From contig NZ_JAFIRA010000008.1 in assembly GCF_022848905.1 (NCBI RefSeq), positions 1-64,000 on the forward strand: a stretch of 64,000 nt of DNA. Direction: 5' to 3'. The notes under the pieces were generated by a model, which did no database searches, was not told where the DNA came from, and worked only from the letters and a program-made list of their open reading frames with translations. A program made the position numbers and the translations under genes. How positions within the stretch are numbered: position 1 is the stretch's first letter; each line of letters begins with the position of its first letter. Source of the DNA: Thermostichus vulcanus str. 'Rupite' (GTDB lineage Bacteria > Cyanobacteriota > Cyanobacteriia > Thermostichales > Thermostichaceae). This document shows, in pieces, positions 1 to 64,000 of the stretch.

Positions 1-1
1 C

Positions 2-232
2 AGCGTTCACGGTTTTGAGTGGTATCTAAGCTTAGAACGCTGGCTCCCCCTTCATCTCTTCAATCTCCAAAACTACCGCACAGCAAGGCACCCAGCTATC
101 TGTAAGCAGCTTTTGTCAGTCAATCAGGGTTACGAGTATCAGTTCGGCACCCTCCGCGGTCGAGAAGGGATCCACTGGTGGAGCACCCAAACCGCTCTGA
201 ATCGGTTACGGCGATGCCTGCTGAAGAGCTGA
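2..232 (+). CDS. C-terminal end of an unidentified protein (cut by window edge)
   Basis: An open frame enters from the window edge and ends at TGA 230-232, giving about 76 residues that finish in HWWSTQTALNRLRR and a short basic tail. The stretch is rich in Trp, Leu and Arg and carries no motif I recognise. It converges on the metallophosphoesterase gene, whose stop lies at 280. One GGGATCC motif falls inside it, as in the surrounding native genes. Only the C-terminus is visible, so no function is assigned, and an out-of-frame chance ORF cannot be excluded. Confidence 0.4.
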   Translation, partial: SVHGFEWYLSLERWLPLHLFNLQNYRTARHPAICKQLLSVNQGYEYQFGTLRGREGIHWWSTQTALNRLRRCLLKS

Positions 233-279
233 GGGGTGCTGAGGGGTAATGCTAGATGACTCCCGAGATGGGCCATGCT

Positions 280-2298
280 CTAGCCCTTCCACAGCTCATC
301 ATTCCAGTATCTAAAGGGCCGTTCCGCCCGCACTTCGAAAGGGATCCGCTCCACAAATTCTCGCCCATAGCGATCCTTCACCGTCACGCTGGCCACATGG
401 GATCCCATGGGTAAGTCGGAAGGCAAAGGCCACCGCCAGAGATGGGTAGAACTGTTGGCAATTCCCCAACTGGCAATCCCCTGAGGAGCCACCGGCCCAA
501 ATCGTGAGCCTTGCCAAATCTCGAACCCCTGTGCCCGGGGATCCCCAGACGTACTCTGGTAGGCATAGCGCCCAATGGTTAATTGCCGCGGCACCGAAAA
601 GGGATCCGCATACTCGGGGCCGGCAAGAATATCCTCTCCCTCTCCGGGCTGTGTGCGCGTCATCGCCTGGGGAGCACCGTTATCGATGCTGACAGACACC
701 TCCGTATTGCGTTCTCCGCTCCACACATTTGCCGTCAGATAAACCCCTTCCGCCAGCTCATCTGGGGTAAAGAGCTTGAGATCCTCTAGATCGTTCACGG
801 TTAGGGGTGGAATCTCTTCTGTCCCTGGCCCTCGATCGTCTTGCCATTTCCACAGGGTTTCAAACCAAGAGCGAAAGGCAGGGGTATTAAAAGATAGGGC
901 CATCTTCCGCTGCTGTGGCTGATTGGAGGCATAAAAATCCACCCGATAGTCCGCTTGGTCAAAGTGAATCATCAAGTAGCCCTGCGGGGTACCTCCACGG
1001 GTAAAAGCCATCGGGATCCCGTCGAAGCTAAAGTCCCCCTGCCACCAATTGCCGGAAGGGGCACCGCCGACAATATGGTCGAAAGGAAGGCGGGAAACCC
1101 CCACTTGCTCTTGCCAGCCCCGAAAGGATTCTCCAGTAGACAAAATTTCGTAGGTGTGGGTATGGCCGGACAGAGAGAGGGCAGGCCGACCTTCCAGGAG
1201 CTTGTACAACTCATTGGCATTATCGGTTTGGTGGCGCCCGCTATTGCTGTCGATGAAGGAGACCAGTGGAATGTGATGCATCACCACCACCAGGTTGTCT
1301 TGGGGCACGTATTCTAAGGTGTTTTCCAGCCAAGTCATTTGCTGTTCTGGAATCCGGCCATTGTAGGTGGGATCCGCATCGGCACGGGTACAGGCTTCTC
1401 GACCGCCGGAGCCAGCATCGGCTTCGCCACAGGGATAAACCACATTATCCAAAACCACGAAAAACACATCGCCAATCTGGAAACTGAAGTAGTTAGGCCC
1501 ATAAATGTATCGCCAACTATCGGCAGAATCTTCATCGGAGGTGGCATCGAAATCGTAGTCATGATTGCCATGGATGTAATACTGAGGCAAACCTACTGCC
1601 CCCATCACATTCATGAACCGAGGCAACAGGCTGAGATCATCTCCCATCACATCCCCAAGCAAAATCATGCACCTTGAGGAAGAGAGATCCTGAGCGAGGA
1701 GATCCTTAACAACTGTATCCCGGACATAGCCTATTTCAGTATTGGAGTAGGGCTGTGTATCTCCCATCACTACACAAGAAAAGGAGTTTGATTCCTCGCT
1801 GCGAGTTAAGGGAAAATCAATGGAGTCTGGCAACGGCCCGGTTGGGGCTATCCCGCCATAGCGAAGTTGTGTGGGTGTCCCCTCTGGCTTGTGAATATAG
1901 GAAAACTGCGGCACATTATTCTCGTCAAGGGGTACTCTGTAGCCAGAAGGTTTGCTGACCATGACGGTCATGTTGTCGAAGACGGGCAGGCTGTAGGCTC
2001 CCTCCGAGTCTGTTAGGGTCACGTCACGCCCATTGGAGACGATGATTTCCGGGATCCCAGGCTCATCGGCTTGATGTTCGCCATCCTGGTTCAAATCCTC
2101 AAAAACAATCCCCGATACCGTCTCTCCAGCCGCTGAGACTTCTGCACTAGAGCTTGTACTAGAGTTGGCTATAGCTCCGTCAAAGGGAGCGCTAAACTTA
2201 ACCGACTCGCCTACAGATTGTGTATAAAAGAAAAAAGCTGCTATAAAAATGACAACAAGGCCTAATCTAAGGGTAATTTGTTTAACGTAGCGGTTCAT
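280..2298 (-). CDS. Secreted calcineurin-like metallophosphoesterase with an N-terminal B-type repeat domain
   Basis: A 672-residue protein. Residues 8-27 form a hydrophobic signal or anchor segment, so the enzyme should act outside the cytoplasm. Residues 62-120 (VFEDLNQDGEHQADEPGIP, then a DSEGAYSLP strand) look like the Cna-B/SdrD-type or calcineurin-N domain often placed before such phosphoesterases. The catalytic core then shows the dinuclear-metal signature in order: GDTQ (179-182), GDVMGD (215-220), GNHDYD (244-249), HH (341-342) and SGHTHT (377-382). About 290 further residues follow, with a C-terminal beta-rich part. All metal-binding motifs look intact, so an active phosphomono- or diesterase is likely; the substrate is unknown. 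The ATG start reads directly into the signal sequence. The gene is transcribed away from the M48-like gene. Confidence 0.85.
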   Translation of the reverse strand: MNRYVKQITLRLGLVVIFIAAFFFYTQSVGESVKFSAPFDGAIANSSTSSSAEVSAAGETVSGIVFEDLNQDGEHQADEPGIPEIIVSNGRDVTLTDSEGAYSLPVFDNMTVMVSKPSGYRVPLDENNVPQFSYIHKPEGTPTQLRYGGIAPTGPLPDSIDFPLTRSEESNSFSCVVMGDTQPYSNTEIGYVRDTVVKDLLAQDLSSSRCMILLGDVMGDDLSLLPRFMNVMGAVGLPQYYIHGNHDYDFDATSDEDSADSWRYIYGPNYFSFQIGDVFFVVLDNVVYPCGEADAGSGGREACTRADADPTYNGRIPEQQMTWLENTLEYVPQDNLVVVMHHIPLVSFIDSNSGRHQTDNANELYKLLEGRPALSLSGHTHTYEILSTGESFRGWQEQVGVSRLPFDHIVGGAPSGNWWQGDFSFDGIPMAFTRGGTPQGYLMIHFDQADYRVDFYASNQPQQRKMALSFNTPAFRSWFETLWKWQDDRGPGTEEIPPLTVNDLEDLKLFTPDELAEGVYLTANVWSGERNTEVSVSIDNGAPQAMTRTQPGEGEDILAGPEYADPFSVPRQLTIGRYAYQSTSGDPRAQGFEIWQGSRFGPVAPQGIASWGIANSSTHLWRWPLPSDLPMGSHVASVTVKDRYGREFVERIPFEVRAERPFRYWNDELWKG

Positions 2299-2689
2299 TG
2301 TTGTGCTCTTCTTGTTTTCGGCTTTGTGTGGGAACCATAATTCTGACCAAGAAAAAGTGGGATGCCAACCAAGATGAGTTTAAGGTTTGGGCATGACTCG
2401 GTTAAGCCGTTTTCTCGGAATCTTTGCAGAGATTTGCTTGGGTTTTGGTTACTTGACTGAGTTGACTTGGACAAGTGCATCTTTTCTGTTGGCTGCCATC
2501 GGGTAGAGGGGTATTGCCATCGAGGTGGATAGACAGATTTCACCTTTTGTTTCATCTGGAACTCCGAACAGGCTACCTTGCCCAGATTCGCTGATCCCTC
2601 AACTACCCTCTTCGGGGGGATAAGGCCTCTCTAGGTCGGATCCCTGGGTAAGCTGGGGTAACAGGCAGATCCGCGACAGGAGCAAGCTG
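2299..2689. other. 391-bp divergent intergenic region
   Basis: This gap separates the divergent metallophosphoesterase and M48-like genes and must hold both promoters, though I cannot pick clear -35/-10 pairs. It contains one plausible short ORF (2393-2506), described separately. A longer minus-strand frame (2295-2555) is low-complexity and has no recognisable content, so I do not call it. No RNA gene or riboswitch is evident. Confidence 0.4.
2393..2506 (+). CDS. Possible 37-residue hydrophobic small protein
   Basis: An ATG at 2393 is preceded by AAGG with a seven-base gap. It opens a 37-codon frame ending at TAG 2504-2506. The product begins MTRLSRFLGIFAEICLGFG and is hydrophobic enough to span a membrane once. 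It does not resemble the small photosystem or cytochrome subunits I know (PsaM, PsbX, Psb30, PetM, PetN). Support is only the ribosome site, the hydrophobic composition and a gene-free location, so this could easily be chance. Confidence 0.2.
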   Translation: MTRLSRFLGIFAEICLGFGYLTELTWTSASFLLAAIG

Positions 2690-4909
2690 ATGATCTCCGA
2701 TGCCGTCCAGGCAGGCAAAGAAGCACTGCGGCAGGGCCGTTTTCAAGAAGCTATTCAACTTTTTGAAGACTACTTGGCCCAAGGGATCCCGGCAGCTCCA
2801 CCCAACAGCGAAACCCTTGAAGCCAAAATGAACCTGGTGCGGGCCTACCATCAATCGGGCCAGATACGAAAAGCGCGGACCCTCTGCCTTGAACTGCTGC
2901 AACACCCCAACCCACAGGTGCAAAGTTGGGCCCAAAAAATCCTTCTCCGTCTGCCTGTCGTCGCAGAAAAGGACTCCGAACCTTTCCCCCCGGCCCAAAA
3001 GCGTTCTGCTTCCTCTATTCCCGTAGAGCCAGCCCCTAACCCTAAGACTAAACCCGACTTAGGAGCCCCATCCGCTCGTCAACGGGCCATTCAACTGGGC
3101 ATGAAGCTCCCCTTACCGGATCGGGCCGGTTCTTTGCGCTGGGCCAAATGGGGATCCCTGCTGCTGGCCGCGGCGCTGTTGTGGTGGGTTTGTTTTGCGC
3201 TGGTGGGCGGACAACTGGATTTCAGTCGATTGGGCTTTCCGCGCCAACTGTCTTGGTTGCGGGGGGTGCTGCCCTGGCTGCGCAATGGGTTGCGCTGGCT
3301 GGTGGCCGGTAGCTTAGCGATCAACGTTGGCGTGGGCCTTTTGTTCTTTGCCCCCTGGCTGATGGATCAACTGCACCAACGGCTGCACAAATTGCGTTGG
3401 GCCAGCCTCAGTGAAATCGAGCGCCATAGCCCCGAAACCGCCCGCCTCCTGCAACGCATCTGCGCCCAGAAGCAACTGAAACAGCCTCGCTTGGGGGTGA
3501 TCCCGGATGCTGGCCCCCTGGCATTTGTCTATGGCACTTTTTCGGATGGCTGCCGGATTGTGGTCACGAAAGGACTGTTGGAGCAACTCACTGAGGATGA
3601 AATTGCAGCGGTCTATGCTCAAGCCTTGGGGCGGATTGTGAATGGGGATGCCCTGGTGATGACCCTGCTGGGATCCCCGGTTCAACTGATTTACCTAGCT
3701 TTGGAGCAGGTGAGCAAACTGGGGGAAGGGCGGGGCCAGAGTCGGCGCAAAGACTTAATCGGTCATGTGGCTCCGTTCATTTACTTGCTCTACACGGTTT
3801 TGTCCTATCCTTTGTTTTTTCTGTCTCGCCTTGGCACTTATCATGCCGATCACTTTGCAGTGGAAGTGACGGGCAATCCCAATGGGTTGATCAGCGCCCT
3901 GATCAAAAGTGCTGATGGCCTGCAAGAGGCCCACAAAAACGACAAACGGCCTGCTTCTTTGCTGCACTGTACTCGCCTGTTTGCTCTGCTGGATTTCAAA
4001 ACCACAACCGCTGCCGGAGCGGCAAATCGGGTTTTACAGAATCCGGAAGATCCACTGATGCAGCCAGAGCAAGTGGGACAAATCTTTCTCTGGGATCAGT
4101 ACAATCCCTGGGCCCGTTGGATGCAGGCCAATTCCAGCCATCCCTTGATGGGGCACCGTTTCAAGGTTTTGGCAGGATATGGAGAACGGTTGCGGCTGCC
4201 AATGGAGCTGGGGCTGGGATCCCAAGCTGGACAAAAGCTGGATGCAGCTCGCCTTAAGGGTCAGTTTGGGTGGGATCTGGCCATTTATGCTGCTGAGGTG
4301 GTCGGGATCCTGATCGGTTGGCTGGTGGGGTTGATCCTCTATCTGACGCTGCAAAATCGTCTGGATCCCAAGGTGATCTTGGCGGCGGTGGTGGTGGGTT
4401 ACGGGGTAGGGTTGTGGGCTAAGGCCGGCTTGATGTACCGGCGCACCCCCCAAGCCCGATTGACAGATGTCCTGAGTTTGGTTGCGGATCCCTACGCGGA
4501 TCCCCGCCGGGGTCAGTGGGTGGAGTTGGAAGGAGAACTGGTGGGGCTGGGGCGTTCTGGCTATCAATTGGGGGCGGAACTGAAGCTACAGGACTCTACG
4601 GGGTTGATCCCGGTACGCTTTACCTCCCCTTTCGGGCCAGTAGGCAATGTGTTTTCCCGTCTGAAACGCATTCGGGCACTCATGGGCAAGCGGGTCAAAC
4701 TGGTGGGCTGGTTTCGCCGCGGCAACACCGCTTGGTTGGATCTGGCCTATATACAGGTGGGATCCGAAAGGATTCACAGTCGCCCGCGCCTGTGGCTAAT
4801 CCTGTTTGGGGCGGGTGTGGTCTTGGTAGGCATCTGGGGGGCCTTTTATTTCCCCAATCTGGCGTTCTACTTGCGGCAGCAGGGGCGACCTGTGTTTTGG
4901 TTTGGTTGA
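2690..4909 (+). CDS. TPR / M48-like membrane protein with a degenerate zinc-protease site
   Basis: A 739-residue protein. Residues 1-90 form a TPR-like helical region (GRFQEAIQLFEDYLAQ); a Pro-rich linker follows, then two membrane segments around 150-230. Residues 240-510 align by eye with the M48 (HtpX/Ste24) fold: VTKGLLEQLTEDEIAAVYAQALGRIVNGD stands where active members have an HExxH helix, and LGTYHADHFAVEVTG stands where they have the ExxAD third-ligand motif. The two His and the Glu of HExxH are Gln311, Arg315 and Ala312 here, and the third-ligand Glu is Thr383, so zinc proteolysis is very unlikely. Two more membrane segments, an OB-fold-like domain (about 605-690: WVELEGELVG...RVKLVGWFRR) and a final membrane helix follow. 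The family assignment is knowledge-based; the pseudoenzyme status is read from the sequence. A GGAGC-type ribosome site precedes the ATG. Confidence 0.75.
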   Translation: MISDAVQAGKEALRQGRFQEAIQLFEDYLAQGIPAAPPNSETLEAKMNLVRAYHQSGQIRKARTLCLELLQHPNPQVQSWAQKILLRLPVVAEKDSEPFPPAQKRSASSIPVEPAPNPKTKPDLGAPSARQRAIQLGMKLPLPDRAGSLRWAKWGSLLLAAALLWWVCFALVGGQLDFSRLGFPRQLSWLRGVLPWLRNGLRWLVAGSLAINVGVGLLFFAPWLMDQLHQRLHKLRWASLSEIERHSPETARLLQRICAQKQLKQPRLGVIPDAGPLAFVYGTFSDGCRIVVTKGLLEQLTEDEIAAVYAQALGRIVNGDALVMTLLGSPVQLIYLALEQVSKLGEGRGQSRRKDLIGHVAPFIYLLYTVLSYPLFFLSRLGTYHADHFAVEVTGNPNGLISALIKSADGLQEAHKNDKRPASLLHCTRLFALLDFKTTTAAGAANRVLQNPEDPLMQPEQVGQIFLWDQYNPWARWMQANSSHPLMGHRFKVLAGYGERLRLPMELGLGSQAGQKLDAARLKGQFGWDLAIYAAEVVGILIGWLVGLILYLTLQNRLDPKVILAAVVVGYGVGLWAKAGLMYRRTPQARLTDVLSLVADPYADPRRGQWVELEGELVGLGRSGYQLGAELKLQDSTGLIPVRFTSPFGPVGNVFSRLKRIRALMGKRVKLVGWFRRGNTAWLDLAYIQVGSERIHSRPRLWLILFGAGVVLVGIWGAFYFPNLAFYLRQQGRPVFWFG

Positions 4910-4915
4910 AGGGAT

Positions 4916-6733
4916 TCAGCGGCGGGAGGTGGTAAGCTGAGCTTTCCGTAGGCGCACCGACTTGGGGGTGATCTCTACTAACTCATCCTCACTGATGTAC
5001 TCGAGGGCCCGCTCCAGATTCATATCCACGGGGGCCTGCAAATGCACCAGTTCTTCTCCCCCCGCCGCGCGGTGGTTGGTCAACTGCTTGGTTTTGCAGA
5101 CGTTCAACTCCAGATCCTGCGGGCGATTGTGTTCTCCCACCACCATGCCTTTGTAGACACGGGTTCCCGGTGAGATGAAAAACACCCCCCGATCCTCAGC
5201 ATTTTTGAGGGAGTAGCTGGTGGCGACCCCTTCTTCAAACGCAATCAGCACCCCATTGCGGCGCATCTCCATTTCGGCAGTCATGGGGCGGTACTCCAAA
5301 AAGCTGTGGCTCATGATCCCTTCCCCACGGGTCATGCGGATGAACTCACCCCGGAAGCCGATCAACCCCCGTGCCGGAATGACAAATTCCAGTTGCGCCC
5401 GCCCATCGGAGCCAACCATCATGTTCTGCATTTCCCCCCGCCGTTGCCCCAACCGTTCGATACAGGATCCCATCGCTGACTCCGGCACATCCAGCACCAA
5501 GCACTCGTAGGGTTCGTAGGGTTGGCCGTTCACTTCCCGGAAAATTACCCGTGGCTGCCCCACCTGGAACTCATAGCCTTCCCGCCGCATGGTTTCTAGC
5601 AAAATGCCCAAGTGCAGTTCCCCCCGACCCGACACCAAGAAGCGATCCGGGGAGTCGGTTTCTTCCACCCGCAGGGCAACGTTGGTTTCCAATTCCCGCA
5701 TCAGCCGCTCCCGCAGTTGCCGGGAGGTGACAAAGGTGCCTTCCTGGCCAGCAAAGGGGGAATCGTTCACGCAGAGCACCATCTGCAAGGTGGGCTCATC
5801 TACCTTAATCAGGGGTAAGGCTTGTGGATTATCCGGGCTAGTCAGGGTATGACCAATGTTGGCCTCCGCAAATCCAGCCACTGCGACAATGTGCCCAACT
5901 GTAGCTTCGGTCAGTTCGATCCGCTGCAACCCCTGAAAGCCAAACAGCTTGGTGACCTTGTTTTTGACGATCTTGCCCTCTTCTTTCACTAGGGCCAGTT
6001 GCTCCCCGAGACGGATGGTGCCGTTGTGGATCTTGCCAATCACGATCCGACCCAGATACTCCGAGTACTCCAGGGTGGTGACTTGCAACTGTAGCGGCTT
6101 GCTGGCATCGCCAATCGGTGGAGGGACATGCTTCAGGATCCCGTCAAAAAGGGGCTGCATATCCAGGGATCCGCTGTAGTTCCCTGCCAGAAAATCGTTT
6201 AGATCGGCCTCTTCGAGGGCAAAGCCCTGTAGCCCAGAGGCAAACAGATAGGGGAAGTCACACTGGTCTTCGTCTGCGCCCAGCTCCAAAAATAGATCTA
6301 GCACCTTGTCAATCGCTTTGTAGGGTTCGGCGCGGGGACGGTCGATCTTGTTCACCACCACAATGGGGCGCAACCCTTTTTCCAGGGCCTTACGGAGTAC
6401 AAACCGGGTTTGCGGCATCGGGCCTTCGTTGGCATCCACAATCAGTAGACACCCCTCCACCATGCCCAGCACCCGTTCCACCTCGCCACCAAAATCAGCG
6501 TGGCCGGGCGTATCGACAATATTGATGAGGGTTTCACCGTAGCGAACTGCCGTATTTTTGGAAAGGATGGTGATGCCCCGTTCCCGCTCCAGGGTATTGG
6601 AGTCCATCACACAGGTGGGAACTTCCTCCCCCTCCCGAAAGGTGCCCGCTTGCCGCAACAGCGCGTCCACGAGGGTGGTTTTGCCATGATCAACGTGGGC
6701 AATGATGGCGACATTACGGATGGGGAGTGACAT
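4916..6733 (-). CDS. typA: Translational GTPase TypA/BipA
   Basis: Ribosome-associated GTPase of the EF-G-like family, involved in 50S assembly and stress adaptation. I chose the internal ATG at 6733 because [20 protein letters not shown] is the family's normal N-terminus; the frame can extend 17 residues upstream (to 6784), but those are not family-like. The product is then 605 residues, the usual length. The G motifs are all present: AHVDHGKT (12-19), [16 protein letters not shown] (about 74-84), NKID (about 128-131) and SGLQG. These are followed by the beta-barrel, two alpha/beta domains and the TypA-specific C-terminus ([23 protein letters not shown], and [10 protein letters not shown] near the end). 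It lies tail-to-tail with the M48-like gene, six bases apart. Confidence 0.96.
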
Positions 6734-6852
6734 AAAAATAAGCCAAAAGAGATATGGCCTTTCTGGCTGGGTTGCCGCAGGCATTTCTTTACAACTTTAA
6801 CGCAAAGGAGCGTTACATTGGTAAACACTCTTAGCTTTGTGCTCAGCACTCC

Positions 6853-7333
6853 TCACCGGATGGTCTCAGCTGTCTCTTCCGGCAAAAGCCCTAGCTTGCG
6901 CCGCAGTTGATTCAAGGTCAGTCGGCTTGCTTCTTGCTGTAAGCCTTGTTGTAAGTCCTCTTGCAGGCCCTCCTCTCTGGAAGCTGGTCTGGTACACCCG
7001 TTCCGACCGGGTTTTTCGCAGGTAAATTACGAGCTGCCGCAGCTGCTGGTCGGGGTAGCGGCGGTAGAGGCGCAGACAGTAATCGGCCATGCGAAAAGGC
7101 AGCTCAGGGTCGGGGTCGGTTTGGAACTCCAGGTGCAGGATCAGGTTTTCGGCCCTCAGGAGCATGAGGGAATCGGCTCAGATGGGCTTGCTGGAAAGTT
7201 CCGTCGGCTGCAGCTGAACCCAGGGAACAGGGGATCCCAGCAACCACTCGGCAAAAGTATCGGGAAACAGCTCCACCAGGTACTTGCAGACGTTATCGTC
7301 CTCCGGACGACCCGTAGGGTCATCGTAGGCCAC
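6853..7333 (-). pseudogene. Decayed Rpn/PD-(D/E)XK nuclease (transposase-like) gene
   Basis: Reading from a GTG at 7333 with a strong GGGGGA ribosome site gives VAYDDPTGRPEDDNVCKYL, LFPDTFAEWLLGSPVPWV, QPTELSSKPI, then an in-frame TGA at 7178-7180, then ADSLMLLRAENLILHLEF, TDPDPELPFRMADYCLRLYRRYP and VIYLRKTRSERVYQTSF. This is the N-terminal half of the cyanobacterial Rpn-type nuclease family, in which the position of the stop is normally Arg; a single CGA-to-TGA change explains it. After YQTSF the middle of the protein is missing and the frame changes. The typical C-terminal coiled tail (EEGLQEDLQQGLQQE, LTLNQLRRKLG, PEETAETIR) is readable in another frame, ending at TGA 6853-6855. The gene therefore has a nonsense mutation, an internal deletion and a frameshift. 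Confidence 0.8.
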
Positions 7334-7410
7334 ACTCCCCCTTTAATCGGTAAAGAGGCAGTCCAACGAGCCCATTCCCTTCAACAGCCATTCTGTTGGG
7401 AGCATTAGGA

Positions 7411-7779
7411 TCAACCGTAGTAGCCTTGGTTGATGCGGTTTTCCAGTTGGTTGGCCCCCTCCTGATACTCACCGATGACAAAGTTCTCGGCATTAGCTTT
7501 GATCAAGGCTTTTTGTTCCTCTGTCAGGCCCGGGATCCGCAGCATATCCTCCAAGCTGTTGTAGGGAGCATTCTGCACCAAAGTGCGGGCCAAATTGGGG
7601 TAGAACCCAGGCAATTGGCGGTAGTTGCGCAAGATGGTGTTGTTCACATCAATCGGGGCATCCAGATGCTTCACAGCGGGAAGTTCCGCAGCATGAGCCA
7701 CACCCAGGATCCCCAAAGGGGCAAAACACAGACACACAATCAACAGGAAACGAACTAGGGCGGACAACAGGAAACGCAT
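7411..7779 (-). CDS. psbU: Photosystem II 12-kDa extrinsic protein PsbU
   Basis: Lumenal protein that caps the oxygen-evolving Mn4CaO5 cluster of PSII and stabilises chloride/calcium retention and heat tolerance. I start at ATG 7779 ([13 protein letters not shown]...), which has GGAG upstream and gives 122 residues. The frame extends 28 codons further, but only this start places the signal peptide at the N-terminus. The leader runs to about residue 30 (GVAHA/AELP), and the mature protein of about 92 residues has the helix-hairpin-helix-like core ([35 protein letters not shown]) and the typical ending NRINQGYYG. It is transcribed divergently from gcvP. Confidence 0.95.
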
Positions 7780-8080
7780 AACACCACTTCTCCGAACAGG
7801 GTTCAAAACGCTCGTTTGATTGGGCGATACAGCTTTTCCAGCGATACTGACTACAGCCAACACAGACTCATCTCTTGCCTAGCAAGGATCCTGCTCAGCC
7901 TCAAGTCCTCTATGAAGTCGGGACCTGAAGTCGGGAAAAGCTGTAATATCTTCCAACCATTTAGTCTCTCATCCCCCCTACCCCGAATCGAGAGCCGAGG
8001 TGGGATCTCGATTCCTACAGAAACAATTTTTAACAACTATGATCAGGAGACAGTCTCTTTTTTGAGTCCAGCCTTGCACC
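7780..8080. promoter_or_regulatory. psbU-gcvP divergent promoter region
   Basis: A 301-bp gap lies between the divergent psbU and gcvP starts. It must contain both promoters and leader regions. I do not see a convincing consensus promoter, a glycine riboswitch core or an RNA gene here. The region directly upstream of gcvP is A/T-rich (GAAACAATTTTTAACAACTATGATCAGGAGAC), with AGGAG about 35 bases before the ATG, too far to be the ribosome site of the chosen start. Confidence 0.4.
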
Positions 8081-11041
8081 ATGACTGACTCCGCTACTCT
8101 CAATCCGGCCATTTCCACCTCCCCCGCGCAGGAGCAACTCCCTACAGACGGGACACCACCCCAATCTCCTGAGCTGGGGCTTCTTCAGCAATCGGAGCAG
8201 TTTGTATGGCGGCATATTGGCCCGGATCCCAAGCAGATTGAGCAAATGTTGGCGGTTTTGGGGCTGGGTTCTCTCCAGGAATTGGTGGAGAAAACGGTAC
8301 CGACGGCGATTCGTACCCCACAGCCTTTGCGGTTGGGATCCCCGCGCACCGAGCAGCAGGTGTTGGCGGAGCTGAAGGAGATTGCTGCTCAAAACCAGGT
8401 GTGGCGCTCCTTTTTGGGGATGGGCTACTCCAACTGTCTGACTCCGCCCGTTATTCAGCGCAACATTCTGGAAAACCCTGGCTGGTACACTCAGTACACT
8501 CCTTACCAAGCGGAGATCGCCCAGGGACGGTTAGAAGCCCTGCTGAATTTTCAGACGATGGTGATCGATCTGACGGGGATGGAGATCGCCAATGCCTCTT
8601 TGCTGGATGAAGCCACCGCAGCAGCAGAAGCCATGACCCTCAGTTATGGGCTAGCGGCCAAAGGCAGCTCCATCTTCTGGGTGGATCGAGGCTGTCATCC
8701 CCAAACCTTGGCGGTATTGCAAACGCGGGCCGAGCCGTTGGGGATCCAGATTCGCGTGGCGGATCCGGCGGAGTTTCGGTTGGACGGAGAAAGCTTTGGC
8801 CTGCTGCTGCAGTATCCCAACACCTCCGGTGAGATTCGGGACTATCACCAGTTGGTCGAGCAAGCCCATCAGCGGGGGATCCTGGTTACGGTGGCTGCTG
8901 ACTTGCTCAGCTTGACCCTTCTAAAACCACCCGGGGAATGGGGGGCAGATATTGTCGTCGGATCCACGCAACGCTTTGGCATCCCACTTGGGTACGGAGG
9001 CCCCCATGCCGCCTACTTTGCCACCCGCGAAGCCCACAAACGTCTATTACCGGGACGCCTGGTGGGTGTTTCTCAAGATGCCCAAGGTAAGCCTGCCCTA
9101 CGCCTAGCGCTACAAACGCGCGAGCAACACATCCGCCGCGACAAAGCCACCAGCAACATCTGTACGGCCCAGGTGCTTCTGGCGGTGATGGCCTCCCTGT
9201 ACGCGGTCTATCACGGCCCTAAGGGATTACGGAAGATGGCCTTGAGGATCTATGGGCAGGCCCATCGGTTGGCGGCCAGTATCCGGGAGCTGGGCTACAA
9301 GGTGGGGCCAGAGCACTTTTTCGACACCTTTTGGGTGCAAGGTCAATCCCCAGCCCAGATCCAAGAGATTCAGGCTCGGGCCGTCCAACAGCGGATCAAT
9401 CTGCGGCAAATCGACGAGCGAACGGTGGGGATCAGTCTGGATGAAGCCACAACCGCAGTCGATATATGGGATCTATTCCAACTTTTTACCGGCTCCAATC
9501 TCCCCTTTGAGGAACGAGAAGGCTGGGATCCCAATCAGCCGTTGCCCGATTTGAGTCGGAGCTTGCCCCCCAGTTTGATCCGCACCACACCCTATTTGAC
9601 GCACCCCGTCTTCAACCGTTACCACTCAGAAACCGAGCTCCTGCGCTATATTCACCGCCTGCAAAGTCGGGATCTATCTTTGACCCACTCCATGATCCCG
9701 CTCGGTTCCTGCACCATGAAGCTAAACGCCACGGTGGAGATGATCCCGGTGAGTTGGCCGGAATTTGCTCAGATCCATCCTTTTGTCCCTCTGGAGCAGA
9801 CGCGCGGCTACCAAACGCTATTTGCCCAACTGGAACAGATGTTGGCGGAGATCACCGGCTTTGCCGGGGTTTCCCTACAGCCCAATGCCGGATCCCAGGG
9901 GGAGTATGCCGGTTTGTTGGCGATTCGCCGTTACCACCAGGCCCGAGGAGAAGGACATCGGCAAGTGTGTCTGATCCCCACCTCCGCCCACGGTACCAAC
10001 CCAGCCAGCGCAGTGATGGCAGGAATGCGGGTAGTGAGCGTGGCTTGTGATGCAGCCGGCAACATCGATATCGAGGATTTGCGCAGCAAAGCCGAACGAC
10101 ATCGGGAGCAGCTGGCGGCTTTGATGATTACCTATCCCTCCACCCACGGTGTGTTTGAGGAAGGGATCCGGGACATCTGCCAGATTATCCATGAGGCGGG
10201 TGGGCAGGTGTACATGGATGGGGCCAATCTCAACGCCCAGGTGGGCCTTTGCCGTCCTGCTGAGTTGGGGGCGGATGTTTGCCATCTGAACCTGCACAAA
10301 ACCTTCTGTATTCCCCACGGGGGAGGCGGGCCGGGGGTAGGGCCGATTGGGGTGGCAGCCCATTTGTTGCCTTATTTGCCCGGTCATCCTTTTCTCCCGG
10401 GGTGCAGGGGGCCCGTCAGTGCCGCCCCTTGGGGCAGTGCCAGCATTTTGCCCATTTCTTGGGCTTACATTCGCCTGATGGGATCCGCCGGACTGACCCT
10501 TGCCACCCAAGTGGCGATTTTGAATGCCAACTACATTGCCAAGCGGTTGGATCCCTACTACCCGGTGCTCTACAAGGGATCCACAGGCCTGGTGGCCCAC
10601 GAGTGCATTTTGGATTTGCGCCCCCTCAAGAAGAGTGCAGGTATCGAGGTGGAGGATGTGGCCAAACGGCTGATGGACTATGGCTTTCATGCCCCTACCA
10701 TTTCTTGGCCGGTGGCGGGCACGATGATGGTGGAACCGACGGAGAGTGAGTCGCTGGAGGAGTTGGATCGCTTTTGTGAGGCAATGATCGCCATTCGCCA
10801 GGAGATCGCTGCCATTGAGCGGGGGGAGGCGGATCCCGTTCACAATCTCCTCAAGCAGGCGCCTCACACTGCCGAAGTGGTGACGGCGGATCAGTGGGAT
10901 CGTCCCTATTCCCGTTCGCTAGCCGCCTACCCTGCCCCCTGGGTGAAAGCTCACAAGTTTTGGCCAAGCGTGAGCCGGATTGACAACGCCTACGGGGATC
11001 GACATTTGGTTTGTAGTTGCCAGCCTTGGTTGGAAGACTAG
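8081..11041 (+). CDS. gcvP: Glycine dehydrogenase (decarboxylating), P-protein
   Basis: PLP-dependent subunit of the glycine cleavage complex; it decarboxylates glycine and passes the aminomethyl group to the lipoyl arm of GcvH. In cyanobacteria this serves photorespiratory glycine recycling and one-carbon supply. The protein is 986 residues, the usual size for the homodimeric form that carries the active and regulatory halves in one chain. The N-terminal half begins [17 protein letters not shown]. The C-terminal half has the PLP-binding lysine at about Lys740 in [18 protein letters not shown], with the Gly-rich loop after it. The first about 25 residues are a variable leader. It is transcribed alone; gcvT and gcvH are not in the window. 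Confidence 0.97.
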
Positions 11042-11164
11042 ACGCCTCAACAGGGATCCCATGGGATCCCCAGTCCTTCAATCCGACAAAACAGCAAAAA
11101 GACTGCTCCGCAGGACAGCCCCTACTTTTGTGGAGCCTTAAGGCAATTTCAGCTCAATGAACTT

Positions 11165-11330
11165 TGACACTCCCCCGGTTAGAAACCGGGGGATTCTCCC
11201 TTCTAGCTCCCCACAGCTTGAAGCTGTGGAGGATTCATGGAGTTCAGGGGATTGCCAACTACCCCATCCCCTGAGCCGACCGTACCCATTACAGATACGG
11301 CTTCTTTTAGACTCAGAGGACACGCGAATC
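11165..11330 (-). ncRNA. Candidate omega RNA (reRNA) at the tnpB 3' end
   Basis: In TnpB systems the guide RNA is transcribed from the 3' end of tnpB and the right element end, and its guide comes from the DNA just outside. Here the last codons of tnpB hold a perfect CCACAGCTT-G-AAGCTGTGG hairpin (11211-11229), followed within about 20 bases by the GGTTTCTAACC hairpin. On the minus strand the RNA would read through both and end in flanking sequence beginning about AGTTCATTGAGCTG. The limits are inferred, and no promoter or processing site was identified. Confidence 0.35.
11172..11192. repeat. IS end palindrome, copy 1 (3' side of tnpB)
   Basis: Perfect inverted repeat CCCCCGGTT-AGA-AACCGGGGG able to form a nine-base-pair hairpin. 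It lies about 10 bases downstream of the tnpB stop and is identical to the copy upstream of the gene. Confidence 0.85.
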
Positions 11331-12399
11331 CGTCCCACTGGGCAATGTTCATTGCGGCATTCCAGTCGGCATCACAGCAATACCCGTCCTGCCCAGTGAA
11401 CAGATGCCCACTCCTTTTCCCAATGGCCTCCGGCCCTGCGGAGCAGATCAATCCTGTCCTGTGGTCGGTTTTGGATGTGTAGGCAGCAGGGCGCTTGTGT
11501 AGAGTTCTACCTGCCATTTCCAGCTTGTAGGCAACCTTCCACTCCAGGTCGTAGTACGACCAGGTATGGCGCGATTTCCCGGCATCCGAACGCGCCTTCT
11601 GGCTCTGTCTGGATTGGCGGATACCTGAGAGGTCTTCCATCCACACATCCGCATTTACCGCCTTGGCAAACCGTACAATGCGGCGGCTCACGGTGTGGTT
11701 GACCGCCCTCATCCAACGGGCTTCTTTGCGCTCCAGTCGCTTGAGTGCTCGGTATTTACCCGCCTGTTGCAACTGGGCACGACGCTTCTGGAAACGACGA
11801 CGACGATAGGCTACCTCTCCACCCCCAAAAAACACCGCCCGACCCCAACGGGTGGCCGCCACTGCCAAACGGTTCTGCCCCCGGTCAACACCCAGTCGCT
11901 CCGTACTCTTCACTTCGGGAACTTCCCAAGTGATAGATACAACCGCGTACCAACAGCCCCGTAGCTTCATGAGTTTCAAGGTTCCCCGTTCACAATCCTG
12001 TTCGGCCAGGATGCGCTCAAGACGCTCGGCATAGTAGGAACTGCTAACCTCAAGGGGAACCCGCTTGTCACCCTGAATCGTGGGAAAACTCACCGAGTAG
12101 GTGCTACCTACTTTGTGCAGCTTCCAGTTTTGGTTGTTGACCTCTGGCCAGAACACTTTGAAGTGCTTGACCCGCTGGCCGGCTTTCCCCTTCAGGACAC
12201 GAATCACCTGGTTGGAGAGGGCCGACTTGAGTGGTGTCACCACTTTGGCGGTTGTCAAGGCTTTTCGTTCCTTCGGACTGATGCGGAGCAGTTCGTTTGC
12301 CAGTGCGGTTGTCGCACAAACCGTCTGGTTAAACATCTCTGCTTTGACCGCATTGAGGTCAAGAAACTTGAGCTTGAGTGTGGTGGTGACCCGTTTCAT
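11203..12399 (-). CDS. tnpB: TnpB, RNA-guided nuclease of an IS200/IS605-type element
   Basis: A 398-residue protein with the N-terminal OrfB helix-turn-helix region (about 1-100), the central WED-like part and a RuvC nuclease core. Predicted catalytic acids are Asp172 in LGVDRGQNR, Glu255 in VWMEDLSG and Asp345 in CDADWNAAMNI, all present. The zinc ribbon normally inserted before the last motif is not canonical: between residues 310 and 342 there is only Cys319 and the pair Cys341-Cys342, with no two CxxC pairs. I recall Zn-less relatives in cyanobacteria, so this may be a clade feature rather than decay. The frame is otherwise complete. It starts at ATG 12399 and ends just inside the downstream IS hairpin. 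Confidence 0.88.
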   Translation of the reverse strand: MKRVTTTLKLKFLDLNAVKAEMFNQTVCATTALANELLRISPKERKALTTAKVVTPLKSALSNQVIRVLKGKAGQRVKHFKVFWPEVNNQNWKLHKVGSTYSVSFPTIQGDKRVPLEVSSSYYAERLERILAEQDCERGTLKLMKLRGCWYAVVSITWEVPEVKSTERLGVDRGQNRLAVAATRWGRAVFFGGGEVAYRRRRFQKRRAQLQQAGKYRALKRLERKEARWMRAVNHTVSRRIVRFAKAVNADVWMEDLSGIRQSRQSQKARSDAGKSRHTWSYYDLEWKVAYKLEMAGRTLHKRPAAYTSKTDHRTGLICSAGPEAIGKRSGHLFTGQDGYCCDADWNAAMNIAQWDGFACPLSLKEAVSVMGTVGSGDGVVGNPLNSMNPPQLQAVGS

Positions 12400-12456
12400 G
12401 GGGACTATTGTATATATATTTCTGTTGCTGAATAAATTCAGCCTGTGCGCTTATAT

Positions 12457-12477
12457 CCCCCGGTTAGAAACCGGGGG
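12457..12477. repeat. IS end palindrome, copy 2 (5' side of tnpB)
   Basis: Same 21-base palindrome CCCCCGGTTAGAAACCGGGGG as at 11172-11192, in the same orientation, about 58 bases upstream of the tnpB start. It ends 30 bases before the stop codon of the neighbouring small zinc-ribbon gene. Confidence 0.85.
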
Positions 12478-12507
12478 CTTTACGCTGCTTTTCGTAACTA
12501 TGAGTAA

Positions 12508-12687
12508 CTACCCTCCCGCTTTCCAGGTACCCCCATAACGGCAGAAAGGATTGTTCCGGCTGAGGGGATCCCAGCAGGTAGGGCATACCAACCACCAACG
12601 GCCTGTCGCCTCAAACTGGATGCCATAACGAATATGCACCGCTTGGCTGCAGTGCTGGCAGGGCTTGGGTTGAGAGCGGGTGCTCAA
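12508..12687 (-). CDS. Small zinc-ribbon protein directly behind apcF (59 codons)
   Basis: The frame runs from TTG 12687 to TAG 12508. The product has two clear Cys pairs, CQHC (about residues 9-12) and CPTC (about 35-38), plus a single Cys near FCRYGG, and ends in YGGTWKAGG. The ending and the Cys spacing remind me of a small cyanobacterial zinc-ribbon family, but I cannot name it. It follows apcF in the same reading frame: apcF ends in TGA (12694-12696), then two codons, then TTG. The ribosome site would be the AAAGAGA inside the last apcF codons. It is absent from any longer ATG-initiated frame. It contains a GGGATCCC motif, as native genes do. The IS element lies immediately downstream. 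Confidence 0.6.
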   Translation of the reverse strand: MSTRSQPKPCQHCSQAVHIRYGIQFEATGRWWLVCPTCWDPLSRNNPFCRYGGTWKAGG

Positions 12688-12693
12688 ATCGGC

Positions 12694-13197
12694 TCAAATA
12701 TCTCTTTCGCTCAGCCCGTCGCTCAGGTAGTCAAAGGGTTCGGCTACAAAGCTGTAGTCTTCGTCAGTGCCCAGCAGCTCTAGGGTTCGCACCTTCATGT
12801 TTTGGATACCAATCACCGTCGGTGCAATTGGCACACCGAGAGAGTTGTAGGTTTCCCGCAGCCCCGCCAGCACCCGTTCATCCAAAATGCTGGTATCGGC
12901 AGCTACGATGGCATAGGAAGCATAGCGCAAGAAATAGTCCATATCCCGCAAACAGGTGGCATAGCGGCGGGTGGTATAGGCATTGCCCCCCGGACGAATC
13001 AGATCCGGCACCTGGGTGAACATGCCCGCGGCAGCCGTCTTGACGATATCCACTGAGTTGAGATTGATTACATTCACTGCCTTGATGCGCCGTAGCCCCG
13101 AGTCATAAAAAGACTTGAGTGTGTCCATCGCATCCCGATCCAGGTAGCGGCCTGTCAGGTCGTAGGTTTTGATCAGTGTGGTCACAGCATCACGCAT
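12694..13197 (-). CDS. apcF: Allophycocyanin beta-18 subunit ApcF
   Basis: Minor beta-type allophycocyanin subunit of the phycobilisome core; it pairs with the core-membrane linker ApcE in a terminal-emitter trimer that passes energy to the photosystems. The 167-residue product begins MRDAVTTLIKTYDLTGRYLD and ends LSERDI, which fits ApcF rather than ApcB. The phycocyanobilin-attachment Cys is Cys82 in RRYATCLRDMDYFLRYASYA, and the beta-family Asn-containing loop LIRPGGNAYTTRRY is intact. It starts at ATG 13197. The next ORF downstream is in the same frame after one stop codon, so the two are probably cotranscribed. Confidence 0.95.
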   Translation of the reverse strand: MRDAVTTLIKTYDLTGRYLDRDAMDTLKSFYDSGLRRIKAVNVINLNSVDIVKTAAAGMFTQVPDLIRPGGNAYTTRRYATCLRDMDYFLRYASYAIVAADTSILDERVLAGLRETYNSLGVPIAPTVIGIQNMKVRTLELLGTDEDYSFVAEPFDYLSDGLSERDI

Positions 13198-13405
13198 ATC
13201 CCAAGCTCCGTTCCTGTAGCGTCTTTTATTGAATCGGCTGAGATGAAAAAATGAGAAGAGATTTTGCTAACCGGGATCCGAATGCAAACCTCAGAAAGTA
13301 GGCGATGGCCCAGAAACAGTCAAGGCTCTAGGCTCCCAATTCGCCCTCAGAAGTCTAACATGCAGGGGTTTCTTGCTGACTTTGCCCTGAGAGAATGGCA
13401 AATGT

Positions 13406-13443
13406 TGTTACGAAAATGTAACATCCCTGCAACAATTCAGGGA
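13406..13443. repeat. Two adjacent inverted repeats between apcF and truB
   Basis: TGTTAC-GAAAAT-GTAACA (13406-13423) is a perfect six-base inverted repeat, and ATCCCTG-N8-CAGGGAT (13422-13443) is a perfect seven-base one that covers the truB stop codon. Both sit downstream of truB and about 210 bases upstream of apcF. They could form a weak terminator for truB or an operator for apcF. The first resembles half of an RpaB-type HLR1 box (GTTACATT on the minus strand), but the second half does not fit. No T-run follows, so a factor-independent terminator is not convincing. Confidence 0.3.
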
Positions 13444-14336
13444 TCCGGCAGCAACACCCGCAGCGGCTTGAGCAGCGTGTCCTGACGTTGCCCCAACCCC
13501 AAAAACTGGCCATCATTGTCCAGCACCCGCACGGTCTCGGAGTTGGGATAGGGCGGATCGAGGTCGATTGCTTGCCCCTGCTGCCACCGTTTGGCCCCAT
13601 CGGGGGATAGCACTATCGGATCCCAGTGTAAAAAACCCGTTTCGATCGGCAGGAGCGCCGCGGTGGGATCGACGGATCCCTGCCAGAGATCCAGGGGCAG
13701 ACTCTCCTCAATGCGAAACGGGCCACTTTGTAAGCGCCGCAACCGGCTCATCAGTCCTCCGCAGCCCAATTTCTCCCCCAGATCACGGGCGATGGCACGA
13801 ATGTAAGTACCCGGTTCGCAGGTGATCTCCAGATCAATTTCGGGGAAGTCTCCAGGTCGCCATTGCACAATCTGCAGTCGATGAATCACCACCCGGCGCG
13901 GCTCCAGTTGCAGTTCCGAGGCTTCCACACCGGCCCGAGCCCACTGATAGAGTTTTTTGCCCTGCCGTTTGATGGCGCTGTAGAGAGGCGGCACCTGCTC
14001 AATCTCCCCCATAAACTCCTGCAAGAGCTGCTCCACCTGTTCCCGGCCTAGGTTAGGACAAGGGGATCCCACCTGGATCTGCCCTTCAGCATCGTCGGTA
14101 TCGCTGCGTTGCCCCAAACGGAAGGTGGCGCGGTAGGCTTTATCGCCGGACAAAAAGGACAAAAACCGCGTCGCTCGCCCCACAGCCATCGGCAAAACCC
14201 CTGTTGCCGCCGGATCTAAAGTGCCCCCATGGCCCACCTTACGGGTGCGCAACACCCGCCGTACCACCGCCACACAGTCGTGGGAGGTGAAGCCTGCCGG
14301 TTTATCCAGGTTGAGAAAGCCCTCCAGGGATCCCAT
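13437..14336 (-). CDS. truB: tRNA pseudouridine-55 synthase TruB
   Basis: Converts U55 in the T-loop of all elongator tRNAs to pseudouridine. The 299-residue protein begins MGSLEGFLNLDKPAGFTSHDCV, and the catalytic Asp41 lies in HGGTLDPAATGVLP. Further family blocks are visible: DKAYRATFRLGQRSDTDDAEG, PPLYSAIKRQGKKLYQWARAG, CEPGTYIRAIARDLGEKLG and the C-terminal PUA-like region (PDGAKRWQQGQAIDL). The ATG at 14336 is not preceded by a strong ribosome site. It is divergent from the EamA-type transporter gene and upstream of apcF on the same strand, 239 bp away. Confidence 0.95.
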   Translation of the reverse strand: MGSLEGFLNLDKPAGFTSHDCVAVVRRVLRTRKVGHGGTLDPAATGVLPMAVGRATRFLSFLSGDKAYRATFRLGQRSDTDDAEGQIQVGSPCPNLGREQVEQLLQEFMGEIEQVPPLYSAIKRQGKKLYQWARAGVEASELQLEPRRVVIHRLQIVQWRPGDFPEIDLEITCEPGTYIRAIARDLGEKLGCGGLMSRLRRLQSGPFRIEESLPLDLWQGSVDPTAALLPIETGFLHWDPIVLSPDGAKRWQQGQAIDLDPPYPNSETVRVLDNDGQFLGLGQRQDTLLKPLRVLLPDP

Positions 14337-14423
14337 GGTTATCCACCAATCATTAAGATTTGTAACCGAACTGCCTTAGCGCTTAACATGGGGTTAATTT
14401 CTGTCCCAAAGTCTTAAGTACTT

Positions 14424-15443
14424 ATGCCCCAACCTGCCCTGTTTTCTCAGCCTATCTGGCAACGCCTGCTGATGATCGCCCCTTTCTTTCTCTGGGGTTC
14501 GGCGATGGTGGTGATGCGGGATGCCTTGGCGGAAACCACGCCGCTCTTCATCGCCATTCTGCGGTTGCTGCCGGCTGGGATCCTGGTGCTAGCCTTCCGA
14601 CTTTGGCAAGGGCGTGGCTCTCAGGCTCAATCTCACCCCAAACCCTGGCATCCCCAGGGGCTACGGGGCTGGCTGTGGGTAGTGGCTTTTGCGCTAGTGG
14701 ATGGCACCTGTTTTCAGGGGTTTTTGGCCCAAGGGTTAACCGAAACCGGCGCGGGCTTGGGATCTGTGTTGATTGACTCGCAACCCTTGGCTGTTGCCTT
14801 GATGGCCACCTGGTTTTATCGGGAACGGATGGGATCCCTCGGTTGGGTCAGTCTCGGCATTGGGGTACTAGGCATTGGCCTCATCGGCCTATCGGGTGGG
14901 GGATCCCTGCACCTCAGCTCCGGTGTGCTTTGGATGTTGATGGCCTCTTTGTCGATGGCGATTGGCACCGTGATGATGCCGAAGGTGGCAGAAGTCGCTG
15001 ATCCAGTCTTGGCGACGGGTTGGCACATGGTGTTGGGCAGCCTGCCTTTGATCCTCCTCTCGGGACTCACGGAAACTCAGCAGTGGCAGGGCTTAAGCGG
15101 ATCCCATTGGCTTGGATTGCTCTATGCTTCAGTGCTGGGTAGTGCGCTGGCCTATGCCCTCTTTTTCTATTTCGCTTCCCAAGAGAATCTGACCGAATTT
15201 AGCTCCCTCACCTTTTTAACCCCTGTCTTTGCCCTTCTATTCGGCAGCACCTTCCTAGGAGAATCCCTGACACGGCTGCAGTGGTTGGGGGTGGCCATCA
15301 CCCTCATTTGTGTCTATCTGATCAACCACCGCCAGGAATGGCAAGCTCGGCTACAACTGGGGTGGAAAGGGATCCTCTCGGAATTGGGCTTGGGTTGGGT
15401 GCTGAGTACCGTCGAAATTCGGGATGGGAACCCGGATCGCTAG
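14424..15443 (+). CDS. EamA/DMT-family membrane transporter
   Basis: A 339-residue integral membrane protein with about ten hydrophobic helices arranged as two EamA repeats. The first repeat starts RLLMIAPFFLWGSAMVVMRDAL and the second about residue 175, ending in FLGESLTRLQWLGVAITLICVYLI. This is the drug/metabolite transporter superfamily; members export amino acids, sugars or metabolites, and sequence alone does not give the substrate. The start is ATG 14424. The C-terminal about 40 residues are a polar cytoplasmic tail. A second EamA paralogue lies at 51907; the two are clearly different proteins. Confidence 0.88.
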   Translation: MPQPALFSQPIWQRLLMIAPFFLWGSAMVVMRDALAETTPLFIAILRLLPAGILVLAFRLWQGRGSQAQSHPKPWHPQGLRGWLWVVAFALVDGTCFQGFLAQGLTETGAGLGSVLIDSQPLAVALMATWFYRERMGSLGWVSLGIGVLGIGLIGLSGGGSLHLSSGVLWMLMASLSMAIGTVMMPKVAEVADPVLATGWHMVLGSLPLILLSGLTETQQWQGLSGSHWLGLLYASVLGSALAYALFFYFASQENLTEFSSLTFLTPVFALLFGSTFLGESLTRLQWLGVAITLICVYLINHRQEWQARLQLGWKGILSELGLGWVLSTVEIRDGNPDR

Positions 15444-15470
15444 CTCCATCGGCACCCATACAAAAGCTTA

Positions 15471-16466
15471 TTAGGCGGGCAGAAAGCCCATCGCGTCCCG
15501 AGCGGTTTGCAGCGTTTGATTGGCAATGGTACGGGCTTTGGCAGCATTTTCTCGCATCAAGTGGAGCAAATGGTCGGGGTTATTCCAGAGTTCGTGGTAG
15601 TGCTTCTGGATCGGTTCTAGGGCAGCAATCACGCTGTCCGCCAGGAGCGGTTTGAACTGTCCCCAGCCCATGTCGGCACATTCAGCCGCCACCGCCTCTT
15701 TGCTTTTGCCGGAGGTGAGTCGGTAAATGGTGAGCAGATTGTTGGCTTCTGGGCGGGCCGGATCGTCGAAGGTGATGCCGCGAATCGGGTCAGTTTTGCA
15801 CTTTTGAATCTTCTTGCGAACCGTATCGGCATCGTCGAGGAGATGAATACGGCTCAAATCCGAGGGATCCGATTTGGACATCTTGCGGGTACCATCCGTC
15901 AGGCTCATCACCCGGGCTCCCTCTTCCCGAATCAGGGCTTCTGGGATGCGAAACACCTCACCAAAGCGGTCGTTAAAGCGACGGGCAATATCCCGACTCA
16001 GTTCGATGTGCTGCCGCTGATCCTCCCCCACCGGCACAAACTTGGGCTGATAGAGCAAAATGTCTGCTGCCTGCAAAATCGGGTAGCTAAAGAGGCCCAC
16101 ACTGGTCTCTTCTCCCTGCTTCTCTTTTTTCTCCTTGTACTGGATCATGCGCTCGGCCCAGTTCATCGGAGTAATCGTGTTGAACAACCAAGCCAGTTCC
16201 GTATGAGCAGCCACATGGGACTGCACAAACAACACACAATGCTCAAGGCTCAGGCCACAGGCCAGATAGAGGGCAAACAGCGAGCAGGTACGCTCCCTCA
16301 ATAGCTTGGGATCTTGGGGGACGGTAATGGCGTGCTGATCGACAATGCAAAAGAAATTCTCGTAGTGCTCTTGCTCGGCCACCCAATTTTTAATTGCCCC
16401 CAAGTAATTGCCCAGATGCAGTTCGCCAGAGGGCTGAATACCAGAGAAAGTGCGTGGCTTGGTCAT
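15471..16466 (-). CDS. trpS: Tryptophanyl-tRNA synthetase
   Basis: Class I aminoacyl-tRNA synthetase that charges tRNA-Trp. The 331-residue protein has the HIGH-type motif as GELHLGNYLGA (about 14-24) and a canonical KMSKS loop in DGTRKMSKSDPSDLSRIHLLDD. The YPILQAADILLYQPKFVPVGEDQRQHIEL block forms the tryptophan/adenylate pocket. Length and ends (MTKPRTFSGIQPSG to TARDAMGFLPA) match bacterial TrpRS. The start is ATG 16466. It lies tail-to-tail with the EamA transporter, 27 bp apart, and is divergent from the CRR7-like gene. Confidence 0.96.
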   Translation of the reverse strand: MTKPRTFSGIQPSGELHLGNYLGAIKNWVAEQEHYENFFCIVDQHAITVPQDPKLLRERTCSLFALYLACGLSLEHCVLFVQSHVAAHTELAWLFNTITPMNWAERMIQYKEKKEKQGEETSVGLFSYPILQAADILLYQPKFVPVGEDQRQHIELSRDIARRFNDRFGEVFRIPEALIREEGARVMSLTDGTRKMSKSDPSDLSRIHLLDDADTVRKKIQKCKTDPIRGITFDDPARPEANNLLTIYRLTSGKSKEAVAAECADMGWGQFKPLLADSVIAALEPIQKHYHELWNNPDHLLHLMRENAAKARTIANQTLQTARDAMGFLPA

Positions 16467-16604
16467 AGGGTGAACCGAATCTCAACAACAAACCAAGAAA
16501 ACCCAAGAAAACCCTTTTCAGGATATCAAGGCAGTTGCCCTCGCGTTAGCGGCACGGAGTTCTGTAAGTTGGCGCATGATGAGTAAAGACATCCGGATCC
16601 ACTC

Positions 16605-16925
16605 ATGTCAGTCCATAACTCAGACTACTCAGACTACGAGCCCGAACAGCTACGCGCCGCTAGCCACTACGTGCTGCTCATGCCCGGCTTGCCAGAACAG
16701 TTTCTCAGCCCTGAGGAGTTGCAGGCATTTCTGGAACAGTTGTTGCAGGAACACCCTCATCTGGTAGATGCGGATCTGGCCCGTTACCCCACCCCCCAAG
16801 CGCAAGCGCAACGGCTGATTGATACGGCTTGTGAAGTCGAGGTCACCCCCGGCGAGATTTTGCAGTGGCACCCCGTGCGCCTGAATAAGCGGGCCTCAAA
16901 TCCCCTCCGTTTCGGATCGTTATGA
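16605..16925 (+). CDS. CRR7-like (chlororespiratory reduction 7) family protein
   Basis: A 106-residue acidic soluble protein. The order ASHYVLLMPGLPEQFLSPEELQAFLEQLLQ, DADLARYPTPQAQAQRLIDTACEVEVTPGEILQWHPVRLNK resembles the CRR7 family, whose plant member is a factor needed for accumulation of the chloroplast NDH complex; a parallel role at cyanobacterial NDH-1 is inference. The assignment is by remembered family pattern (the conserved end of the type L-x-T-x-C-E-x-x-x-x-P-G-x-x-x-Q-W). It lies upstream of ycf3, another photosynthetic assembly factor, with 121 bp between. It starts at ATG 16605. Confidence 0.65.
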   Translation: MSVHNSDYSDYEPEQLRAASHYVLLMPGLPEQFLSPEELQAFLEQLLQEHPHLVDADLARYPTPQAQAQRLIDTACEVEVTPGEILQWHPVRLNKRASNPLRFGSL

Positions 16926-17046
16926 GAACCGAGAAGCGTACCGCATATCACTTCATGAAGCTGGACGAGGGTTTGTAGGGGATCCCGGCCTACGCATGAT
17001 AAAACGCAAGAGTGAATAAATCCATCTCTAACCCAAGAGGTCAACC

Positions 17047-17568
17047 ATGCCGCGCAGCATGAAGAACGACAACTTCATTGACAAGAGCTTCACCGTCATG
17101 GCGGATCTGATTCTCAAACTGATGCCAGGGGTGAGTTCCGACCAGAAAAAAGCCTTTGCCTACTACCGGGATGGCATGGCTGCCCAAGGGGATGGAGAAT
17201 ACGCCGAAGCCCTGGATAACTACAAAGAAGCCCTCGCTCTAGAGGAAGGGGAGGAAGACCGCAGTTACATCCTCTACAACATGGGCTTGATCTATCAAAG
17301 CAACGGTGAGATCGACAAAGCCCTCGAGCACTACCAACAGGCCCTAGAACTCAATCCGCGTCTGTGCTCTGCATTGAACAACATCGCCGTGCTGCTACAC
17401 CATCGGGGCGAAGCCAGCCTGGAAGCCGGAGATGAAGAAGCAGCCGAGGCCCTGTTTGATGAGGCGGCCCAATACTGGATTCGTGCCATTCGCATTGCCC
17501 CCAACAACTACATCGAGGCGCAAAACTGGTTAAAAATCACCGGGCGAGCCAATCTGGAAGTGTACTGA
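17047..17568 (+). CDS. ycf3: Photosystem I assembly protein Ycf3
   Basis: A thylakoid-associated TPR protein that acts as a chaperone in assembly of the PSI core (PsaA/PsaB). At 173 residues it has the usual length and ends ([24 protein letters not shown] to GRANLEVY). Three TPR units are visible: [30 protein letters not shown] (about 36-65), [30 protein letters not shown] (about 75-105) and the C-terminal [24 protein letters not shown]. The start is ATG 17047, with AAGAGG upstream. gatC follows after 67 bp, probably under its own promoter. Confidence 0.96.
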
Positions 17569-17635
17569 GGAGGGAGCCACTCTCAAAATAGGTTAAATTA
17601 ATAACCTGCTAGGTGCTTACAGACCAGAGGGGCTG

Positions 17636-17929
17636 ATGCTGAAACGGGAAGAGGTACAACACGTTGCTCATTTGGCTCGTCTGGAGCTGAGTGAGGAAGA
17701 GGAGATCCAGTTTACAGAGCAGCTAGCGGACATTTTGGCCTACGTGGAGCAACTGAAGGAGCTGGATACAGAAGGCGTCGAGCCCACCTTCCATGTGTTG
17801 GATATGGAATTGCCCACCCGCCTGGATGAGGTGCAACCCTACCCAGATACGGAAGGGATCCTCTCCAATGCTCCCGACCGTGCCGATACCTTCTTTAAGG
17901 TGCCCCGCATTCTGGATGCGGAAGAGTAA
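17636..17929 (+). CDS. gatC: Aspartyl/glutamyl-tRNA amidotransferase subunit C
   Basis: Small subunit of the GatCAB amidotransferase, which converts Glu-tRNA(Gln) (and Asp-tRNA(Asn)) to the amidated form; it wraps around GatA and stabilises the complex. The 97-residue product begins MLKREEVQHVAHLARLELSEEE and has the conserved central block LADILAYVEQLKELDTEGVEPTFHV, with LPTRLDEV following and FKVPRIL at the end. The start is ATG 17636, with AGAGG nearby upstream. gatA and gatB are elsewhere. The FHA-DEP gene follows after 33 bp and may be cotranscribed. Confidence 0.95.
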   Translation: MLKREEVQHVAHLARLELSEEEEIQFTEQLADILAYVEQLKELDTEGVEPTFHVLDMELPTRLDEVQPYPDTEGILSNAPDRADTFFKVPRILDAEE

Positions 17930-17962
17930 CCCAGGAGCCTTTATCCTTTAGGAGGGTTGGGC

Positions 17963-18961
17963 ATGACTGGTTCTGGATCCCCACAGTTGCGTCATGTGTT
18001 GGTGCTGGATGACCCACAGGGACGGCGAGCCCTAATCTTGGATGCGGCCACCTATTCTTTGGGCCGGGATCCGCAAAACTCGATTCCGCTCCAGTCCAGC
18101 TCCATTTCCCGACAACATGCGCTGTTGCTGAGGGTGCCCGCCAGCTCTGGCTATCGCTACCGCATCTTGGATGGCAATGCCGAAGGGAAACGTAGCACCA
18201 ATGGGATCCGGCTGAATGGGATCCCTTGTACCTCCCAGGATTTGGAAGATGGGGATTTGATCGAATTTGGCCCCGATACCAAAGCTCGTTACTACCGCCG
18301 CGAAATGACCGAAGAAGAGATCGGACGGTATGCCGAGTCACTGGAGTACCGCAGCATCAAAGCCAGCACCGTCAGCCTGAAAAGCACCGATCTGTTTGGG
18401 GATAAGCGGGATCGGGTCTTGCTGCTGCAACCCCGTGAATATCAACGGAGCGGTGTGCTGCGCCCAGGGATCCCGCATCCGGTTTTGGGACTGATCTTTC
18501 AAAATCAGTGTTACTACTGCGAGCGGCTATTGGGAACCGATCTAGAGGAGGCCATAGAGCAATGTCGGAGCCGTCTGGAGCATCCTCTGGAAGAACGGGA
18601 ATTTTGTCTGTTGGTTCAAGATGACTACGGGTACCGGCTGGCCCTACATCAACCGCAGTTGGTGGCTGTGGCCTACGACTCCTTCTTAGCAACCACCTGT
18701 CAACAAATGCGGCGGGACATCCGAGTCGAAGATCGGCGTTGGCGGCTGCGCAAGTTTGAAAAGTGTTTTGTGGGCTCGGATGCAGTGACTTGGTTGGCGG
18801 GCCACTTTCAGATCAGCCGGCCTGAGGCGGTACAGGTGGGTCAAGAGTGTCTCCAGCGGCGCTTGTTTTTGCATGTGCTGGAAGAACAGAATTTTGCCGA
18901 TGAGGGCTATTACTATCGCTTCCGGGAAGATGGCGGCCCAGAAGAGCGAGTGGTGGGGTGA
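17963..18961 (+). CDS. FHA-DEP two-domain signalling protein
   Basis: The N-terminal domain (about 12-110) is a phosphothreonine-binding FHA fold with the hallmark pattern TYSLGRDPQNSI, SSISRQHALL and STNGIRLNG. A central region of about 100 residues is unassigned. The C-terminal DEP domain (about 230-320) reads RRWRLRKFEKCFVGSDAVTWLAGHF, EAVQVGQECLQRRLFLHV and GYYYRF. No catalytic domain is present, so it is a likely adaptor that reads Ser/Thr-kinase phosphorylation and docks to a membrane or partner through DEP. I chose ATG 17963 because GGAGGG lies seven bases before it; the alternative TTG at 17957 abuts that site. No kinase is encoded nearby. Confidence 0.85.
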   Translation: MTGSGSPQLRHVLVLDDPQGRRALILDAATYSLGRDPQNSIPLQSSSISRQHALLLRVPASSGYRYRILDGNAEGKRSTNGIRLNGIPCTSQDLEDGDLIEFGPDTKARYYRREMTEEEIGRYAESLEYRSIKASTVSLKSTDLFGDKRDRVLLLQPREYQRSGVLRPGIPHPVLGLIFQNQCYYCERLLGTDLEEAIEQCRSRLEHPLEEREFCLLVQDDYGYRLALHQPQLVAVAYDSFLATTCQQMRRDIRVEDRRWRLRKFEKCFVGSDAVTWLAGHFQISRPEAVQVGQECLQRRLFLHVLEEQNFADEGYYYRFREDGGPEERVVG

Positions 18962-19113
18962 GATTTCACCTGCAATTCCCCGCAGTTGAAATGAGGGGTG
19001 AAATTAGGAACTTGTACTACCCCTCAAACCCAGTGATGTTATACCGTCACCCCAGAAGAAGGGTTATCTGTCAGTCTCGCAGTGCAAGGGGATGAGGTTT
19101 CCTGGAGGACTTT

Positions 19114-20088
19114 ATGAACATGGCTCAACTGATCGCCATCCTCTCGACCGCCATTGCGACCGCCACACCGCTGGTATTTGCCTGTGTCGGGGAAACCATC
19201 ACCGAACGAGCCGGAGTGATCAATCTCTCTGCCGAAGGGACGATCATGCTGGCTGCTATGGCCGGGTTTGCCACAGCCAAGCTAACCGGAAACCTCTGGC
19301 TGGGTTTTGGGGCCGCCGCCGCGGTAGGAGCCTTGTTTGCCCTGATCGTCGCTTTTGGTTCCATAAGCTTGAAGGGATCCCAAATTGCCATCGGTTTCGT
19401 GTTGGCTCTGTTGGGGGCGGATTTATCCTCATTTTTGGGCAACCCATTTGTGCGGATCCCAGGGCCGACGGTGCCGAACTTGCCGATTCCGATTCTGCGG
19501 GATGTGCCGGTGTTGGGGCCACTCTTTTTTCGCGGTGATCTGTTGGTGTATGCCAGCTACGTTCTCATTGGGGGATCCTGGTTCTTTTTCTATCGCACTC
19601 GACCGGGCCTCATGTTGCGAGCCATGGGGGAACAACCGGCGGCAGCTTTTGCTCGCGGTACTGATGTGATCTTCTGGCGATACGCCTATACCCTCTTGGG
19701 GGGATCCCTTTTGGGTATTGCCGGAGCTGCCTTTTCTCTGGATTTCAAGGCCGGTTGGAGCCACCGACATACGGCGGGCTATGGCTGGATAGCTCTGGCC
19801 ATCGTGATTTTTGGTGGTTGGAATCCGCTGCGAGCGGCCCTGGGCGCTTACTTGTTTGGGATTTTGCAATCCTTTGCCGGGGTTGCCCAAACCACCATCC
19901 GCGCTGTTCCCACCCAAGTTTTTACCGTTGCCCCCTTTGTATTGATGATTCTGGTGTTGGTGCTCACCTCAGGGGAATGGTGGGAGTATGGCTTGCGTGG
20001 GATCCCGCCGCGACTGCGGCGCTGGATTCAGCAAACGGTAAAGGCAACGCCACCTGCGGCCTTGGGACAGATCTTTGAGCAAGATTAG
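19114..20088 (+). CDS. BMP-family nucleoside-type ABC transporter permease (orphan copy)
   Basis: A 324-residue membrane protein of the permease-2 branch of BMP/CUT2-like importers (NupQ/YufQ type), with about nine hydrophobic segments and the signature CVGETITERAGVINLSAEGTIMLAAMAGF near the N-terminus and AGYGWIALAIVIFGGWNPLRAALGAYLFG later. Family members import nucleosides or related compounds together with a BMP-type binding protein, an ATPase with two nucleotide-binding domains and a second permease. None of those lies next to this gene; a full set is encoded at 36.8-41.5 kb, which has its own permease-2. The ATG 19114 has a strong GGAGG site. The stop overlaps that of the convergent usp gene by three bases. 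Confidence 0.85.
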   Translation: MNMAQLIAILSTAIATATPLVFACVGETITERAGVINLSAEGTIMLAAMAGFATAKLTGNLWLGFGAAAAVGALFALIVAFGSISLKGSQIAIGFVLALLGADLSSFLGNPFVRIPGPTVPNLPIPILRDVPVLGPLFFRGDLLVYASYVLIGGSWFFFYRTRPGLMLRAMGEQPAAAFARGTDVIFWRYAYTLLGGSLLGIAGAAFSLDFKAGWSHRHTAGYGWIALAIVIFGGWNPLRAALGAYLFGILQSFAGVAQTTIRAVPTQVFTVAPFVLMILVLVLTSGEWWEYGLRGIPPRLRRWIQQTVKATPPAALGQIFEQD

Positions 20089-20927
20089 TCAGTGTCCTTA
20101 CTCGAGCGCACCATCAGGACCGGACAACCGATATGAACTCGGACGTAGTCGGAGATGGAACGGCCTAACAGCCGATCCAGGTCAGGAATGCTACGGGCAA
20201 TCGTGGGCCGACGGTCTGGGGATCCCATCACCAACAGGTCGGCATTGCTTTGTTCAGCCAAACGCACGATCTCTGTACCGGGATCCCCAACGGCGGTGAA
20301 GACCTGATAGCCAATGTGCCGGTTTTTTAGGGTGTCGATGGCCCGATTCAGGACTGGATCGCTGCTTTGGTTGTCGGCATCCAGTTGCACACGGGCCAGA
20401 AAAATCTGGGTTCCCTGAATGCCAGAGACCAGATCTATGGCGGTGGAGAGAGCCTCCCAAGCACTGGGGGAGTCGTTAAGGGCCACCATAACCCGATTGG
20501 GATACTTGACGTAGGCATCGTCTTTCACCAGCAACATCGGACAGGAGGAGAGCTGAAACACGTATTGGCTGACAGAATTTTGCAAAATAGCAATAATGCG
20601 ATTGCGACCCCGGGATCCCATCACAATCAACGGATCCGGTAGCGACTCCGCCACCTCCAACACCACCACCTTGGGATCCCCTTCCACCAGTTGAGTGCTG
20701 ATCTTGACGCCGGGCTGAGCTGGGAAGCTTTGTAGGGTTTTGGCCAACAGGTCTTGCCCCTTTTGCCACGCTGTCCGCATGTCTTCCGCTGAGGTTTGGG
20801 AAGGTACCGCATGCAGCAACGTTACATTGCACTTGGCAAAGGCTGGTAAGGAGAGCAGGGTGTGGATCATCTGCTCAGTGGTGCCACTGCCATCAATGGC
20901 GGCAATCACATTTTCAAATCGAGGCAT
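20085..20927 (-). CDS. Tandem universal stress protein (two UspA domains)
   Basis: A 280-residue cytoplasmic protein with two UspA folds. Domain 1 starts MPRFENVIAAIDGSGTTEQMIHTLL and ends in the ATP-loop-like LIVMGSRGRNRIIAILQNSVSQYVFQLSSCPMLLVK. Domain 2 starts NRVMVALNDSPSAWEAL and has LLVMGSPDRRPTIARSI, then SDYVRVHIGCPVLMVRS. The G-x2-G-x9-G-S/T nucleotide pattern is only approximate, so ATP binding is uncertain. I start at ATG 20927 because AAGGAG precedes it by seven bases; the frame extends 16 codons further without family-like sequence. It converges on the BMP permease. Confidence 0.9.
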   Translation of the reverse strand: MPRFENVIAAIDGSGTTEQMIHTLLSLPAFAKCNVTLLHAVPSQTSAEDMRTAWQKGQDLLAKTLQSFPAQPGVKISTQLVEGDPKVVVLEVAESLPDPLIVMGSRGRNRIIAILQNSVSQYVFQLSSCPMLLVKDDAYVKYPNRVMVALNDSPSAWEALSTAIDLVSGIQGTQIFLARVQLDADNQSSDPVLNRAIDTLKNRHIGYQVFTAVGDPGTEIVRLAEQSNADLLVMGSPDRRPTIARSIPDLDRLLGRSISDYVRVHIGCPVLMVRSSKDTD

Positions 20928-21065
20928 GAGAGGACTCCTTCCCGTGGACGCGGTGGTTCTCTGATCGAGGGCCAAAATTCACCAAAACTCATCCTAGATC
21001 TGCCTCAACAGATCCCTGGGATCCAAGCGGATATCCTGCAACATTTCGTCTAATTCAATAACTTT

Positions 21066-21914
21066 TCAATAACTTAGCCAGACATAACCGGTGATCCCGC
21101 CACCTGCGCTGGTATTCCGTCCACTCACGTAATGAAATCCTCCCAAGCCCAGCGTCCAACCGGGATCCAGTCGCCAGTTGAATTGACCGGAGAGCTTCAG
21201 GTTGTCGTAGTCCGGGTCTTGCACGGGGTTGCCCTCAAAGAGGAGGGGAGCGCCATTACCCAGCGTAAAATCTCCATCCAGCGAGAGGATCGTTTGTAGG
21301 CTGGGCAGGAGATCCGCACCGACGGTGAGGTTGGCTTTGATGCGGTTGCCAGGGTAACCCAGGTAATCCCGAAAGGTGAGGCAGGAGTCGAAGAAACTGG
21401 GCAAGGATCCAACCCGCCCAGAAACCGCCACACCCCCACTTAGGTCATAGCCAAAAACGCCGTATCCCAACGGCAGGGGGGTAGTTTGAGTATCATAACC
21501 GGGTGGGATCAAAGCCGTTAACTGGCCTGAAAAGAAGGGATCCCCGTTCCCCCAGGAATAGCGCAAGCCCACTTCCACATCGCGCAACCCCTGATTGCGT
21601 TGGGTCACCGTATCCTCACCACTGGCAAAGCGATTTTCCAGAAAAGTGTAGGCCGTATTCAGATTGAGGGTGAGACGATCCGTCAGGCCTGCTTCCGCAA
21701 AAACATTCAGGCTGGTTTCATCAAACTCTGAAAAAGCCGACACCACTCGCCCCCCCTCGTCAAAGCGAGTACGAGGCCGAAAGATCTCCGGTTGCAAGGA
21801 AAAAAACAAATTCCCCGCTCCACGTGGAAACCCACACCCTGCCCAGCCAGGCTGCGCCCACAACGGGATCCCGACTCCCCCAACCAGCAACCCCAGTACC
21901 AACCCCTTCTCCAT
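21066..21914 (-). CDS. Predicted outer-membrane beta-barrel protein
   Basis: A 282-residue protein with an N-terminal signal peptide (MEKGLVLGLLVGGVGIPLWA, cleavage near AQPGWA). It then has alternating hydrophobic/aromatic strands throughout: SLNVFAEAGLTDRLTLNLNTAYTF, DVEVGLRYSWG, KANLTVGADLLPSLQTILSLDGDF, LKLSGQFNWRLDPGWTLGLGGFHYV. It ends in an aromatic-terminated strand (GYVWLSY), as outer-membrane barrels do. It resembles the transporter-like barrel families sometimes annotated as phenol-pathway MetA or DUF3187-type proteins, but I cannot assign one. The two Cys (26 and about 173) could form a disulfide. It is isolated, with 150 bp to the usp gene downstream. Confidence 0.65.
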   Translation of the reverse strand: MEKGLVLGLLVGGVGIPLWAQPGWAGCGFPRGAGNLFFSLQPEIFRPRTRFDEGGRVVSAFSEFDETSLNVFAEAGLTDRLTLNLNTAYTFLENRFASGEDTVTQRNQGLRDVEVGLRYSWGNGDPFFSGQLTALIPPGYDTQTTPLPLGYGVFGYDLSGGVAVSGRVGSLPSFFDSCLTFRDYLGYPGNRIKANLTVGADLLPSLQTILSLDGDFTLGNGAPLLFEGNPVQDPDYDNLKLSGQFNWRLDPGWTLGLGGFHYVSGRNTSAGGGITGYVWLSY

Positions 21915-22199
21915 TGTTCACCCCTCAATCGTTCCAGCACTTGCTCCGGGAGCCAGCAGCGGATCCCTCAGCAGGGATTGTAGATAACAAAAGTGAGGTT
22001 GTCCCTATCCTTGGCCAAGGATTGATCTCGCCTCTTTGCCTTTCATGCCAAACATTTCATGCCGAATCGTCATGATGATTATGTTGAGTTCGGGTTGGGT
22101 TCTAGTAAAGTTGAAAGTTATACGAACCCTACAATAGAGCGTTTCCCCAGGGATCCCGTACTTGTGGCAAACTGAGGGTAAGTTGGGTTGGTTTCACCT
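21915..22199. other. Divergent intergenic region upstream of ycf33
   Basis: This 285-bp gap lies between the barrel gene (minus) and ycf33 (plus). Nothing coding is convincing here. It contains the ycf33-side promoter candidate listed separately and one GGGATCCC motif at 22151-22158. Confidence 0.4.
22095..22123 (+). promoter_or_regulatory. Candidate sigma-70-type promoter of ycf33 operon
   Basis: TTGGGT (22095-22100) and TTATAC (22118-22123) are separated by 17 bases, about 77 bases before the ycf33 ATG. The match to TTGACA/TATAAT is moderate (four of six each). It is the best pair in this gap, but is unproven. Confidence 0.3.
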
Positions 22200-22475
22200 A
22201 TGCCGCAACCGCAGCCTCCCCGCAAACTGGAAGATCAATTTGTGGAGAATGTCTCCCGTTATCCCACCTACTTTGTCACGGTCTTGCTGGGAGGGATCTG
22301 GGCTGGTGTACAGCCGTTCGTGAATCTGTATCGCAAAAGCCCGACGGCAGGGGCTATGGTGACCCTGGGCTGCCTTTTGCTGCTACTGTTTGTCTATTTC
22401 ACCTTGCGGGGCATGACGGGAGAGACCTTTCTGCCAGGATGGATGTTGCGTTGGAGCTCAGGGGGTCTCTCGTGA
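22200..22475 (+). CDS. ycf33: Ycf33 / DUF751 membrane protein
   Basis: A 91-residue protein with two membrane helices: YPTYFVTVLLGGIWAGVQPFV (about 21-41) and AGAMVTLGCLLLLLFVYFTLRGM (about 50-72). The block YPTYFVTVLLGGIWAGVQPFVNLYRKSPT resembles Ycf33, a small conserved protein of cyanobacteria and algal plastids whose function is not established. ATG 22200 is chosen over a TTG 12 bases upstream. Its stop (TGA 22473-22475) overlaps the GTG of the next gene in a GTGA junction, indicating translational coupling. Confidence 0.75.
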   Translation: MPQPQPPRKLEDQFVENVSRYPTYFVTVLLGGIWAGVQPFVNLYRKSPTAGAMVTLGCLLLLLFVYFTLRGMTGETFLPGWMLRWSSGGLS

Positions 22476-22642
22476 GCGAAGCCGTGCAATGGACTCCGGA
22501 AGCAGAAGCTCGCCTCAAGGAGATCCCTTTTTTTGTGCGCCCTGCCGCCCGTAAGAAGATCGAAAAATTTGCCCAAGAATCTGGGATCCAGCAAATCACC
22601 GTGGAAATCTACGAACAGGCCAAGCAGAAATTTGGCTCTTGA
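22472..22642 (+). CDS. Stand-alone PCP_red (ChlB C-terminal-like) domain protein
   Basis: A 56-residue protein whose core, WTPEAEARLKEIPFFVRPAARKKIEKFAQESGIQQITVEIYEQAK, matches the small helical domain found at the C-terminus of ChlB/BchB, the light-independent protochlorophyllide reductase subunit. Stand-alone copies occur in cyanobacteria; their role is not established, and a link to chlorophyll enzymes is inference. I start at GTG 22472: it overlaps the ycf33 stop as GTGA, and AGGGGG lies about eight bases upstream. An ATG at 22439 in the same frame would add 11 residues that are not family-like. Confidence 0.75.
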   Translation: MSEAVQWTPEAEARLKEIPFFVRPAARKKIEKFAQESGIQQITVEIYEQAKQKFGS

Positions 22643-22756
22643 GGGGATCCCTTGCGCGTCAGCGGCTCCCAGCTCTGGCAGAGCCGTAGCAGGGTGATTG
22701 GATTTACCGCTAGCTTGGTAGAGGTATTCTCCCCTATTCCCTTCTTCTTGCAACTC

Positions 22757-24301
22757 ATGGCAGATTGGATCCTCTTGGCACTGGTGGGTTCTGTAACCTA
22801 CCTGCTGCTCCAAAAAAGTGTGGCCCGCCTCTCGAAGGTGCCGTGGCGGATCCTGTGGCTGGTGATGATGATGCCGCCCTTGGTGTGGGTGTTGGGGCGA
22901 CAAGTCTTCCAGTACGAGATGCCGCCTTTGGTGATGCTGGTGTTATTTCTCACCTCTTATTTCACCAGCATGACCCTGGTGCGGCGGGGACGCCTTCGAC
23001 CCCCAACAGCCGGCCCTAAGCCAGAAGTGGAGAATCCTTCCCCAGATGCCGAGACCGAACCGGATCCAGACCCCGAAGAAGAGACCCCTACCGAGCCGAT
23101 TGAGGACTCCCTCTCGCTGACACAACCGGTTGCCTTGGCTCATACCCCAATTTCGGAGGTTCCCCGCGAGAAACTGAGCAACTGTTTTCCTTGGAATGTT
23201 TTTTATCTGCAAAACGTGGAGTACCGTCCGCAGGCGATTATCTGTCGGGGCAATTTGCGAGCGGATCCCAGCGAAGCCTACGAGCGGGTGCAGCAGAATG
23301 TAGAAAACACCTTTGGCAATCGCTTTTTGCTGGTATTGCAGGAGGGGTTTGCCGGTAAGCCCTTTTTTGCTTTGGTGCCCAATCCAGCGGCGCGGCGCTC
23401 TTTGACAGCCAATGGGGATCTGCCGATTTTGGCGATGGGGCTGCTGCTGTTCACCTTCTGGACCACCCTCAGTGCCGGGGCGCAGGCGGCGGGGGTCAGT
23501 GCTGACCAACTGTTGCATCTGCCCTCTCTGATGAAGGGGTTACCCTATGCCCTGGCGATTCTGGCCATTTTGGGATCCCATGAGTGGACTCGCTACTGGG
23601 TGGCCCGCCGCCACAACATCAAAACCTCACTGCCCTATTTCATCCCGGTGCCCTTTGTGTTGGGAACCTTTGGGGCGTTTATCCAGTTGAAAGAGCCGGT
23701 ACCCAATCGCAAGGTGCTGTTTGATATCGGCATTTCTGGACCACTGGCGGGCAGTATCGTCGCCTTGGGAATGTTGCTGTTGGGCTTGTTTTTTTCAGAG
23801 CCTCAGGCGGCCCCTGCTGTGCCAGAAGGGCAACCAACCCCGATTAGTTTTCATCAAATTGATCCGCGCTTGTCGGTGCTGCTCGGGATCCTCTCCCGCA
23901 TGGTGCTCTGGGATCAGTTGCAGCCGGGGCAGGTGATTGATTTGCATCCGCTGGCCTTTGCCGGATGGTTGGGGTTGGTGGTGATTGCTTTTAACTTGAT
24001 GCCAGTGGGCCAATTGGATGGCGGGCACATTGTGCATGCGGTCTATGGGCAGCAGATGGGGGCAAATGTGGGTCGGGTGGCCCGTTGGTTGGTGTTGCTG
24101 TTGGCTTTGACGGTGCAGCCTTGGCTGTTGTTGTGGGCCCTGTTGCTGTTTGTGATTTCCAGTGCCGATGAGCCTGCCCTCAACGATGTAACGGAACTGG
24201 ACGAGGGGCGGGATCTACTGGGGTTGGGGATGCTGACTTTGCTGGTGTTAATCCTGTTGCCGGTGCCGCCTTTTTTACAAACTTGGCTTGGCTTGGCCTA
24301 G
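22757..24301 (+). CDS. M50/site-2-protease-like (EGY-type) membrane protein with HExxR motif
   Basis: A 514-residue protein. It has N-terminal membrane segments (about 1-75), an acidic Pro-rich linker (about 85-130), a cytosolic pre-domain (EVPREKLSNCFPWNVFYLQNVEYRPQAIICRG) and a C-terminal membrane peptidase domain. That domain has the EGY/S2P layout: ILGSHEWTRYWVARRHNIKTSLPYFIPVPFVLGTFGAFIQ, then VLFDIGISGPLAGS and NLMPVGQLDGGHI. The zinc motif reads H275-E276-W-T-R279, so the second His ligand of HExxH is Arg, whereas the catalytic Glu and the LDGG Asp remain. Activity is therefore doubtful. I choose ATG 22757; a TTG at 22652 would add 35 residues. It follows the PCP_red gene closely. Confidence 0.7.
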   Translation: MADWILLALVGSVTYLLLQKSVARLSKVPWRILWLVMMMPPLVWVLGRQVFQYEMPPLVMLVLFLTSYFTSMTLVRRGRLRPPTAGPKPEVENPSPDAETEPDPDPEEETPTEPIEDSLSLTQPVALAHTPISEVPREKLSNCFPWNVFYLQNVEYRPQAIICRGNLRADPSEAYERVQQNVENTFGNRFLLVLQEGFAGKPFFALVPNPAARRSLTANGDLPILAMGLLLFTFWTTLSAGAQAAGVSADQLLHLPSLMKGLPYALAILAILGSHEWTRYWVARRHNIKTSLPYFIPVPFVLGTFGAFIQLKEPVPNRKVLFDIGISGPLAGSIVALGMLLLGLFFSEPQAAPAVPEGQPTPISFHQIDPRLSVLLGILSRMVLWDQLQPGQVIDLHPLAFAGWLGLVVIAFNLMPVGQLDGGHIVHAVYGQQMGANVGRVARWLVLLLALTVQPWLLLWALLLFVISSADEPALNDVTELDEGRDLLGLGMLTLLVLILLPVPPFLQTWLGLA

Positions 24302-24347
24302 ATCCGGGGTAGGATCCTGACCACGTCTTGATGTAGTGCCCACGGTC

Positions 24348-26192
24348 ATGAAGCCCAGCCTAATTGTCCAGAAATACGGTGGAACGTCTGTCGGCTCCAT
24401 CGAACGGATTCGGGCGGTAGCCAAGCGGGTAGCCCATACGGTGGAACAGGGACATCGGGTGGTGGTGGTGGTCTCGGCGATGGGGGATGAAACCGACCGC
24501 CTGGTGCAGTTGGCGGAGCAACTCTTAGCGGGATCCCCAACCACCCCCAGCCAGCAGCGGGAATGGGATATGCTCCTGTCCACTGGCGAACAGGTGAGCA
24601 TTGCCCTTCTGGCCCTAGCCCTACAACAACTGGGGTATACCGCCCTTTCCATGACAGCAGCGCAGGTGGGCATTTTTACCACGCGGGATCACATGCGGGC
24701 CCGCATTTTGGAGATCCACACCGAGCGCCTCCAGCATCATTTGGAACGGGGGGAGGTGGTGGTGGTGGCCGGGTTTCAGGGCATTACCAGCCCGACGGAG
24801 CTGGAGATTACCACCTTAGGTCGAGGGGGATCCGATACCACGGCGGTAGCCTTGGCAGTGGCATTACAAGCGCAGCTGTGCGAGATCTACACGGATGTGC
24901 CCGGCGTTTTTACCACCGACCCGCGCAAGGTGCCAGAAGCCAGGCTGCTGCCGGAGATCACCAGTGCCGAAATGCTGGAGTTGGCCAGTTTGGGGGCGCA
25001 GGTGTTGCATCCCCGCTCGGTGGAGATCGCCCGCAACTATGGAGTGAAGCTGCGGGTGCGTTCCAGTTTGCTGCCCTTCCAGGGGGAGGAGGCAAACCTG
25101 GGCACGTTCATTGTGTCTCCCCCTGCTCCGCCGGGTATCCCTAGGGGGGGATTAGAGATGGGCTTGGCAGTAGATACCGTCGAGGTGGACCGGGATCAGG
25201 CCAAGTTGGTGCTGGTGGGGGTACCGGATCGGCCCGGGATTGCTGCTCAGCTTTTCCAAGGCATTGCAGCAGCAGGGGTGAATGTGGATTTGATTTTGCA
25301 GTCGCTACAATTTAGCCCGGAAGATGCATCGCTCTCCACTCAACCCACCAATGACATTGCCTTCACCGTCAGCCGCTCTCAGGTTAGGGAGGCAGCAGCA
25401 GTGGCCCAACGCATCGGCCAAGAGCTGGGGTGTGAGGCGGTCATGGTGGATGAGGCGGTGGCCAAAGTCAGCATTGCTGGAGTGGGGATGATTGGGCGAC
25501 CAGGGATCGCCGCCCAGATGTTTCAGGTGCTGGCGAAGGCGGGGATCAACCTGCAGATGATTTCGATGTCGGAGATGAAAGTAAGCTGTGTGGTAGCTGC
25601 TGAGCGAGCCGGTGATGCCGCCTTGGCGCTGGGGGAATCGTTTCAGGTGATCCCCCGTTTACATCGGCCTCAACCTTTCCCTAGGGATCCGCTCCAACCA
25701 GCGGCCCGCCACCCTGTACGGGGTATCGCTCTGGATCTAAAGCAATCCCGCCTAGGCATTCGTAAGGTACCGGATCGACCGGGAACGGCTGCCCATTTGT
25801 TCGGACAGTTGGCTGCCGCCGGAGTGATTGTCGATACGATCATCCAAAGCCAGCGGGGCTACCACAACGGGATCCCGAGCAACGACATTGCCTTCACGGT
25901 GCCCCAGGATCAGGCGGGGGCAGCGGAAGCGGTGTGTCAGCAGGTGGCCCGAGACCTGCAGGCGGCGGGAGTCGATATCGATCACGAGATTGCCAAGGTC
26001 AGCATTGTCGGGGCGGAAATGGAAGCCCATCCGGGGGTGGCCGCCCATCTGTTTGCCACCCTGGCGGCAGCCGGGATCAACATCGAGATGATCGCCACCT
26101 CTGAAATTAAGGTGAGCTGTGTGGTGCGCCGTGAGCAGGGTCTCCTCGCCTTACGAACGATTCACCGCGCCTTCGAGCTGGATAAACCCTAG
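24348..26192 (+). CDS. lysC: Aspartate kinase with four ACT domains
   Basis: Phosphorylates aspartate, the first step towards lysine, threonine and methionine. The 614-residue protein has the kinase domain at 1-250 (KYGGTSVGSIERIRAVAKRV at the N-terminus; FTTRDHMRARILEI and TTLGRGGSDTTAVALA later) and then four ACT modules in two pairs. Their starts read VPDRPGIAAQLFQGIAAAGVNVDLI (about 285), GVGMIGRPGIAAQMFQVLAKAGINLQMI (about 380), VPDRPGTAAHLFGQLAAAGVIVDTI (about 475) and AEMEAHPGVAAHLFATLAAAGINIEMIATSE (about 555). The four-ACT form is usual in cyanobacteria and implies feedback by lysine and/or threonine. ATG 24348 gives the family N-terminus; a GTG 12 bases earlier is possible. Confidence 0.95.
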   Translation: MKPSLIVQKYGGTSVGSIERIRAVAKRVAHTVEQGHRVVVVVSAMGDETDRLVQLAEQLLAGSPTTPSQQREWDMLLSTGEQVSIALLALALQQLGYTALSMTAAQVGIFTTRDHMRARILEIHTERLQHHLERGEVVVVAGFQGITSPTELEITTLGRGGSDTTAVALAVALQAQLCEIYTDVPGVFTTDPRKVPEARLLPEITSAEMLELASLGAQVLHPRSVEIARNYGVKLRVRSSLLPFQGEEANLGTFIVSPPAPPGIPRGGLEMGLAVDTVEVDRDQAKLVLVGVPDRPGIAAQLFQGIAAAGVNVDLILQSLQFSPEDASLSTQPTNDIAFTVSRSQVREAAAVAQRIGQELGCEAVMVDEAVAKVSIAGVGMIGRPGIAAQMFQVLAKAGINLQMISMSEMKVSCVVAAERAGDAALALGESFQVIPRLHRPQPFPRDPLQPAARHPVRGIALDLKQSRLGIRKVPDRPGTAAHLFGQLAAAGVIVDTIIQSQRGYHNGIPSNDIAFTVPQDQAGAAEAVCQQVARDLQAAGVDIDHEIAKVSIVGAEMEAHPGVAAHLFATLAAAGINIEMIATSEIKVSCVVRREQGLLALRTIHRAFELDKP

Positions 26193-26220
26193 AGTTTCTC
26201 GGGTTGTGGGGATCCCTGAC

Positions 26221-27771
26221 TTACACCCCCGCAGAAATACCCACCGGAGAACGGCGCACTCGCTTGTCTGTAATCAGCTCCACCACATCCATGCCGTTGC
26301 TGATCACCCCCGGTACACTCGGATACCCGGCACTGGCCCCCACCAAAAAGAGGTTGGGCAGTTCCGTTTCATAGCCGAGGCGATGTAGCCCCACTTGCTT
26401 GGGCACCAACTTCGCGCCGTAGATGTTGCCTCGAGGTTGGCCGAGGAAATGCTCGCTGGTAGTGGGGGTACCGTACACTTTCATGCGGATATACCGATCC
26501 ACATCCGGGATCAGATCCCGCACGCTGCTCATCACCGCCTGGTAAACCTCCCGTTTTTTGGCTTTGTAGGCTTTGGGATCCGCGTCGTGCAGTTGCTTAA
26601 AGGGTTCGTAGGGACAGACGGTAGCAATTTCCAACACATGATGTCCAGGAGGAGCCATACCCGGTTCGTCGGATTTTACGGTTGGGCAAGAAAGGAAAAT
26701 CCAGGGGTGCTCCAGGTTGCCCGCCAGTTGTTGGTCGTAGGCGCGGTTCAGATCCCCGTCGGGATAGTACCAAATGTTCCAGTTACCGATGCCATAGCGG
26801 GCCGGGTTAAAGCGGCTATCCAGACCCAGGTAGATGTTAAAGGCACTGGCGGAATACTCGTAGTTGGTGAGGCGCTGTCGCTCCGCTTGGCTCAGGGATC
26901 CCCCGTGCATCAGGTCTACCGTTAGTTTTGGATCCAGATCGCTAATGTAGGCTTTGCTGGCAACAAAGTGAGTTCCCCCCGCCGTTACCCATTCCACCAC
27001 GCCACTTTTGGCTTCGATGTGTTCGACCGGAGTGGAATAGCGGATGGTCCCTCCCGCCTGCACAATCGCATCCACAATCGTGTCCACAAAGCCCTTGAAG
27101 TGTTCCCGTGGATAATAGGCCCCTTCCGAGTAATCCCAAACCAGCGCAGTGTGGGTGAGCAGGGCGATCTCTTTTGGGGGCAGGGCATAATCACCGCTTT
27201 GCCCGGCCAGAAGTGCTTGCAGCTTTGGCGAAACACCGACCCGATCGTAGAGATCCTGAAGTGTCCAGTGCCGTTTCTGGAACAGGTTGAAATACTTAGG
27301 CAGTTTCAACCAGTCGTACCATTTGGGGTCGTACCAGCGCACCTCTTGGTTGAGCTGGTGAATGTCTGCGTGTAGGCGCTGAATTTCATCACAGTAGCGG
27401 TTGATTGCCGCTGCTTCTTCGGGGAATCGATCCAACAGGCGGTTACGCAAGTTCTCCCAACCCAAGGGAATAGCAAAGTCCACCTCTGGGGTGATTACCC
27501 GATCAATGCAATCGGGATCCAGTGAATTGAATGCAACCTCGCGGCCAATGTAGTTGAGAAACTGGTCGATGGCCTGCCCCGGCCCACACTGGGAAATGTA
27601 GTGGACATCCGCGCAAAAGCGGTAGTTCCCGTAGTCGAAGGTATGGCAACAGCCTCCGGGCAAATAGTGTTTCTCCAGCACTGCCACGCGGGCTCCCTGA
27701 CGGCTCAGGCAAGCCGCTGCTGCCAATCCCCCCAATCCAGCACCCAACACCACATAGTCAAACAGTTCCAT
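26221..27771 (-). CDS. FAD-dependent oxidoreductase of the carotenoid isomerase/desaturase-retinol saturase superfamily
   Basis: A 516-residue protein with an N-terminal Rossmann dinucleotide fold (YVVLGAGLGGLAAAACLSRQGARVAVLEKHYLPGGCCHTF) and the C-terminal FAD block GNIYGAKL...NLFLVGASAGYPSVPGVISNGMDV seen in CrtI/CrtISO-like enzymes. The intervening region (YPREHFKGFVDTIVDAIVQAGGTIRYSTPVEHIEA) follows the same pattern. The substrate is unknown; carotenoids, retinoids or chlorophyll-related lipids are possible. I start at ATG 27771, preceded by GAGGAGGAG at ideal distance; the frame extends 16 codons further. It lies 125 bp downstream of the divergent psbA on the same strand, so cotranscription is possible. 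Confidence 0.75.
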   Translation of the reverse strand: MELFDYVVLGAGLGGLAAAACLSRQGARVAVLEKHYLPGGCCHTFDYGNYRFCADVHYISQCGPGQAIDQFLNYIGREVAFNSLDPDCIDRVITPEVDFAIPLGWENLRNRLLDRFPEEAAAINRYCDEIQRLHADIHQLNQEVRWYDPKWYDWLKLPKYFNLFQKRHWTLQDLYDRVGVSPKLQALLAGQSGDYALPPKEIALLTHTALVWDYSEGAYYPREHFKGFVDTIVDAIVQAGGTIRYSTPVEHIEAKSGVVEWVTAGGTHFVASKAYISDLDPKLTVDLMHGGSLSQAERQRLTNYEYSASAFNIYLGLDSRFNPARYGIGNWNIWYYPDGDLNRAYDQQLAGNLEHPWIFLSCPTVKSDEPGMAPPGHHVLEIATVCPYEPFKQLHDADPKAYKAKKREVYQAVMSSVRDLIPDVDRYIRMKVYGTPTTSEHFLGQPRGNIYGAKLVPKQVGLHRLGYETELPNLFLVGASAGYPSVPGVISNGMDVVELITDKRVRRSPVGISAGV

Positions 27772-27896
27772 GGCCAGCTCCTCCTCGTAGGGTAAACAGT
27801 CCCTATCGCAGATGAACACTCCTCACCAGCCACCTTGCCGCTCTAGCCGAAACTGCTCTCAGCCTGATGACCTCAGCCTAGCCTCTTAACCAGCTC

Positions 27897-28967
27897 TTAA
27901 CCAAGAGATTGCAGATCCTCTGACGCCAACAACAGCGGGAAATGATGGGCATTGGGGGAATGCATCGCCTGGATCCCCAAATTGGCGCGGTTGAGCACAT
28001 CCGCATAGGTACCGATAAAATGCCCCTGACTATCCAGAATCGACTGGTTGAAATTCAACCCGTTCAGGTTAAAGCTCATCAGGCCGATCCCAATTGCTGC
28101 CGCCCAAATGCCGACAGTGGGCAGGGCCGCCATCCAAAAGTGAACGGAACGACTGTTTTTGAAGCCGAGGCTGGGCACCCACAACCGCCCCAAAAAGCCA
28201 TAGTGCCCGGCCATAAAGTTGTAGGTCACCTCCTGCTGGCCGAAGCGATAGCCGGCATTGGCCGATTCCATCTCGCTGGTTTCTCGGATCAAGCTAGAGG
28301 TGACCAAAGAACCGTGCACGGCAGCCAGCAAGGCTCCGCCAAAGACCCCAGCTACCCCCAGCCAACTGGTGGGATGCATCAAAATGTTGTGGTCAGCCTG
28401 GAAGGCCAACATGAAATGGAAGGTGCCGGCAATGCCGAGGGGCAAGCCTTCTGAGAAACTGCCCTGACCAATGGGGTAGACCAACAACACCGCTGTGGCA
28501 GCCGCCGCCGGCGCCGAAAAGGCCACTGCAATCCAGGGGCGCATTCCCAGCCGATAGCTCAGCTCCCACAGCCGACCCAGGTAGCACCAAACCCCGATCA
28601 AAAAGTGCAGCACGATCAGTTGATAGGGGCCGCCGTTGTACAACCACTCATCCAAGGAAGCCGCTTCCCAAATCGGGTAAAAATGCAAACCAATGGCTGC
28701 TGAAGTGGGGACAACCGCTGCAGAAATGAAGTTGTTTCCTCCCATCAATGAGCCAATTATCGGTTCACGGATCCCGTCCATATCCACAGGAGGGGCTGCA
28801 ATAAAGGCAATGACAAAACAAATAGCAGCTGCCAATAAAGTTGGGATCATCAGCACCCCAAACCAGCCGATGTAAAGGCGGTTTTCGGTACTGGTAATCC
28901 ACTGACAAAATCCATCCCACCTCCAACCCCTCGTCATGCTGGGTGAACGACGAATCAGAATGCTCAT
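27897..28967 (-). CDS. psbA: Divergent photosystem II D1 protein (rogue/sentinel-type psbA paralogue)
   Basis: A 356-residue D1-fold protein with the five-helix framework intact ([45 protein letters not shown]). Against standard D1 numbering (residue = standard +3, +4 after an insertion near 252), TyrZ161, His190, His215, His272, His332, His337 and Ala344 are kept. Asp170 is Glu173, Glu189 is Asp192, Glu333 is Ser337 and Asp342 is Leu346, all Mn-cluster ligands. His198, the P(D1) chlorophyll ligand, is Ser201 in HPTSWLG; Gln130 is Leu133; Tyr147 is Phe150; Ser264 of the QB site is Gly268. A normal oxygen-evolving centre is unlikely. Such divergent D1s (sentinel/rogue, and ChlF) are known; which class this is needs alignment. 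ATG 28967 has AGGAG upstream. The C-terminus ends eight residues after Ala348, shorter than usual. Confidence 0.9.
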
Positions 28968-29411
28968 AAGCAATGACTCCTAAACTATCACCGACAGAGC
29001 CTGTCCCTCCGGCAATCCGGTCACCAGAGCCGCAGTAGAAAGGATCCGTAAAGGATCCGTGAAAAAGCAGTGACAACGGCTCAGCTCAACGGTTGCTAGG
29101 CAAGCCAAAAAGATCGATGCAACCTGACATTCACTGGCATTCATAACAACGCAACTTGCCTTAGAAAAGCTCCATTCTGGGTGAGCCTCTTACCCCAGGC
29201 TAGACAATTCAACCCCGAGCGACAGGGATCCCTAACGGCAAGCGAGGGGAATGTGAAACAAATTAATCTGCTGACACAAAAAAGAACTTGAGTATTACAA
29301 TCTTTGTCGTTCTGCCAAGGGAGTAACAGCATCAGCCCTGAATCCAACTGAACCGACTCCCGCTGGTTTCAGGGCTGGGGATCCCAGATGTACCCATCAC
29401 TCCAATCGACT
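28968..29411. promoter_or_regulatory. 444-bp region upstream of the divergent psbA
   Basis: This gap between psbA and ilvE (both minus strand) has no coding content. Within it, GACAG-GCT-CTGTC forms a short hairpin just before the psbA ribosome site, and AAGGATCCGT occurs twice in tandem around 29039-29060. A weak promoter-like pair on the minus strand (TTGGCA with TAATAC about 15 bases on, around 29297-29320) would give a leader of over 300 bases, so I do not rely on it. The length suggests regulated expression. Confidence 0.35.
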
Positions 29412-30329
29412 CTAATCATCGAAGCGAACCACCTTCACCCAGTGGGGATAGTCGGGATCCCGATTTTCTGTAATTGCCGCCAGTTTTTGTCGCAACTGCT
29501 CAGTGATGGGGCGGTTAGCTGGCATTTGGTATTGCTCAATTTGACGAACTGGGGTGATTTTGGCAGCAGTCCCCGTTAAAAAGACTTCGTCGGCGATGAA
29601 CAGTTCCGATTTGTCGATGGGGCGTTCTTGGGTTGGGATGCCAAGGTCACGAGCCAGCGTGAGGATGCTATCGCGGGTGATCCCTTCCAAAATGTCTTGG
29701 TCAAAGCCGGGAGTGATCAGAATGCCGTTGCGCACGATGAAAATATTCATGCCCGAGGCTTCGCTGACTTTGCCCTGGGAGTTCATCAAAATCGCTTCGT
29801 CATAGCCCGCCTGGACAGCCTCGGTCTTGGCCAGAGAGGAAGTAATGTAAGCACCGCTGATTTTGCCCCGCAACGGCAGACTGCGATCCTCTTGCCGGGC
29901 CCAAGAGCTGATGCGACAACTCACCCCCTCCGGCGAGAGATAATCCCCCAGTTCCAGGCCATAGACGAAAAAGTCTTTCTCGATGTTGTGCAGGCGGGGC
30001 GAAATACCCAGATCTGAGGTGTATACCAGAGGGCGGATGTAGAAGGAGGAGGAGGGGCGATTTTTTTGGATCAGCGCCACAATCACCTGCTCAATCCGGT
30101 CGGCAGGCAGATCAAAGCAGAGCAGATGGGCACTTTGGCTCAGTCGTTGGCAATGGCGATCCAGCCGGAACAACAGAATTTGGTCAGGGTTTTGCGGATC
30201 CGGGATCCCGCGCAAGCCGCCAAACGCCGCCGTCCCGTAATGCAACGCATGGGTGGCAATGGAGATCTTCGCCTCAGCAAAGGGGACAATCTGGCCCTGA
30301 AAGTAGGCGTAGGGCAGAAAATCTGGCAT
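29412..30329 (-). CDS. ilvE: Branched-chain amino acid aminotransferase (class IV)
   Basis: PLP fold-type IV transaminase that makes or degrades valine, leucine and isoleucine. The 305-residue protein has the N-terminal YFQGQIVPFAEAKISIATHALHYGTAAFGGLRGI block with the pattern around ALHYG. The PLP-lysine region reads KISGAYITSSLAKTEAVQAGYDEAILMNSQGKVSEASGMNIFIV, with the Lys in GKISGAY. Later come GITRDSILTLARDLGI and DEVFLTGTAAKITPV. The last TGTAA motif fits BCAT/IlvE better than D-amino-acid aminotransferase. ATG 30329 is chosen; a GTG nine bases upstream is the alternative. The divergent D1 gene lies downstream on the same strand after a long gap. Confidence 0.92.
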   Translation of the reverse strand: MPDFLPYAYFQGQIVPFAEAKISIATHALHYGTAAFGGLRGIPDPQNPDQILLFRLDRHCQRLSQSAHLLCFDLPADRIEQVIVALIQKNRPSSSFYIRPLVYTSDLGISPRLHNIEKDFFVYGLELGDYLSPEGVSCRISSWARQEDRSLPLRGKISGAYITSSLAKTEAVQAGYDEAILMNSQGKVSEASGMNIFIVRNGILITPGFDQDILEGITRDSILTLARDLGIPTQERPIDKSELFIADEVFLTGTAAKITPVRQIEQYQMPANRPITEQLRQKLAAITENRDPDYPHWVKVVRFDD

Positions 30330-30394
30330 GGTCGGCACCCATTACGGTAGGAACTAGGAATAAAAACATTATCACGAACATCACTTACACCTGG

Positions 30395-30446
30395 AAGCCC
30401 CACCACTTTAGTGCGGGGAGGAAAGGCGAGCGCGACTTTAGTCGCA
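30395..30446 (+). repeat. IS-end type hairpins upstream of the tnpB fragment
   Basis: A stem-loop, CCCCACCACTTTAGTGCGGGG (imperfect), is followed by GCGACTTTAGTCGC (perfect). Hairpins of this ACTTTAGT type are typical of cyanobacterial IS200/IS605 element ends. They sit just upstream of the truncated tnpB, and TTAC precedes the first, as at the left side of the intact element near 12490. No matching right end is seen after 30926. Confidence 0.55.
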
Positions 30447-30458
30447 TATAGTTCTGTT

Positions 30459-30926
30459 ATGGAACAAACACTGACACTTGTTTGCAGGCTTCAACCCACT
30501 CCTGAACAAAGCGTCAAGATGGAAGCTTTGTTGCAGGCGTTTGCCGATGCCTGCAATTTTGCCAATCAGTCCGTCAAAGCCTCCGTAACCAGTAAGACCA
30601 CAATTCAGAGTTTGGTCTATCAGGAGTTGCGGGAACGGTTTGGGTTGAGTGCCAATCAAGCTGTCAGAGTTTGTGCCCGTGTTGGGGCTAACCGCAAAAC
30701 CTCCAAACTGAAAGGTAAGCCGATAAAGACGTTTCGGCCCACATCGGCTGATTACGATGCCCGGATCTTTGCTTTTAGGGAGAAGGATTGGACGGTTAGC
30801 CTGACTCTTTTGGGATGTCGGGAGCACATCAAACTGAAGCAGGGTAACTATCAGATGGGCAAATTGAAGGGGCGTAAACCCACTTCTGCCCAACTGTGCA
30901 AACACCGGGATGGTTCCTACCCTTAG
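30459..30926 (+). pseudogene. Truncated tnpB (N-terminal about 155 residues)
   Basis: From ATG 30459 the frame reads MEQTLTLVCRLQPTPEQSVKMEALLQAFADACNFANQ and continues through LVYQELRERFGLSANQAVRVCARVGANRK to LCKHRDGSYP before a stop at 30924-30926. This is the N-terminal OrfB_IS605 half; it stops just where the WED/RuvC part should begin, so the entire nuclease core is missing and no downstream remnant is visible before fabG (30993). The region lacks GGATCC-type motifs, consistent with acquired DNA. It cannot cut DNA or mobilise by itself. It is unlike the tnpB at 11203 in sequence, so it derives from a different element. Confidence 0.8.
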
Positions 30927-31754
<828 letters not shown>

Positions 31755-31877
31755 CCGTCCACAACCGAGAGGGAGTCGAGGTAAACCTCAACCCGCTGGG
31801 ATCCCGACCCCATCGCTTGGAAACTGTTGCCCAACCCACCGAACATTGGGGATCCCCTTCCGTATCATCAAGCTTGG

Positions 31878-32771
31878 ATGATTAACGCTTTGGCTGCCAT
31901 GACTGAAACCCTGACCCCACCTCTCTCGGTTGAACCCATCGATTGGTTTGCCCGCTGGCGGGATCGGGTGGAAGCTCGGGAAGCGCAGAATGTGCGTTGG
32001 CAGAGTCCGCGCATGGGGGATTTGGGGTTTTGGGCTGTGGCTGCTCCCCGCTTTGCCCGGATGACCCGCAATTTGCCCACAACCGATCCCTTTGTGCAGG
32101 CGATGCGCGTTCGGGTACAACCGGATGACGTGATTTTGGATATTGGGGCTGGGGCAGGGCGATACAGCTTGCCGATTGCCCCTTGGGTCAAACAGGTGAT
32201 TGCGTTGGATCCCTCGCCGGAAATGTTGCAGCAGTTACAGTTGATCGCTGCGGAGCAAGGGAGCCCCAACATTCAAACTCTACAGGGATCCTGGCCTGAG
32301 GCCCTGGCGGATCTACCGCCGGTGGATGGGGTGATCTGTGCCCATGCCTTTTACTGGGTCAGGGAGATGGAACCCTACCTGCAAGCCTTAAAAACAGCAA
32401 CAGGCCGATTTTGTCTGATGCAGATTCGCACCCATCAGATCGATGCTTTTTTGGATCCCTTGTTTCTCCGCTTGCATGGGGAGTCTCGTCCGCCTGAACC
32501 GGTGTTCCTGGATCTCTACGGGGCACTCACGCAAGTGGGGATTTGGGCCGATGTGCAGATCGCCAAGGGATCCAGCCGTTCCTACCCTGAGGTGGAGGAA
32601 TTAACTGAGTTCGCTACAGCCCTGCTCTGCTGGAGGCCAGAGTTGGCCTCTGTGCTCAGTCGGGAGGAGATCCACGCCTACCTAGAGGGGATCCTGGAGT
32701 ACCGGGACGGTCGTTACTGGCTGAATGACCAAGCCAATCAGATGGCCATGGTGAGCTGGCAGAAGGGCTAG
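31878..32771 (+). CDS. Class I SAM-dependent methyltransferase
   Basis: A 297-residue protein of the Rossmann methyltransferase fold. Motif I is VILDIGAGAGRYSLPIA, followed by VIALDPSPEMLQQL (the acidic residue binding the ribose) and VDGVICAHAFYWVREMEPYLQAL (motif IV region). The substrate is not evident. Two start codons are possible, ATG 31878 and ATG 31899, and neither has a good ribosome site; a longer frame to 31827 exists. It converges on the era gene, four bases apart, and follows fabG after about 120 bp. Confidence 0.8.
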   Translation: MINALAAMTETLTPPLSVEPIDWFARWRDRVEAREAQNVRWQSPRMGDLGFWAVAAPRFARMTRNLPTTDPFVQAMRVRVQPDDVILDIGAGAGRYSLPIAPWVKQVIALDPSPEMLQQLQLIAAEQGSPNIQTLQGSWPEALADLPPVDGVICAHAFYWVREMEPYLQALKTATGRFCLMQIRTHQIDAFLDPLFLRLHGESRPPEPVFLDLYGALTQVGIWADVQIAKGSSRSYPEVEELTEFATALLCWRPELASVLSREEIHAYLEGILEYRDGRYWLNDQANQMAMVSWQKG

Positions 32772-32775
32772 GGGT

Positions 32776-33792
32776 TCAAGTTTCGGCTCGATAGCCCAAA
32801 TCGCCAAGGGTGCGCTCCGACCGCCGCCAATGGGGCCTCACCTTCACGAAAAGCTCCAGATACACTTTGCCTAGGATGAGCTTCTGGATTTGCAGGCGGG
32901 CAGCCTGGCCGATTTGCTTGAGCATTTCCCCCCGTTTGCCGATCAGGATCCCCTTTTGTGAGTCCCGCTCCACCGAGAGGGTGGCCAAGATGCGCGTTAG
33001 GCTGGGGGTTTCTTCCACTTGATCAATATTCACCGCCACCGAATGGGGGACTTCCTCACGGGTGTGCAGCAGCACCTGTTCTCGAATCAGCTCGGCCATG
33101 ATGAAGCGCTCCGGCTGATCCGTCACCAAATCCGGCGGGTAGTAGTAAGGCCCATTGGGAAGTAAATCGATGGTGGCTCGGAGCAAGGGATCCAAACTGC
33201 TGGGATCCAGCCCAGAGACCCACACCACAGGGGCTTGGGGCCGCAGGGCTTGGTAGCTTTCCTGATGGGCTTGCCGAGTTTGAGCATCCTTGGGGGCAAG
33301 ATCCGACTTATTGCAGACGATCACACAGGGAGAGTGGGCCGGGATCCGCTCGGCGATAAAGGCATCCCCTCGACCGGCGGGCACGGATCCATCCACCACA
33401 AAGAGGATGGCATCGACAGCGGCCATGGCAGCCTGGGCATTGTGGACCAAAATTTCCCCCAGCCGATGGTGGGGCTTGTGGATACCGGGGGTATCCACCC
33501 AGATGATCTGGGCTTCCGGCAAGGAGAGGATCCCCTGCAGGCGGTTGCGGGTGGTTTGGGCAACCGGCGAGGTAATGGCAATTTTTTGGCCAACCAGGGC
33601 ATTGAGCAGGGTGGATTTGCCGACATTGGGCCGCCCGATTAAGGCCACAAAGCCCGACTTAAACCCCGGCGGCGCAGTTGGGATCCCGTAGGAGGGCAAA
33701 TCTTCTGGCGCTGCGGAAGGATTGGAGGGTCTTTCAATTCCGTCTAGCTCCCCTGAGACAGTGGGTACAGAGTCGGTAGGAAGATTCACCAT
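32776..33792 (-). CDS. era: GTPase Era
   Basis: Essential GTPase that binds the 3' end of 16S rRNA and helps 30S maturation. The 338-residue protein has an unusual N-terminal extension of about 45 residues (PTDSVPTVSGELDGIERPSNPSAAPED) before the GTPase core. The core shows GRPNVGKS (G1), the TTRNR switch, DTPGIHKP (G3), NKSD (G4) and VSGLDPS in the G5 position. The C-terminal KH domain has the signature ILIGKRGEMLKQIGQAARLQIQKLI and ends KVRPHWRRSERTLGDLGY. ATG 33792 has AGGA nine bases upstream; the alternative start at 33831 would overlap the upstream spoIID-like gene. Confidence 0.95.
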   Translation of the reverse strand: MVNLPTDSVPTVSGELDGIERPSNPSAAPEDLPSYGIPTAPPGFKSGFVALIGRPNVGKSTLLNALVGQKIAITSPVAQTTRNRLQGILSLPEAQIIWVDTPGIHKPHHRLGEILVHNAQAAMAAVDAILFVVDGSVPAGRGDAFIAERIPAHSPCVIVCNKSDLAPKDAQTRQAHQESYQALRPQAPVVWVSGLDPSSLDPLLRATIDLLPNGPYYYPPDLVTDQPERFIMAELIREQVLLHTREEVPHSVAVNIDQVEETPSLTRILATLSVERDSQKGILIGKRGEMLKQIGQAARLQIQKLILGKVYLELFVKVRPHWRRSERTLGDLGYRAET

Positions 33793-33802
33793 ACCCAAAA
33801 TC

Positions 33803-35452
33803 CTAATGGCCAGAATGGGCGACGGAAGCATCCGGCAATTGCAAAGACAGGGATCCCAAGGGGGCCAAGGTGGTGCCGGGATAGTAAAACTCCAGAATCT
33901 GCGCCGGGCTAAACCCCTGCCGTGCCAGGGTGTAGGAGCCGTATTGACTCAAGCCAACCCCGTGTCCAAATCCTCCGCCAACAAATTGGTAACCCGTCAA
34001 TTGATCCCCCTGCTTCAGGGGCTCTACCCGAAACATGGTGCTGTACAGACGCGGAAAGGCTAGGCGCACCTGATCCTTGTGCAAAGTGATCGAATACAGC
34101 CCTTCTGTCGTTTGTAAATCCAACTGCATCGCCTGCACGCGGCCACTGGCGGAGCGCTCCAGAATGTTCATGCCCTTGATGCTGGTCCACTGCGGCATCG
34201 GGATCCCCAAATAGTCTTGGGCCGCCCGCAGTTGTGCATTCAGCTCGTTCAAGGACTGGGCAAATTCCCAACGGAACAGGCGAGATACCCCCACTTCGTT
34301 GAAGCCTTCCCGCTGCGCCAAGAAGGATTGAAAGCTGCTCTCCTGGCGCAAATCCAACGACTGACCCGGTTGATGGGCAATATCCGCTTGTGGACGGAGG
34401 TAGGGGCGCGGATCCCCATCCCAGACATCTTCAAACGCGGCGGAAACCCCGCCATTGGTGGAAGAATACACCGCATCCACCAGTTCGCCATTGTAAGTGA
34501 GCACCTGGCCACTGGTTTGTCGAATCGCCTCGTCGGTGCGGGGGTTAGTCCCGGTGAGCCCGCGATACACTTGGCAGTGGGTATTGGCGCAGATCTGGTA
34601 GTCATCGATCTGAAAGCGGTGCAGGTTCTTTAGGGCGTAGGTGCGGGCCAAAATCGCCTGAGCGGCCATGGCGGCAAAGGGTGCCCCCGGCCCCACTTCA
34701 TGGGGCACTACCCCCCGCAGGTAGGTTTCTAACGGCACAGCATTGACCACCGTATAGCTGCCGTAGGCATTGGGCTGAATCGTCAGGGATCCGGCATAGT
34801 AACGGTCGTTCACCCGTAGGTATCCAGCATCGGAGGTAACCGTCAGGCGGGTGCGATGGTAGCGGAAATGGTCGTGAACCCAGCTCAGCTCGGCCCGCTC
34901 TTGCCGCTCTTGTACCACCGCCCTGACATTCGGGATCCCTTCTTCTTGGGCATAGAGGTGGATTTGCGTCAGTTGTTGGGGGGTATAGGCGCGGTGGGCC
35001 CACACCTGCCATTCCTCCGGTTGAGCGATCTCGGTGCTAATGCCCAAAGACTGCCAGTGGTTGGCATTGGCCTCGGCACTCTCAAAACTTTTGTGGCTGC
35101 TCAGGATCAGTCGATGGATCGTTTCTGGGGTTGTCAGGGCGCGATTGACAATACCGATGGTGACTTGAGCGGTGCGCTGGGTCTGAGGGGTACCATCGGC
35201 TTGCTCGAATTGTAAGGTCAGCAGGGAACCTGCCGGGGCAGCCAATTCCACCTCATCTGTCTCGGAGCGGCCAAACCGTTGCAAGATGCCCACCTGCAGG
35301 ATCGGGTTTTGGGGGGTAGCCACGGTAGCCAAAGCCTCTTCACGGAAGGGATCCCCTGCCCCAAAGGCTGTGAGCAGCAAGCTTAAGCCAGAAATGAGCG
35401 TACTCTGGACAACCCGACGGGTTTTCACAGTAGGGGGCTGGTAACTGGGCAT
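33803..35452 (-). CDS. SpoIID/LytB-domain protein (amidase-enhancer type)
   Basis: A 549-residue exported protein with a hydrophobic leader at about 15-33. The C-terminal 330 residues are the SpoIID domain: PLETYLRGVVPHEVGPGAPFAAMAAQAILARTYAL, then CQVYRGLTGTNPRTDEAIRQTSGQVLTYNGELVDAVYSSTNGGVSAAFEDVW, and the late block VGGGFGHGVGLSQYGSYTLARQGFSPAQILEFYYPGT. SpoIID enzymes are lytic transglycosylases that act on denuded peptidoglycan; in non-sporulating cyanobacteria the role is likely cell-wall remodelling. ATG 35452 is chosen; the frame extends eight codons. The gene ends just before era and may be cotranscribed with it. Confidence 0.88.
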   Translation of the reverse strand: MPSYQPPTVKTRRVVQSTLISGLSLLLTAFGAGDPFREEALATVATPQNPILQVGILQRFGRSETDEVELAAPAGSLLTLQFEQADGTPQTQRTAQVTIGIVNRALTTPETIHRLILSSHKSFESAEANANHWQSLGISTEIAQPEEWQVWAHRAYTPQQLTQIHLYAQEEGIPNVRAVVQERQERAELSWVHDHFRYHRTRLTVTSDAGYLRVNDRYYAGSLTIQPNAYGSYTVVNAVPLETYLRGVVPHEVGPGAPFAAMAAQAILARTYALKNLHRFQIDDYQICANTHCQVYRGLTGTNPRTDEAIRQTSGQVLTYNGELVDAVYSSTNGGVSAAFEDVWDGDPRPYLRPQADIAHQPGQSLDLRQESSFQSFLAQREGFNEVGVSRLFRWEFAQSLNELNAQLRAAQDYLGIPMPQWTSIKGMNILERSASGRVQAMQLDLQTTEGLYSITLHKDQVRLAFPRLYSTMFRVEPLKQGDQLTGYQFVGGGFGHGVGLSQYGSYTLARQGFSPAQILEFYYPGTTLAPLGSLSLQLPDASVAHSGH

Positions 35453-35520
35453 AGCTGCTTTATCCTGACAACACACCCTGTCGATTTTACTCGCATCTTT
35501 TCCGGCCTACCCCCAGAGCT

Positions 35521-35967
35521 ATGGATTCTTTCCCCCTTGCCCCCTCTGCTCATACACCCCAGAGCATGGCCCGATCCCCCCTACTCAAGGGATCCGGCTG
35601 GCGATTGGGTTGGGATCCCTCTGGACAAGATTTTGTTGCTTTGGTGGGGGGAGAGGTATGGGCGCTGGAACTCACCCGGACAGAATGGCAGGACTTTGTG
35701 ACGGGGCTGCAACGCTTGGTCCAGGACATGGAGGCGATGGGATCCCAATTGATGGCGGAGGAAGGCATTACCTTGGAGCAGGCTTTTCCCAGTCTGACCT
35801 TGATTGCCAGCGGCACGGCCACTGCCTGGAGTCTTTACCTACAGCTCCACCAAGGGCGGCGCGGAGAAGGCTTCTGGCCCGCCAGTGCAGCCATCGAGTT
35901 GTCTAGGGCGGTGGCTCAACAAGAAGTTGGGATCCCAGCCATGAGCAGAAGGGAACACATGGCCTAG
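35521..35967 (+). CDS. DUF1818 family protein
   Basis: A 148-residue soluble protein with the pattern LLKGSGWRLGWDPSGQDFVALVGGEVWALELTRTEWQDF, then DMEAMGSQLMAEEGITLEQAF and WSLYLQLHQGRRGEGFWPASA, which I recognise as the cyanobacterial DUF1818 family. Its structure is known to be a small alpha/beta fold; its function is unknown. A second possible start (35566, MARSPLLKG) fits the family N-terminus better, but the ATG 35521 cannot be excluded. It is transcribed away from the SpoIID gene, with 68 bp between the starts. Confidence 0.7.
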   Translation: MDSFPLAPSAHTPQSMARSPLLKGSGWRLGWDPSGQDFVALVGGEVWALELTRTEWQDFVTGLQRLVQDMEAMGSQLMAEEGITLEQAFPSLTLIASGTATAWSLYLQLHQGRRGEGFWPASAAIELSRAVAQQEVGIPAMSRREHMA

Positions 35968-36008
35968 AATGCAACAATTCTTGTTCCTCTTTCTACTGAA
36001 TCTGCCCC

Positions 36009-36815
36009 ATGGATCTGCACCAGCTTCACACCTATATGCGCCCTCAGCAACTGGCGGAGCTATCCCGCTGGGATCCGAGCTGGAACTGGTTGGCAGGAGG
36101 AACCTGGCTGTTTTCGCAACCGCAACCGCACCTGCGCGGCTTGGTGGATTTGCATCCTTTGGGGTGGAATGAGCTGGAGATTGGTACGGAGGGGTTGAAA
36201 GTCGGGGCAACCTGTACCTTCGCGCAGTTGCTCCAGCAGGATTGGCCAGCCGATTGGCCAGGGATCCGCGCCCTGTGTGACGGGATCGCTTCCTTGGCTT
36301 CATTTAAGGTGGCCCACTTGGCAACGGTGGGGGGGAATCTTTGCTTGGCCCTGACGGTGGGGGTGATGGCCCCGGTGTTGATCGCCCTTGAGGCCACCTA
36401 TACGCTGGTGAACTTGCAGGGATCCCAGCGCCAAATTCCAGCCCATCACTTTCAAACCGGCCCCCAACAAACTCTGCTGCAAGCGGGGGAAGCGCTACGG
36501 CACATTTGGATCCCGGCCCAACGCCTGCGCGGCCCCAGTTCTTTTCAACGGCTTGGCCTAGCCCAAACGGATCCCGCCTTGGTGATCGTGGTTGGCTCTC
36601 GGGATCCCGATTGCGGCGATTATCGCTTTGGCCTCAATGCTGCCGTTTCTTCGCCGCAGTTGGTTCAGTTCGGATCCCGGCCCAGCCCCGAACAGATTCG
36701 CTCCCTTTTGGCAGAACAAGTGCAAGGGTGGATGAGCGACTTCCGGGCCAGTGCCCTTTACCGCCAACACATGAGCGAAGTGTTGATACGACGTGCGCTG
36801 ACAGACTTAGGCTAG
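36009..36815 (+). CDS. FAD-binding subunit of a xanthine dehydrogenase/CO dehydrogenase-type molybdoenzyme
   Basis: A 268-residue protein of the medium, FAD-binding subunit family. LAGGTWLFSQPQPHLRGLVDLHPLGWNELEI corresponds to the first FAD loop (A-G-G-T-x-L), and HLATVGGNLCLALTVGVMAPVLIALEATY to the second (A-T-x-G-G-N-x-x). The C-terminal domain (SSFQRLGLAQTDPALVIVV) is also typical. No large molybdenum subunit or 2Fe-2S subunit is encoded nearby, so partners must lie elsewhere. Its stop overlaps that of the convergent BMP permease by a few bases; a link to purine use is inference. Confidence 0.8.
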   Translation: MDLHQLHTYMRPQQLAELSRWDPSWNWLAGGTWLFSQPQPHLRGLVDLHPLGWNELEIGTEGLKVGATCTFAQLLQQDWPADWPGIRALCDGIASLASFKVAHLATVGGNLCLALTVGVMAPVLIALEATYTLVNLQGSQRQIPAHHFQTGPQQTLLQAGEALRHIWIPAQRLRGPSSFQRLGLAQTDPALVIVVGSRDPDCGDYRFGLNAAVSSPQLVQFGSRPSPEQIRSLLAEQVQGWMSDFRASALYRQHMSEVLIRRALTDLG

Positions 36816-37678
36816 TCGGGGTGTTGCCCCATACCAGCTGGGGGTTGAGAACGGCGAACCCATCCCGCCACCGCCAGCAACGTGAGCAGGTAGGGCAGAG
36901 CCAGCAAAACATCCCTCGGCAGAGGTAAGGTTAGGGCCTGAGCTTGCAGTTGTAGAGCTTGAGCTGCCCCGAAACAGAGGGCGGCGATCAAGGTGCCGAG
37001 GGGGCGCCAGTTGCCGCAGATCAGAGCGGCCAGCGCAATGAATCCCCGTCCTGCCGTCATCTGCTGCACAAACATGGAGAGCTCACCAATGGAAAGGTAG
37101 GCCCCACCCCAGCCCGCCAAGGCCCCAGCCGTCAACAGCGCCAGATATCGGTAGCGCTGCACCGGGATCCCGACACTGGCCGCCGCTCGGGGATGTTCTC
37201 CCACCGCCAAAACCCTCAGTCCCCAGCGGGTTTGATCAAGAAAGCCTTGGATCCCCAGCACCAGCAACAACCCCAAAGGCACCAATAGGTTCAGCCCACC
37301 CACAAACGGGGGCAGCTTCGGCACCCTCGGCGAAGTCCCCGCCACCCCCCAAAGGCTTTGCAACAAAAAATTCGGCAAGCTTAAGGCCAACAGATTGAGC
37401 CCCGCCCCCGCCACAATCGGGTCAGCCCGCAACCCCACACACCATACCGCGTGCAACGCTGCCCCCAGCACCCCACACAACCCGCCCACGAGCAAACCCA
37501 GATAGGGATCCTGGCTGACATGGCTCCCCAAAGCTGCCCCAAAGGCGCCCAGCAACATGTACCCTTCCAGGGCAATATTCATGATCCCCACCCGCTCCGA
37601 GAGCAGGCCCGCCATCCCCGCCCAAATCAGGGGGGTCGCCATGCGCAAAGTGGCCAGTCCAAAAGCCAGGGAGAACAC
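36812..37678 (-). CDS. BMP-family nucleoside-type ABC transporter permease 2
   Basis: A 288-residue membrane protein with about eight to nine helices. The N-terminal SLAFGLATLRMATPLIWAGMAGLLSERVGIMNIALEGYMLLGAFGAALG is the family signature (ERVGIMNIALEG), with GYRFIALAAL-like GRGFIALAALICGNWRPLGTLIAAL later. It starts at GTG 37678, preceded by GAGAGGGAT. It is encoded divergently from the binding-protein gene of the same importer (37772), and both probably fire from the 93-bp gap. A homologous but separate permease-2 sits at 19114. Confidence 0.88.
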   Translation of the reverse strand: MFSLAFGLATLRMATPLIWAGMAGLLSERVGIMNIALEGYMLLGAFGAALGSHVSQDPYLGLLVGGLCGVLGAALHAVWCVGLRADPIVAGAGLNLLALSLPNFLLQSLWGVAGTSPRVPKLPPFVGGLNLLVPLGLLLVLGIQGFLDQTRWGLRVLAVGEHPRAAASVGIPVQRYRYLALLTAGALAGWGGAYLSIGELSMFVQQMTAGRGFIALAALICGNWRPLGTLIAALCFGAAQALQLQAQALTLPLPRDVLLALPYLLTLLAVAGWVRRSQPPAGMGQHPD

Positions 37679-37771
37679 CGGATCCCTCTCGTCGTGGCTC
37701 CAGGAATACAGCAGGAATCCCAGCAGGAAAAGTAACTAAAGCTACCCTTTCCCACTATTGCTAAAGGAATA

Positions 37772-38839
37772 ATGAAGGCTCAACGTTTGCATTCCCAACG
37801 TGAACCCATGCGCCGCCCACCTTCATTCACCAAACTGCTCCAACTCTCAGTGGCCTGGCTTAGCCTGCTGATCCTCTGGGTAGCTGTCCACCCTGGGCTT
37901 GCGCAAACCTCCACCGTCACTGTCACCATGGTGACTGACCAAGCGGGGTTAGGGGATCAAGGCTTTAACGATCTGGCTTGGGCCGGGTTGCAGAAAGCAA
38001 CGGCAGAGCTGGGAGTGGAAGCCAAATACATTGAGTCACGAGAATTTGCTCAATACGTGCCCAACTTGAGTGCTGCCGCCCGCAGCAGCGATCTGACGGT
38101 TGGGGTCGGGTTTTTGCTCACCGATGCGATTGCTGAAGTAGCCAAGCAAAACCCGGAGCGTAAGTTTGCCCTGATCGATGCCGTAGCAGAGGAGGGAATT
38201 GACAATATCGCTTCGGTGGTGTTTCGAGAGCAGGAGGCCTCCTTCTTGGCGGGAGTGGCCGCCGGTTTGATGACCCAAACGGGCAAAGTGGGAGCGATTG
38301 GGGGTATGGAAATTCCGCCAGTGGTGCGTTGGATCTCCGGCTTTCAGGCGGGGGTAAAAACCGCCAACCCCGAGGCGGAAGTGCTCGTGGGCTATGTGGG
38401 CAGTTTTGCGGATCCCGCCCAAGGAAAGGGTTTGGCCGAAGCCCAGATCACCCAGGGGGCAGACATTTTGTTTGAAGTGGGGGGCTTGAGTGGCACTGGC
38501 GTGTTTGAAGCCGCCCGAGAGCGGGGAGCAGGCACTTGGGTGATTGCTTCTGACAAAGACAAAAGCCAACTGGCTCCCGATAACCAGCTGGCAGCCGTGG
38601 CCAAAGGCGTAGATGTGGCGGTATTTAGCCAGGCAGAAGCAGTAGCCAAGGGTACTTTCCAGGGAGGGATCTTCGATCTGGGGCTGAAAGAGAAGGGTAT
38701 GGCCTTGCTCACTCCCGGCGACAAAATTCCTGCCCCTATCCTGGAACAGGTGCAGGCCTACGCCGTTCAAATCGAGTCCGGTGCCTTGGTTCCCCCCACC
38801 ACTGCCGAAGAATTGGCCGCCTTCCAGCCGCCCCAATAG
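37772..38839 (+). CDS. BMP-family ABC transporter substrate-binding protein
   Basis: A 355-residue periplasmic binding protein of the basic membrane protein/PnrA-like family (purine nucleoside receptors in well-studied members). After a signal peptide with a long hydrophobic core (LLQLSVAWLSLLILWVAVHPGLAQ), the mature chain begins TSTVTVTMVTDQAGLGDQGFNDLAWAGLQKA. The D-Q-G-F-N-D-x-A element and the later SFLAGVAAGLMTQTGKVGAIGGMEIPPVVRWISGFQAGV are the family hallmarks. There is no lipobox Cys, so unlike PnrA it is probably a soluble periplasmic protein. ATG 37772 has AAGGAAT upstream. The ATPase gene follows after 26 bp. Confidence 0.9.
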   Translation: MKAQRLHSQREPMRRPPSFTKLLQLSVAWLSLLILWVAVHPGLAQTSTVTVTMVTDQAGLGDQGFNDLAWAGLQKATAELGVEAKYIESREFAQYVPNLSAAARSSDLTVGVGFLLTDAIAEVAKQNPERKFALIDAVAEEGIDNIASVVFREQEASFLAGVAAGLMTQTGKVGAIGGMEIPPVVRWISGFQAGVKTANPEAEVLVGYVGSFADPAQGKGLAEAQITQGADILFEVGGLSGTGVFEAARERGAGTWVIASDKDKSQLAPDNQLAAVAKGVDVAVFSQAEAVAKGTFQGGIFDLGLKEKGMALLTPGDKIPAPILEQVQAYAVQIESGALVPPTTAEELAAFQPPQ

Positions 38840-38865
38840 TCCTGCCGGCTTGGGCAGAGTTGACT

Positions 38866-40425
38866 ATGGCGCAAGGGATCCCACCTGCCGTCGAAATGAG
38901 CGGCATCCTCAAGCGTTTCGGCCCAGTAGTGGCCAACGCAGGCATTGATTTGCGGGTGGAATCCGGTGAAATTCATGCCCTCTTGGGGGAAAACGGGGCC
39001 GGAAAATCAACCCTGATGGCTATTCTCTACGGCTTGGTCAGTCCCGATGCCGGCATAATTCGGATCAATGGCATCCCAGTGCGCTTTCGGAGTCCCCGCG
39101 ATGCGGTGGCCGCCGGATTGGGCATGGTACACCAGCATTTCATGTTGATCCCACGCTTTAGTGTGGCCGAAAACATCATTTTGGGATGTGAGCCAGGGCC
39201 AGGGGTGCGCTTGAGTCGTCGTCGGGCGGTGGCTCAAGTGGAAGCTTTCATGCAGCAGCAGGGGCTGTGGGTGGATCCCTGGGCGAAGGTGGCGGATCTG
39301 CCGGTGGGAATGCAGCAACGGGTGGAACTGCTCAAGGCTCTATACCGGGGTAGCCGCATTTTGATTTTGGATGAACCCACCGCTTTGCTCGCTCCCACAG
39401 AGGTTGAAGAGTTTTACCAAATCCTGCAACGCTTGCGGGCCAACGGCCAAACCATCCTCTTCATCACCCACAAACTGCAGGAAGTCCTGACGGTGAGCGA
39501 TCGGCTAACTGTGATCCGCCAGGGGCGCACAGTGGGCAGTTGTACCGCTGCGGAGGCTACCCCCAGTCAATTGGCGGAGATGATGGTGGGTCGCAGTCTT
39601 TCTCCGGGATCCCAAGTAGCCACCCCAAGCCTTGGGGATCCCTTGCTGGAGGTGGAACGGCTTACCTTGCGGCCTACCTCTACCCGCCAGTCGGGGCACT
39701 CTCAGGAGGGGATCCAACTGCAGGTGCGTGCCGGGGAGATCGTCGGCATTTGTGGTGTCGAGGGCAATGGTCAGACCGAGCTGTTGGACTTGCTCATGGG
39801 GCAACAGCGCAGCCCCGTCGGAACGGTGAAACTGCGCGGGCAGGATATTAGCCAGTCTTCTCCTCTGGTCAGACGCCGCTTGGGGGTGCGAGCCATTCCC
39901 CCGGATCGCCATCAACAGGGGCTAGTCCTCGATTTTTCTCTTCTGGAAAACCTGCTCCTCACCCACAGCGAAGAGCCGCCGCTAGCCGGTCGGGTTCGCC
40001 TCAATTACGCCCGTGCCCAGACCGTAGCCCAAGAGCTGCTGCACCGGTTTGATGTGCGTGCTTCCTCCACCCGCCCACCCGCCCGCACCCTTTCGGGGGG
40101 CAACCAACAAAAGTGGATCATCGCCCGGGAACTGTGGGGGGATCCCTGCCTATTGTTGGCCGCCCAACCGACACGAGGATTGGATATTGGGGCAACCGAC
40201 TTTGTGCATGAGCGGCTGCGGGAGGCACGGGATCGGGGCTGTGGGATCCTACTGATTTCCTTCGATCTAGACGAGATTTTGGCCTTGAGCGATCGCATCC
40301 TCGTGCTTTTTCGGGGACAGATTCACGGGGAATTTGCCCGTGGAGAAGCCTCACGACAAACTTTGGGGTTGCTCATGAGCGGTGGCAGCCTGGATAGGGT
40401 CTGCGGGCAGGAAGGGATCAGCTAA
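38866..40425 (+). CDS. BMP-family ABC transporter ATPase (two nucleotide-binding domains)
   Basis: A 519-residue protein with two ABC cassettes. NBD1 has Walker A GENGAGKST (about 42-50) and the modified signature LPVGMQQRVELLKAL instead of LSGGQ, with Walker B ILILDEPTALL. NBD2 has the degenerate Walker A GVEGNGQTEL, signature LSGGNQQKWIIAREL and the Walker B-like LLLAAQPTRGLDIG; its Glu is replaced by Gln, as in CUT2/nucleoside importers. This asymmetry is normal for the family. ATG 38866 is preferred to a TTG six bases upstream. Its TAA overlaps the next ATG (TAATG), so it is coupled to the permease. Confidence 0.93.
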   Translation: MAQGIPPAVEMSGILKRFGPVVANAGIDLRVESGEIHALLGENGAGKSTLMAILYGLVSPDAGIIRINGIPVRFRSPRDAVAAGLGMVHQHFMLIPRFSVAENIILGCEPGPGVRLSRRRAVAQVEAFMQQQGLWVDPWAKVADLPVGMQQRVELLKALYRGSRILILDEPTALLAPTEVEEFYQILQRLRANGQTILFITHKLQEVLTVSDRLTVIRQGRTVGSCTAAEATPSQLAEMMVGRSLSPGSQVATPSLGDPLLEVERLTLRPTSTRQSGHSQEGIQLQVRAGEIVGICGVEGNGQTELLDLLMGQQRSPVGTVKLRGQDISQSSPLVRRRLGVRAIPPDRHQQGLVLDFSLLENLLLTHSEEPPLAGRVRLNYARAQTVAQELLHRFDVRASSTRPPARTLSGGNQQKWIIARELWGDPCLLLAAQPTRGLDIGATDFVHERLREARDRGCGILLISFDLDEILALSDRILVLFRGQIHGEFARGEASRQTLGLLMSGGSLDRVCGQEGIS

Positions 40426-41486
40426 TGATGCAAGGGATGCAGGGAATGAACAAGGGACTTTGGGGAACCTTCTCAGATCCGCGGGTATGGCTGTTGGCCA
40501 CCTTTGGGGTCGCCTTTGTGATGGGCGGTCTCCTGATTGCGGTTGCTGGACGGGATCCCTGGCTAGCCTATCAAGCCCTGGTGCAGGGGGCTTTCGGCGG
40601 TGGGGCAGCCTTGAGCGAAACCTTGGTCAACTCCACACCGCTGATCTTCGGGGGACTGGCCTTTGCTTTGGCCGCTCGGTCGGGGCTGTTCAACATTGGG
40701 ATCGAAGGGCAACTGGTGCTGGGCGGATTGGTGGCCGGATGGATGGGATCCCTACCTTTGGGGTGGCCCCGTGTTCTGCATTTGCCGTTGTGTCTGGGGT
40801 TGGCGGCTGTGGCAGGAGGACTTTGGGGCCTCTTACCTGGGATCCTTAAAGCCCGCAACGGCACTCATGAGGTGATCACCACCATCATGCTCAACTACCT
40901 CAGCTTCCGCCTAACCGCCTATCTGGTGGGGCCAAGTGGGCCATTACGTTCTGGGCCCCTACCGGCTACAGCTCCTTTGGTGGCCGCGGCCCGGTTGGAT
41001 CCCTTGTGGTCGGGTACCCGCCTGAGTGGGGGGTGGCTCTTGGCTTTGGGGCTGGCGGCGCTGGTGGGGTTTGGCCTCTTCCGGACTCGGGTTGGCTTTC
41101 GCTTGCGAACCGTCGGCTCCAGTCCGGGAGCGGCTCAGTATGCAGGCATTTCAGTCACTAAGGTTTGGATCGGAGCGATGGTGCTGAGTGGGGCTTTGGC
41201 CGGGCTCGGCGGGGCAGTGGAGGTGTTGGGGTTACATTATCGCTTTTACGACCAATTTTCCCCTGGCTACGGATTTACAGCGATTGCCGTCGGCCTAGTG
41301 GGAAACAATCATCCCTTGGGAGTGGTATGGGCCGGACTGCTATTTGGAGCTTTAAACAATGGGGCAACAGCGATGCAAACCCTAGCCAATACCCCCAAAG
41401 ATCTGGTGCAAATTTTGCAATCTCTAGTGATTTTTTCAGTAGCCGCGGTAGCAGGACTAACCCGCAAACGGGGAGGAAAGTTTTGA
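40425..41486 (+). CDS. BMP-family nucleoside-type ABC transporter permease 1
   Basis: A 353-residue membrane protein of the NupP/YufP branch. The N-terminal helix follows MNKGLWGTFSDPRVWLLATFGVAFVMGGLLIAV, and the family motif LSETLVNSTPLIFGGLAFALAARSGLFNIGIEGQLVLGGLVAG and NGTHEVITTIMLNYLSFRLTAYLVG are visible. The C-terminus has SPGYGFTAIAVGLVGNNHPLGVVWAGLLFG. The ATG overlaps the ATPase stop (TAATG). With the BMP protein, the ATPase and the divergent permease 2, this completes one importer. Confidence 0.92.
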   Translation: MMQGMQGMNKGLWGTFSDPRVWLLATFGVAFVMGGLLIAVAGRDPWLAYQALVQGAFGGGAALSETLVNSTPLIFGGLAFALAARSGLFNIGIEGQLVLGGLVAGWMGSLPLGWPRVLHLPLCLGLAAVAGGLWGLLPGILKARNGTHEVITTIMLNYLSFRLTAYLVGPSGPLRSGPLPATAPLVAAARLDPLWSGTRLSGGWLLALGLAALVGFGLFRTRVGFRLRTVGSSPGAAQYAGISVTKVWIGAMVLSGALAGLGGAVEVLGLHYRFYDQFSPGYGFTAIAVGLVGNNHPLGVVWAGLLFGALNNGATAMQTLANTPKDLVQILQSLVIFSVAAVAGLTRKRGGKF

Positions 41487-41574
41487 GTATAGCTTGAAGG
41501 GATCTCCCAAGCCCCCCTGAATGAGTGGGGATCCCTCGGTTGGAGCAAGCTCCCGATTGACAGCCCTTTCCTAT

Positions 41575-42576
41575 TCAAACAGGGGGCTCGATTGACGAAA
41601 CAATATCGCGGATCACCGCCTCTGCCTCTTGCCGTTGGTTGCCAGCCATTTCTCCAGACCCGAGCAGAGAAATCCGATGCGCCAACACCGAGACGAACAA
41701 CGCTTGTAAATCCTCTGGCAAGCAAAAACTGCGCCCATTCACCAAAGCCTGCGCTCGTGCTGCCCGTGCCAAGGCCAACGCCCCACGCGTTGAGACCCCA
41801 GCCCGCAACAACTTGGAGGTGCGAGTGGCCTGCACCACCTGCAAAAGGTAATCCGCCAGGGATCCCTCTAAATGCACCTGATCCACTGCTGACTGAATGC
41901 GCCGCAACTCATTCAAAGAGAGCACTGGCTGTAAGGAATCGACTGGCTCGGCTTGTTGACGGTGTAAAAGGAGAGCTCGCTCGATCTCAGCACTCGGATA
42001 ACCAATCGACAACCGCACCAGAAACCGATCCAACTGACTTTCAGGTAGGGGATAGGTGCCGTGATATTCCAACGGGTTTTGGGTGGCCAAAACCATAAAG
42101 GGATCCGGCAGAGGATAGGTGCGATCATCTACCGAGACCTGCTTTTCTGCCATTGCCTCAAGCAGAGCACTTTGGGTGCGGGGAGATGTGCGGTTAATCT
42201 CATCCGCTAGAATCACATGGGCAAAAATCGGGCCGGGGCGAAATTCAAAATCGCCCTTGTCTTTGTTGAACAGGGTGAGACCCAAAATATCTGTCGGCAA
42301 CAGGTCGCTGGTGAACTGAATGCGTTGAAAATCTGCCCCCAAACTGCGGGCTATGGCACGAGCCAAAGTGGTTTTACCCACACCTGGCACATCTTCCAGC
42401 AAGACATGGCCACCTGCAACCAAGGCGGTGACGACCGCCCACACCACCTGAGACTTGCCCTGAAACACCGATTCGACATTCGCCTTCAGCCGACCAATTT
42501 GTTGGTGTAACACCTGTAAGGCTTCTGCCGGGATCCGCGTTGAACCCGAAGCAGACAGGGTAGGGACAGCAGCCAT
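41575..42576 (-). CDS. MoxR-family AAA+ ATPase
   Basis: A 333-residue AAA+ chaperone-like ATPase. Walker A is EDVPGVGKTTLARAIA (about 60-75), Walker B is VILADEINRTSPRTQSALLEAMAEKQVSVD, sensor 1 sits in MVLATQNPLEYHGTYPLPESQLDRFLVRL and the C-terminal lid (RAGVSTRGALALARAARAQALV) follows. MoxR proteins usually work with a von Willebrand A-domain partner and a DUF58 protein to insert metals or activate complexes; no such partner is encoded next to it here. ATG 42576 follows a GTG in the same frame; the ribosome site is weak. Convergent with the importer operon; divergent from the Rrf2 gene. Confidence 0.92.
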   Translation of the reverse strand: MAAVPTLSASGSTRIPAEALQVLHQQIGRLKANVESVFQGKSQVVWAVVTALVAGGHVLLEDVPGVGKTTLARAIARSLGADFQRIQFTSDLLPTDILGLTLFNKDKGDFEFRPGPIFAHVILADEINRTSPRTQSALLEAMAEKQVSVDDRTYPLPDPFMVLATQNPLEYHGTYPLPESQLDRFLVRLSIGYPSAEIERALLLHRQQAEPVDSLQPVLSLNELRRIQSAVDQVHLEGSLADYLLQVVQATRTSKLLRAGVSTRGALALARAARAQALVNGRSFCLPEDLQALFVSVLAHRISLLGSGEMAGNQRQEAEAVIRDIVSSIEPPV

Positions 42577-42710
42577 CACTCATTCCAAAAGGAGCCTATA
42601 TCCACCATACAGGTCGGATCCCCCTCCTCAACAGGAGATGGAATCCTGACAAACCCCAGTGGCAAACCGGAGTATCATAAGATTGGATGCCCCCACTAAG
42701 GATTTGAACC

Positions 42711-43151
42711 TTGGAACTGTCTTGTAAAAGTGAATACGCTCTACTGGCTCTCCTGGAATTGGCTCAGCACCACAATGATGGACAAGTCTTGCAAATTAAA
42801 GAAATCGCCGCCCATCAGTCGATTCCCGACCGCTACCTAGAGCAGTTACTGGCCACCTTACGTCGGCAGGGATTGGTTCGCAGTCAACGGGGGGCCAAAG
42901 GCGGTTACTCTCTGGCACGGGCACCCTGGACGATCTCTCTGCTGGACGTGATCCAGGCCATCGAAGGGGAAGATCTGACCCGCTCCCGCGAGTTACCCAC
43001 AGCGGATCCCACCCCCGAGCGGGAGGTGCTCCTCAAAGTTTGGCAGGATGTACAGGCTGCCGCAGTTGCTATTCTGCAAAAGACTACCCTTCAAGACCTG
43101 TGCGACCAGCAAGCGCAACAGCAACGAGCCAACCTGATGTACTACATCTGA
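42711..43151 (+). CDS. Rrf2-family transcriptional regulator without iron-sulfur cysteines
   Basis: A 146-residue winged-helix regulator. MELSCKSEYALLALLELAQH, the recognition region IKEIAAHQSIPDRYLEQLLATLRRQGLVRSQRGAKGGYSLARAP and the C-terminal dimer helix are typical. The region where IscR/NsrR hold three Cys (here LTRSRELPTADPTPEREVLLKVW) has none, so a cluster is unlikely; only Cys5 and a late Cys are present. Clade members of this kind resemble CymR-type cysteine regulators, but I do not know the target. The start is TTG 42711 with AAGGA nine bases upstream. Divergent from moxR. Confidence 0.88.
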   Translation: MELSCKSEYALLALLELAQHHNDGQVLQIKEIAAHQSIPDRYLEQLLATLRRQGLVRSQRGAKGGYSLARAPWTISLLDVIQAIEGEDLTRSRELPTADPTPEREVLLKVWQDVQAAAVAILQKTTLQDLCDQQAQQQRANLMYYI

Positions 43152-43251
43152 ACCCACCCCACCCATCCCAGGACTGTTCAAGACAGGCTGGGATCCCTGG
43201 CAAGTTTTGGGTTATCCTGAAGCGCATTGTTTTTTGACTGACCCTATTTCC

Positions 43252-44163
43252 ATGACCGTCCAATCTCCTCGCTCTCAGGCTGCTGATTCTTTTTCCTCGG
43301 AAGATTTTGCCCAGGCTTTAGACGCGCAAAACCTCGACTTTCGACCGGGACAGGTGGTGCGTGGTCGCATCTTCCAACATCAAAATGACGGTGCCTTGGT
43401 GGATATTGGCGGCAAATCTCCGGCCTTTTTGCCCTTGCGGGAAGCAGGGATCCGCCCAGTGGAGGATTTGAGCGAGCTGTTCCCCCTGAAAACGGAAGCC
43501 GAGTTTCTCATTGTGCGAGAAGACCGCGATGGACAGATGCTGCTCTCGGTGCGTCGCTTGCAACTGAAGCTGATCTGGGAGGAACTGGCCCAGAAGCAAG
43601 CCAACGGCCAGACGGTGACGGTTCCGGTCATCGGCACCAACAAGGGTGGGGTGCTGGTGGATGTACAGGGGTTGCGCGGCTTTATTCCCCGCTCTCACCT
43701 CAACCAACGGGAAGATCTCAAGGAGCTGGTGGGGCAATCCCTGACCGCAGGCTTTATCGAAGTGAATGCAGAAGCCAACAAGCTGGTGCTGTCGCAACGG
43801 GTGGCAGCTCAAGCCGAGAACTTGGGCCGTTATGAGATTGGCCAGGTGGTGGAGGGCAAGGTGAGTGGTCTGAAGCCCTTCGGAGTATTCGTGGATTTGG
43901 AAGGGGTAACCGGCCTGCTACACATCAAACAAGTGAGCCAAAGTTTTGTGGCCTCTCTGCCGGATTTGTTTAAGCCTGGCCAGTTGATCAAAGCAGTCGT
44001 GATCGACCTGGATGAAGCCAAAGGACGGATGGCCCTTTCGACGCGGGTCTTGGAGAAGCATCCTGGCGAGGTGTTAGAGCAACTAGCGGTGGTTATGGAT
44101 GAAGCGGAAGAACGTGCCAGTAAGTTAAAAGGGAAAATCACGACTGACGGCAAAGTTATCTGA
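43252..44163 (+). CDS. rps1: S1-domain RNA-binding protein (ribosomal protein S1 family)
   Basis: A 303-residue protein with three S1 OB domains: FRPGQVVRGRIFQHQNDGALVDIGGKSPAFLPLREA (about 32-100), GQTVTVPVIGTNKGGVLVDVQGLRGFIPRSHL (about 115-190) and YEIGQVVEGKVSGLKPFGVFVDLEGVTGLLHIKQVS (about 200-270). This three-domain form is the cyanobacterial/plastid S1, which helps mRNA binding at the 30S subunit. Cyanobacteria often have two S1 paralogues; this could be either. ATG 43252 gives MTVQSPRSQAADSF; the frame extends 15 codons upstream. It lies about 100 bp after the Rrf2 gene. Confidence 0.9.
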   Translation: MTVQSPRSQAADSFSSEDFAQALDAQNLDFRPGQVVRGRIFQHQNDGALVDIGGKSPAFLPLREAGIRPVEDLSELFPLKTEAEFLIVREDRDGQMLLSVRRLQLKLIWEELAQKQANGQTVTVPVIGTNKGGVLVDVQGLRGFIPRSHLNQREDLKELVGQSLTAGFIEVNAEANKLVLSQRVAAQAENLGRYEIGQVVEGKVSGLKPFGVFVDLEGVTGLLHIKQVSQSFVASLPDLFKPGQLIKAVVIDLDEAKGRMALSTRVLEKHPGEVLEQLAVVMDEAEERASKLKGKITTDGKVI

Positions 44164-44262
44164 AGCTATCTGATGCAACCTTGCTATCGCGGCACAGGGG
44201 GGTATTCCTAATGGGCAGGGATCCCTTTCCCCCACTAGAATCAAGCTCAATTTCGTCAGTCA

Positions 44263-44925
44263 ATGCTGCGCTATAGTTGGGTCAACCGTTCAGCCCAAAG
44301 CGTTAAGCCTGTGAGCGATACCAATCAGGAAATCAAAGACTTACTGGTGCTCCTGGCCCAGCAGGTGACAGGACTTGGCGAGCGAATGACGCGGATTGAG
44401 GAAGGTTTCTCCACCCTCGACAAGAAGATAGAGGTGGGATACTCGGAGCTGGATAAGAAAATAGAAGCTCAGTACACAGCCCTCGACAAGAAGATAGAGG
44501 TGGGATACTCGGAGCTGGATAAGAAAATAGAAACTCAGTACGCAGCCCTCGACAAGAAGATAGAGGTGAGGTACTCAGAGCTGGATAAAAAAATAGAAGC
44601 TCAGTACGCAGCCCTCGACAAGAAGATAGAGGTGGGATACTCAGAGCTGGATAAAAAAATAGAAACTCAGTACGCAGCTCTTGAGAAGAAAATAGATGCC
44701 CTCGACAAGCGAATGGAAGTAGGCTTCACGGAGGTGAGAGGGGAGTTTAAGCGAATCGATGGGGATTTGCGACGGGTGGAGGAAACCTTAGCCAGCAGGA
44801 TGGATGGAATGAACAAGCGGGTGGACAACCAGGAGTTTTTCAATCGAGGTGTGCTCCTGGCCGCTATTGGAGGTACATTGGGCGCTGTTGCTAAGGTTCT
44901 CTTTTTCCCAAACTCTGGACTGTAG
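44263..44925 (+). CDS. Coiled-coil protein with 22-residue repeats and C-terminal membrane helix
   Basis: A 220-residue protein. The N-terminus (DTNQEIKDLLVLLAQQVTGLGERMTRIEEGF) is helical. Residues about 52-139 consist of four near-identical 22-residue repeats of the type LDKKIEVGYSE/LDKKIEAQYAA, each two 11-residue units, encoded by 66-bp DNA repeats. A variable coiled-coil follows, then a membrane helix RGVLLAAIGGTLGAVAKVLFF at the C-terminus. The same architecture and end (RGAILTLVGGVLTGFVKFLFF) occur in the gene at 57672-58067. The 11-mer spacing suggests a right-handed coiled coil. The function is unknown; tail anchoring in a membrane is inferred. ATG 44263 is used; GTG 44311 would match the paralogue's start better. 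Confidence 0.7.
   Translation: MLRYSWVNRSAQSVKPVSDTNQEIKDLLVLLAQQVTGLGERMTRIEEGFSTLDKKIEVGYSELDKKIEAQYTALDKKIEVGYSELDKKIETQYAALDKKIEVRYSELDKKIEAQYAALDKKIEVGYSELDKKIETQYAALEKKIDALDKRMEVGFTEVRGEFKRIDGDLRRVEETLASRMDGMNKRVDNQEFFNRGVLLAAIGGTLGAVAKVLFFPNSGL
44416..44679 (+). repeat. Four tandem 66-bp repeats inside the coiled-coil gene
   Basis: Units at 44416-44481, 44482-44547, 44548-44613 and 44614-44679. Each begins CTCGACAAGAAGATAGAGGT and continues with a near-copy GAGCTGGATAAGAAAATAGA. They differ at a handful of bases (for example GGTGGGATAC versus GGTGAGGTAC), so copies are recent or homogenised and prone to slippage. Confidence 0.9.
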
Positions 44926-44988
44926 CTCCTGGGTTCTGCAGTCTTATCTAGGGATCCAAACTTTCTCTCTATTTTTATTTATCTTTGT

Positions 44989-46203
44989 TTATGTTTTGGG
45001 CAAGCGGTACTGACCGACAATGCGCCGAGCAAAGGCAGGAACATGGTGTTCTAGCTTTTCCGGATAGTGGCGGCGGACATACAGATAGTTGCGGGTGAAA
45101 TGGGAATCAATGGAAAAGCGGGCATATTCCAACCCCTGCGGTCCAATCCGTTCAATAACTGCTCCCATGAGGTGGGCCAACCACATCGGCAAGGTCATGG
45201 CTTGATCGTAGGCTTGGATCCCTTGTTGAACAGCAGCCTGCCGGGATCCCTTGGATACTACCGGCTGCGTTTCCAGATCCTCCCACACCAGCTCCAGCAA
45301 TTCTCGCCCACGCCGATTGCGCACCACCAACCATTGCCAGCCCAACGGGGATCCCATATAGCCCACCACCAGATCCGCCAAGGCATTCACATAGTCAAAA
45401 CAACTGAGGCAGGAGGGGGCAAAAACATCCTTTAATTGCTTGGTATTGAGGCCAAAAAAGGGCACCTTTTCCACTGAGCCATCTTCGTGCTTGAAATGGA
45501 CGCGGAAATCCTGCATGAATTCATAATGCACAACCGTATCTGGGGAGCGGCTGGTGGTTTCCAGAAATTTTTGCAACCCGGCCCGGCTAACATTATCCAC
45601 ACAAGGGGTGCCCAATACGTAGAGTTTTTCTAGACCTAGCCTTTTCTCTACCGCCCGCAAGGCTTGAATTTGACAACCCACCCCGATTACCAACAGCCGT
45701 TTTAGGCCGCTTTGCTCCACCTGTTCCAAAACAGACAAATTGGGGGATAACGTCGGTTTATTGACCCGTGCCGCCAAAACTTCCTCGGGGGTACGCGCCA
45801 AAATCGGTTGCGGCTTAAAGCGATCCTGCGCATCCGCTTGCACGCACACCACCCCCTCCACCAAGCCGGTATTGAGTGCTTTCATGCCGATGCTGCTGAC
45901 AATGCCTGTCCACTGGGCTCCCTCGATCGGATCCCGTTTGCGGGCCGTGAACATCTCTTCGTAAATGCCGAAGTAATCGGTATCCGAAACCTCCGAGGTT
46001 GGGGATCCCGTCCGTACCGATTCCCGCGACCGTCCGTGGGTTTGTTCCTCCAATTCCGTAAATTGCTGTTTTAAGAACGCACAGGCTTCTTTGACCTGCG
46101 CCACGTAATGGGTATCGCAAAGGCCGCACTGGCTGCACAGCTCTTTGGCAGGGTAGTGGCCGGAACGGATGGGTCGGGCTGGACGTGAGGAACGGGATCC
46201 CAT
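44989..46203 (-). CDS. bciB: Ferredoxin-dependent divinyl chlorophyllide a 8-vinyl reductase, BciB type
   Basis: A 404-residue member of the F420-hydrogenase-beta/HCAR family. The N-terminal iron-sulfur motif reads AKELCSQCGLCDTHYVAQVKEACAF. Later blocks include MKALNTGLVEGVVCV, LVIGVGCQIQALRAVE, LGTPCVDNVSRAGLQKFLE and FAPSCLSCFDYVNALADLVVGYMGS, the last with two more Cys. In cyanobacteria lacking BciA this enzyme reduces the 8-vinyl group of divinyl chlorophyllide precursors with reduced ferredoxin. HCAR is the close plant relative. The ATG at 46203 is preceded by a GC-rich stretch with no clear ribosome site. A GGGATCCC overlies the ATG. Confidence 0.85.
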   Translation of the reverse strand: MGSRSSRPARPIRSGHYPAKELCSQCGLCDTHYVAQVKEACAFLKQQFTELEEQTHGRSRESVRTGSPTSEVSDTDYFGIYEEMFTARKRDPIEGAQWTGIVSSIGMKALNTGLVEGVVCVQADAQDRFKPQPILARTPEEVLAARVNKPTLSPNLSVLEQVEQSGLKRLLVIGVGCQIQALRAVEKRLGLEKLYVLGTPCVDNVSRAGLQKFLETTSRSPDTVVHYEFMQDFRVHFKHEDGSVEKVPFFGLNTKQLKDVFAPSCLSCFDYVNALADLVVGYMGSPLGWQWLVVRNRRGRELLELVWEDLETQPVVSKGSRQAAVQQGIQAYDQAMTLPMWLAHLMGAVIERIGPQGLEYARFSIDSHFTRNYLYVRRHYPEKLEHHVPAFARRIVGQYRLPKT

Positions 46204-46341
46204 GGAGTCTTCAGGAAAAGCACCTCCTTCAGTTTGGGGTCAAAACCTCCTGCAGAGGGTAAAGAACTATAAGATAAGGGATCCCCGGCAAAGGATAACC
46301 CTCTAGATGCTGCACCTCCCGCCCCCGTAGGCATGGCAGGA

Positions 46342-46944
46342 TCACAGATCGCTGTAGCGTTCTTCCGACCAAGGTTCGCCGCGCATGTGGTAGCCGTTGC
46401 GTTCCGAAAAACCCGGTTGATCTTCTGGGAGAAACTCCAGGCCGCTAATCCACTTGGCACTTTTCCAGGCGTAGAGATGGGGTATCAGAGTCCGCACCGG
46501 GCCGCCATGATCCACCGGGAGCCGCTCCCCTTCTAGGGTATGCACAATATAGTTTTCGGGACGGATGAACTCCTCTAGGGTCAGGTTGGTGGTGTAGCCG
46601 CCGTAACAATGTTGCATCACCGCCTTGGCCTCAGGACGAATCGACACCGCCGCCAACAAATCGGGGATGCGCACCCCCGCCCAGGTTACATCCAGCTTCG
46701 ACCAGCGGGTGACACAGTGAAAATCTGCCGTGAAGGTGTGTTGGGGCAGCGCCAGCAGATCCTCCCAGGTAATCACCACCTCTTTTTCTACGCATCCCCA
46801 AATGCGCAACTGCCATTCTTCCGGCTGGATCACCGGGGTATCCCCGTAGGTGAAAACGGGAAAGCCCCGCGCCAAATGCTGCCCAGGAGGCACTCGGCCA
46901 GACAAGGGATCCTCTCCAACCAACTTTTGAAAAAACTTGCCCAC
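46342..46944 (-). CDS. Sulfite-oxidase-like molybdopterin oxidoreductase
   Basis: A 200-residue protein of the sulfite oxidase/YedY molybdopterin domain family. The molybdenum-liganding Cys is in DFHCVTRWSKLDVTWAGV. The pterin-binding blocks FARGFPVFTYGDTPVI (about 25-45) and GGPVRTLIPHLYAWKSAKWISGLEF follow, ending GYHMRGEPWSEERYSDL. No signal peptide or Tat motif is visible, so it may be cytoplasmic. The substrate is unknown. I choose GTG 46944 because GGGGGATAGG lies directly upstream; a TTG at 46989 would add 15 residues. It lies just upstream of bciB on the same strand. Confidence 0.8.
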   Translation of the reverse strand: MGKFFQKLVGEDPLSGRVPPGQHLARGFPVFTYGDTPVIQPEEWQLRIWGCVEKEVVITWEDLLALPQHTFTADFHCVTRWSKLDVTWAGVRIPDLLAAVSIRPEAKAVMQHCYGGYTTNLTLEEFIRPENYIVHTLEGERLPVDHGGPVRTLIPHLYAWKSAKWISGLEFLPEDQPGFSERNGYHMRGEPWSEERYSDL

Positions 46945-47063
46945 CCTATCCCCCTTGCTCTGCGTTCCCGTCAGCGGAACGGAGTCCAAGCGTCGCTACT
47001 ACCCACCCTATCCCCAAAAGCCCTCGACAGGGTGAGAGAACCCTGCGAGAAGACAGAAATCGC

Positions 47064-47702
47064 TTAAACTCGGTTTTTGCCCAACCCACTTTCCATGGCC
47101 CAACGCGCCAATTCCGTACGGTTGTGGAGGCCAGTTTTACCCAACATGTTGCTGACATGGCTTTCGATGGTGCGCTGGCTTACCCCAAGAGCATCCGCGA
47201 TCTCCCGATTGGACATCCCCTTAGCCACATATTGGATCACTTTCGTTTCCGTTGGAGTGAGGTCAATTTCCCGATCCAGTTTCATGATCGGTTGAATGCC
47301 GATATTTTGCATTTGCAACAAGCGATCCGTATGTTTCAAAGAAGACTCCACCTGGGCTACCAATTCTTCTGGTTCAAAGGGCTTAACCATGTAAACATCC
47401 GCCCCTGTGGTGAGGCCGCGTACCCGATCCGCCGTTTGCCCGCGTGCCGACAAAAAGATCACCGGCACCCAATCGGTGGCAGAATTCGCTCGAATCGTCT
47501 CCACAAAGGTGTAGCCGTCCATCTCCGGCATCATCACGTCACAGATGATCAGGTCAGGGGTAAAGTTACGCATCGCCTCTAGCCCCTCTCGACCGTTGCT
47601 GGCTGGGATCACTTCATAGCCGCGAAACTCCAGGTAGTCCTTAACCAGGAGGATCAAGTTCGGGTCATCATCAATGAGCAACAAACGCTTTGGGTTATCC
47701 AC
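47064..47702 (-). CDS. LuxR-type response regulator (Ycf29/NarL-like)
   Basis: A 212-residue two-component regulator. The receiver domain (RLLLIDDDPNLILLVKDYLEFRGYEVIPAS) has the phospho-acceptor Asp in DLIICDVMMPEMDGYTFVETI and the conserved Lys in VYMVKPFEPEELVAQV. The C-terminal LuxR helix-turn-helix reads LTPTETKVIQYVAKGMSNREIADALGVSQRTIESHVSNMLGKTGLHNRTELARWA. It resembles Ycf29-type regulators in cyanobacteria and red-algal plastids; targets are unknown. GTG 47702 gives the family start VDNPKRLLLIDDD; the frame extends 30 codons upstream. No sensor kinase is adjacent. Confidence 0.9.
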   Translation of the reverse strand: MDNPKRLLLIDDDPNLILLVKDYLEFRGYEVIPASNGREGLEAMRNFTPDLIICDVMMPEMDGYTFVETIRANSATDWVPVIFLSARGQTADRVRGLTTGADVYMVKPFEPEELVAQVESSLKHTDRLLQMQNIGIQPIMKLDREIDLTPTETKVIQYVAKGMSNREIADALGVSQRTIESHVSNMLGKTGLHNRTELARWAMESGLGKNRV

Positions 47703-48164
47703 AGTTCGCCTTTTGCTTGCTTCAAAACTTAGAGGGCTGAAGAGGAGCGCACGAGAGAAAGGACAAGATTGCCCCCCACGATCTCGGCCCACAACTATAA
47801 TACCCAGGGATACCCAGGGATCCGATAGTTTACTGAACCTCTGTCGCTAAAATTTAACCCAAACCTGCCGACATATGTAGATGTTCCCTTATACATCTTT
47901 TATACAAAATTGGCAAGTTATCAGCAGACGTGAGTTCGCCCAACCTCAAAGGCTTAACCACTGCATCGGGCTGCTTCAGAGGTTTCCTCACAGTTCAGAT
48001 CCAGTCAGATCCAGGAACCCCATTCTTTGATGTTGTCTTTGGACTTTGCCCAGCCAGCACTGTTTTGTTACAACTCACGCTCTTATGTCCCAGTATGCCT
48101 GCACATGGGCAGATGAACGGAGCTGATGGAGAATGGGAGAAAAGCCTGAGCCGAGGAAAACAGG
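47703..48164. other. 462-bp divergent region between the response regulator and the RNase II gene
   Basis: No convincing gene. A frame at 47930-48202 exists but has no recognisable sequence. The region has a tandem ATACCCAGGG repeat near 47800-47820 and an A/T-rich stretch around 47850-47920 that could carry promoters. I see no RNA structure. Confidence 0.35.
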
Positions 48165-50207
48165 GTGGAAAAGGGCACGCTGGTGGAGTTTCGTCACAAT
48201 AGCGACCGTGTGTTGGCGGTGGTTCAGGGCACAGAAGGCAAGAAAAACCTGTTGCTGGGGGTCTCTTCGGGTCAAGTCCACAGCGTTCATCCCCGTCAGA
48301 TTACCTTTGCTCTGAATGGCGGCTCCAGCTTTACCGCTTCTGATATTCCCGGCTTTTGGGAAGCCGTACAAGCCAAATTGGATCCCGAGAGTCTGGCGGT
48401 TGCCTGGGAACTGGTGCAAGAAGACCGCCACACTCTCAGTCTGTCTGAGATGGCCCAGTTGTTGTTTTCCGATGACTCCCCCATTTCTACCTACGCCACC
48501 TACCGCCTACTCAGCGACGATCGCACCTATTTCAAGCCGAAAGGGGAAGGCTACGAACCGCGTACTCCAGCTCAGGTGAAGGAGATTTTGCATCAGATTG
48601 CGGTTACCCAACAACGGCAGCAGGAACAGGCGGAGTTTGAAGCCCATGTGCAACAGGCTTTGGCCCATCCTGGGCAAGGATATGCCTGGACTGCTGCCGA
48701 ACGGGCACGGTTGGAGTTGCTGGAGCGATTGGCTTTGCAGGGGGCAGCGGCAGCGATTCGCAGCCACGACGATCTTTCCCACAACCTCAACGTCTCGGAT
48801 CGGGAACGGGCCTCGCAACTGCTGGAACAGATGGGCTTTCCCGCTACCCCTCAAGGGGCCTTCGATGCGCTGATTGCTCTGGGCTTGTGGAGCCGCCACG
48901 AAAACCTGGCCCTACGCCTGACCGGGATCCCGACCCAATTCCCAAAGGAGGTGGAGCACTATACTCAAACCTTGCTGGAGGATCCCCCGCCTGAAAACTT
49001 GCCCATACCCCGCCGCGATCTCACCCAGCTTCACACCTACACCATCGACGATGCCAGTACCCGCGATATTGACGATGCCCTCAGTATCGAGTCTTGGTCT
49101 GAAGAGCAGGTGAAACTGTGGATCCACATTGCCGACCCCAGCCGCTGGGTGCAGTGGGGGGATCCCCTCGATGTGGAGGCCCGTAAGCGGGGTACGAGTG
49201 TGTATCTGCCCGAACAAGTCATCCCGATGTTCCCGCCGCAACTGTCGACTGGCCCGATGAGCTTGGTACAAGGGGAAGTTCGGCCTGCCCTTAGCTTTGG
49301 CATTGTGCTGGGATCCGATGGCCAGGTGCGGGAGTTTGAAATTTGCCTTAGCCAAATCAAAGTCACCTACCGCCTCACCTACGAAGATGCGGACGAGATG
49401 CTAGAGCTGGGGGCCGAAGCGGAACTTACCGCTATTGCACGGGCAGCTCAGTGGCGCTACGCTTGGCGCATGAGTCAGGGGGCCATCCAGATTGGCCTAC
49501 CGGAACAAGATATCAAGGTGATTGACGAGATCCCACATCTGCGGGTGATCGAAGATACTCCTGCGCGGCAGATGGTGGCGGAAATGATGGTGTTGACCGG
49601 GGATGTGGCGGCCCGCTTCACCCACCAAAATGGGATCCCGGTGCCCTATCGCCTGCAGCCAGCTCCCGATTTGCCTTCCCCTGAAACCCTGGATCTCTAT
49701 CCCCAAGGGCCTGTGCGCTCCTTTGCCATCATGCGTTGCCTATCGCGGGCGGAAGTGGCCACCCAACCCGGACGCCACACAGGATTGGGCCTGGATGCCT
49801 ACTGTCAGGTGACCTCCCCGATTCGCCGCTATGCGGATTTGCTGGCTCACTACCAGATCAAAGCCTTTTTGCAGGGGGATCCCTTGCCTTTGACAGAGTC
49901 GGATGTGCAGCAGTTGTTGCTGGCTTTGGAGCCGGGTACTGCCGAAGCTGTTCAGGTGGAGCGCAAATCCAAACGCTACTGGAGCATCGAATATCTGCGC
50001 CTGCGACCGGGCCAGGTATGGCGGGCTTTGGTGCTGGGCTATCTGCGGGAGCACGAGAATTTGGTGCTGGTGATGCTGGATGAAATCGCCTTTCGGGTGC
50101 CTGTGAGGTTAGAACGTCAAATCCCCCTTGGGGCTTGGATTGAACTCGAAGTGCTGAAAGCGGATCCCCGTGCAGATGTCATCGAATTGCGGCAGGTGGA
50201 AGAGTAA
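48165..50207 (+). CDS. Ribonuclease II/R family 3'-5' exoribonuclease
   Basis: A 680-residue exoribonuclease of the RNB family. The N-terminal 250 residues are helical and lack the classical cold-shock domains in recognisable form. The RNB catalytic domain starts YTIDDASTRDIDDALSIESW, which holds the Asp cluster that binds the two metals, and continues with LWIHIADPSRWVQWGDPLDVEARKRGTSVYLP and MFPPQLSTGPMSLVQGEVRPALSF. Later blocks are YCQVTSPIRRYADLLAHYQIKAFL and a C-terminal S1-like barrel. It resembles cyanobacterial RNase II-type enzymes. GTG 48165 follows GAGGAAAACAGG. Confidence 0.9.
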   Translation: MEKGTLVEFRHNSDRVLAVVQGTEGKKNLLLGVSSGQVHSVHPRQITFALNGGSSFTASDIPGFWEAVQAKLDPESLAVAWELVQEDRHTLSLSEMAQLLFSDDSPISTYATYRLLSDDRTYFKPKGEGYEPRTPAQVKEILHQIAVTQQRQQEQAEFEAHVQQALAHPGQGYAWTAAERARLELLERLALQGAAAAIRSHDDLSHNLNVSDRERASQLLEQMGFPATPQGAFDALIALGLWSRHENLALRLTGIPTQFPKEVEHYTQTLLEDPPPENLPIPRRDLTQLHTYTIDDASTRDIDDALSIESWSEEQVKLWIHIADPSRWVQWGDPLDVEARKRGTSVYLPEQVIPMFPPQLSTGPMSLVQGEVRPALSFGIVLGSDGQVREFEICLSQIKVTYRLTYEDADEMLELGAEAELTAIARAAQWRYAWRMSQGAIQIGLPEQDIKVIDEIPHLRVIEDTPARQMVAEMMVLTGDVAARFTHQNGIPVPYRLQPAPDLPSPETLDLYPQGPVRSFAIMRCLSRAEVATQPGRHTGLGLDAYCQVTSPIRRYADLLAHYQIKAFLQGDPLPLTESDVQQLLLALEPGTAEAVQVERKSKRYWSIEYLRLRPGQVWRALVLGYLREHENLVLVMLDEIAFRVPVRLERQIPLGAWIELEVLKADPRADVIELRQVEE

Positions 50208-50320
50208 CAGCCAACAACAGCACAATCAAGGTCAGGAGCTAGAACAGAACTTGGAATGATCCTGCGTCGAGGATCCCAGCAGCCTTTAGGATCCGGGGGC
50301 ACTGAAAGGAGCAAGCATCC

Positions 50321-50959
50321 ATGAGCCAAACGACCCTAGCAACAGAAGTCACCCTGCGGCAGCTCAAACAGGCTTTTGGGTTGCAGTTGGCGACGGATCC
50401 CGCTTTCTTCGGAGAATGGAGGGAAGTGGATACGACCGTTACCGAGAATGAGAAAGTTGTTCTCGATCGAGTCAAAGATAATTTTCTACATCTGATGGAA
50501 GACCCGCCGCTCCTAGAAAATACTGTGAAGTTGGTGGTGTTAGCCCCTCTTTTAGATCTAGCAGGTTTTTATCAGAACCCCTTTCGCATAGAAACAGAAA
50601 CCAGCATTGATGTGAAATTGGAAGATGAAGGCTTAATCATTCACGGACGAATGGATGTGTTGATCTTGAGGGATCGGCTTTGGTTATTGGTAATCGAATC
50701 CAAACGAAGTGATTTTTCGGTAGCGCGGGCAATTCCACAACTCCTTACTTATATGTTGGCCAACCCCGATGCTGTTCAGCCTAGCTTCGGCATGATTACC
50801 AACGGCAACGAGTTTATCTTTCTCAAAGCGACTCGCCAGCCTGTTGCTGCATACGCAAATTCCCGACTCTTTTCTTTGTTGAATCCTGATAATGAGCTGT
50901 ATTCCGTGCTGCCAATTCTGAAGCATTTGGGAAACCAAGTGCTCCCTAACAGTCGTTGA
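50321..50959 (+). CDS. HsdR N-terminal-like (PD-(D/E)XK) nuclease-domain protein
   Basis: A 212-residue stand-alone protein. Residues about 112-145 read GRMDVLILRDRLWLLVIESKRSDFSVARAIPQLLTYM, the D-x(n)-E-x-K pattern of PD-(D/E)XK nucleases as found at the N-terminus of type I restriction HsdR subunits. There is no helicase part and no methylase or specificity gene nearby, so it is not a working type I system. The role is unknown; stand-alone copies are common in cyanobacteria. ATG 50321 has GGAG upstream. Only one GGATCC motif falls within the gene. Confidence 0.65.
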   Translation: MSQTTLATEVTLRQLKQAFGLQLATDPAFFGEWREVDTTVTENEKVVLDRVKDNFLHLMEDPPLLENTVKLVVLAPLLDLAGFYQNPFRIETETSIDVKLEDEGLIIHGRMDVLILRDRLWLLVIESKRSDFSVARAIPQLLTYMLANPDAVQPSFGMITNGNEFIFLKATRQPVAAYANSRLFSLLNPDNELYSVLPILKHLGNQVLPNSR

Positions 50960-51257
50960 GACTTTTTCTCTTCTGGGGCACCTTTAGCAAATTCACTGCC
51001 GAAAACAGCCAGCCCTTTGCCGCAGAGTTCCGTAGTTTGGAACAGCAGGTGTGAATCAGGGTGAAGACATGCAACTGGATCCAGAACAATCGAGCCCTGC
51101 AAGCCAGGGATCCCCGCTGACTCGCAAGCAACTGGAGGTTTATGCTCAACATTGGCGACCCGCCTATGCGGCGATGCATCTTCACTCCCCCTGCTAACCT
51201 ATCCCCACTCTCCCTCTTAGCTTAGGATTTGCTCCTTACCCAAATAGGATCCTGAAG
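50960..51257. other. Gene-poor stretch with eroded-looking short frames
   Basis: A frame starting TTG at 50957 reads LRLFLFWGTFSKFTAENSQ and on to AAEFRSLEQQV before a stop at about 51053; it looks protein-like, but I cannot match it. A second short frame at 51069-51197 is listed separately. These could be leftovers of a broken gene between the HsdR_N-like gene and ogt. Confidence 0.3.
51069..51197 (+). CDS. Possible 42-residue small ORF
   Basis: ATG 51069 to TAA 51195-51197 encodes a product that starts MQLDPEQSSPASQGSPLTRKQ and ends in QHWRPAYAAMHLHSPC. There is only a loose ribosome site (GTGAAG) upstream, and no recognised family. It may be the remnant of a longer gene. Confidence 0.2.
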   Translation: MQLDPEQSSPASQGSPLTRKQLEVYAQHWRPAYAAMHLHSPC

Positions 51258-51824
51258 ATGTCGTCCGTAACCCCCTTGTACTGGGATCGCCTCACCAACG
51301 GGATCCCGACCGCCCTTGAGGCTGACCTGATCCTGGTTTCGGATGGGCAGGCTCTGGTGGCTGTAGAGTTTTCCCCCTTTGAGCAGGGCCTGCGGCAACG
51401 ACTCGAAAAACGCTTCCGTGCCGTAGATTGGATCCCTGAGGCGAATCCACAGGGGGTGAGAGAAGCCGTACGGGCCTATTTTGCCGGGGAATGGGATCCC
51501 ATCCAGGCGGTGCCAGTGAATCCGGGCGGTACCTCCTTTCAGCAGCAGGTATGGCAGGCACTACGCGGGATCCCGGTTGGAGAAACCCGCACCTACGGGG
51601 AGCTGGCCGCTCAACTGGGTAACCGCCATGGGGCACGAGCGGTGGGCATGGCCAATGCCCTCAACCCCATCGCCATTGTCATCCCCTGTCATCGCGTTAT
51701 CGGTGCAGGGGCAGATCTGACGGGGTATGCAGGCGGGTTGGAGCGCAAACGCTGGCTTTTGGCCCATGAAGGGGTACCGCTGGGCAACTGCTCTGCACAC
51801 GCTCAGTTGAGTTTGCTCTATTGA
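51258..51824 (+). CDS. ogt: Methylated-DNA-protein-cysteine methyltransferase
   Basis: Suicide repair enzyme that moves the alkyl group from O6-alkylguanine to its own Cys. The 188-residue protein has a poorly conserved N-terminal RNase H-like domain (about 1-90). The C-terminal domain reads FQQQVWQALRGIPVGETRTYGELAAQLGNRHGARAVGMANALNPIAIVIPCHRVIGAGADLTGYAGGLERKRWLLAHEG, with the active-site Cys in PCHRV and the arginine-finger helix in GARAVGMANA. ATG 51258 is used; GATCCTGAAG lies before it. The tandem TGATATCAGG downstream (51822-51841) is a short direct repeat. Confidence 0.92.
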   Translation: MSSVTPLYWDRLTNGIPTALEADLILVSDGQALVAVEFSPFEQGLRQRLEKRFRAVDWIPEANPQGVREAVRAYFAGEWDPIQAVPVNPGGTSFQQQVWQALRGIPVGETRTYGELAAQLGNRHGARAVGMANALNPIAIVIPCHRVIGAGADLTGYAGGLERKRWLLAHEGVPLGNCSAHAQLSLLY

Positions 51825-51906
51825 TATCAGGTGATATCAGGCCATTTCACGAGTTGATGACTTTATTGATTTTATTGATGACTATACAGAACCGGGATCC
51901 CTGTCC

Positions 51907-52767
51907 ATGCAATTGAGAGATGTTTTACGCTTGCTCCTGCTGTCCGCTATTTGGGGATTTTCCTTCATTTTTATGCGGGTCATTGCGCCTGTGTTGGGGC
52001 CAGTGTTGACCGCAGAGCTGCGGGTGATGTTGGCGGGGATTGCCCTAACGCTTTATTTTGGGTTAATTCGCTTTCCGGTGGGATGGAAAGAGCATTGGCG
52101 GCAATACCTAATCATTGGAACGATCAATTCTGCCCTACCTTTTTTGCTGTTTTCCTTTGCCGCACAACATATTCCCGCCGCTTATTCGATTATCTTCAAT
52201 GCCAGCGCGCCCTTGTTTGGGGCGATTTTCGGGGTGATTTGGCTGGGGGAATCCTTCAGCTTCAGCAAAGGCTTGGGTTTGCTTTTGGGGTTGGCGGGAG
52301 TGGCTTTGGTCAGTCGGGCAGGCCTTAGCACAGCATTTTCCCAGTGGTTTGGGTGGGCAATGGCAGCCTGCTTGGTGGCCTCAATGTGTTATGGGTTGGC
52401 CGGGGTTTACTTGAAACGCTTTGCCCAACACATTAAACCGATGGGAATTGCAGCCGGTAGCCAAATTGCGGCAGGGTTGGTGCTCTTGCCTTTGGTGCCT
52501 TTCGCTCCCCCGACAGGGCCTTTTACAGCCGTGATTGGGTTGAATGTGCTGGGGTTGTCGTTGCTCTGCAGTGCCGTGGCCTATCTGTTTTACTTTCAGT
52601 TAATCGCCGATATTGGCCCCACCAAAGCCTTGACCGTTACCTTCTTGGTGCCTGTGTTTGGCTTGCTGTGGGGAGCCCTGTTTTTGGGGGAAGCAGTGAC
52701 GGTTTCGATGCTGCTGGGGTGTGGGTTGGTGCTGTTGGGAACGATGCTCGTCCTGCGTAGATCCTAG
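51907..52767 (+). CDS. EamA/DMT-family membrane transporter (second copy)
   Basis: A 286-residue protein with ten hydrophobic helices in two EamA repeats, beginning VLRLLLLSAIWGFSFIFMRVIAPVLGPVLTAELRVMLAG. The second repeat includes LSLLCSAVAYLFYFQLIADIGPTKALTVTFLVPVFGLLWGALFLGEAVT, the standard ending. The substrate is unknown. Only a few sequence blocks match the EamA gene at 14424, so these are separate branches. ATG 51907 is close behind a GGGATCC. The Uma2 pseudogene lies convergent to it, 54 bp away. Confidence 0.88.
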   Translation: MQLRDVLRLLLLSAIWGFSFIFMRVIAPVLGPVLTAELRVMLAGIALTLYFGLIRFPVGWKEHWRQYLIIGTINSALPFLLFSFAAQHIPAAYSIIFNASAPLFGAIFGVIWLGESFSFSKGLGLLLGLAGVALVSRAGLSTAFSQWFGWAMAACLVASMCYGLAGVYLKRFAQHIKPMGIAAGSQIAAGLVLLPLVPFAPPTGPFTAVIGLNVLGLSLLCSAVAYLFYFQLIADIGPTKALTVTFLVPVFGLLWGALFLGEAVTVSMLLGCGLVLLGTMLVLRRS

Positions 52768-52820
52768 GGTTGCTCAGTTGGAGAAGATCCTCCGAGACTT
52801 CATGAGGCACCCTAAGATCT

Positions 52821-53572
52821 TCAATCAAGAATAGGATCGGGATCAACACCCAACTCCTGCAGCTTGGCCAGAAGGCGCTGATTCCGCTGATATTCCAAAT
52901 CCACTTGCCGTTGGGTGGCCTCTAACTGGTTCTGCGCAGCCACAGCAGCTTCCTCTGGGCTAGCCACTAGGGATCCCTGAGGGGTAAAAAACCGCAGTTG
53001 ATGCTCATGAATACCCAAATAAAGGCCCAGCTGTTCGCTCCAAAGCCAACCTTGTTCTGTGGGAGAAAGGGGTTGGTACTTGCCATCCACGAGGTGAAAG
53101 CCTTCAAATTCCAGACTTTGCGGGTCAAACCAAAAATAGTCGGGGGTGCGAAAAATATCCTGGTAAAGCTCCTTTTTCAGGGTGCGGTCGGTAATTGCAG
53201 TAGATTCTGAAAGTAACTCCACAATCAGATTGGGATACTTCCCCCCCTCTTCCCACACTGTCCAACTTTTGCGGGGCCGTTTCTCGGTGTTTAAAACAAC
53301 AAAAAGTCTGGGCCTCTAAAGTCTCTGGATTTGACTTGAGTAGGGCTGTAGTAGATTGTCAGGGTACCCGAGGCATAGAAGTCTTCCCGCTCACGCCATA
53401 AGCATTTGAGCAAGCGGATCAGCAGGTCGATTTGCTCTCGATGAAGATCGGTTTCCAAGGGGGGTTCGTCGCTGTCAAGGTTGCAGGGAGGCCACACAAT
53501 ATCTTCAGCCTCTTCCGGTGGTGGAGAGGTCTGTAGGTTGGGAAAGAAGTCAGTGGTGGCAGAAGAAGACAC
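52821..53572 (-). pseudogene. Uma2-family nuclease gene with a one-base frameshift
   Basis: Two abutting frames make one Uma2 (DUF820, PD-(D/E)XK) protein. The first (53572-53291) ends FRGPDFLLF and then stops. If one T is added to the T5 run at 53301-53305 (minus strand TTTTT), it reads on as GPDFFVVLNTEKRPRKSWTVWEEGGKYPNLIVELLSESTAI, which joins the second frame (53258-52821). The restored protein of about 250 residues has the D (GPDF), E (VELLS) and FWFDP elements of the family. I call it a pseudogene, but a programmed or sequencing-error frameshift in a homopolymer is equally possible. GTG 53572 is the start. Uma2 genes are often numerous and of unknown role. Confidence 0.75.
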
Positions 53573-53846
53573 AGCAGCCAGAGCAACTCAACCTCAAGGA
53601 TAGCCAGCCCAGAGGGACTCTTGTATACAGGAGGCTCTAGCCTAGATTTTAGGGGATCCCAGAATATTCAGAGCTGGCCAAACTCGCTGGAACAACGGGA
53701 TGCTCTTGGGCAGAAGCAAAACCAGGGATCCCCATCGGCAGGATCCCAGCAGCGGTTCCCTTCCCAACCCAATCCCAATTCAAAAGAGATTACAAGATCC
53801 CCGCAGCATTCATGAAACCTGAACCACCATGGGGGTATAGATACCT

Positions 53847-56240
53847 ATGGGTCTGGTTATGGTTCTGGCAGAACAGCTCTCAACAAAACCCCTTAGCGCT
53901 GACCAACTGCAGAAAATCGATGCCTACTGGCGGGCTGCCAACTACTTGTCCGTCGGTCAAATTTACCTCATGGATAATCCCCTCTTGCGGGAGCCTCTCA
54001 AACTGGAGCACGTCAAGCCGCGCCTGTTGGGGCACTGGGGCACCACACCGGGACTGAACTTCATCTACGTCCATCTCAACCGCATCATCAAACGGGATCA
54101 CCTCAACATTCTCTACATCACCGGCCCCGGACATGGTGGGCCCGGCTTGGTGGCCAATACCTATCTGGAAGGCACCTACAGCGAGGTGTATCCAAACATC
54201 GGCCAAGATACAGAAGGACTGCGCAAACTCTTCAAGCAGTTCTCCTTCCCCGGCGGGATCCCGAGCCATGTTGCCCCCGAAACCCCCGGCTCCATTCACG
54301 AAGGGGGGGAATTGGGCTACGCCCTTTCTCATGCCTTTGGGGCAGCCTTCGATAACCCCGACTTGCTGGTGGCTTGTGTGGTGGGGGATGGCGAAGCGGA
54401 AACCGGCCCTCTGGCCACCTCCTGGCACTCCAACAAATTCCTTAACCCGATCCACGATGGCGCAGTGCTGCCGATTTTGCACCTGAACGGCTACAAGATC
54501 GCCAATCCCACGATTTTGGCCCGTCTCAGCCGGGAGGAGTTGCAAAGCCTGTTTGTGGGGTACGGTTACAAGCCCTACTTTGTGGAAGGGTCGGATCCGG
54601 CGGAAATGCACCAACTGATGGCCGCCACCCTGGATACCGTTATCCATGAAATCCAGGAGATCCAGCACAACGCCCGCAGCAAAGGGGATCCCACTCGTCC
54701 GCAATGGCCGATGATCATCCTGAGAACCCCGAAAGGATGGACAGGCCCGAAAGAAGTGGACGGCAAAAAAACCGAAGATTTCTGGCGCTCTCACCAAGTG
54801 CCCCTGGCGGAAGTGGCCTCCAAGCCCGAGTATCTGCAAATACTGGAAAACTGGATGCGCAGCTACAAGCCGGAAGAACTCTTCGATGAAAACGGTCGCC
54901 TCATCCCCGAGTTGCAAGAACTGGCACCCCAAGGGGAAAAGCGCATGGGAGCACTGCCCCACGCCAACGGTGGTCTGCTGACGCGAGATTTGAAAATGCC
55001 GGATTTCCGTCGTTATGCTGTGCCTGTGCCTCATCCCGGTACTACTGAAGCAGAAGCCACTCGCATCATGGGGCAGTTTTTGCGGGATGTGATGAAGCTG
55101 AACCAAGATCAGCGCAACTTCCGCATCTTTGGCCCGGACGAAACCGCCTCCAACCGCTGGAATGCAGTGTTTGAAGCCAGCGACCGCACCTGGGTGGCAG
55201 AAACCTACGACTACGACGAGCATCTCTCCCCCGATGGGCGGGTGATGGAGATCCTGAGTGAGCATACCTGTCAGGGCTGGCTGGAGGGCTACCTGTTAAC
55301 AGGGCGACACGGCTTTTTCTCCTGCTACGAAGCCTTTATCCACCTAGTGGATTCCATGTTCAATCAGCACGCCAAATGGCTGAAAACCACCCGACATATT
55401 CCCTGGCGGCGACCGATCCCCTCCCTCAACTACCTGCTCACCTCCCATGTGTGGCGGCAGGATCACAATGGATTTAGCCACCAGGATCCCGGCTTTTTGG
55501 ATCATGTGGTTAACAAAAAAGCCGATGTGATTCGGGTGTATCTGCCCCCCGATGCCAATACCCTGCTCTCGGTAACCGATCACTGTCTGCGCAGTCGCCA
55601 CTATGTGAACGTGGTGGTGGCAGGTAAACAACCGGCCCTGCAATATCTGGATATGGATGCAGCCATTAAGCACTGCACCCAAGGTCTGGGCATTTGGGAA
55701 TGGGCCAGCAACGATCAAGGCTCAGAGCCGGATGTGGTCATGGCTTGCTGTGGCGATGTCCCAACGATGGAAACCTTGGCGGCGGTAGACTTCTTGCGGC
55801 AGCACCTGCCGGATATCAAGATTCGGGTGGTGAATGTGGTCAACCTGATGAAGTTGCAACCCCCCGGTGAGCACCCCCACAGCATTAGCGATGTGGATTA
55901 CGCCAGCATCTTCACTCCCGATAAGCCGATTGTGTTTGCCTTCCACGGCTATCCCTGGTTAATCCACCGCCTCACCTACCGCCGTCCCAACCACAACAAC
56001 CTGCACGTGCGCGGTTACAAGGAGGAAGGCACCACCACCACACCGTTTGATATGTGTGTCCTCAACGAGGTGGATCGCTTTAGCCTGGCAGATGACGTGT
56101 TGGATCGGGTGGATCGCTTCAAATACGAGCGGGCCCATATCAAGCAGATCATCCACAACAAGTTTGTCGAGCACAAGCAATACATCCACCAGTACGGAGA
56201 AGACATGCCGGAGGTGCGCAACTGGAAATGGCCCTATTGA
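53847..56240 (+). CDS. xfp: Xylulose-5-phosphate/fructose-6-phosphate phosphoketolase
   Basis: Thiamine-diphosphate enzyme that splits xylulose-5-P (or fructose-6-P) with phosphate to acetyl-phosphate plus glyceraldehyde-3-P (or erythrose-4-P). The 797-residue protein has the N-terminal TPP block [51 protein letters not shown], the [21 protein letters not shown] (GDGE..N) cofactor motif and the family-typical GMQQH-like regions. It begins [44 protein letters not shown] 53847 or 53859 could be the start. The gene has 273 bp of gap on the 5' side, so it is probably transcribed alone. Confidence 0.96.
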
Positions 56241-56384
56241 GGGGTGAACCCTAGGTCAATTCCAAGGGATCCTTACACAACGAACGTTCGCATCTGAGCC
56301 TCTGGCGGGATAGAGTTTTTCTGGGCTCTCTCTTGCCGGAGCTTTTTTTGGGGTGGCTGTTGTGGTGTGTTGGAGGCTGTGGCT

Positions 56385-57572
56385 GTGAAGGATCCCGTAC
56401 CCGTCTCTTGGTCTAATTCAGCATCTGGTTCAGCTGAGTCGGAGTGGTCCGCTCCGGATCCCTCTGCTGATCGCGTCAGCGGGACGGACTCTTTATTAAC
56501 CCCAGAGTCTATGGAGCCAGGGGATCCACCTTCTGCTCCATGGGGGGGGATGCTGCTCTCCTTGGGGTTGGGCTTGGTGCTCACGGGCCTGTTGGCGGGA
56601 GTACGCCCCTGGGTGCTTGTCCCCTTTGGGGTGAGTGTGGTGGCCTCTATGGTATTGGGATCCCTGTTGATCCCTTGGTTGCAACGGTGGAAAGCGGGGC
56701 AGGTGATTCGCCAGGAAGGGCCACAATCGCACCTAAAAAAGGCGGGTACGCCGACCATGGGGGGGATCAGTTTTCTCCCGGTGGGGCTGCTGGTGGCTTT
56801 GGGGTGGACGGGATGGGATCCCCAGGTGCTGGCGGTTGCCGGGCTCACTTTGGCCTATGGCTTTGTCGGTTGGCTGGATGATTGGCAGGTGATTCGCCAG
56901 CAATCCAACAAGGGATTATCTCCCCAGCAAAAGCTGTTTTTGCAATTGGGGATCGCAGCTGTCTTTTGTGGATACTTGGCCTGGCAAGGGATCCCTACTG
57001 GGCTGACGGTACCGGGGCTAGGCCGGCTCCCGTTGGGTGGGCTGTTTTGGCCGCTGGCGGTGTTTGTGCTGGTGGGCACCAATAACGCCGTCAACCTGAC
57101 GGATGGCATGGATGGGTTGGCGGCAGGGGTAGTGGCGATTTTGCTGTTTGGGCTGGGGCTGATCCAGGCGGATCCGCAGTTATCGCTGCTGGCTTTTGGG
57201 TTGAGCGGCGCCTGTTTGGGGTTTCTTGCCCACAACCACCACAAGGCAAGGGTCTTCATGGGCGATACCGGATCCCTGGGTTTGGGAGGAGCGCTAGCGG
57301 GTTTGGCGCTGCTCGGGGATCAACTGTGGGCCTTGGCCTGGATGGGGGGCGTGCTCGTGGTGGAGGCGCTGTCGGTGATTGTGCAGGTGAGCTACTTCAA
57401 ATACAGCAAACGCAAAACAGGGGAAGGGAAACGTCTGCTGCGCATGTCCCCGCTCCATCATCATCTGGAATTGGGGGGCTGGTCTGAGGTACAGGTGGTT
57501 GGATCCCTGTATGGGATCACGGCGCTGTTGGTGGGGTTAGGCTGGGCCTGGTGGCATTGGGCCGGGGTTTGA
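56385..57572 (+). CDS. mraY: Phospho-N-acetylmuramoyl-pentapeptide transferase MraY
   Basis: Integral membrane enzyme that makes lipid I from UDP-MurNAc-pentapeptide and undecaprenyl phosphate. The 395-residue protein has ten helices; the core blocks are LKKAGTPTMGGISFLP, YGFVGWLDDWQVIRQQSNKGLSPQQKL (the DD pair), VFVLVGTNNAVNLTDGMDGLAAG and HNHHKARVFMGDTGSLGLGG. The C-terminal MSPLHHHLELGGWSE block is also intact. Unlike most MraY it has a 50-residue polar N-terminal extension (SWSNSASGSAESEWSAPDP and so on). I choose GTG 56385, with GGAGG nine bases before; GTG 56367 or 56379 are alternatives. It is alone here, away from other mur genes. Confidence 0.93.
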   Translation: MKDPVPVSWSNSASGSAESEWSAPDPSADRVSGTDSLLTPESMEPGDPPSAPWGGMLLSLGLGLVLTGLLAGVRPWVLVPFGVSVVASMVLGSLLIPWLQRWKAGQVIRQEGPQSHLKKAGTPTMGGISFLPVGLLVALGWTGWDPQVLAVAGLTLAYGFVGWLDDWQVIRQQSNKGLSPQQKLFLQLGIAAVFCGYLAWQGIPTGLTVPGLGRLPLGGLFWPLAVFVLVGTNNAVNLTDGMDGLAAGVVAILLFGLGLIQADPQLSLLAFGLSGACLGFLAHNHHKARVFMGDTGSLGLGGALAGLALLGDQLWALAWMGGVLVVEALSVIVQVSYFKYSKRKTGEGKRLLRMSPLHHHLELGGWSEVQVVGSLYGITALLVGLGWAWWHWAGV

Positions 57573-57671
57573 GCCGACTTGTTAACCCAACTGCCCAGTT
57601 TCAAGTGCCCTCCCTGCAGAAATGGATTGGCCGCGAACAGCGATAGGCAGTGGGGGTTAGCGGGATCCCAG

Positions 57672-58067
57672 TTAAGAATTGGAAAAGAAGAGAAACTTCA
57701 CAAACCCAGTTAATACCCCTCCCACTAAGGTCAATATTGCCCCACGGCTGATGAATTCTTGAAAATCCAGGCGTTTTCCCAAACCATCTATTTTCTCGGT
57801 CAACTTTTCTTCGACACGCTTCAGGTCTCCTTCCAGACGAGTTTCCACCTGCTGGATTTTCCCTTCTAGGCGGGTTTCTACTTGCTTGATCTCAGCTCTA
57901 ACCCCATCTATCTGGGCATGTAGGTCTCGGAAACCTACTTCCATTTTTTGGTCAAGCCTCTGATACTGCAAGTCAAATTTCTTATCTAGCTCCTGGTATT
58001 GGACATCAATCTTCTTATCCATAGCGAGGATAAGCTCTTTCAGTTCCTGTAAAGTCGGCTCGCTCAT
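57672..58067 (-). CDS. Coiled-coil protein with C-terminal membrane helix (paralogue of 44263 gene)
   Basis: A 131-residue protein beginning MSEPTLQELKELILAMDKKIDVQYQELDKKFDLQYQRLDQKMEVGF, with the same 11-residue LDKK-type spacing as the gene at 44263. It then has a regular coiled coil (QVETRLEGKIQQVETRLEGDLKRVEEKLTEKIDGLGKRLDFQEF). The C-terminus RGAILTLVGGVLTGFVKFLFF is a membrane helix, corresponding to RGVLLAAIGGTLGAVAKVLFF there. The FI/FNRG element before it is also shared. ATG 58067 with an AAAGATCCCTG stretch upstream. Function unknown. Confidence 0.7.
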   Translation of the reverse strand: MSEPTLQELKELILAMDKKIDVQYQELDKKFDLQYQRLDQKMEVGFRDLHAQIDGVRAEIKQVETRLEGKIQQVETRLEGDLKRVEEKLTEKIDGLGKRLDFQEFISRGAILTLVGGVLTGFVKFLFFSNS

Positions 58068-58183
58068 GATAAAGATCCCTGATGGTTGCTCTCCCCGCAG
58101 GTATTGTGAGCATGGTGAACATTCTAGCCAGCCGCAGATCCTCTACAGTCTTGGCACGACACTCTTGGGAGAAAGATCGCAAT

Positions 58184-59338
58184 ATGACTTTAGGCAGTAA
58201 CCGTTCCCGCTGGTGGTCTCGCTGGCGCAGCCCCTCTAACCGTAGACACGGAGTTCCTTTGCTCTCTTTGCTACTGGGCATGGTGCTGGTTCTAACAACG
58301 GTACTCGGGGTGGGATCCCAGGCCCAAAGCCAGTTGGTGGATGTCAAACTTCAGCTGAAATGGTTCCCGCAAGCCCAATTTGCCGGTTACCTGATTGCCA
58401 AGGAAAAAGGCTTTTACGAGGCAGAAGGGTTGAATGTGGAACTCTTGCCGATTGGGGATCAATCCCCAATTCAGACGGTGACCGTAGGTGGGGCCGATTT
58501 TGGCAATACCTGGATTACCGACCTGCTGACGGCACGGGCTCAAGGACTGCCGGTCGTTCACATTGCCCAGATTTTCCAACAGTCTGGCTATGCGATGGTG
58601 TCCCTCAAATCCAGCGGCATCGAAACACCCCTTGACTTCAAAGGCAAGAAGGTGGGTATTTGGCCTTCCGGCAACGAATATCCAGCGCTGGCTTTGATGA
58701 AAGCCTTCGACCTCACCACCAGCCTGGATACGGGCGTGAGCAACCCGGATGTGGAGCTGATCACCTACGGTTTTGATCCTGCTTTGGTCTTCCCGGATCA
58801 GGTGGATGTGGCTTCGGCCATGCTTTACAACGAGCTGAACCAGATTGTCGGCTTGGGGTACCCTCTCAGCGAGTTGAATGTGATCCACCTGCCGGACTAC
58901 GACATCAATTTGCTGGAAGACTTGCTCTTCACCACCGAGCGGGTCTTGAACGACAGCAACTTTAAGGGATCCGGCCAATCCGGCAAAGAAATTGCCGCCA
59001 AACTGGTAAAAGCCTCGATTGAGGGCTGGGATTACGCCGTAGCCAATCCAGAAGAAACCGTACAAGTTGTTCTGACCTTCTGTGGGGCAACCTGCCAAGG
59101 ATCCGGCTCCGAATCGGATCCCCTCAAGCATCAAACCTGGCAAATGACTGAAATTGCCAAACTGTACCAAGCGGGCCCTACCTTGGAGGGCAATGCTGGA
59201 TTGTTGGATCCCTCGGTTTACCAAGCCAATGTGGAAACCCTGAAGGCGTTGGGCATTCTCAGTGCTGATCCGCCTGCAGCAGTGGTGGATTATTCGGTAT
59301 GGGAAATGGCTACCGGCAAGTCAGCCCCCACCAGCTAA
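58184..59338 (+). CDS. NMT1/THI5-like ABC transporter substrate-binding protein (orphan)
   Basis: A 384-residue periplasmic binding protein of the SsuA/THI5 family. Following a basic N-terminus (SRWWSRWRSPSNRRHG) there is a hydrophobic segment VPLLSLLLGMVLVLTTVLGV with cleavage likely near SQA. The mature part begins VDVKLQLKWFPQAQFAGYLIAKEKGFYEAEGLNVELLPIG, the family signature, followed by GGADFGNTWITDLLTARAQGLPVVHIAQIFQQSGY. Ligands in this family are thiamine pyrimidine precursors, riboflavin or sulfonates; which one applies here is unknown. No permease or ATPase gene is adjacent. I choose ATG 58184; a longer frame starts at 58082. Confidence 0.8.
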   Translation: MTLGSNRSRWWSRWRSPSNRRHGVPLLSLLLGMVLVLTTVLGVGSQAQSQLVDVKLQLKWFPQAQFAGYLIAKEKGFYEAEGLNVELLPIGDQSPIQTVTVGGADFGNTWITDLLTARAQGLPVVHIAQIFQQSGYAMVSLKSSGIETPLDFKGKKVGIWPSGNEYPALALMKAFDLTTSLDTGVSNPDVELITYGFDPALVFPDQVDVASAMLYNELNQIVGLGYPLSELNVIHLPDYDINLLEDLLFTTERVLNDSNFKGSGQSGKEIAAKLVKASIEGWDYAVANPEETVQVVLTFCGATCQGSGSESDPLKHQTWQMTEIAKLYQAGPTLEGNAGLLDPSVYQANVETLKALGILSADPPAAVVDYSVWEMATGKSAPTS

Positions 59339-59539
59339 CGGTACCTGTTACGGGGATCACAAACTGGTCAGGGGTTCCGGCCTGCCCGGGATCCCTTTTG
59401 GATCCCTTTGCAGTCTGGGAGAAACGCAAAGATTACTGACGGATGTTTGTTCGCCGTCAAATATTCTGACTAAATCCTTTACATTCGCCGCCGCAGATCG
59501 GGGATCGCTGTAACGTATGGATATGAACTTAGGTTAACA

Positions 59540-62167
59540 ATGATGCCGAGTGGCTCTCACCCTTCCGCTAAGCCAGCGGCACACTCAGGGCAAGACCCTC
59601 CCCCTTCTTCCCAACCTGACGCCGCTCCTCCTGTCAAAGTTCGGGCAATGGTGACCGCGCCCTATGTCATCTTGCATGGGCACTTCTATCAGCCTCCCCG
59701 AGAGGATCCCAGCCTCAACCGCATTCAACGGCAGCCCAGCGCTAGCCCTTTTCACGACTGGAATGAGCGCATTCTGGCAGAGTGCTATCGTCCCAATGCC
59801 TTTGCCCGCATCCTCGATGATCAGGGGCAAGTGGTACGCATTGTTAACAACTATGAATATCTCAGTTTTAACTTTGGCCCTACCCTCCTCTCCTGGCTGG
59901 AACAGCAGGATATGGAAGTTTACCAGCGCATTCTGGCAGCGGATCGGCTGAGTGCGGAGCGACTCAACGGCCACGGTAATGCGATTGCCCAGGTGTACAA
60001 CCACATCATCCTGCCCCTGGCCAATGAGCGAGACAAGTACACCCAGATCCGCTGGGGCATTGCCGACTTTCAACACCGATTTGGGCGTTATCCGCAGGGT
60101 ATGTGGCTGGCGGAAACCGCCATTGATGCAGCGACAGTGGTTGCCTTGGTGGAGTGTGGGATCCGCTTTGTGATTTTGGCCCCTAGTCAAGCCCAGCGGA
60201 TTCGTCCTTTGGGGCAAAGCGAATGGATCGATGTCAGTCAAAACCAGATTGATCCGCGGCGGCCCTACCGTTGCTTTACGCCTGACCGCGATGGTTATCT
60301 GGATATTTTCTTCTTCGATGGCCCCATTTCCCGGGATCTCGGCTTCGGGGATATGGTCTACAGCAGCTATCACCTGGCAGAACGCTTTCATTCGGCTCTG
60401 CGCCCAGCCAAAGAAGGCAACTTGCTGCAGGAAGCTCTGCTGCTCAACTGTGCCACCGATGGCGAAACTTTTGGGCATCACAAGCGGGGCGTAGAACGCA
60501 CACTGGCCTATGCCTTTTGTGAAGAATTTCCGCGACGGGGTTGGCAAGTGGGGAACTACAGTCACTTCCTTAGCCAACATCCGCCTACTTGGGAAGTGCA
60601 ACTCAAACCCGTAACGGCTTGGAGCTGTGCCCATGGCGTGGGGCGCTGGTCCAGAGACTGCGGTTGTGGGGGGGGTGGAGGGTGGCATCAGCGCTGGCGG
60701 CAACCGCTGCGGGAATCCCTCAATTGGTTACGGGATCAGCTGGCGGAAATCTACGAGATGGAGGCCAAAGCTTATCTCCGGGATCCCTGGTTGGCGCGGG
60801 ATCGCTACATTGAGGTAATTCTAGAGCGGGAACGCTGTGATGCCTTTTTGCGAGAACACCAAAGCCACCGCCTCAGTGCTGAAGATCAAGTGGCAGTGTT
60901 GCGCCTTTTGGAGATGCAGCGCTACAGCCAGTTGATGTTTACCAGTTGTGGCTGGTTTTTTGAGGAGCTTTCCCGACCGGAGGGGGTACAGATCCTGCGC
61001 TATGCAGCCCGGGCCATTCAGTTGGCTGCTGAAGTGAGCCAGTTGAACCTAGAAGAGGAGTTTTTACATCGCTTGAGCAAAGCCCCCAGCAACGTCGACA
61101 CCTATAAAAATGGGGAGGGGGTGTATTGGGCCTTGGTTCGCCCCAGCTTGATCAGCCCCCATCGGCTGGTGGCTCAGCAGGCTATGGCTTCCATCTTCAA
61201 CGGGATCCCGCATCGACAAAGCGGATCCCATGGTTATGTGCTGGAGCAAGTGGATCGGGAGCGGCTGCAACTGGGGGCATCGACCCTAACCATTGGGCGG
61301 GTCAAGCTCACCTATCCCACCACGCGGGAGGAACATGATCTGATCTATGCCGTGCTCCATATTGGCGGCTGGGACTTTCAGTGTGGCGTAAAGTCCTTTG
61401 CCGGTCGGCGCGCCTATGAACAGTTAAAAACCCGTTTGCTGTCGGGATCCCAGAGTCGGGTGCAGTTGATTTTGTTACTGCAAGAGTTGTTTGGGCCAGA
61501 AACGTTTGATCTCAATACCCTGACCGATGAAGATCGGCAGCAGATGATGCGCTGGCTTACCCAGGATACCCTGACCCGCCTGGCCCAGCTTTATCGCCAA
61601 ACCTATCTAGACAACTATGGAGTCTTGATGGCTTTCCGTGCCGATGGCCTGCCGATCCCGGAGGAGTTGTTGGCAGCAGCCCAGATCACCCTTAACCAAC
61701 GCCTTCTGGCCAGTTTGCGGGCGATGGAAATGGAAGAGGGCAAACGGGATCACTTGATGGAACTGCGGGCTATTGCCCAGGAAGCAGAGCAACTGGGATG
61801 CCAGTTGCGGCGAGAAGAAGCAGCCCATGCCCTGGATCGGCTCCTCCATCGGGGAATGTGGCATTTGGCCCACGCCTTTGACCCCGAAACCTTTAGCGAG
61901 CACCTTTACAATCTGGAGGAGTGGCTGCAACTGGCAGCAGATCTACGCCTACCGATTGCTATTGATCGGTTGCAGGAACTCTACTTAACTGGATTAGAAC
62001 GCCAGATCAGCCCCCGCTGTCCCGCTTGGCCGCAGGAAGAGTGTCAGGATATTTCTGCCGATAACCTACACCGCCTATTGCAGGTTGGACAACGGATTCG
62101 GGTCAACGTCAGCGCTTGGCTGCGTCATCTGCAACCGCAGCAGGGAGGGTTTAACCCTGATATATAG
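59540..62167 (+). CDS. GH57-type glycoside hydrolase with DUF3536 domain
   Basis: An 875-residue protein. The N-terminal GH57 (beta/alpha)7 barrel begins PYVILHGHFYQPPREDPSLNRIQRQPSASPFHDWNERI. The conserved catalytic-nucleophile region is MWLAETAIDAATVVALVECGIRFVILAPSQAQRI, with the Glu of the AET sequence, and FFFDGPISRDLGFGDMVYSS follows. Further on, WSRDCGCGGGGGWHQRWRQPLRESLNWLRDQLAEIYE marks the DUF3536 region. GH57 members act on alpha-glucans; the substrate here is unknown. There is no signal peptide, so it is cytoplasmic. ATG 59540 is used. A MarR gene lies convergent to it. Confidence 0.9.
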   Translation: MMPSGSHPSAKPAAHSGQDPPPSSQPDAAPPVKVRAMVTAPYVILHGHFYQPPREDPSLNRIQRQPSASPFHDWNERILAECYRPNAFARILDDQGQVVRIVNNYEYLSFNFGPTLLSWLEQQDMEVYQRILAADRLSAERLNGHGNAIAQVYNHIILPLANERDKYTQIRWGIADFQHRFGRYPQGMWLAETAIDAATVVALVECGIRFVILAPSQAQRIRPLGQSEWIDVSQNQIDPRRPYRCFTPDRDGYLDIFFFDGPISRDLGFGDMVYSSYHLAERFHSALRPAKEGNLLQEALLLNCATDGETFGHHKRGVERTLAYAFCEEFPRRGWQVGNYSHFLSQHPPTWEVQLKPVTAWSCAHGVGRWSRDCGCGGGGGWHQRWRQPLRESLNWLRDQLAEIYEMEAKAYLRDPWLARDRYIEVILERERCDAFLREHQSHRLSAEDQVAVLRLLEMQRYSQLMFTSCGWFFEELSRPEGVQILRYAARAIQLAAEVSQLNLEEEFLHRLSKAPSNVDTYKNGEGVYWALVRPSLISPHRLVAQQAMASIFNGIPHRQSGSHGYVLEQVDRERLQLGASTLTIGRVKLTYPTTREEHDLIYAVLHIGGWDFQCGVKSFAGRRAYEQLKTRLLSGSQSRVQLILLLQELFGPETFDLNTLTDEDRQQMMRWLTQDTLTRLAQLYRQTYLDNYGVLMAFRADGLPIPEELLAAAQITLNQRLLASLRAMEMEEGKRDHLMELRAIAQEAEQLGCQLRREEAAHALDRLLHRGMWHLAHAFDPETFSEHLYNLEEWLQLAADLRLPIAIDRLQELYLTGLERQISPRCPAWPQEECQDISADNLHRLLQVGQRIRVNVSAWLRHLQPQQGGFNPDI

Positions 62168-62196
62168 GTGCACCCCCCTCCAAAATCCTTGAAAAC

Positions 62197-62709
62197 TCAA
62201 AAAACAGAGTGCAACCGTTGCAGGGCGGTTTGGATCTGGGCAATCTCCGAGGGATCCAACTTTTGGAAGCGCTCTTTCAAATAGGCAATGTGGACGGGGA
62301 AAATGTCCTCAAACAGTTTTTCGCCTGCCTCTGTTAGCACGATCTTGAAGCAGCGGCGATTCTCGGGGGGTACTTCGCGGCGCACCAAGCCCTTTTGCTC
62401 GAGGCGATCCACAATGCCCGTCAGGGTACCTTTGGTAACCAAGGTTTTCTTGGCCAAAACGTTCATGGTCATGCCGGGAGTGTTGCCGAGGGTAACCAAC
62501 ACATCAAACTGTGGAGAGGTTAGCCCCATTTGCCGAATATGCACTCCAGAATAATTTTCAAAGGCTTGATAGGCCCGTGCCAGATCTCGCAACAGCCCCA
62601 AGAAGGGTTCGCGGGCGGCCAGCACGGAGGGTTTGATAGGCTCGCTTTTCTTGCTGCTAGTGCCGCTTTTTTGGGTGCGGGGGGAGCGAGTGGCAGTGGT
62701 GGTGGGCAT
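62197..62709 (-). CDS. MarR-family transcriptional regulator
   Basis: A 170-residue winged-helix regulator with an N-terminal basic, Ser/Thr-rich tail (about 1-30). The MarR core reads YQAFENYSGVHIRQMGLTSPQFDVLVTLGNTPGMTMNVLAKKTLVTKGTLTGIVDRLEQKGLVRREVPPENRRCFKIVLTEAGEKLFEDIFPVHIAYL; the recognition helix is in VTKGTLTGIVDRLEQKGLV and the wing in RRCFKIVLT. Members bind small ligands or sense oxidants; the ligand is unknown. ATG 62709. It lies convergent to the GH57 gene; the moeA gene lies upstream on the same strand, 105 bp away. Confidence 0.9.
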   Translation of the reverse strand: MPTTTATRSPRTQKSGTSSKKSEPIKPSVLAAREPFLGLLRDLARAYQAFENYSGVHIRQMGLTSPQFDVLVTLGNTPGMTMNVLAKKTLVTKGTLTGIVDRLEQKGLVRREVPPENRRCFKIVLTEAGEKLFEDIFPVHIAYLKERFQKLDPSEIAQIQTALQRLHSVF

Positions 62710-62813
62710 AGTGAAGAGTCGGTGAGTCAGGCTAAACGATCGGGTACAGTCTTAACTCAATGATAGCCAACTCCAACATAGTCCTAATACAAAGTAAGCA
62801 TTTGCAGTCTCTT

Positions 62814-64000
62814 TCACGGCAGCCGTAACACCTGAACTGGCGACCCGGCAGGGATTTGAGTTGTGCCTATGGGTAGCACCGCCAAGCCATTGCATCCGGT
62901 CAGGTTCATTAAGTTACCAGAATTGTGACTGTTAGCGGGCTGAAACTGGGCCTGATCCGACTTAAGGTGCAATCTACCCCAGAGATAATGTTCGCGCTTG
63001 CCATCGGCATGAAGATCTTTAAGGCTGGTAGCTGAAATAACCTCTAAATAAGGTGGCAGGGATCCCCCTATTTTTCTGAGGGCGGGGTGCAAAAAGCGCC
63101 AAAAGGTAACCAAGGCAGAGACAGGGTTACCCGGCAGGCCAAAGTACAACTTGTCAGGGCCGTGCAGATTTGAAAACCGGGCCACCGTCAGCGGTTTGCC
63201 GGGTTTGATGGCCACGCTGCGAATAAAAATGGCTCCCCCGAGGTCTTCTAGCAACTGTTCTACGTAGTCAAAATCCCCCACCGACACGCCCCCGGAGGAA
63301 ATCACCACATCGGCAGCCCCGAGTGCCTGCTGCATGGTCTCCCGCAAAACCTGGGGGTGATCAGGCACAATGCCCAGTTTCACGGGGATCCCTCCCGCTG
63401 TCTGCACCAAAGCCGCTAAGCCGTATTGGTTGGAATCGACGATTTGCCCCGGCCCCGGTACCTGTTGGATCGGCACTAACTCATCCCCAGTTGAGAGGAT
63501 AGCCACCCTCGGTTGACGAAACACCGGCACCACCGCTTGCCGGAGGGCTGCCAAGACCGCCAGTTCCGCCCCTTCCAGCCGTTGCCCTCTTTCTAGGAGC
63601 GGATCCCCTTGCTGGGCAAAACTCCCCTGGGGCCGAACAAATTCACCCTGCTGTGGCTCCTTGAGAATCCGAACTTGTGCTTCTGATAGCCGCTGGGTGT
63701 ATTCCTGCATCACCACCGTATCGGCCCCGACGGGCAAGACCGAACCTGTGTAGAGGCGCACCGCCTGCCCGGGTTGCAGCTCCGTTGCGGGTGCTCTCCC
63801 GGCGGGAATTGTCTCACTCACCTGTAGATCACAAGGGATCCCCTGTTGCACATCGGCAAAGCGCACCCCATAGCCATCCATGCTGGAGGTGGGCTGAGCG
63901 GGAAAATCTTGCGGGCTACATAAGGTCTGACTGAGAATACGCCCTTGGGCGGATCCCAGCTCCACCCACTCCGTACCCAACGGCTGAACCGCTTGCAAAA
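62814..64000 (-). CDS. moeA: Molybdopterin molybdenumtransferase MoeA (N-terminus outside window)
   Basis: Inserts molybdate into molybdopterin to make the molybdenum cofactor. At least 394 residues are visible, and the start lies beyond 64000. The visible part begins VQPLGTEWVELGSAQGRILSQTLCSPQDFPAQPTSSMDGYGVRFADV. Other family blocks are GQAVRLYTGSVLPVGADTVVMQEYT, AILSTGDELVPIQQVPGPGQIVDSNQYGLAALVQTAG, VVISSGGVSVGDFDYVEQLLEDLGGAIFIRSVAIKPGKPLTVARF, FGLPGNPVSALVTF and the C-terminal domain IV. Molybdenum enzymes in the window (36009, 46342) would use its product. Confidence 0.93.
   Translation of the reverse strand, partial: LQAVQPLGTEWVELGSAQGRILSQTLCSPQDFPAQPTSSMDGYGVRFADVQQGIPCDLQVSETIPAGRAPATELQPGQAVRLYTGSVLPVGADTVVMQEYTQRLSEAQVRILKEPQQGEFVRPQGSFAQQGDPLLERGQRLEGAELAVLAALRQAVVPVFRQPRVAILSTGDELVPIQQVPGPGQIVDSNQYGLAALVQTAGGIPVKLGIVPDHPQVLRETMQQALGAADVVISSGGVSVGDFDYVEQLLEDLGGAIFIRSVAIKPGKPLTVARFSNLHGPDKLYFGLPGNPVSALVTFWRFLHPALRKIGGSLPPYLEVISATSLKDLHADGKREHYLWGRLHLKSDQAQFQPANSHNSGNLMNLTGCNGLAVLPIGTTQIPAGSPVQVLRLP

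Follow-up and report, generated by a model that had tools for sequence, protein, structure and literature searches.

The locus analysed here raises the question of what a protein is kept for that has the domain of an M48 peptidase but none of the residues of its zinc site. The window is a 64,000-nucleotide stretch of Thermostichus vulcanus DNA. The features that bear on this question are listed below by window coordinates.

2678–2682, +, AGGAG, likely ribosome binding site (read directly, seven bases 5' of the ATG)
2690–4909, +, pseudo-M48 gene, 739 aa
2702–2959, +, TPR region, residues 5–90 (PF14559; confident helical pairs in the model)
3146–3217, +, hydrophobic segment, putatively in the membrane, residues 153–176 (hydropathy)
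3290–3364, +, hydrophobic segment, putatively in the membrane, residues 201–225 (hydropathy)
3434–4174, +, Peptidase_M48 domain, residues 249–495 (Pfam match; hhalign to HtpX)
3620–3634, +, QALGR, residues 311–315, replacing HExxH
3836–3838, +, Thr383, replacing the third zinc ligand Glu
3848–3850, +, Asp387, invariant in ligand-less homologues
4139–4159, +, HPLMGHR, residues 484–490
4271–4432, +, two hydrophobic segments, putatively in the membrane, residues 528–581 (hydropathy)
4463–4795, +, putative OB-like C-terminal domain, residues 592–702 (model; Foldseek)
4784–4873, +, C-terminal hydrophobic segment, putatively in the membrane, residues 699–728 (hydropathy)
4916–6784, −, typA (BipA), convergent neighbour (TIGR01394, 926 bits)

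The frame of 739 codons contains no internal stop, in agreement with the initial annotation. In at least five of the six genomes of the window's genus, typA follows convergently 13–38 bp downstream. Further neighbours in the window are a calcineurin-like phosphoesterase with MetallophosN/C domains (280–2298, −) and PsbU of photosystem II (7411–7863, −).

Domain architecture and the missing zinc site

PF01435 (Peptidase_M48) matches residues 249–495 with 60.1 bits (Pfam cut-off 20.3). In a phmmer alignment, residues 255–327 are paired with the HtpX homologue structure 3cqb and QALGR lies under the HExxH helix. Profile comparison by hhalign relates the M48 region of the pseudo-family to intact cyanobacterial HtpX across the whole domain (E 7.5e-24), and the pseudo-family to its active paralogues with E 1.2e-74. 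The best NCBIfam models for the window protein are those of HtpX, all far under their cut-offs; 77 bits are reached with the HtpX equivalog (cut-off 341). By these scores the protein resembles the membrane zinc protease HtpX (M48B) in having a homologous M48 domain with membrane segments, whereas it lacks the zinc ligands and has extra TPR and OB-like domains. The full-length structure predicted from three close sequences has a pLDDT of only 39, with the TPR as its only confident part, and the assignment of the M48 fold therefore rests on the profiles.

The zinc site of M48 peptidases is formed by HExxH and the glutamate of ExxAD. In the window protein the ligands H, E, H and E are replaced by Q311, A312, R315 and T383, while Asp387 of the AD pair is retained. 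Both replacements named in the initial annotation, QALGR for HExxH and Thr383 for the third ligand, are confirmed from the translated frame, and no HExxH occurs at any other place in the chain; such a motif would have counted against the proposal. The protein matches the domain profile but has neither HExxH nor the third glutamate. Judged by these defining residues it is not an M48 peptidase, though it is an M48-domain protein.

The TPR domain proposed earlier is recovered as PF14559 at residues 12–72 (30.5 bits, cut-off 25). Residues 592–702, modelled alone, adopt a β3-α-β2 order at low confidence (pLDDT 57), and Foldseek relates this model to the OB folds of Stn1, LysRS, AspRS and RPA (E about 5e-4, TM about 0.5). 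In a Pfam scan of 42 ligand-less members, PF01435 is matched by 38 and the TPR profile by 30; no OB family is matched. The model thus lends weak support to the earlier proposal that the C-terminal domain is OB-like. Its likeness to OB folds of tRNA synthetases and Stn1/RPA speaks for the adaptor reading given below, but the model is of low confidence and OB folds also bind proteins. Analogy with HtpX would place the TPR, M48 and OB-like domains on the cytosolic side; charge counts are not decisive. Several membrane segments around these domains would be compatible with a role as a membrane scaffold.

Conservation and history of the ligand-less family

The family was surveyed in 59 relatives and then in 195 genomes of the class, of which 159 contain a match at E ≤ 1e-20. 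Ligand states were read for 123 complete homologues, which come from numerous families of cyanobacteria. All four zinc ligands are present in 30, and the site is incomplete in 93, the latter forming a group defined by motif state. Since most relatives are without the complete site, the family alignment supports a conserved pseudoprotease clade, as had been envisaged.

None of the 93 ligand-less homologues keeps the third-ligand glutamate and two keep the first histidine, while E312 is retained in 63 and H315 in 59. Twelve different residues occur at position 311 and likewise at 383, mostly non-liganding ones (Ala, Gly, Leu, Thr, Val). All 93 share Asp387 and Arg490, and P397, N398 and W468 are almost as constant. 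His484, located at the HP motif position of M48 proteins, is retained in 39 of the first 45 ligand-less homologues. Two loci (L107 and L108, from genomes G097 and G138) combine HExxH with a Thr at the third ligand; both genes lie behind prfC. These could be intermediates of site loss.

Within the window's genus the dN/dS of the pseudo-M48 gene is 0.108–0.180, similar to that of the active paralogue (0.074–0.195). Constraint is strongest in the M48 and OB-like regions and least in the linker 91–145. The gene is under purifying selection and, with the catalytic residues lost across 93 homologues, the protein qualifies as a pseudoprotease.

A decaying pseudogene might be suspected from the window protein, which lacks all four catalytic ligands, but it is refuted by the intact frame, by dN/dS values of 0.11–0.18 and by 93 homologues across many families that have likewise lost the site, and its probability is negligible. 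Chance or debris is rejected by the same dN/dS values and homologues. The description as a retained pseudoenzyme in the initial annotation thus holds, given also the lack of another HExxH and a selection regime like that of the active paralogue. It is very unlikely that a metal site or some chemistry persists through other ligands. The frequent E312 and H315, the mostly retained His484 and the invariant Asp387 and Arg490 would agree with such a site, but the window protein is without both E312 and H315, and the substitutes at 311 and 383 are varied and mostly unable to bind metal. Judging from these sequences, the product is almost certainly a pseudoenzyme: a conserved M48 (HtpX-like) membrane protein that has lost catalysis.

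In a tree of 70 rows the members with an intact site group together (97/98), as do the eight of the window's group (100/100). With HtpX as outgroup, the position of HtpX separates the large ligand-less clade from all other rows; about four losses would follow. The root is unsure because the HtpX branch is long, and a tree with all ligand-less rows constrained to one clade is not rejected (p-AU 0.38). The zinc site may have been lost once in the distant past or several times, neither of which is rejected. The window's group is nearest to the active clade, C-terminal domain included, so a later, separate loss may have occurred there.

Five M48 matches are present in the window's genome. One is a paralogue on contig C44 (L006) with an intact HELGH; further M48 proteins keep HExxH as HELGH (contig C1) and HEVAH (C27). 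The clade of the C44 paralogue has the M48 and C-terminal domains in common with the window protein (42% identity for the C44 paralogue), but H, E, H and E are present in all 30 members. The N-terminal region of this clade is variable, with TPR models matching only few of 21 members. In one active-type paralogue (L020, contig C60 of G043), a stop splits the frame into an N-terminal and a C-terminal part, which may be a real break or a sequence error.

Among 48 genomes with any family member, 26 contain the ligand-less form alone, 20 both forms and 2 the active form alone; the pseudo form is thus present in 46. Because 26 genomes hold it alone, the pseudoprotease is not merely a companion of the active paralogue. 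Fifteen genomes without a first-pass match were re-searched loosely and gave separate TPR-like or short M48-like matches, but no full-length member. In this search none was found in G020, G052 and G073, which we take to be Gloeobacter violaceus, G. kilaueensis and Anthocerotibacter, respectively. Absence from these thylakoid-less genomes agrees with a thylakoid role, yet Synechococcus elongatus (presumably G037) and small-genome marine lineages also have no full-length member and do have thylakoids. By the sequence matches, the pseudoprotease is present in most cyanobacteria other than the marine picoplankton and the lineages without thylakoids. TPR-only proteins of ~170–210 aa resemble its N-terminal TPR part, among them G000:C35:22944-23285 (L003). 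Similar short TPR ORFs are found in G037, G018, G146 and G153, and they occur also where the pseudoprotease is absent.

Gene neighbourhood of the pseudoprotease

A gene for an RRM protein lies directly downstream on the same strand in 61 of 123 genomes, which represent 14 families (median gap 688 bp). The PDPRWA motif, which marks cluster II Rbps such as Rbp3 of Synechocystis (PMC9333190), is present in all eight downstream RRM neighbours examined. By this motif the neighbour is of the Rbp3 type (rbp3/rbpG). Directly upstream, prfC (profile 826 bits) is found in 38 of 121 genomes; these belong to 10 families, and the gap has a median of about 180 bp. Beside the 30 active-type loci neither prfC nor rbp3 was found; the available flank extends 300 bp or further upstream in 28 of them and 1100 bp or further downstream in 18. 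No other neighbour recurs in at least three of 23 compared loci, except one small membrane protein upstream. Neighbour clustering had grouped typA with prfC, but this reflects GTPase homology only and the genes are different (926 and 826 bits with their respective models).

This neighbourhood is missing in about half of the genomes. It is also absent from the window's genus, where typA is present and rbp3 and prfC lie on other contigs. On contig C44 of the window's genome, about 9 kb separate prfC from the active HELGH paralogue (G000:C44:15063-16643 and 25804-27309). The usual gap before rbp3 is 600–800 bp and may hold a promoter of its own; adjacency is therefore not necessarily co-expression. 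Rbp3-like proteins and prfC are present in nearly all sampled genomes. As this includes those in which no full-length family member was found, neither requires the pseudoprotease. Phylogenetic co-loss with Rbp3 or prfC was considered and is uninformative, both being near-universal in the genomes sampled.

Published work assigns to the Rbp3/RbpG protein the placement of photosystem mRNAs at the thylakoids. Anabaena depends on RbpG, the homologue of Rbp3, for keeping photosynthetic mRNAs at their normal levels, organising its thylakoids and repairing PSII (PMC11500504). A paper cited in PMC12475003 states in its title an interaction of Rbp3 with ribosomes and with the 3' ends of mRNAs. The adjacency to prfC and rbp3 is a new observation and provides a more specific hypothesis than a membrane scaffold.

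Possible roles of the pseudoprotease

Taken together, the data point to a membrane-anchored, non-catalytic M48 adaptor linked to membrane-bound translation or mRNA placement, and the probability of this whole reading is put at about 0.42. Its first part, a non-catalytic adaptor or chaperone, is probable; the tie to membrane-associated translation or Rbp3 is tentative. At the membrane, the former protease domain would offer a surface for binding, and the TPR and OB-like arms would reach into the cytosol. As an adaptor, the protein would connect membrane-bound ribosomes or photosynthetic mRNPs (RF3, Rbp3) with nascent membrane proteins. Such a working mode may be compared to that of BepA, which is reported to be chaperone-like with its active site shut.

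His484 of the window protein may, we assume, correspond to His-246 of BepA. BepA of E. coli likewise combines M48 with TPR and has a chaperone-like role beside proteolysis, with His-246 as a regulatory switch (PMC8423444). Unlike the window protein, BepA has HExxH and Glu-201, is periplasmic and carries its TPR C-terminally. iRhoms and FtsHi are reported to be membrane protease folds retained after catalysis was lost (PMC6451368, PMC8197885), but they belong to protease families unrelated to M48. A review of metallopeptidase pseudoenzymes (PMC11266112) mentions neither M48 nor HtpX, and no description of a cyanobacterial zinc-less M48 pseudoprotease was found in the literature searched.

The anatomy shared with BepA would also suit a chaperone or quality-control factor that binds clients at the membrane and has no particular link with RNA or ribosomes; the order of prfC and rbp3 would then be inherited and functionally meaningless. 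That about half of the genomes lack this order, as does the window's genus, agrees with such a factor, but the conservation of the order over 14 families (rbp3) and 10 families (prfC), with hardly another neighbour recurring three times in 23 loci, makes this explanation rather unlikely. Alternatively, the protein might regulate active M48 proteases, either the HELGH paralogue or HtpX, by mixed complexes or substrate shielding, as iRhoms do for rhomboid clients. The fold and C-terminal domain in common with the active paralogue (E 1.2e-74), the co-occurrence of both forms in 20 of the 48 genomes and the other intact-motif M48 proteins of the window's genome are consistent with this. However, HtpX or another M48 protein must be the partner in the 26 genomes without the active paralogue, and the pseudo and active genes have no common neighbours; a regulator is thus rather unlikely.

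The adaptor linked to membrane-bound translation therefore remains the preferred reading. In its most specific form, a protease fold disarmed long ago would now receive photosystem mRNPs and terminating ribosomes at the membrane, as their receptor or adaptor, together with Rbp3/RbpG and RF3; this form is unlikely. The pseudoprotease is a clean example of a protease fold outlasting its metal site, and many of the genomes that encode it also hold an intact paralogue to compare it with. For the delivery of photosystem mRNAs and ribosomes to the thylakoid surface, RNA-binding proteins are known, but to our knowledge a partner on the membrane side has not been established. With its gene often adjoining rbp3 and prfC, the conserved membrane pseudoprotease offers a concrete candidate for this partner that can be tested. 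If this is true, a disarmed protease fold would be the membrane-side partner in thylakoid mRNA placement.

Follow-up and report, generated by a model that had tools for sequence, protein, structure and literature searches.

The window, i.e. the whole stretch of 64,000 nucleotides analysed here (Thermostichus vulcanus str. 'Rupite', contig NZ_JAFIRA010000008.1), carries a phycobilisome gene and a small zinc-ribbon frame that follow each other in one reading frame across a single TGA. Are the two translated as separate proteins, or does the stop codon hide a fusion?

One frame across the apcF stop codon

The first gene, apcF, encodes an allophycocyanin beta-type subunit of 167 aa and lies on the minus strand (12694..13197), with its 167 codons at 13197..12697 and its TGA at 12694-12696. 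The product matched the Pfam model Phycobilisome (PF00502, E 8.1e-56), whose domain spans its full length, and the NCBIfam model TIGR01337 with 236.9 bits against a cut-off of 228.15; TIGR01337 itself is named apcB, and apcF is the gene name which we take to apply.

Behind the stop, on the same strand, follow a spacer of two in-frame codons, GCC GAT (12688..12693), and the small zinc-ribbon gene (12508..12687), which is read from a TTG at 12687..12685 to a TAG at 12510..12508 and encodes 59 aa, with CxxC pairs at residues 10-13 and 35-38 and a C-terminal YGGTWKA. Translation confirmed that apcF, spacer and ribbon form one frame with a lone internal stop, as described in an earlier note on this DNA that left the minus strand unsaid. 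The two-CxxC frame of that note is likewise real, its 57 residues becoming 59 when counted from the TTG, and the weak TTG placed just past the apcF stop was found there, 6 nt on. From the apcF stop up to the first cysteine, the ribbon frame offers no other ATG, GTG or TTG, and its TTG has no strong Shine-Dalgarno site, an AGAG lying about 14 nt upstream. Consecutive co-directed genes share a frame in one of three cases, so that a common frame by itself does not exceed chance.

The downstream neighbour, outside the pair, is a TnpB-type (IS605 OrfB) gene on the minus strand (11206..12399). Near-identical hairpins at 11172-11194 and 12457-12479 flank it (stretch 11172-12485), the one upstream of TnpB lying about 25 nt behind the ribbon stop.

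A small gene that is rarely beside apcF

The ribbon frame is, well above chance, a real coding sequence. The earlier note had called it short and easily missed and had suggested a search for it as a separate gene in other cyanobacteria, and such genes were indeed found: 165 of the 388 genomes of the class, the window's own included, harbour homologues at E<=0.01, with one convincing copy in the window's own genome. In a sample of the phylum, 54 of 292 genomes gave matches at E<=0.001, a lower bound because the first pass scored no more than 22 candidates in any one genome; one match, a weak one (3.6e-4), lay outside the class, suggesting a cyanobacteria-centred family that is nearly confined to it.

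Ten residues are invariant in 34 aligned proteins (C10, C13, W31, C35, C38, Y51, G52, G53, T54 and K56 in the numbering of the window), i.e. including both CxxC pairs. The ribbon of the window is of full length and retains all of them, with a Cys in place of the near-invariant Tyr49. It shares 81% identity with that of a congener, G079, from which it differs by 18 synonymous changes over 36 sites and 11 non-synonymous changes over 132 sites; the resulting dN/dS of 0.107 and the 0.053 obtained for the two apcF genes are both rough values because dS is near saturation at about 0.8. The ribbon is thus under purifying selection, part of which could have acted on the branch of G079. Outside the genus, an in-frame ATG lies no more than 25 codons ahead of the first CxxC in 38 of 48 loci, in a count that preferred ATG where present and included one genome (G289) twice.

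Position, too, argues for independence. Among the 59 genomes that could be placed, i.e. those with coordinates of both apcF and ribbon among the matches listed, the two adjoin only in the window's genome and in G079, and not once outside the genus. Six of the 59 carry both genes on a single contig at a distance of over 120 kb, and 51 carry them on different contigs, which is weaker evidence than distance because many assemblies are fragmented. Across the class, full-length apcF matches as a rule have no ribbon next to them, and a search of the literature on apcF with a zinc ribbon in cyanobacteria returned nothing.

Within the genus (n=6), an intact ribbon lies behind apcF in the window and in G079, one copy is decayed and three are lost. 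In G079, apcF ends with TAA, followed by an 18-nt linker, in which a GAGGA directly ahead of the start resembles a Shine-Dalgarno site, and by the same TTG start, so that the spacer differs from that of the window in both length and sequence; by its sequence, this layout looks like a separate start. The next frame downstream in G079 looks broken. The apcF of G043 is 96% identical to that of the window and is followed by only a decayed ribbon remnant, in which the TTG is lost, the codon of the first cysteine altered and a stretch of 69 nt with the second CxxC missing. G004, G029 and G068 have no ribbon behind apcF, and a profile search elsewhere in these genomes gave no convincing copy (best E 0.11, none and 0.07, respectively). 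In G004 (locus L035), the end of apcF is repeated in tandem over 12 bases (ACCGATATCTAA twice), which adds a second stop directly behind the first. G101, G091 and G057, which comprise two genomes from other genera of this family and the order's outgroup, have no ribbon behind apcF and, by profile search, no convincing copy anywhere. The gene is therefore patchy and in the process of being lost in this group.

Separate translation, decay or recoding

We consider it very likely that apcF and the ribbon are two separate genes on one message, the ribbon being an independent protein started at the TTG by termination-reinitiation behind apcF, which was also the simpler reading in the earlier note. 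The two genes would be co-transcribed, ribosomes would end ApcF at an ordinary TGA and some of them would restart at the TTG seven bases on, giving a free zinc-ribbon protein of 59 residues. A spacer of 6 nt with no strong Shine-Dalgarno site fits such a restart by ribosomes leaving apcF, and termination-reinitiation coupling in archaea and bacteria is a subject treated in PMC6728339. The ordinary explanation for the shared frame is chance. Two observations count against separate genes, i.e. the weakness of the TTG in the window, the only start codon ahead of the first cysteine, and a frame common with apcF in each of the three congeners that retain ribbon sequence (G000, i.e. the window's genome, G079 and G043) despite linkers that differ by 3 and 12 nt, an outcome expected by chance in about one of nine cases, given the first.

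Of the alternatives, the one that survives best, though improbable, is that the ribbon frame is decaying and has ceased to be translated in the window. The TTG start with its weak ribosome site, the close TnpB element, the Cys at position 49 and the decay or absence of the ribbon in four of the six genomes of the genus would all be in keeping with this. The frame has nevertheless kept its full length and every invariant residue, and the dN/dS against G079 is low, even if the selection that it reflects may lie partly on the other branch.

Read-through of the TGA, whether programmed or leaky, would add small amounts of an ApcF-zinc-ribbon fusion (about 229 residues) to normal ApcF. This reading, of which the earlier note had raised the possibility of a fusion by read-through, is very unlikely. 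The single frame, the short distance, a TGA as stop, the weak TTG and the frame kept in the three congeners speak for it. However, the nearest intact pair, that of G079, has a TAA, a longer and different linker and its own Shine-Dalgarno-like site, and elsewhere the ribbon family is independent of apcF. An uninterrupted apcF-ribbon frame occurs in none of the nine genomes of the order, nor did a fusion turn up among the 59 genomes placed. Instead of a conserved leaky stop with an in-frame extension, we found an unconserved linker and adjacency in two of these 59. The earlier note had named relatives with the small gene away from apcF and with its own ATG as counting against read-through, and most relatives do have the gene away from apcF, usually with its own ATG. 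As for the stop context, a U at +4 is reported to lower read-through in E. coli (PMC5289835). The base at +4 in the window is G, a context that does not rule out read-through and does not clearly favour it either.

Hardly any credence is left for a recent stop gain splitting an ancestral ApcF-ribbon fusion, also raised in the earlier note, as the single frame that suggests it is set against an apcF that commonly stands at full length with no ribbon behind it in the class and against an ApcF that stops at the same conserved C-terminus (S-E-x-x-I/V) in all nine genomes of the order, an intact ribbon being absent behind apcF in seven of them, so that the stop was not gained recently. The stop-codon question can thus be closed, with no sign of recoding at the apcF TGA.

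Family and partners of the ribbon

The two CxxC pairs mark the protein as a probable zinc ribbon with predicted zinc binding. Residues 4-51 of the window protein align with PF12773 DZR (double zinc ribbon), whose CxxC pairs are alike, at E 9.3e-4; its 19.8 bits fall under the gathering cut-off of 27.3, and just one of the 34 family members reaches E 0.001. The HVO_2753-type micro-proteins (NCBIfam NF041909) are likewise about 60 residues long with one zinc-finger domain; their model matches one of the 34 members (E 3.4e-4), and the window protein has no match in NCBIfam. One-domain zinc-finger micro-proteins of this type are the subject of PMC6562870. Altogether, the 34 members gave scattered matches to four models in Pfam and NCBIfam, with one or two members each. 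Searches of the PDB by sequence and by fold yielded nothing significant for the ribbon; RPB9-type ribbons came up repeatedly among the insignificant matches. A structure model built from two sequences only is weak (pLDDT 67, pTM 0.44, short strands); with it, the best Foldseek match has E 2.0, and RNA polymerase II subunit I (RPB9-type) chains are among nine weak matches. The family, which is widespread, selected and small, thus has no Pfam or NCBIfam model above cut-off, and annotators easily lose its TTG-started copies.

Outside the genus, the gene is mostly found by itself or immediately after a PIN/TRAM gene. A survey of neighbours covered 55 loci, 52 of them outside the genus. In 19 of these 52 (e.g. 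L066, L070 and L073), the ribbon immediately follows a co-directed PIN/TRAM gene, with a gap of up to about 160 nt; flank lengths were unequal, the PIN and TRAM domains were assigned by Pfam in one of the 19, and several of the 19 belong to a single genus, so that they do not count as independent. Six of these junctions keep the ribbon and the PIN/TRAM gene in one frame and 13 do not, as chance or unconnected frames would give. While these ribbons belong to the same family as that of the window and have their partner adjacent, the PIN/TRAM gene of the window's genome is on another contig (C58, the ribbon being on C8). All nine genomes of the order keep PIN/TRAM, and it sits at a different place.

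Four loci (L042-L045) from small genomes, presumably of picocyanobacteria, have the ribbon at the C-terminal end of a single uninterrupted frame (250-297). These long frames were considered as ApcF fusions and rejected, being DUF924-type proteins: DUF924 was found by Pfam in L042 and L044, with which L043 and L045 cluster. The same label on L017, L029, L047, L048, L050 and L052 was left uncounted, as it may stem from the ribbon part alone. With several unrelated partners, as a neighbour or in a fusion, the ribbon thus exists independently of any one of them.

The ribbon itself, a lysine/arginine-rich tail and the PIN/TRAM neighbour suggest a role at nucleic acid or at the ribosome. Nob1, which is archaeal and eukaryotic, has a PIN domain and a ribbon in one chain and offers a parallel to the PIN/TRAM-ribbon pair. 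It is tempting to speculate, although we hold it doubtful, that this uncharacterised cyanobacteria-centred family (CxxC-x21-CxxC-x12-YGGTxK in the spacing of the window) has a role involving RNA or the ribosome, with PIN/TRAM as its operon partner in many lineages. That the nine genomes of the order all keep PIN/TRAM, seven of them with no intact ribbon, counts against this. A literature search on the PIN TRAM domain in cyanobacteria found nothing. The recurrent spot behind the PIN/TRAM gene is a testable lead to the function of the ribbon. In most of the 19 loci, the gene beyond PIN/TRAM is of the radical SAM kind, HemN/HemW-like and oppositely oriented, a gene order that recurs; Pfam identified this gene on one locus.
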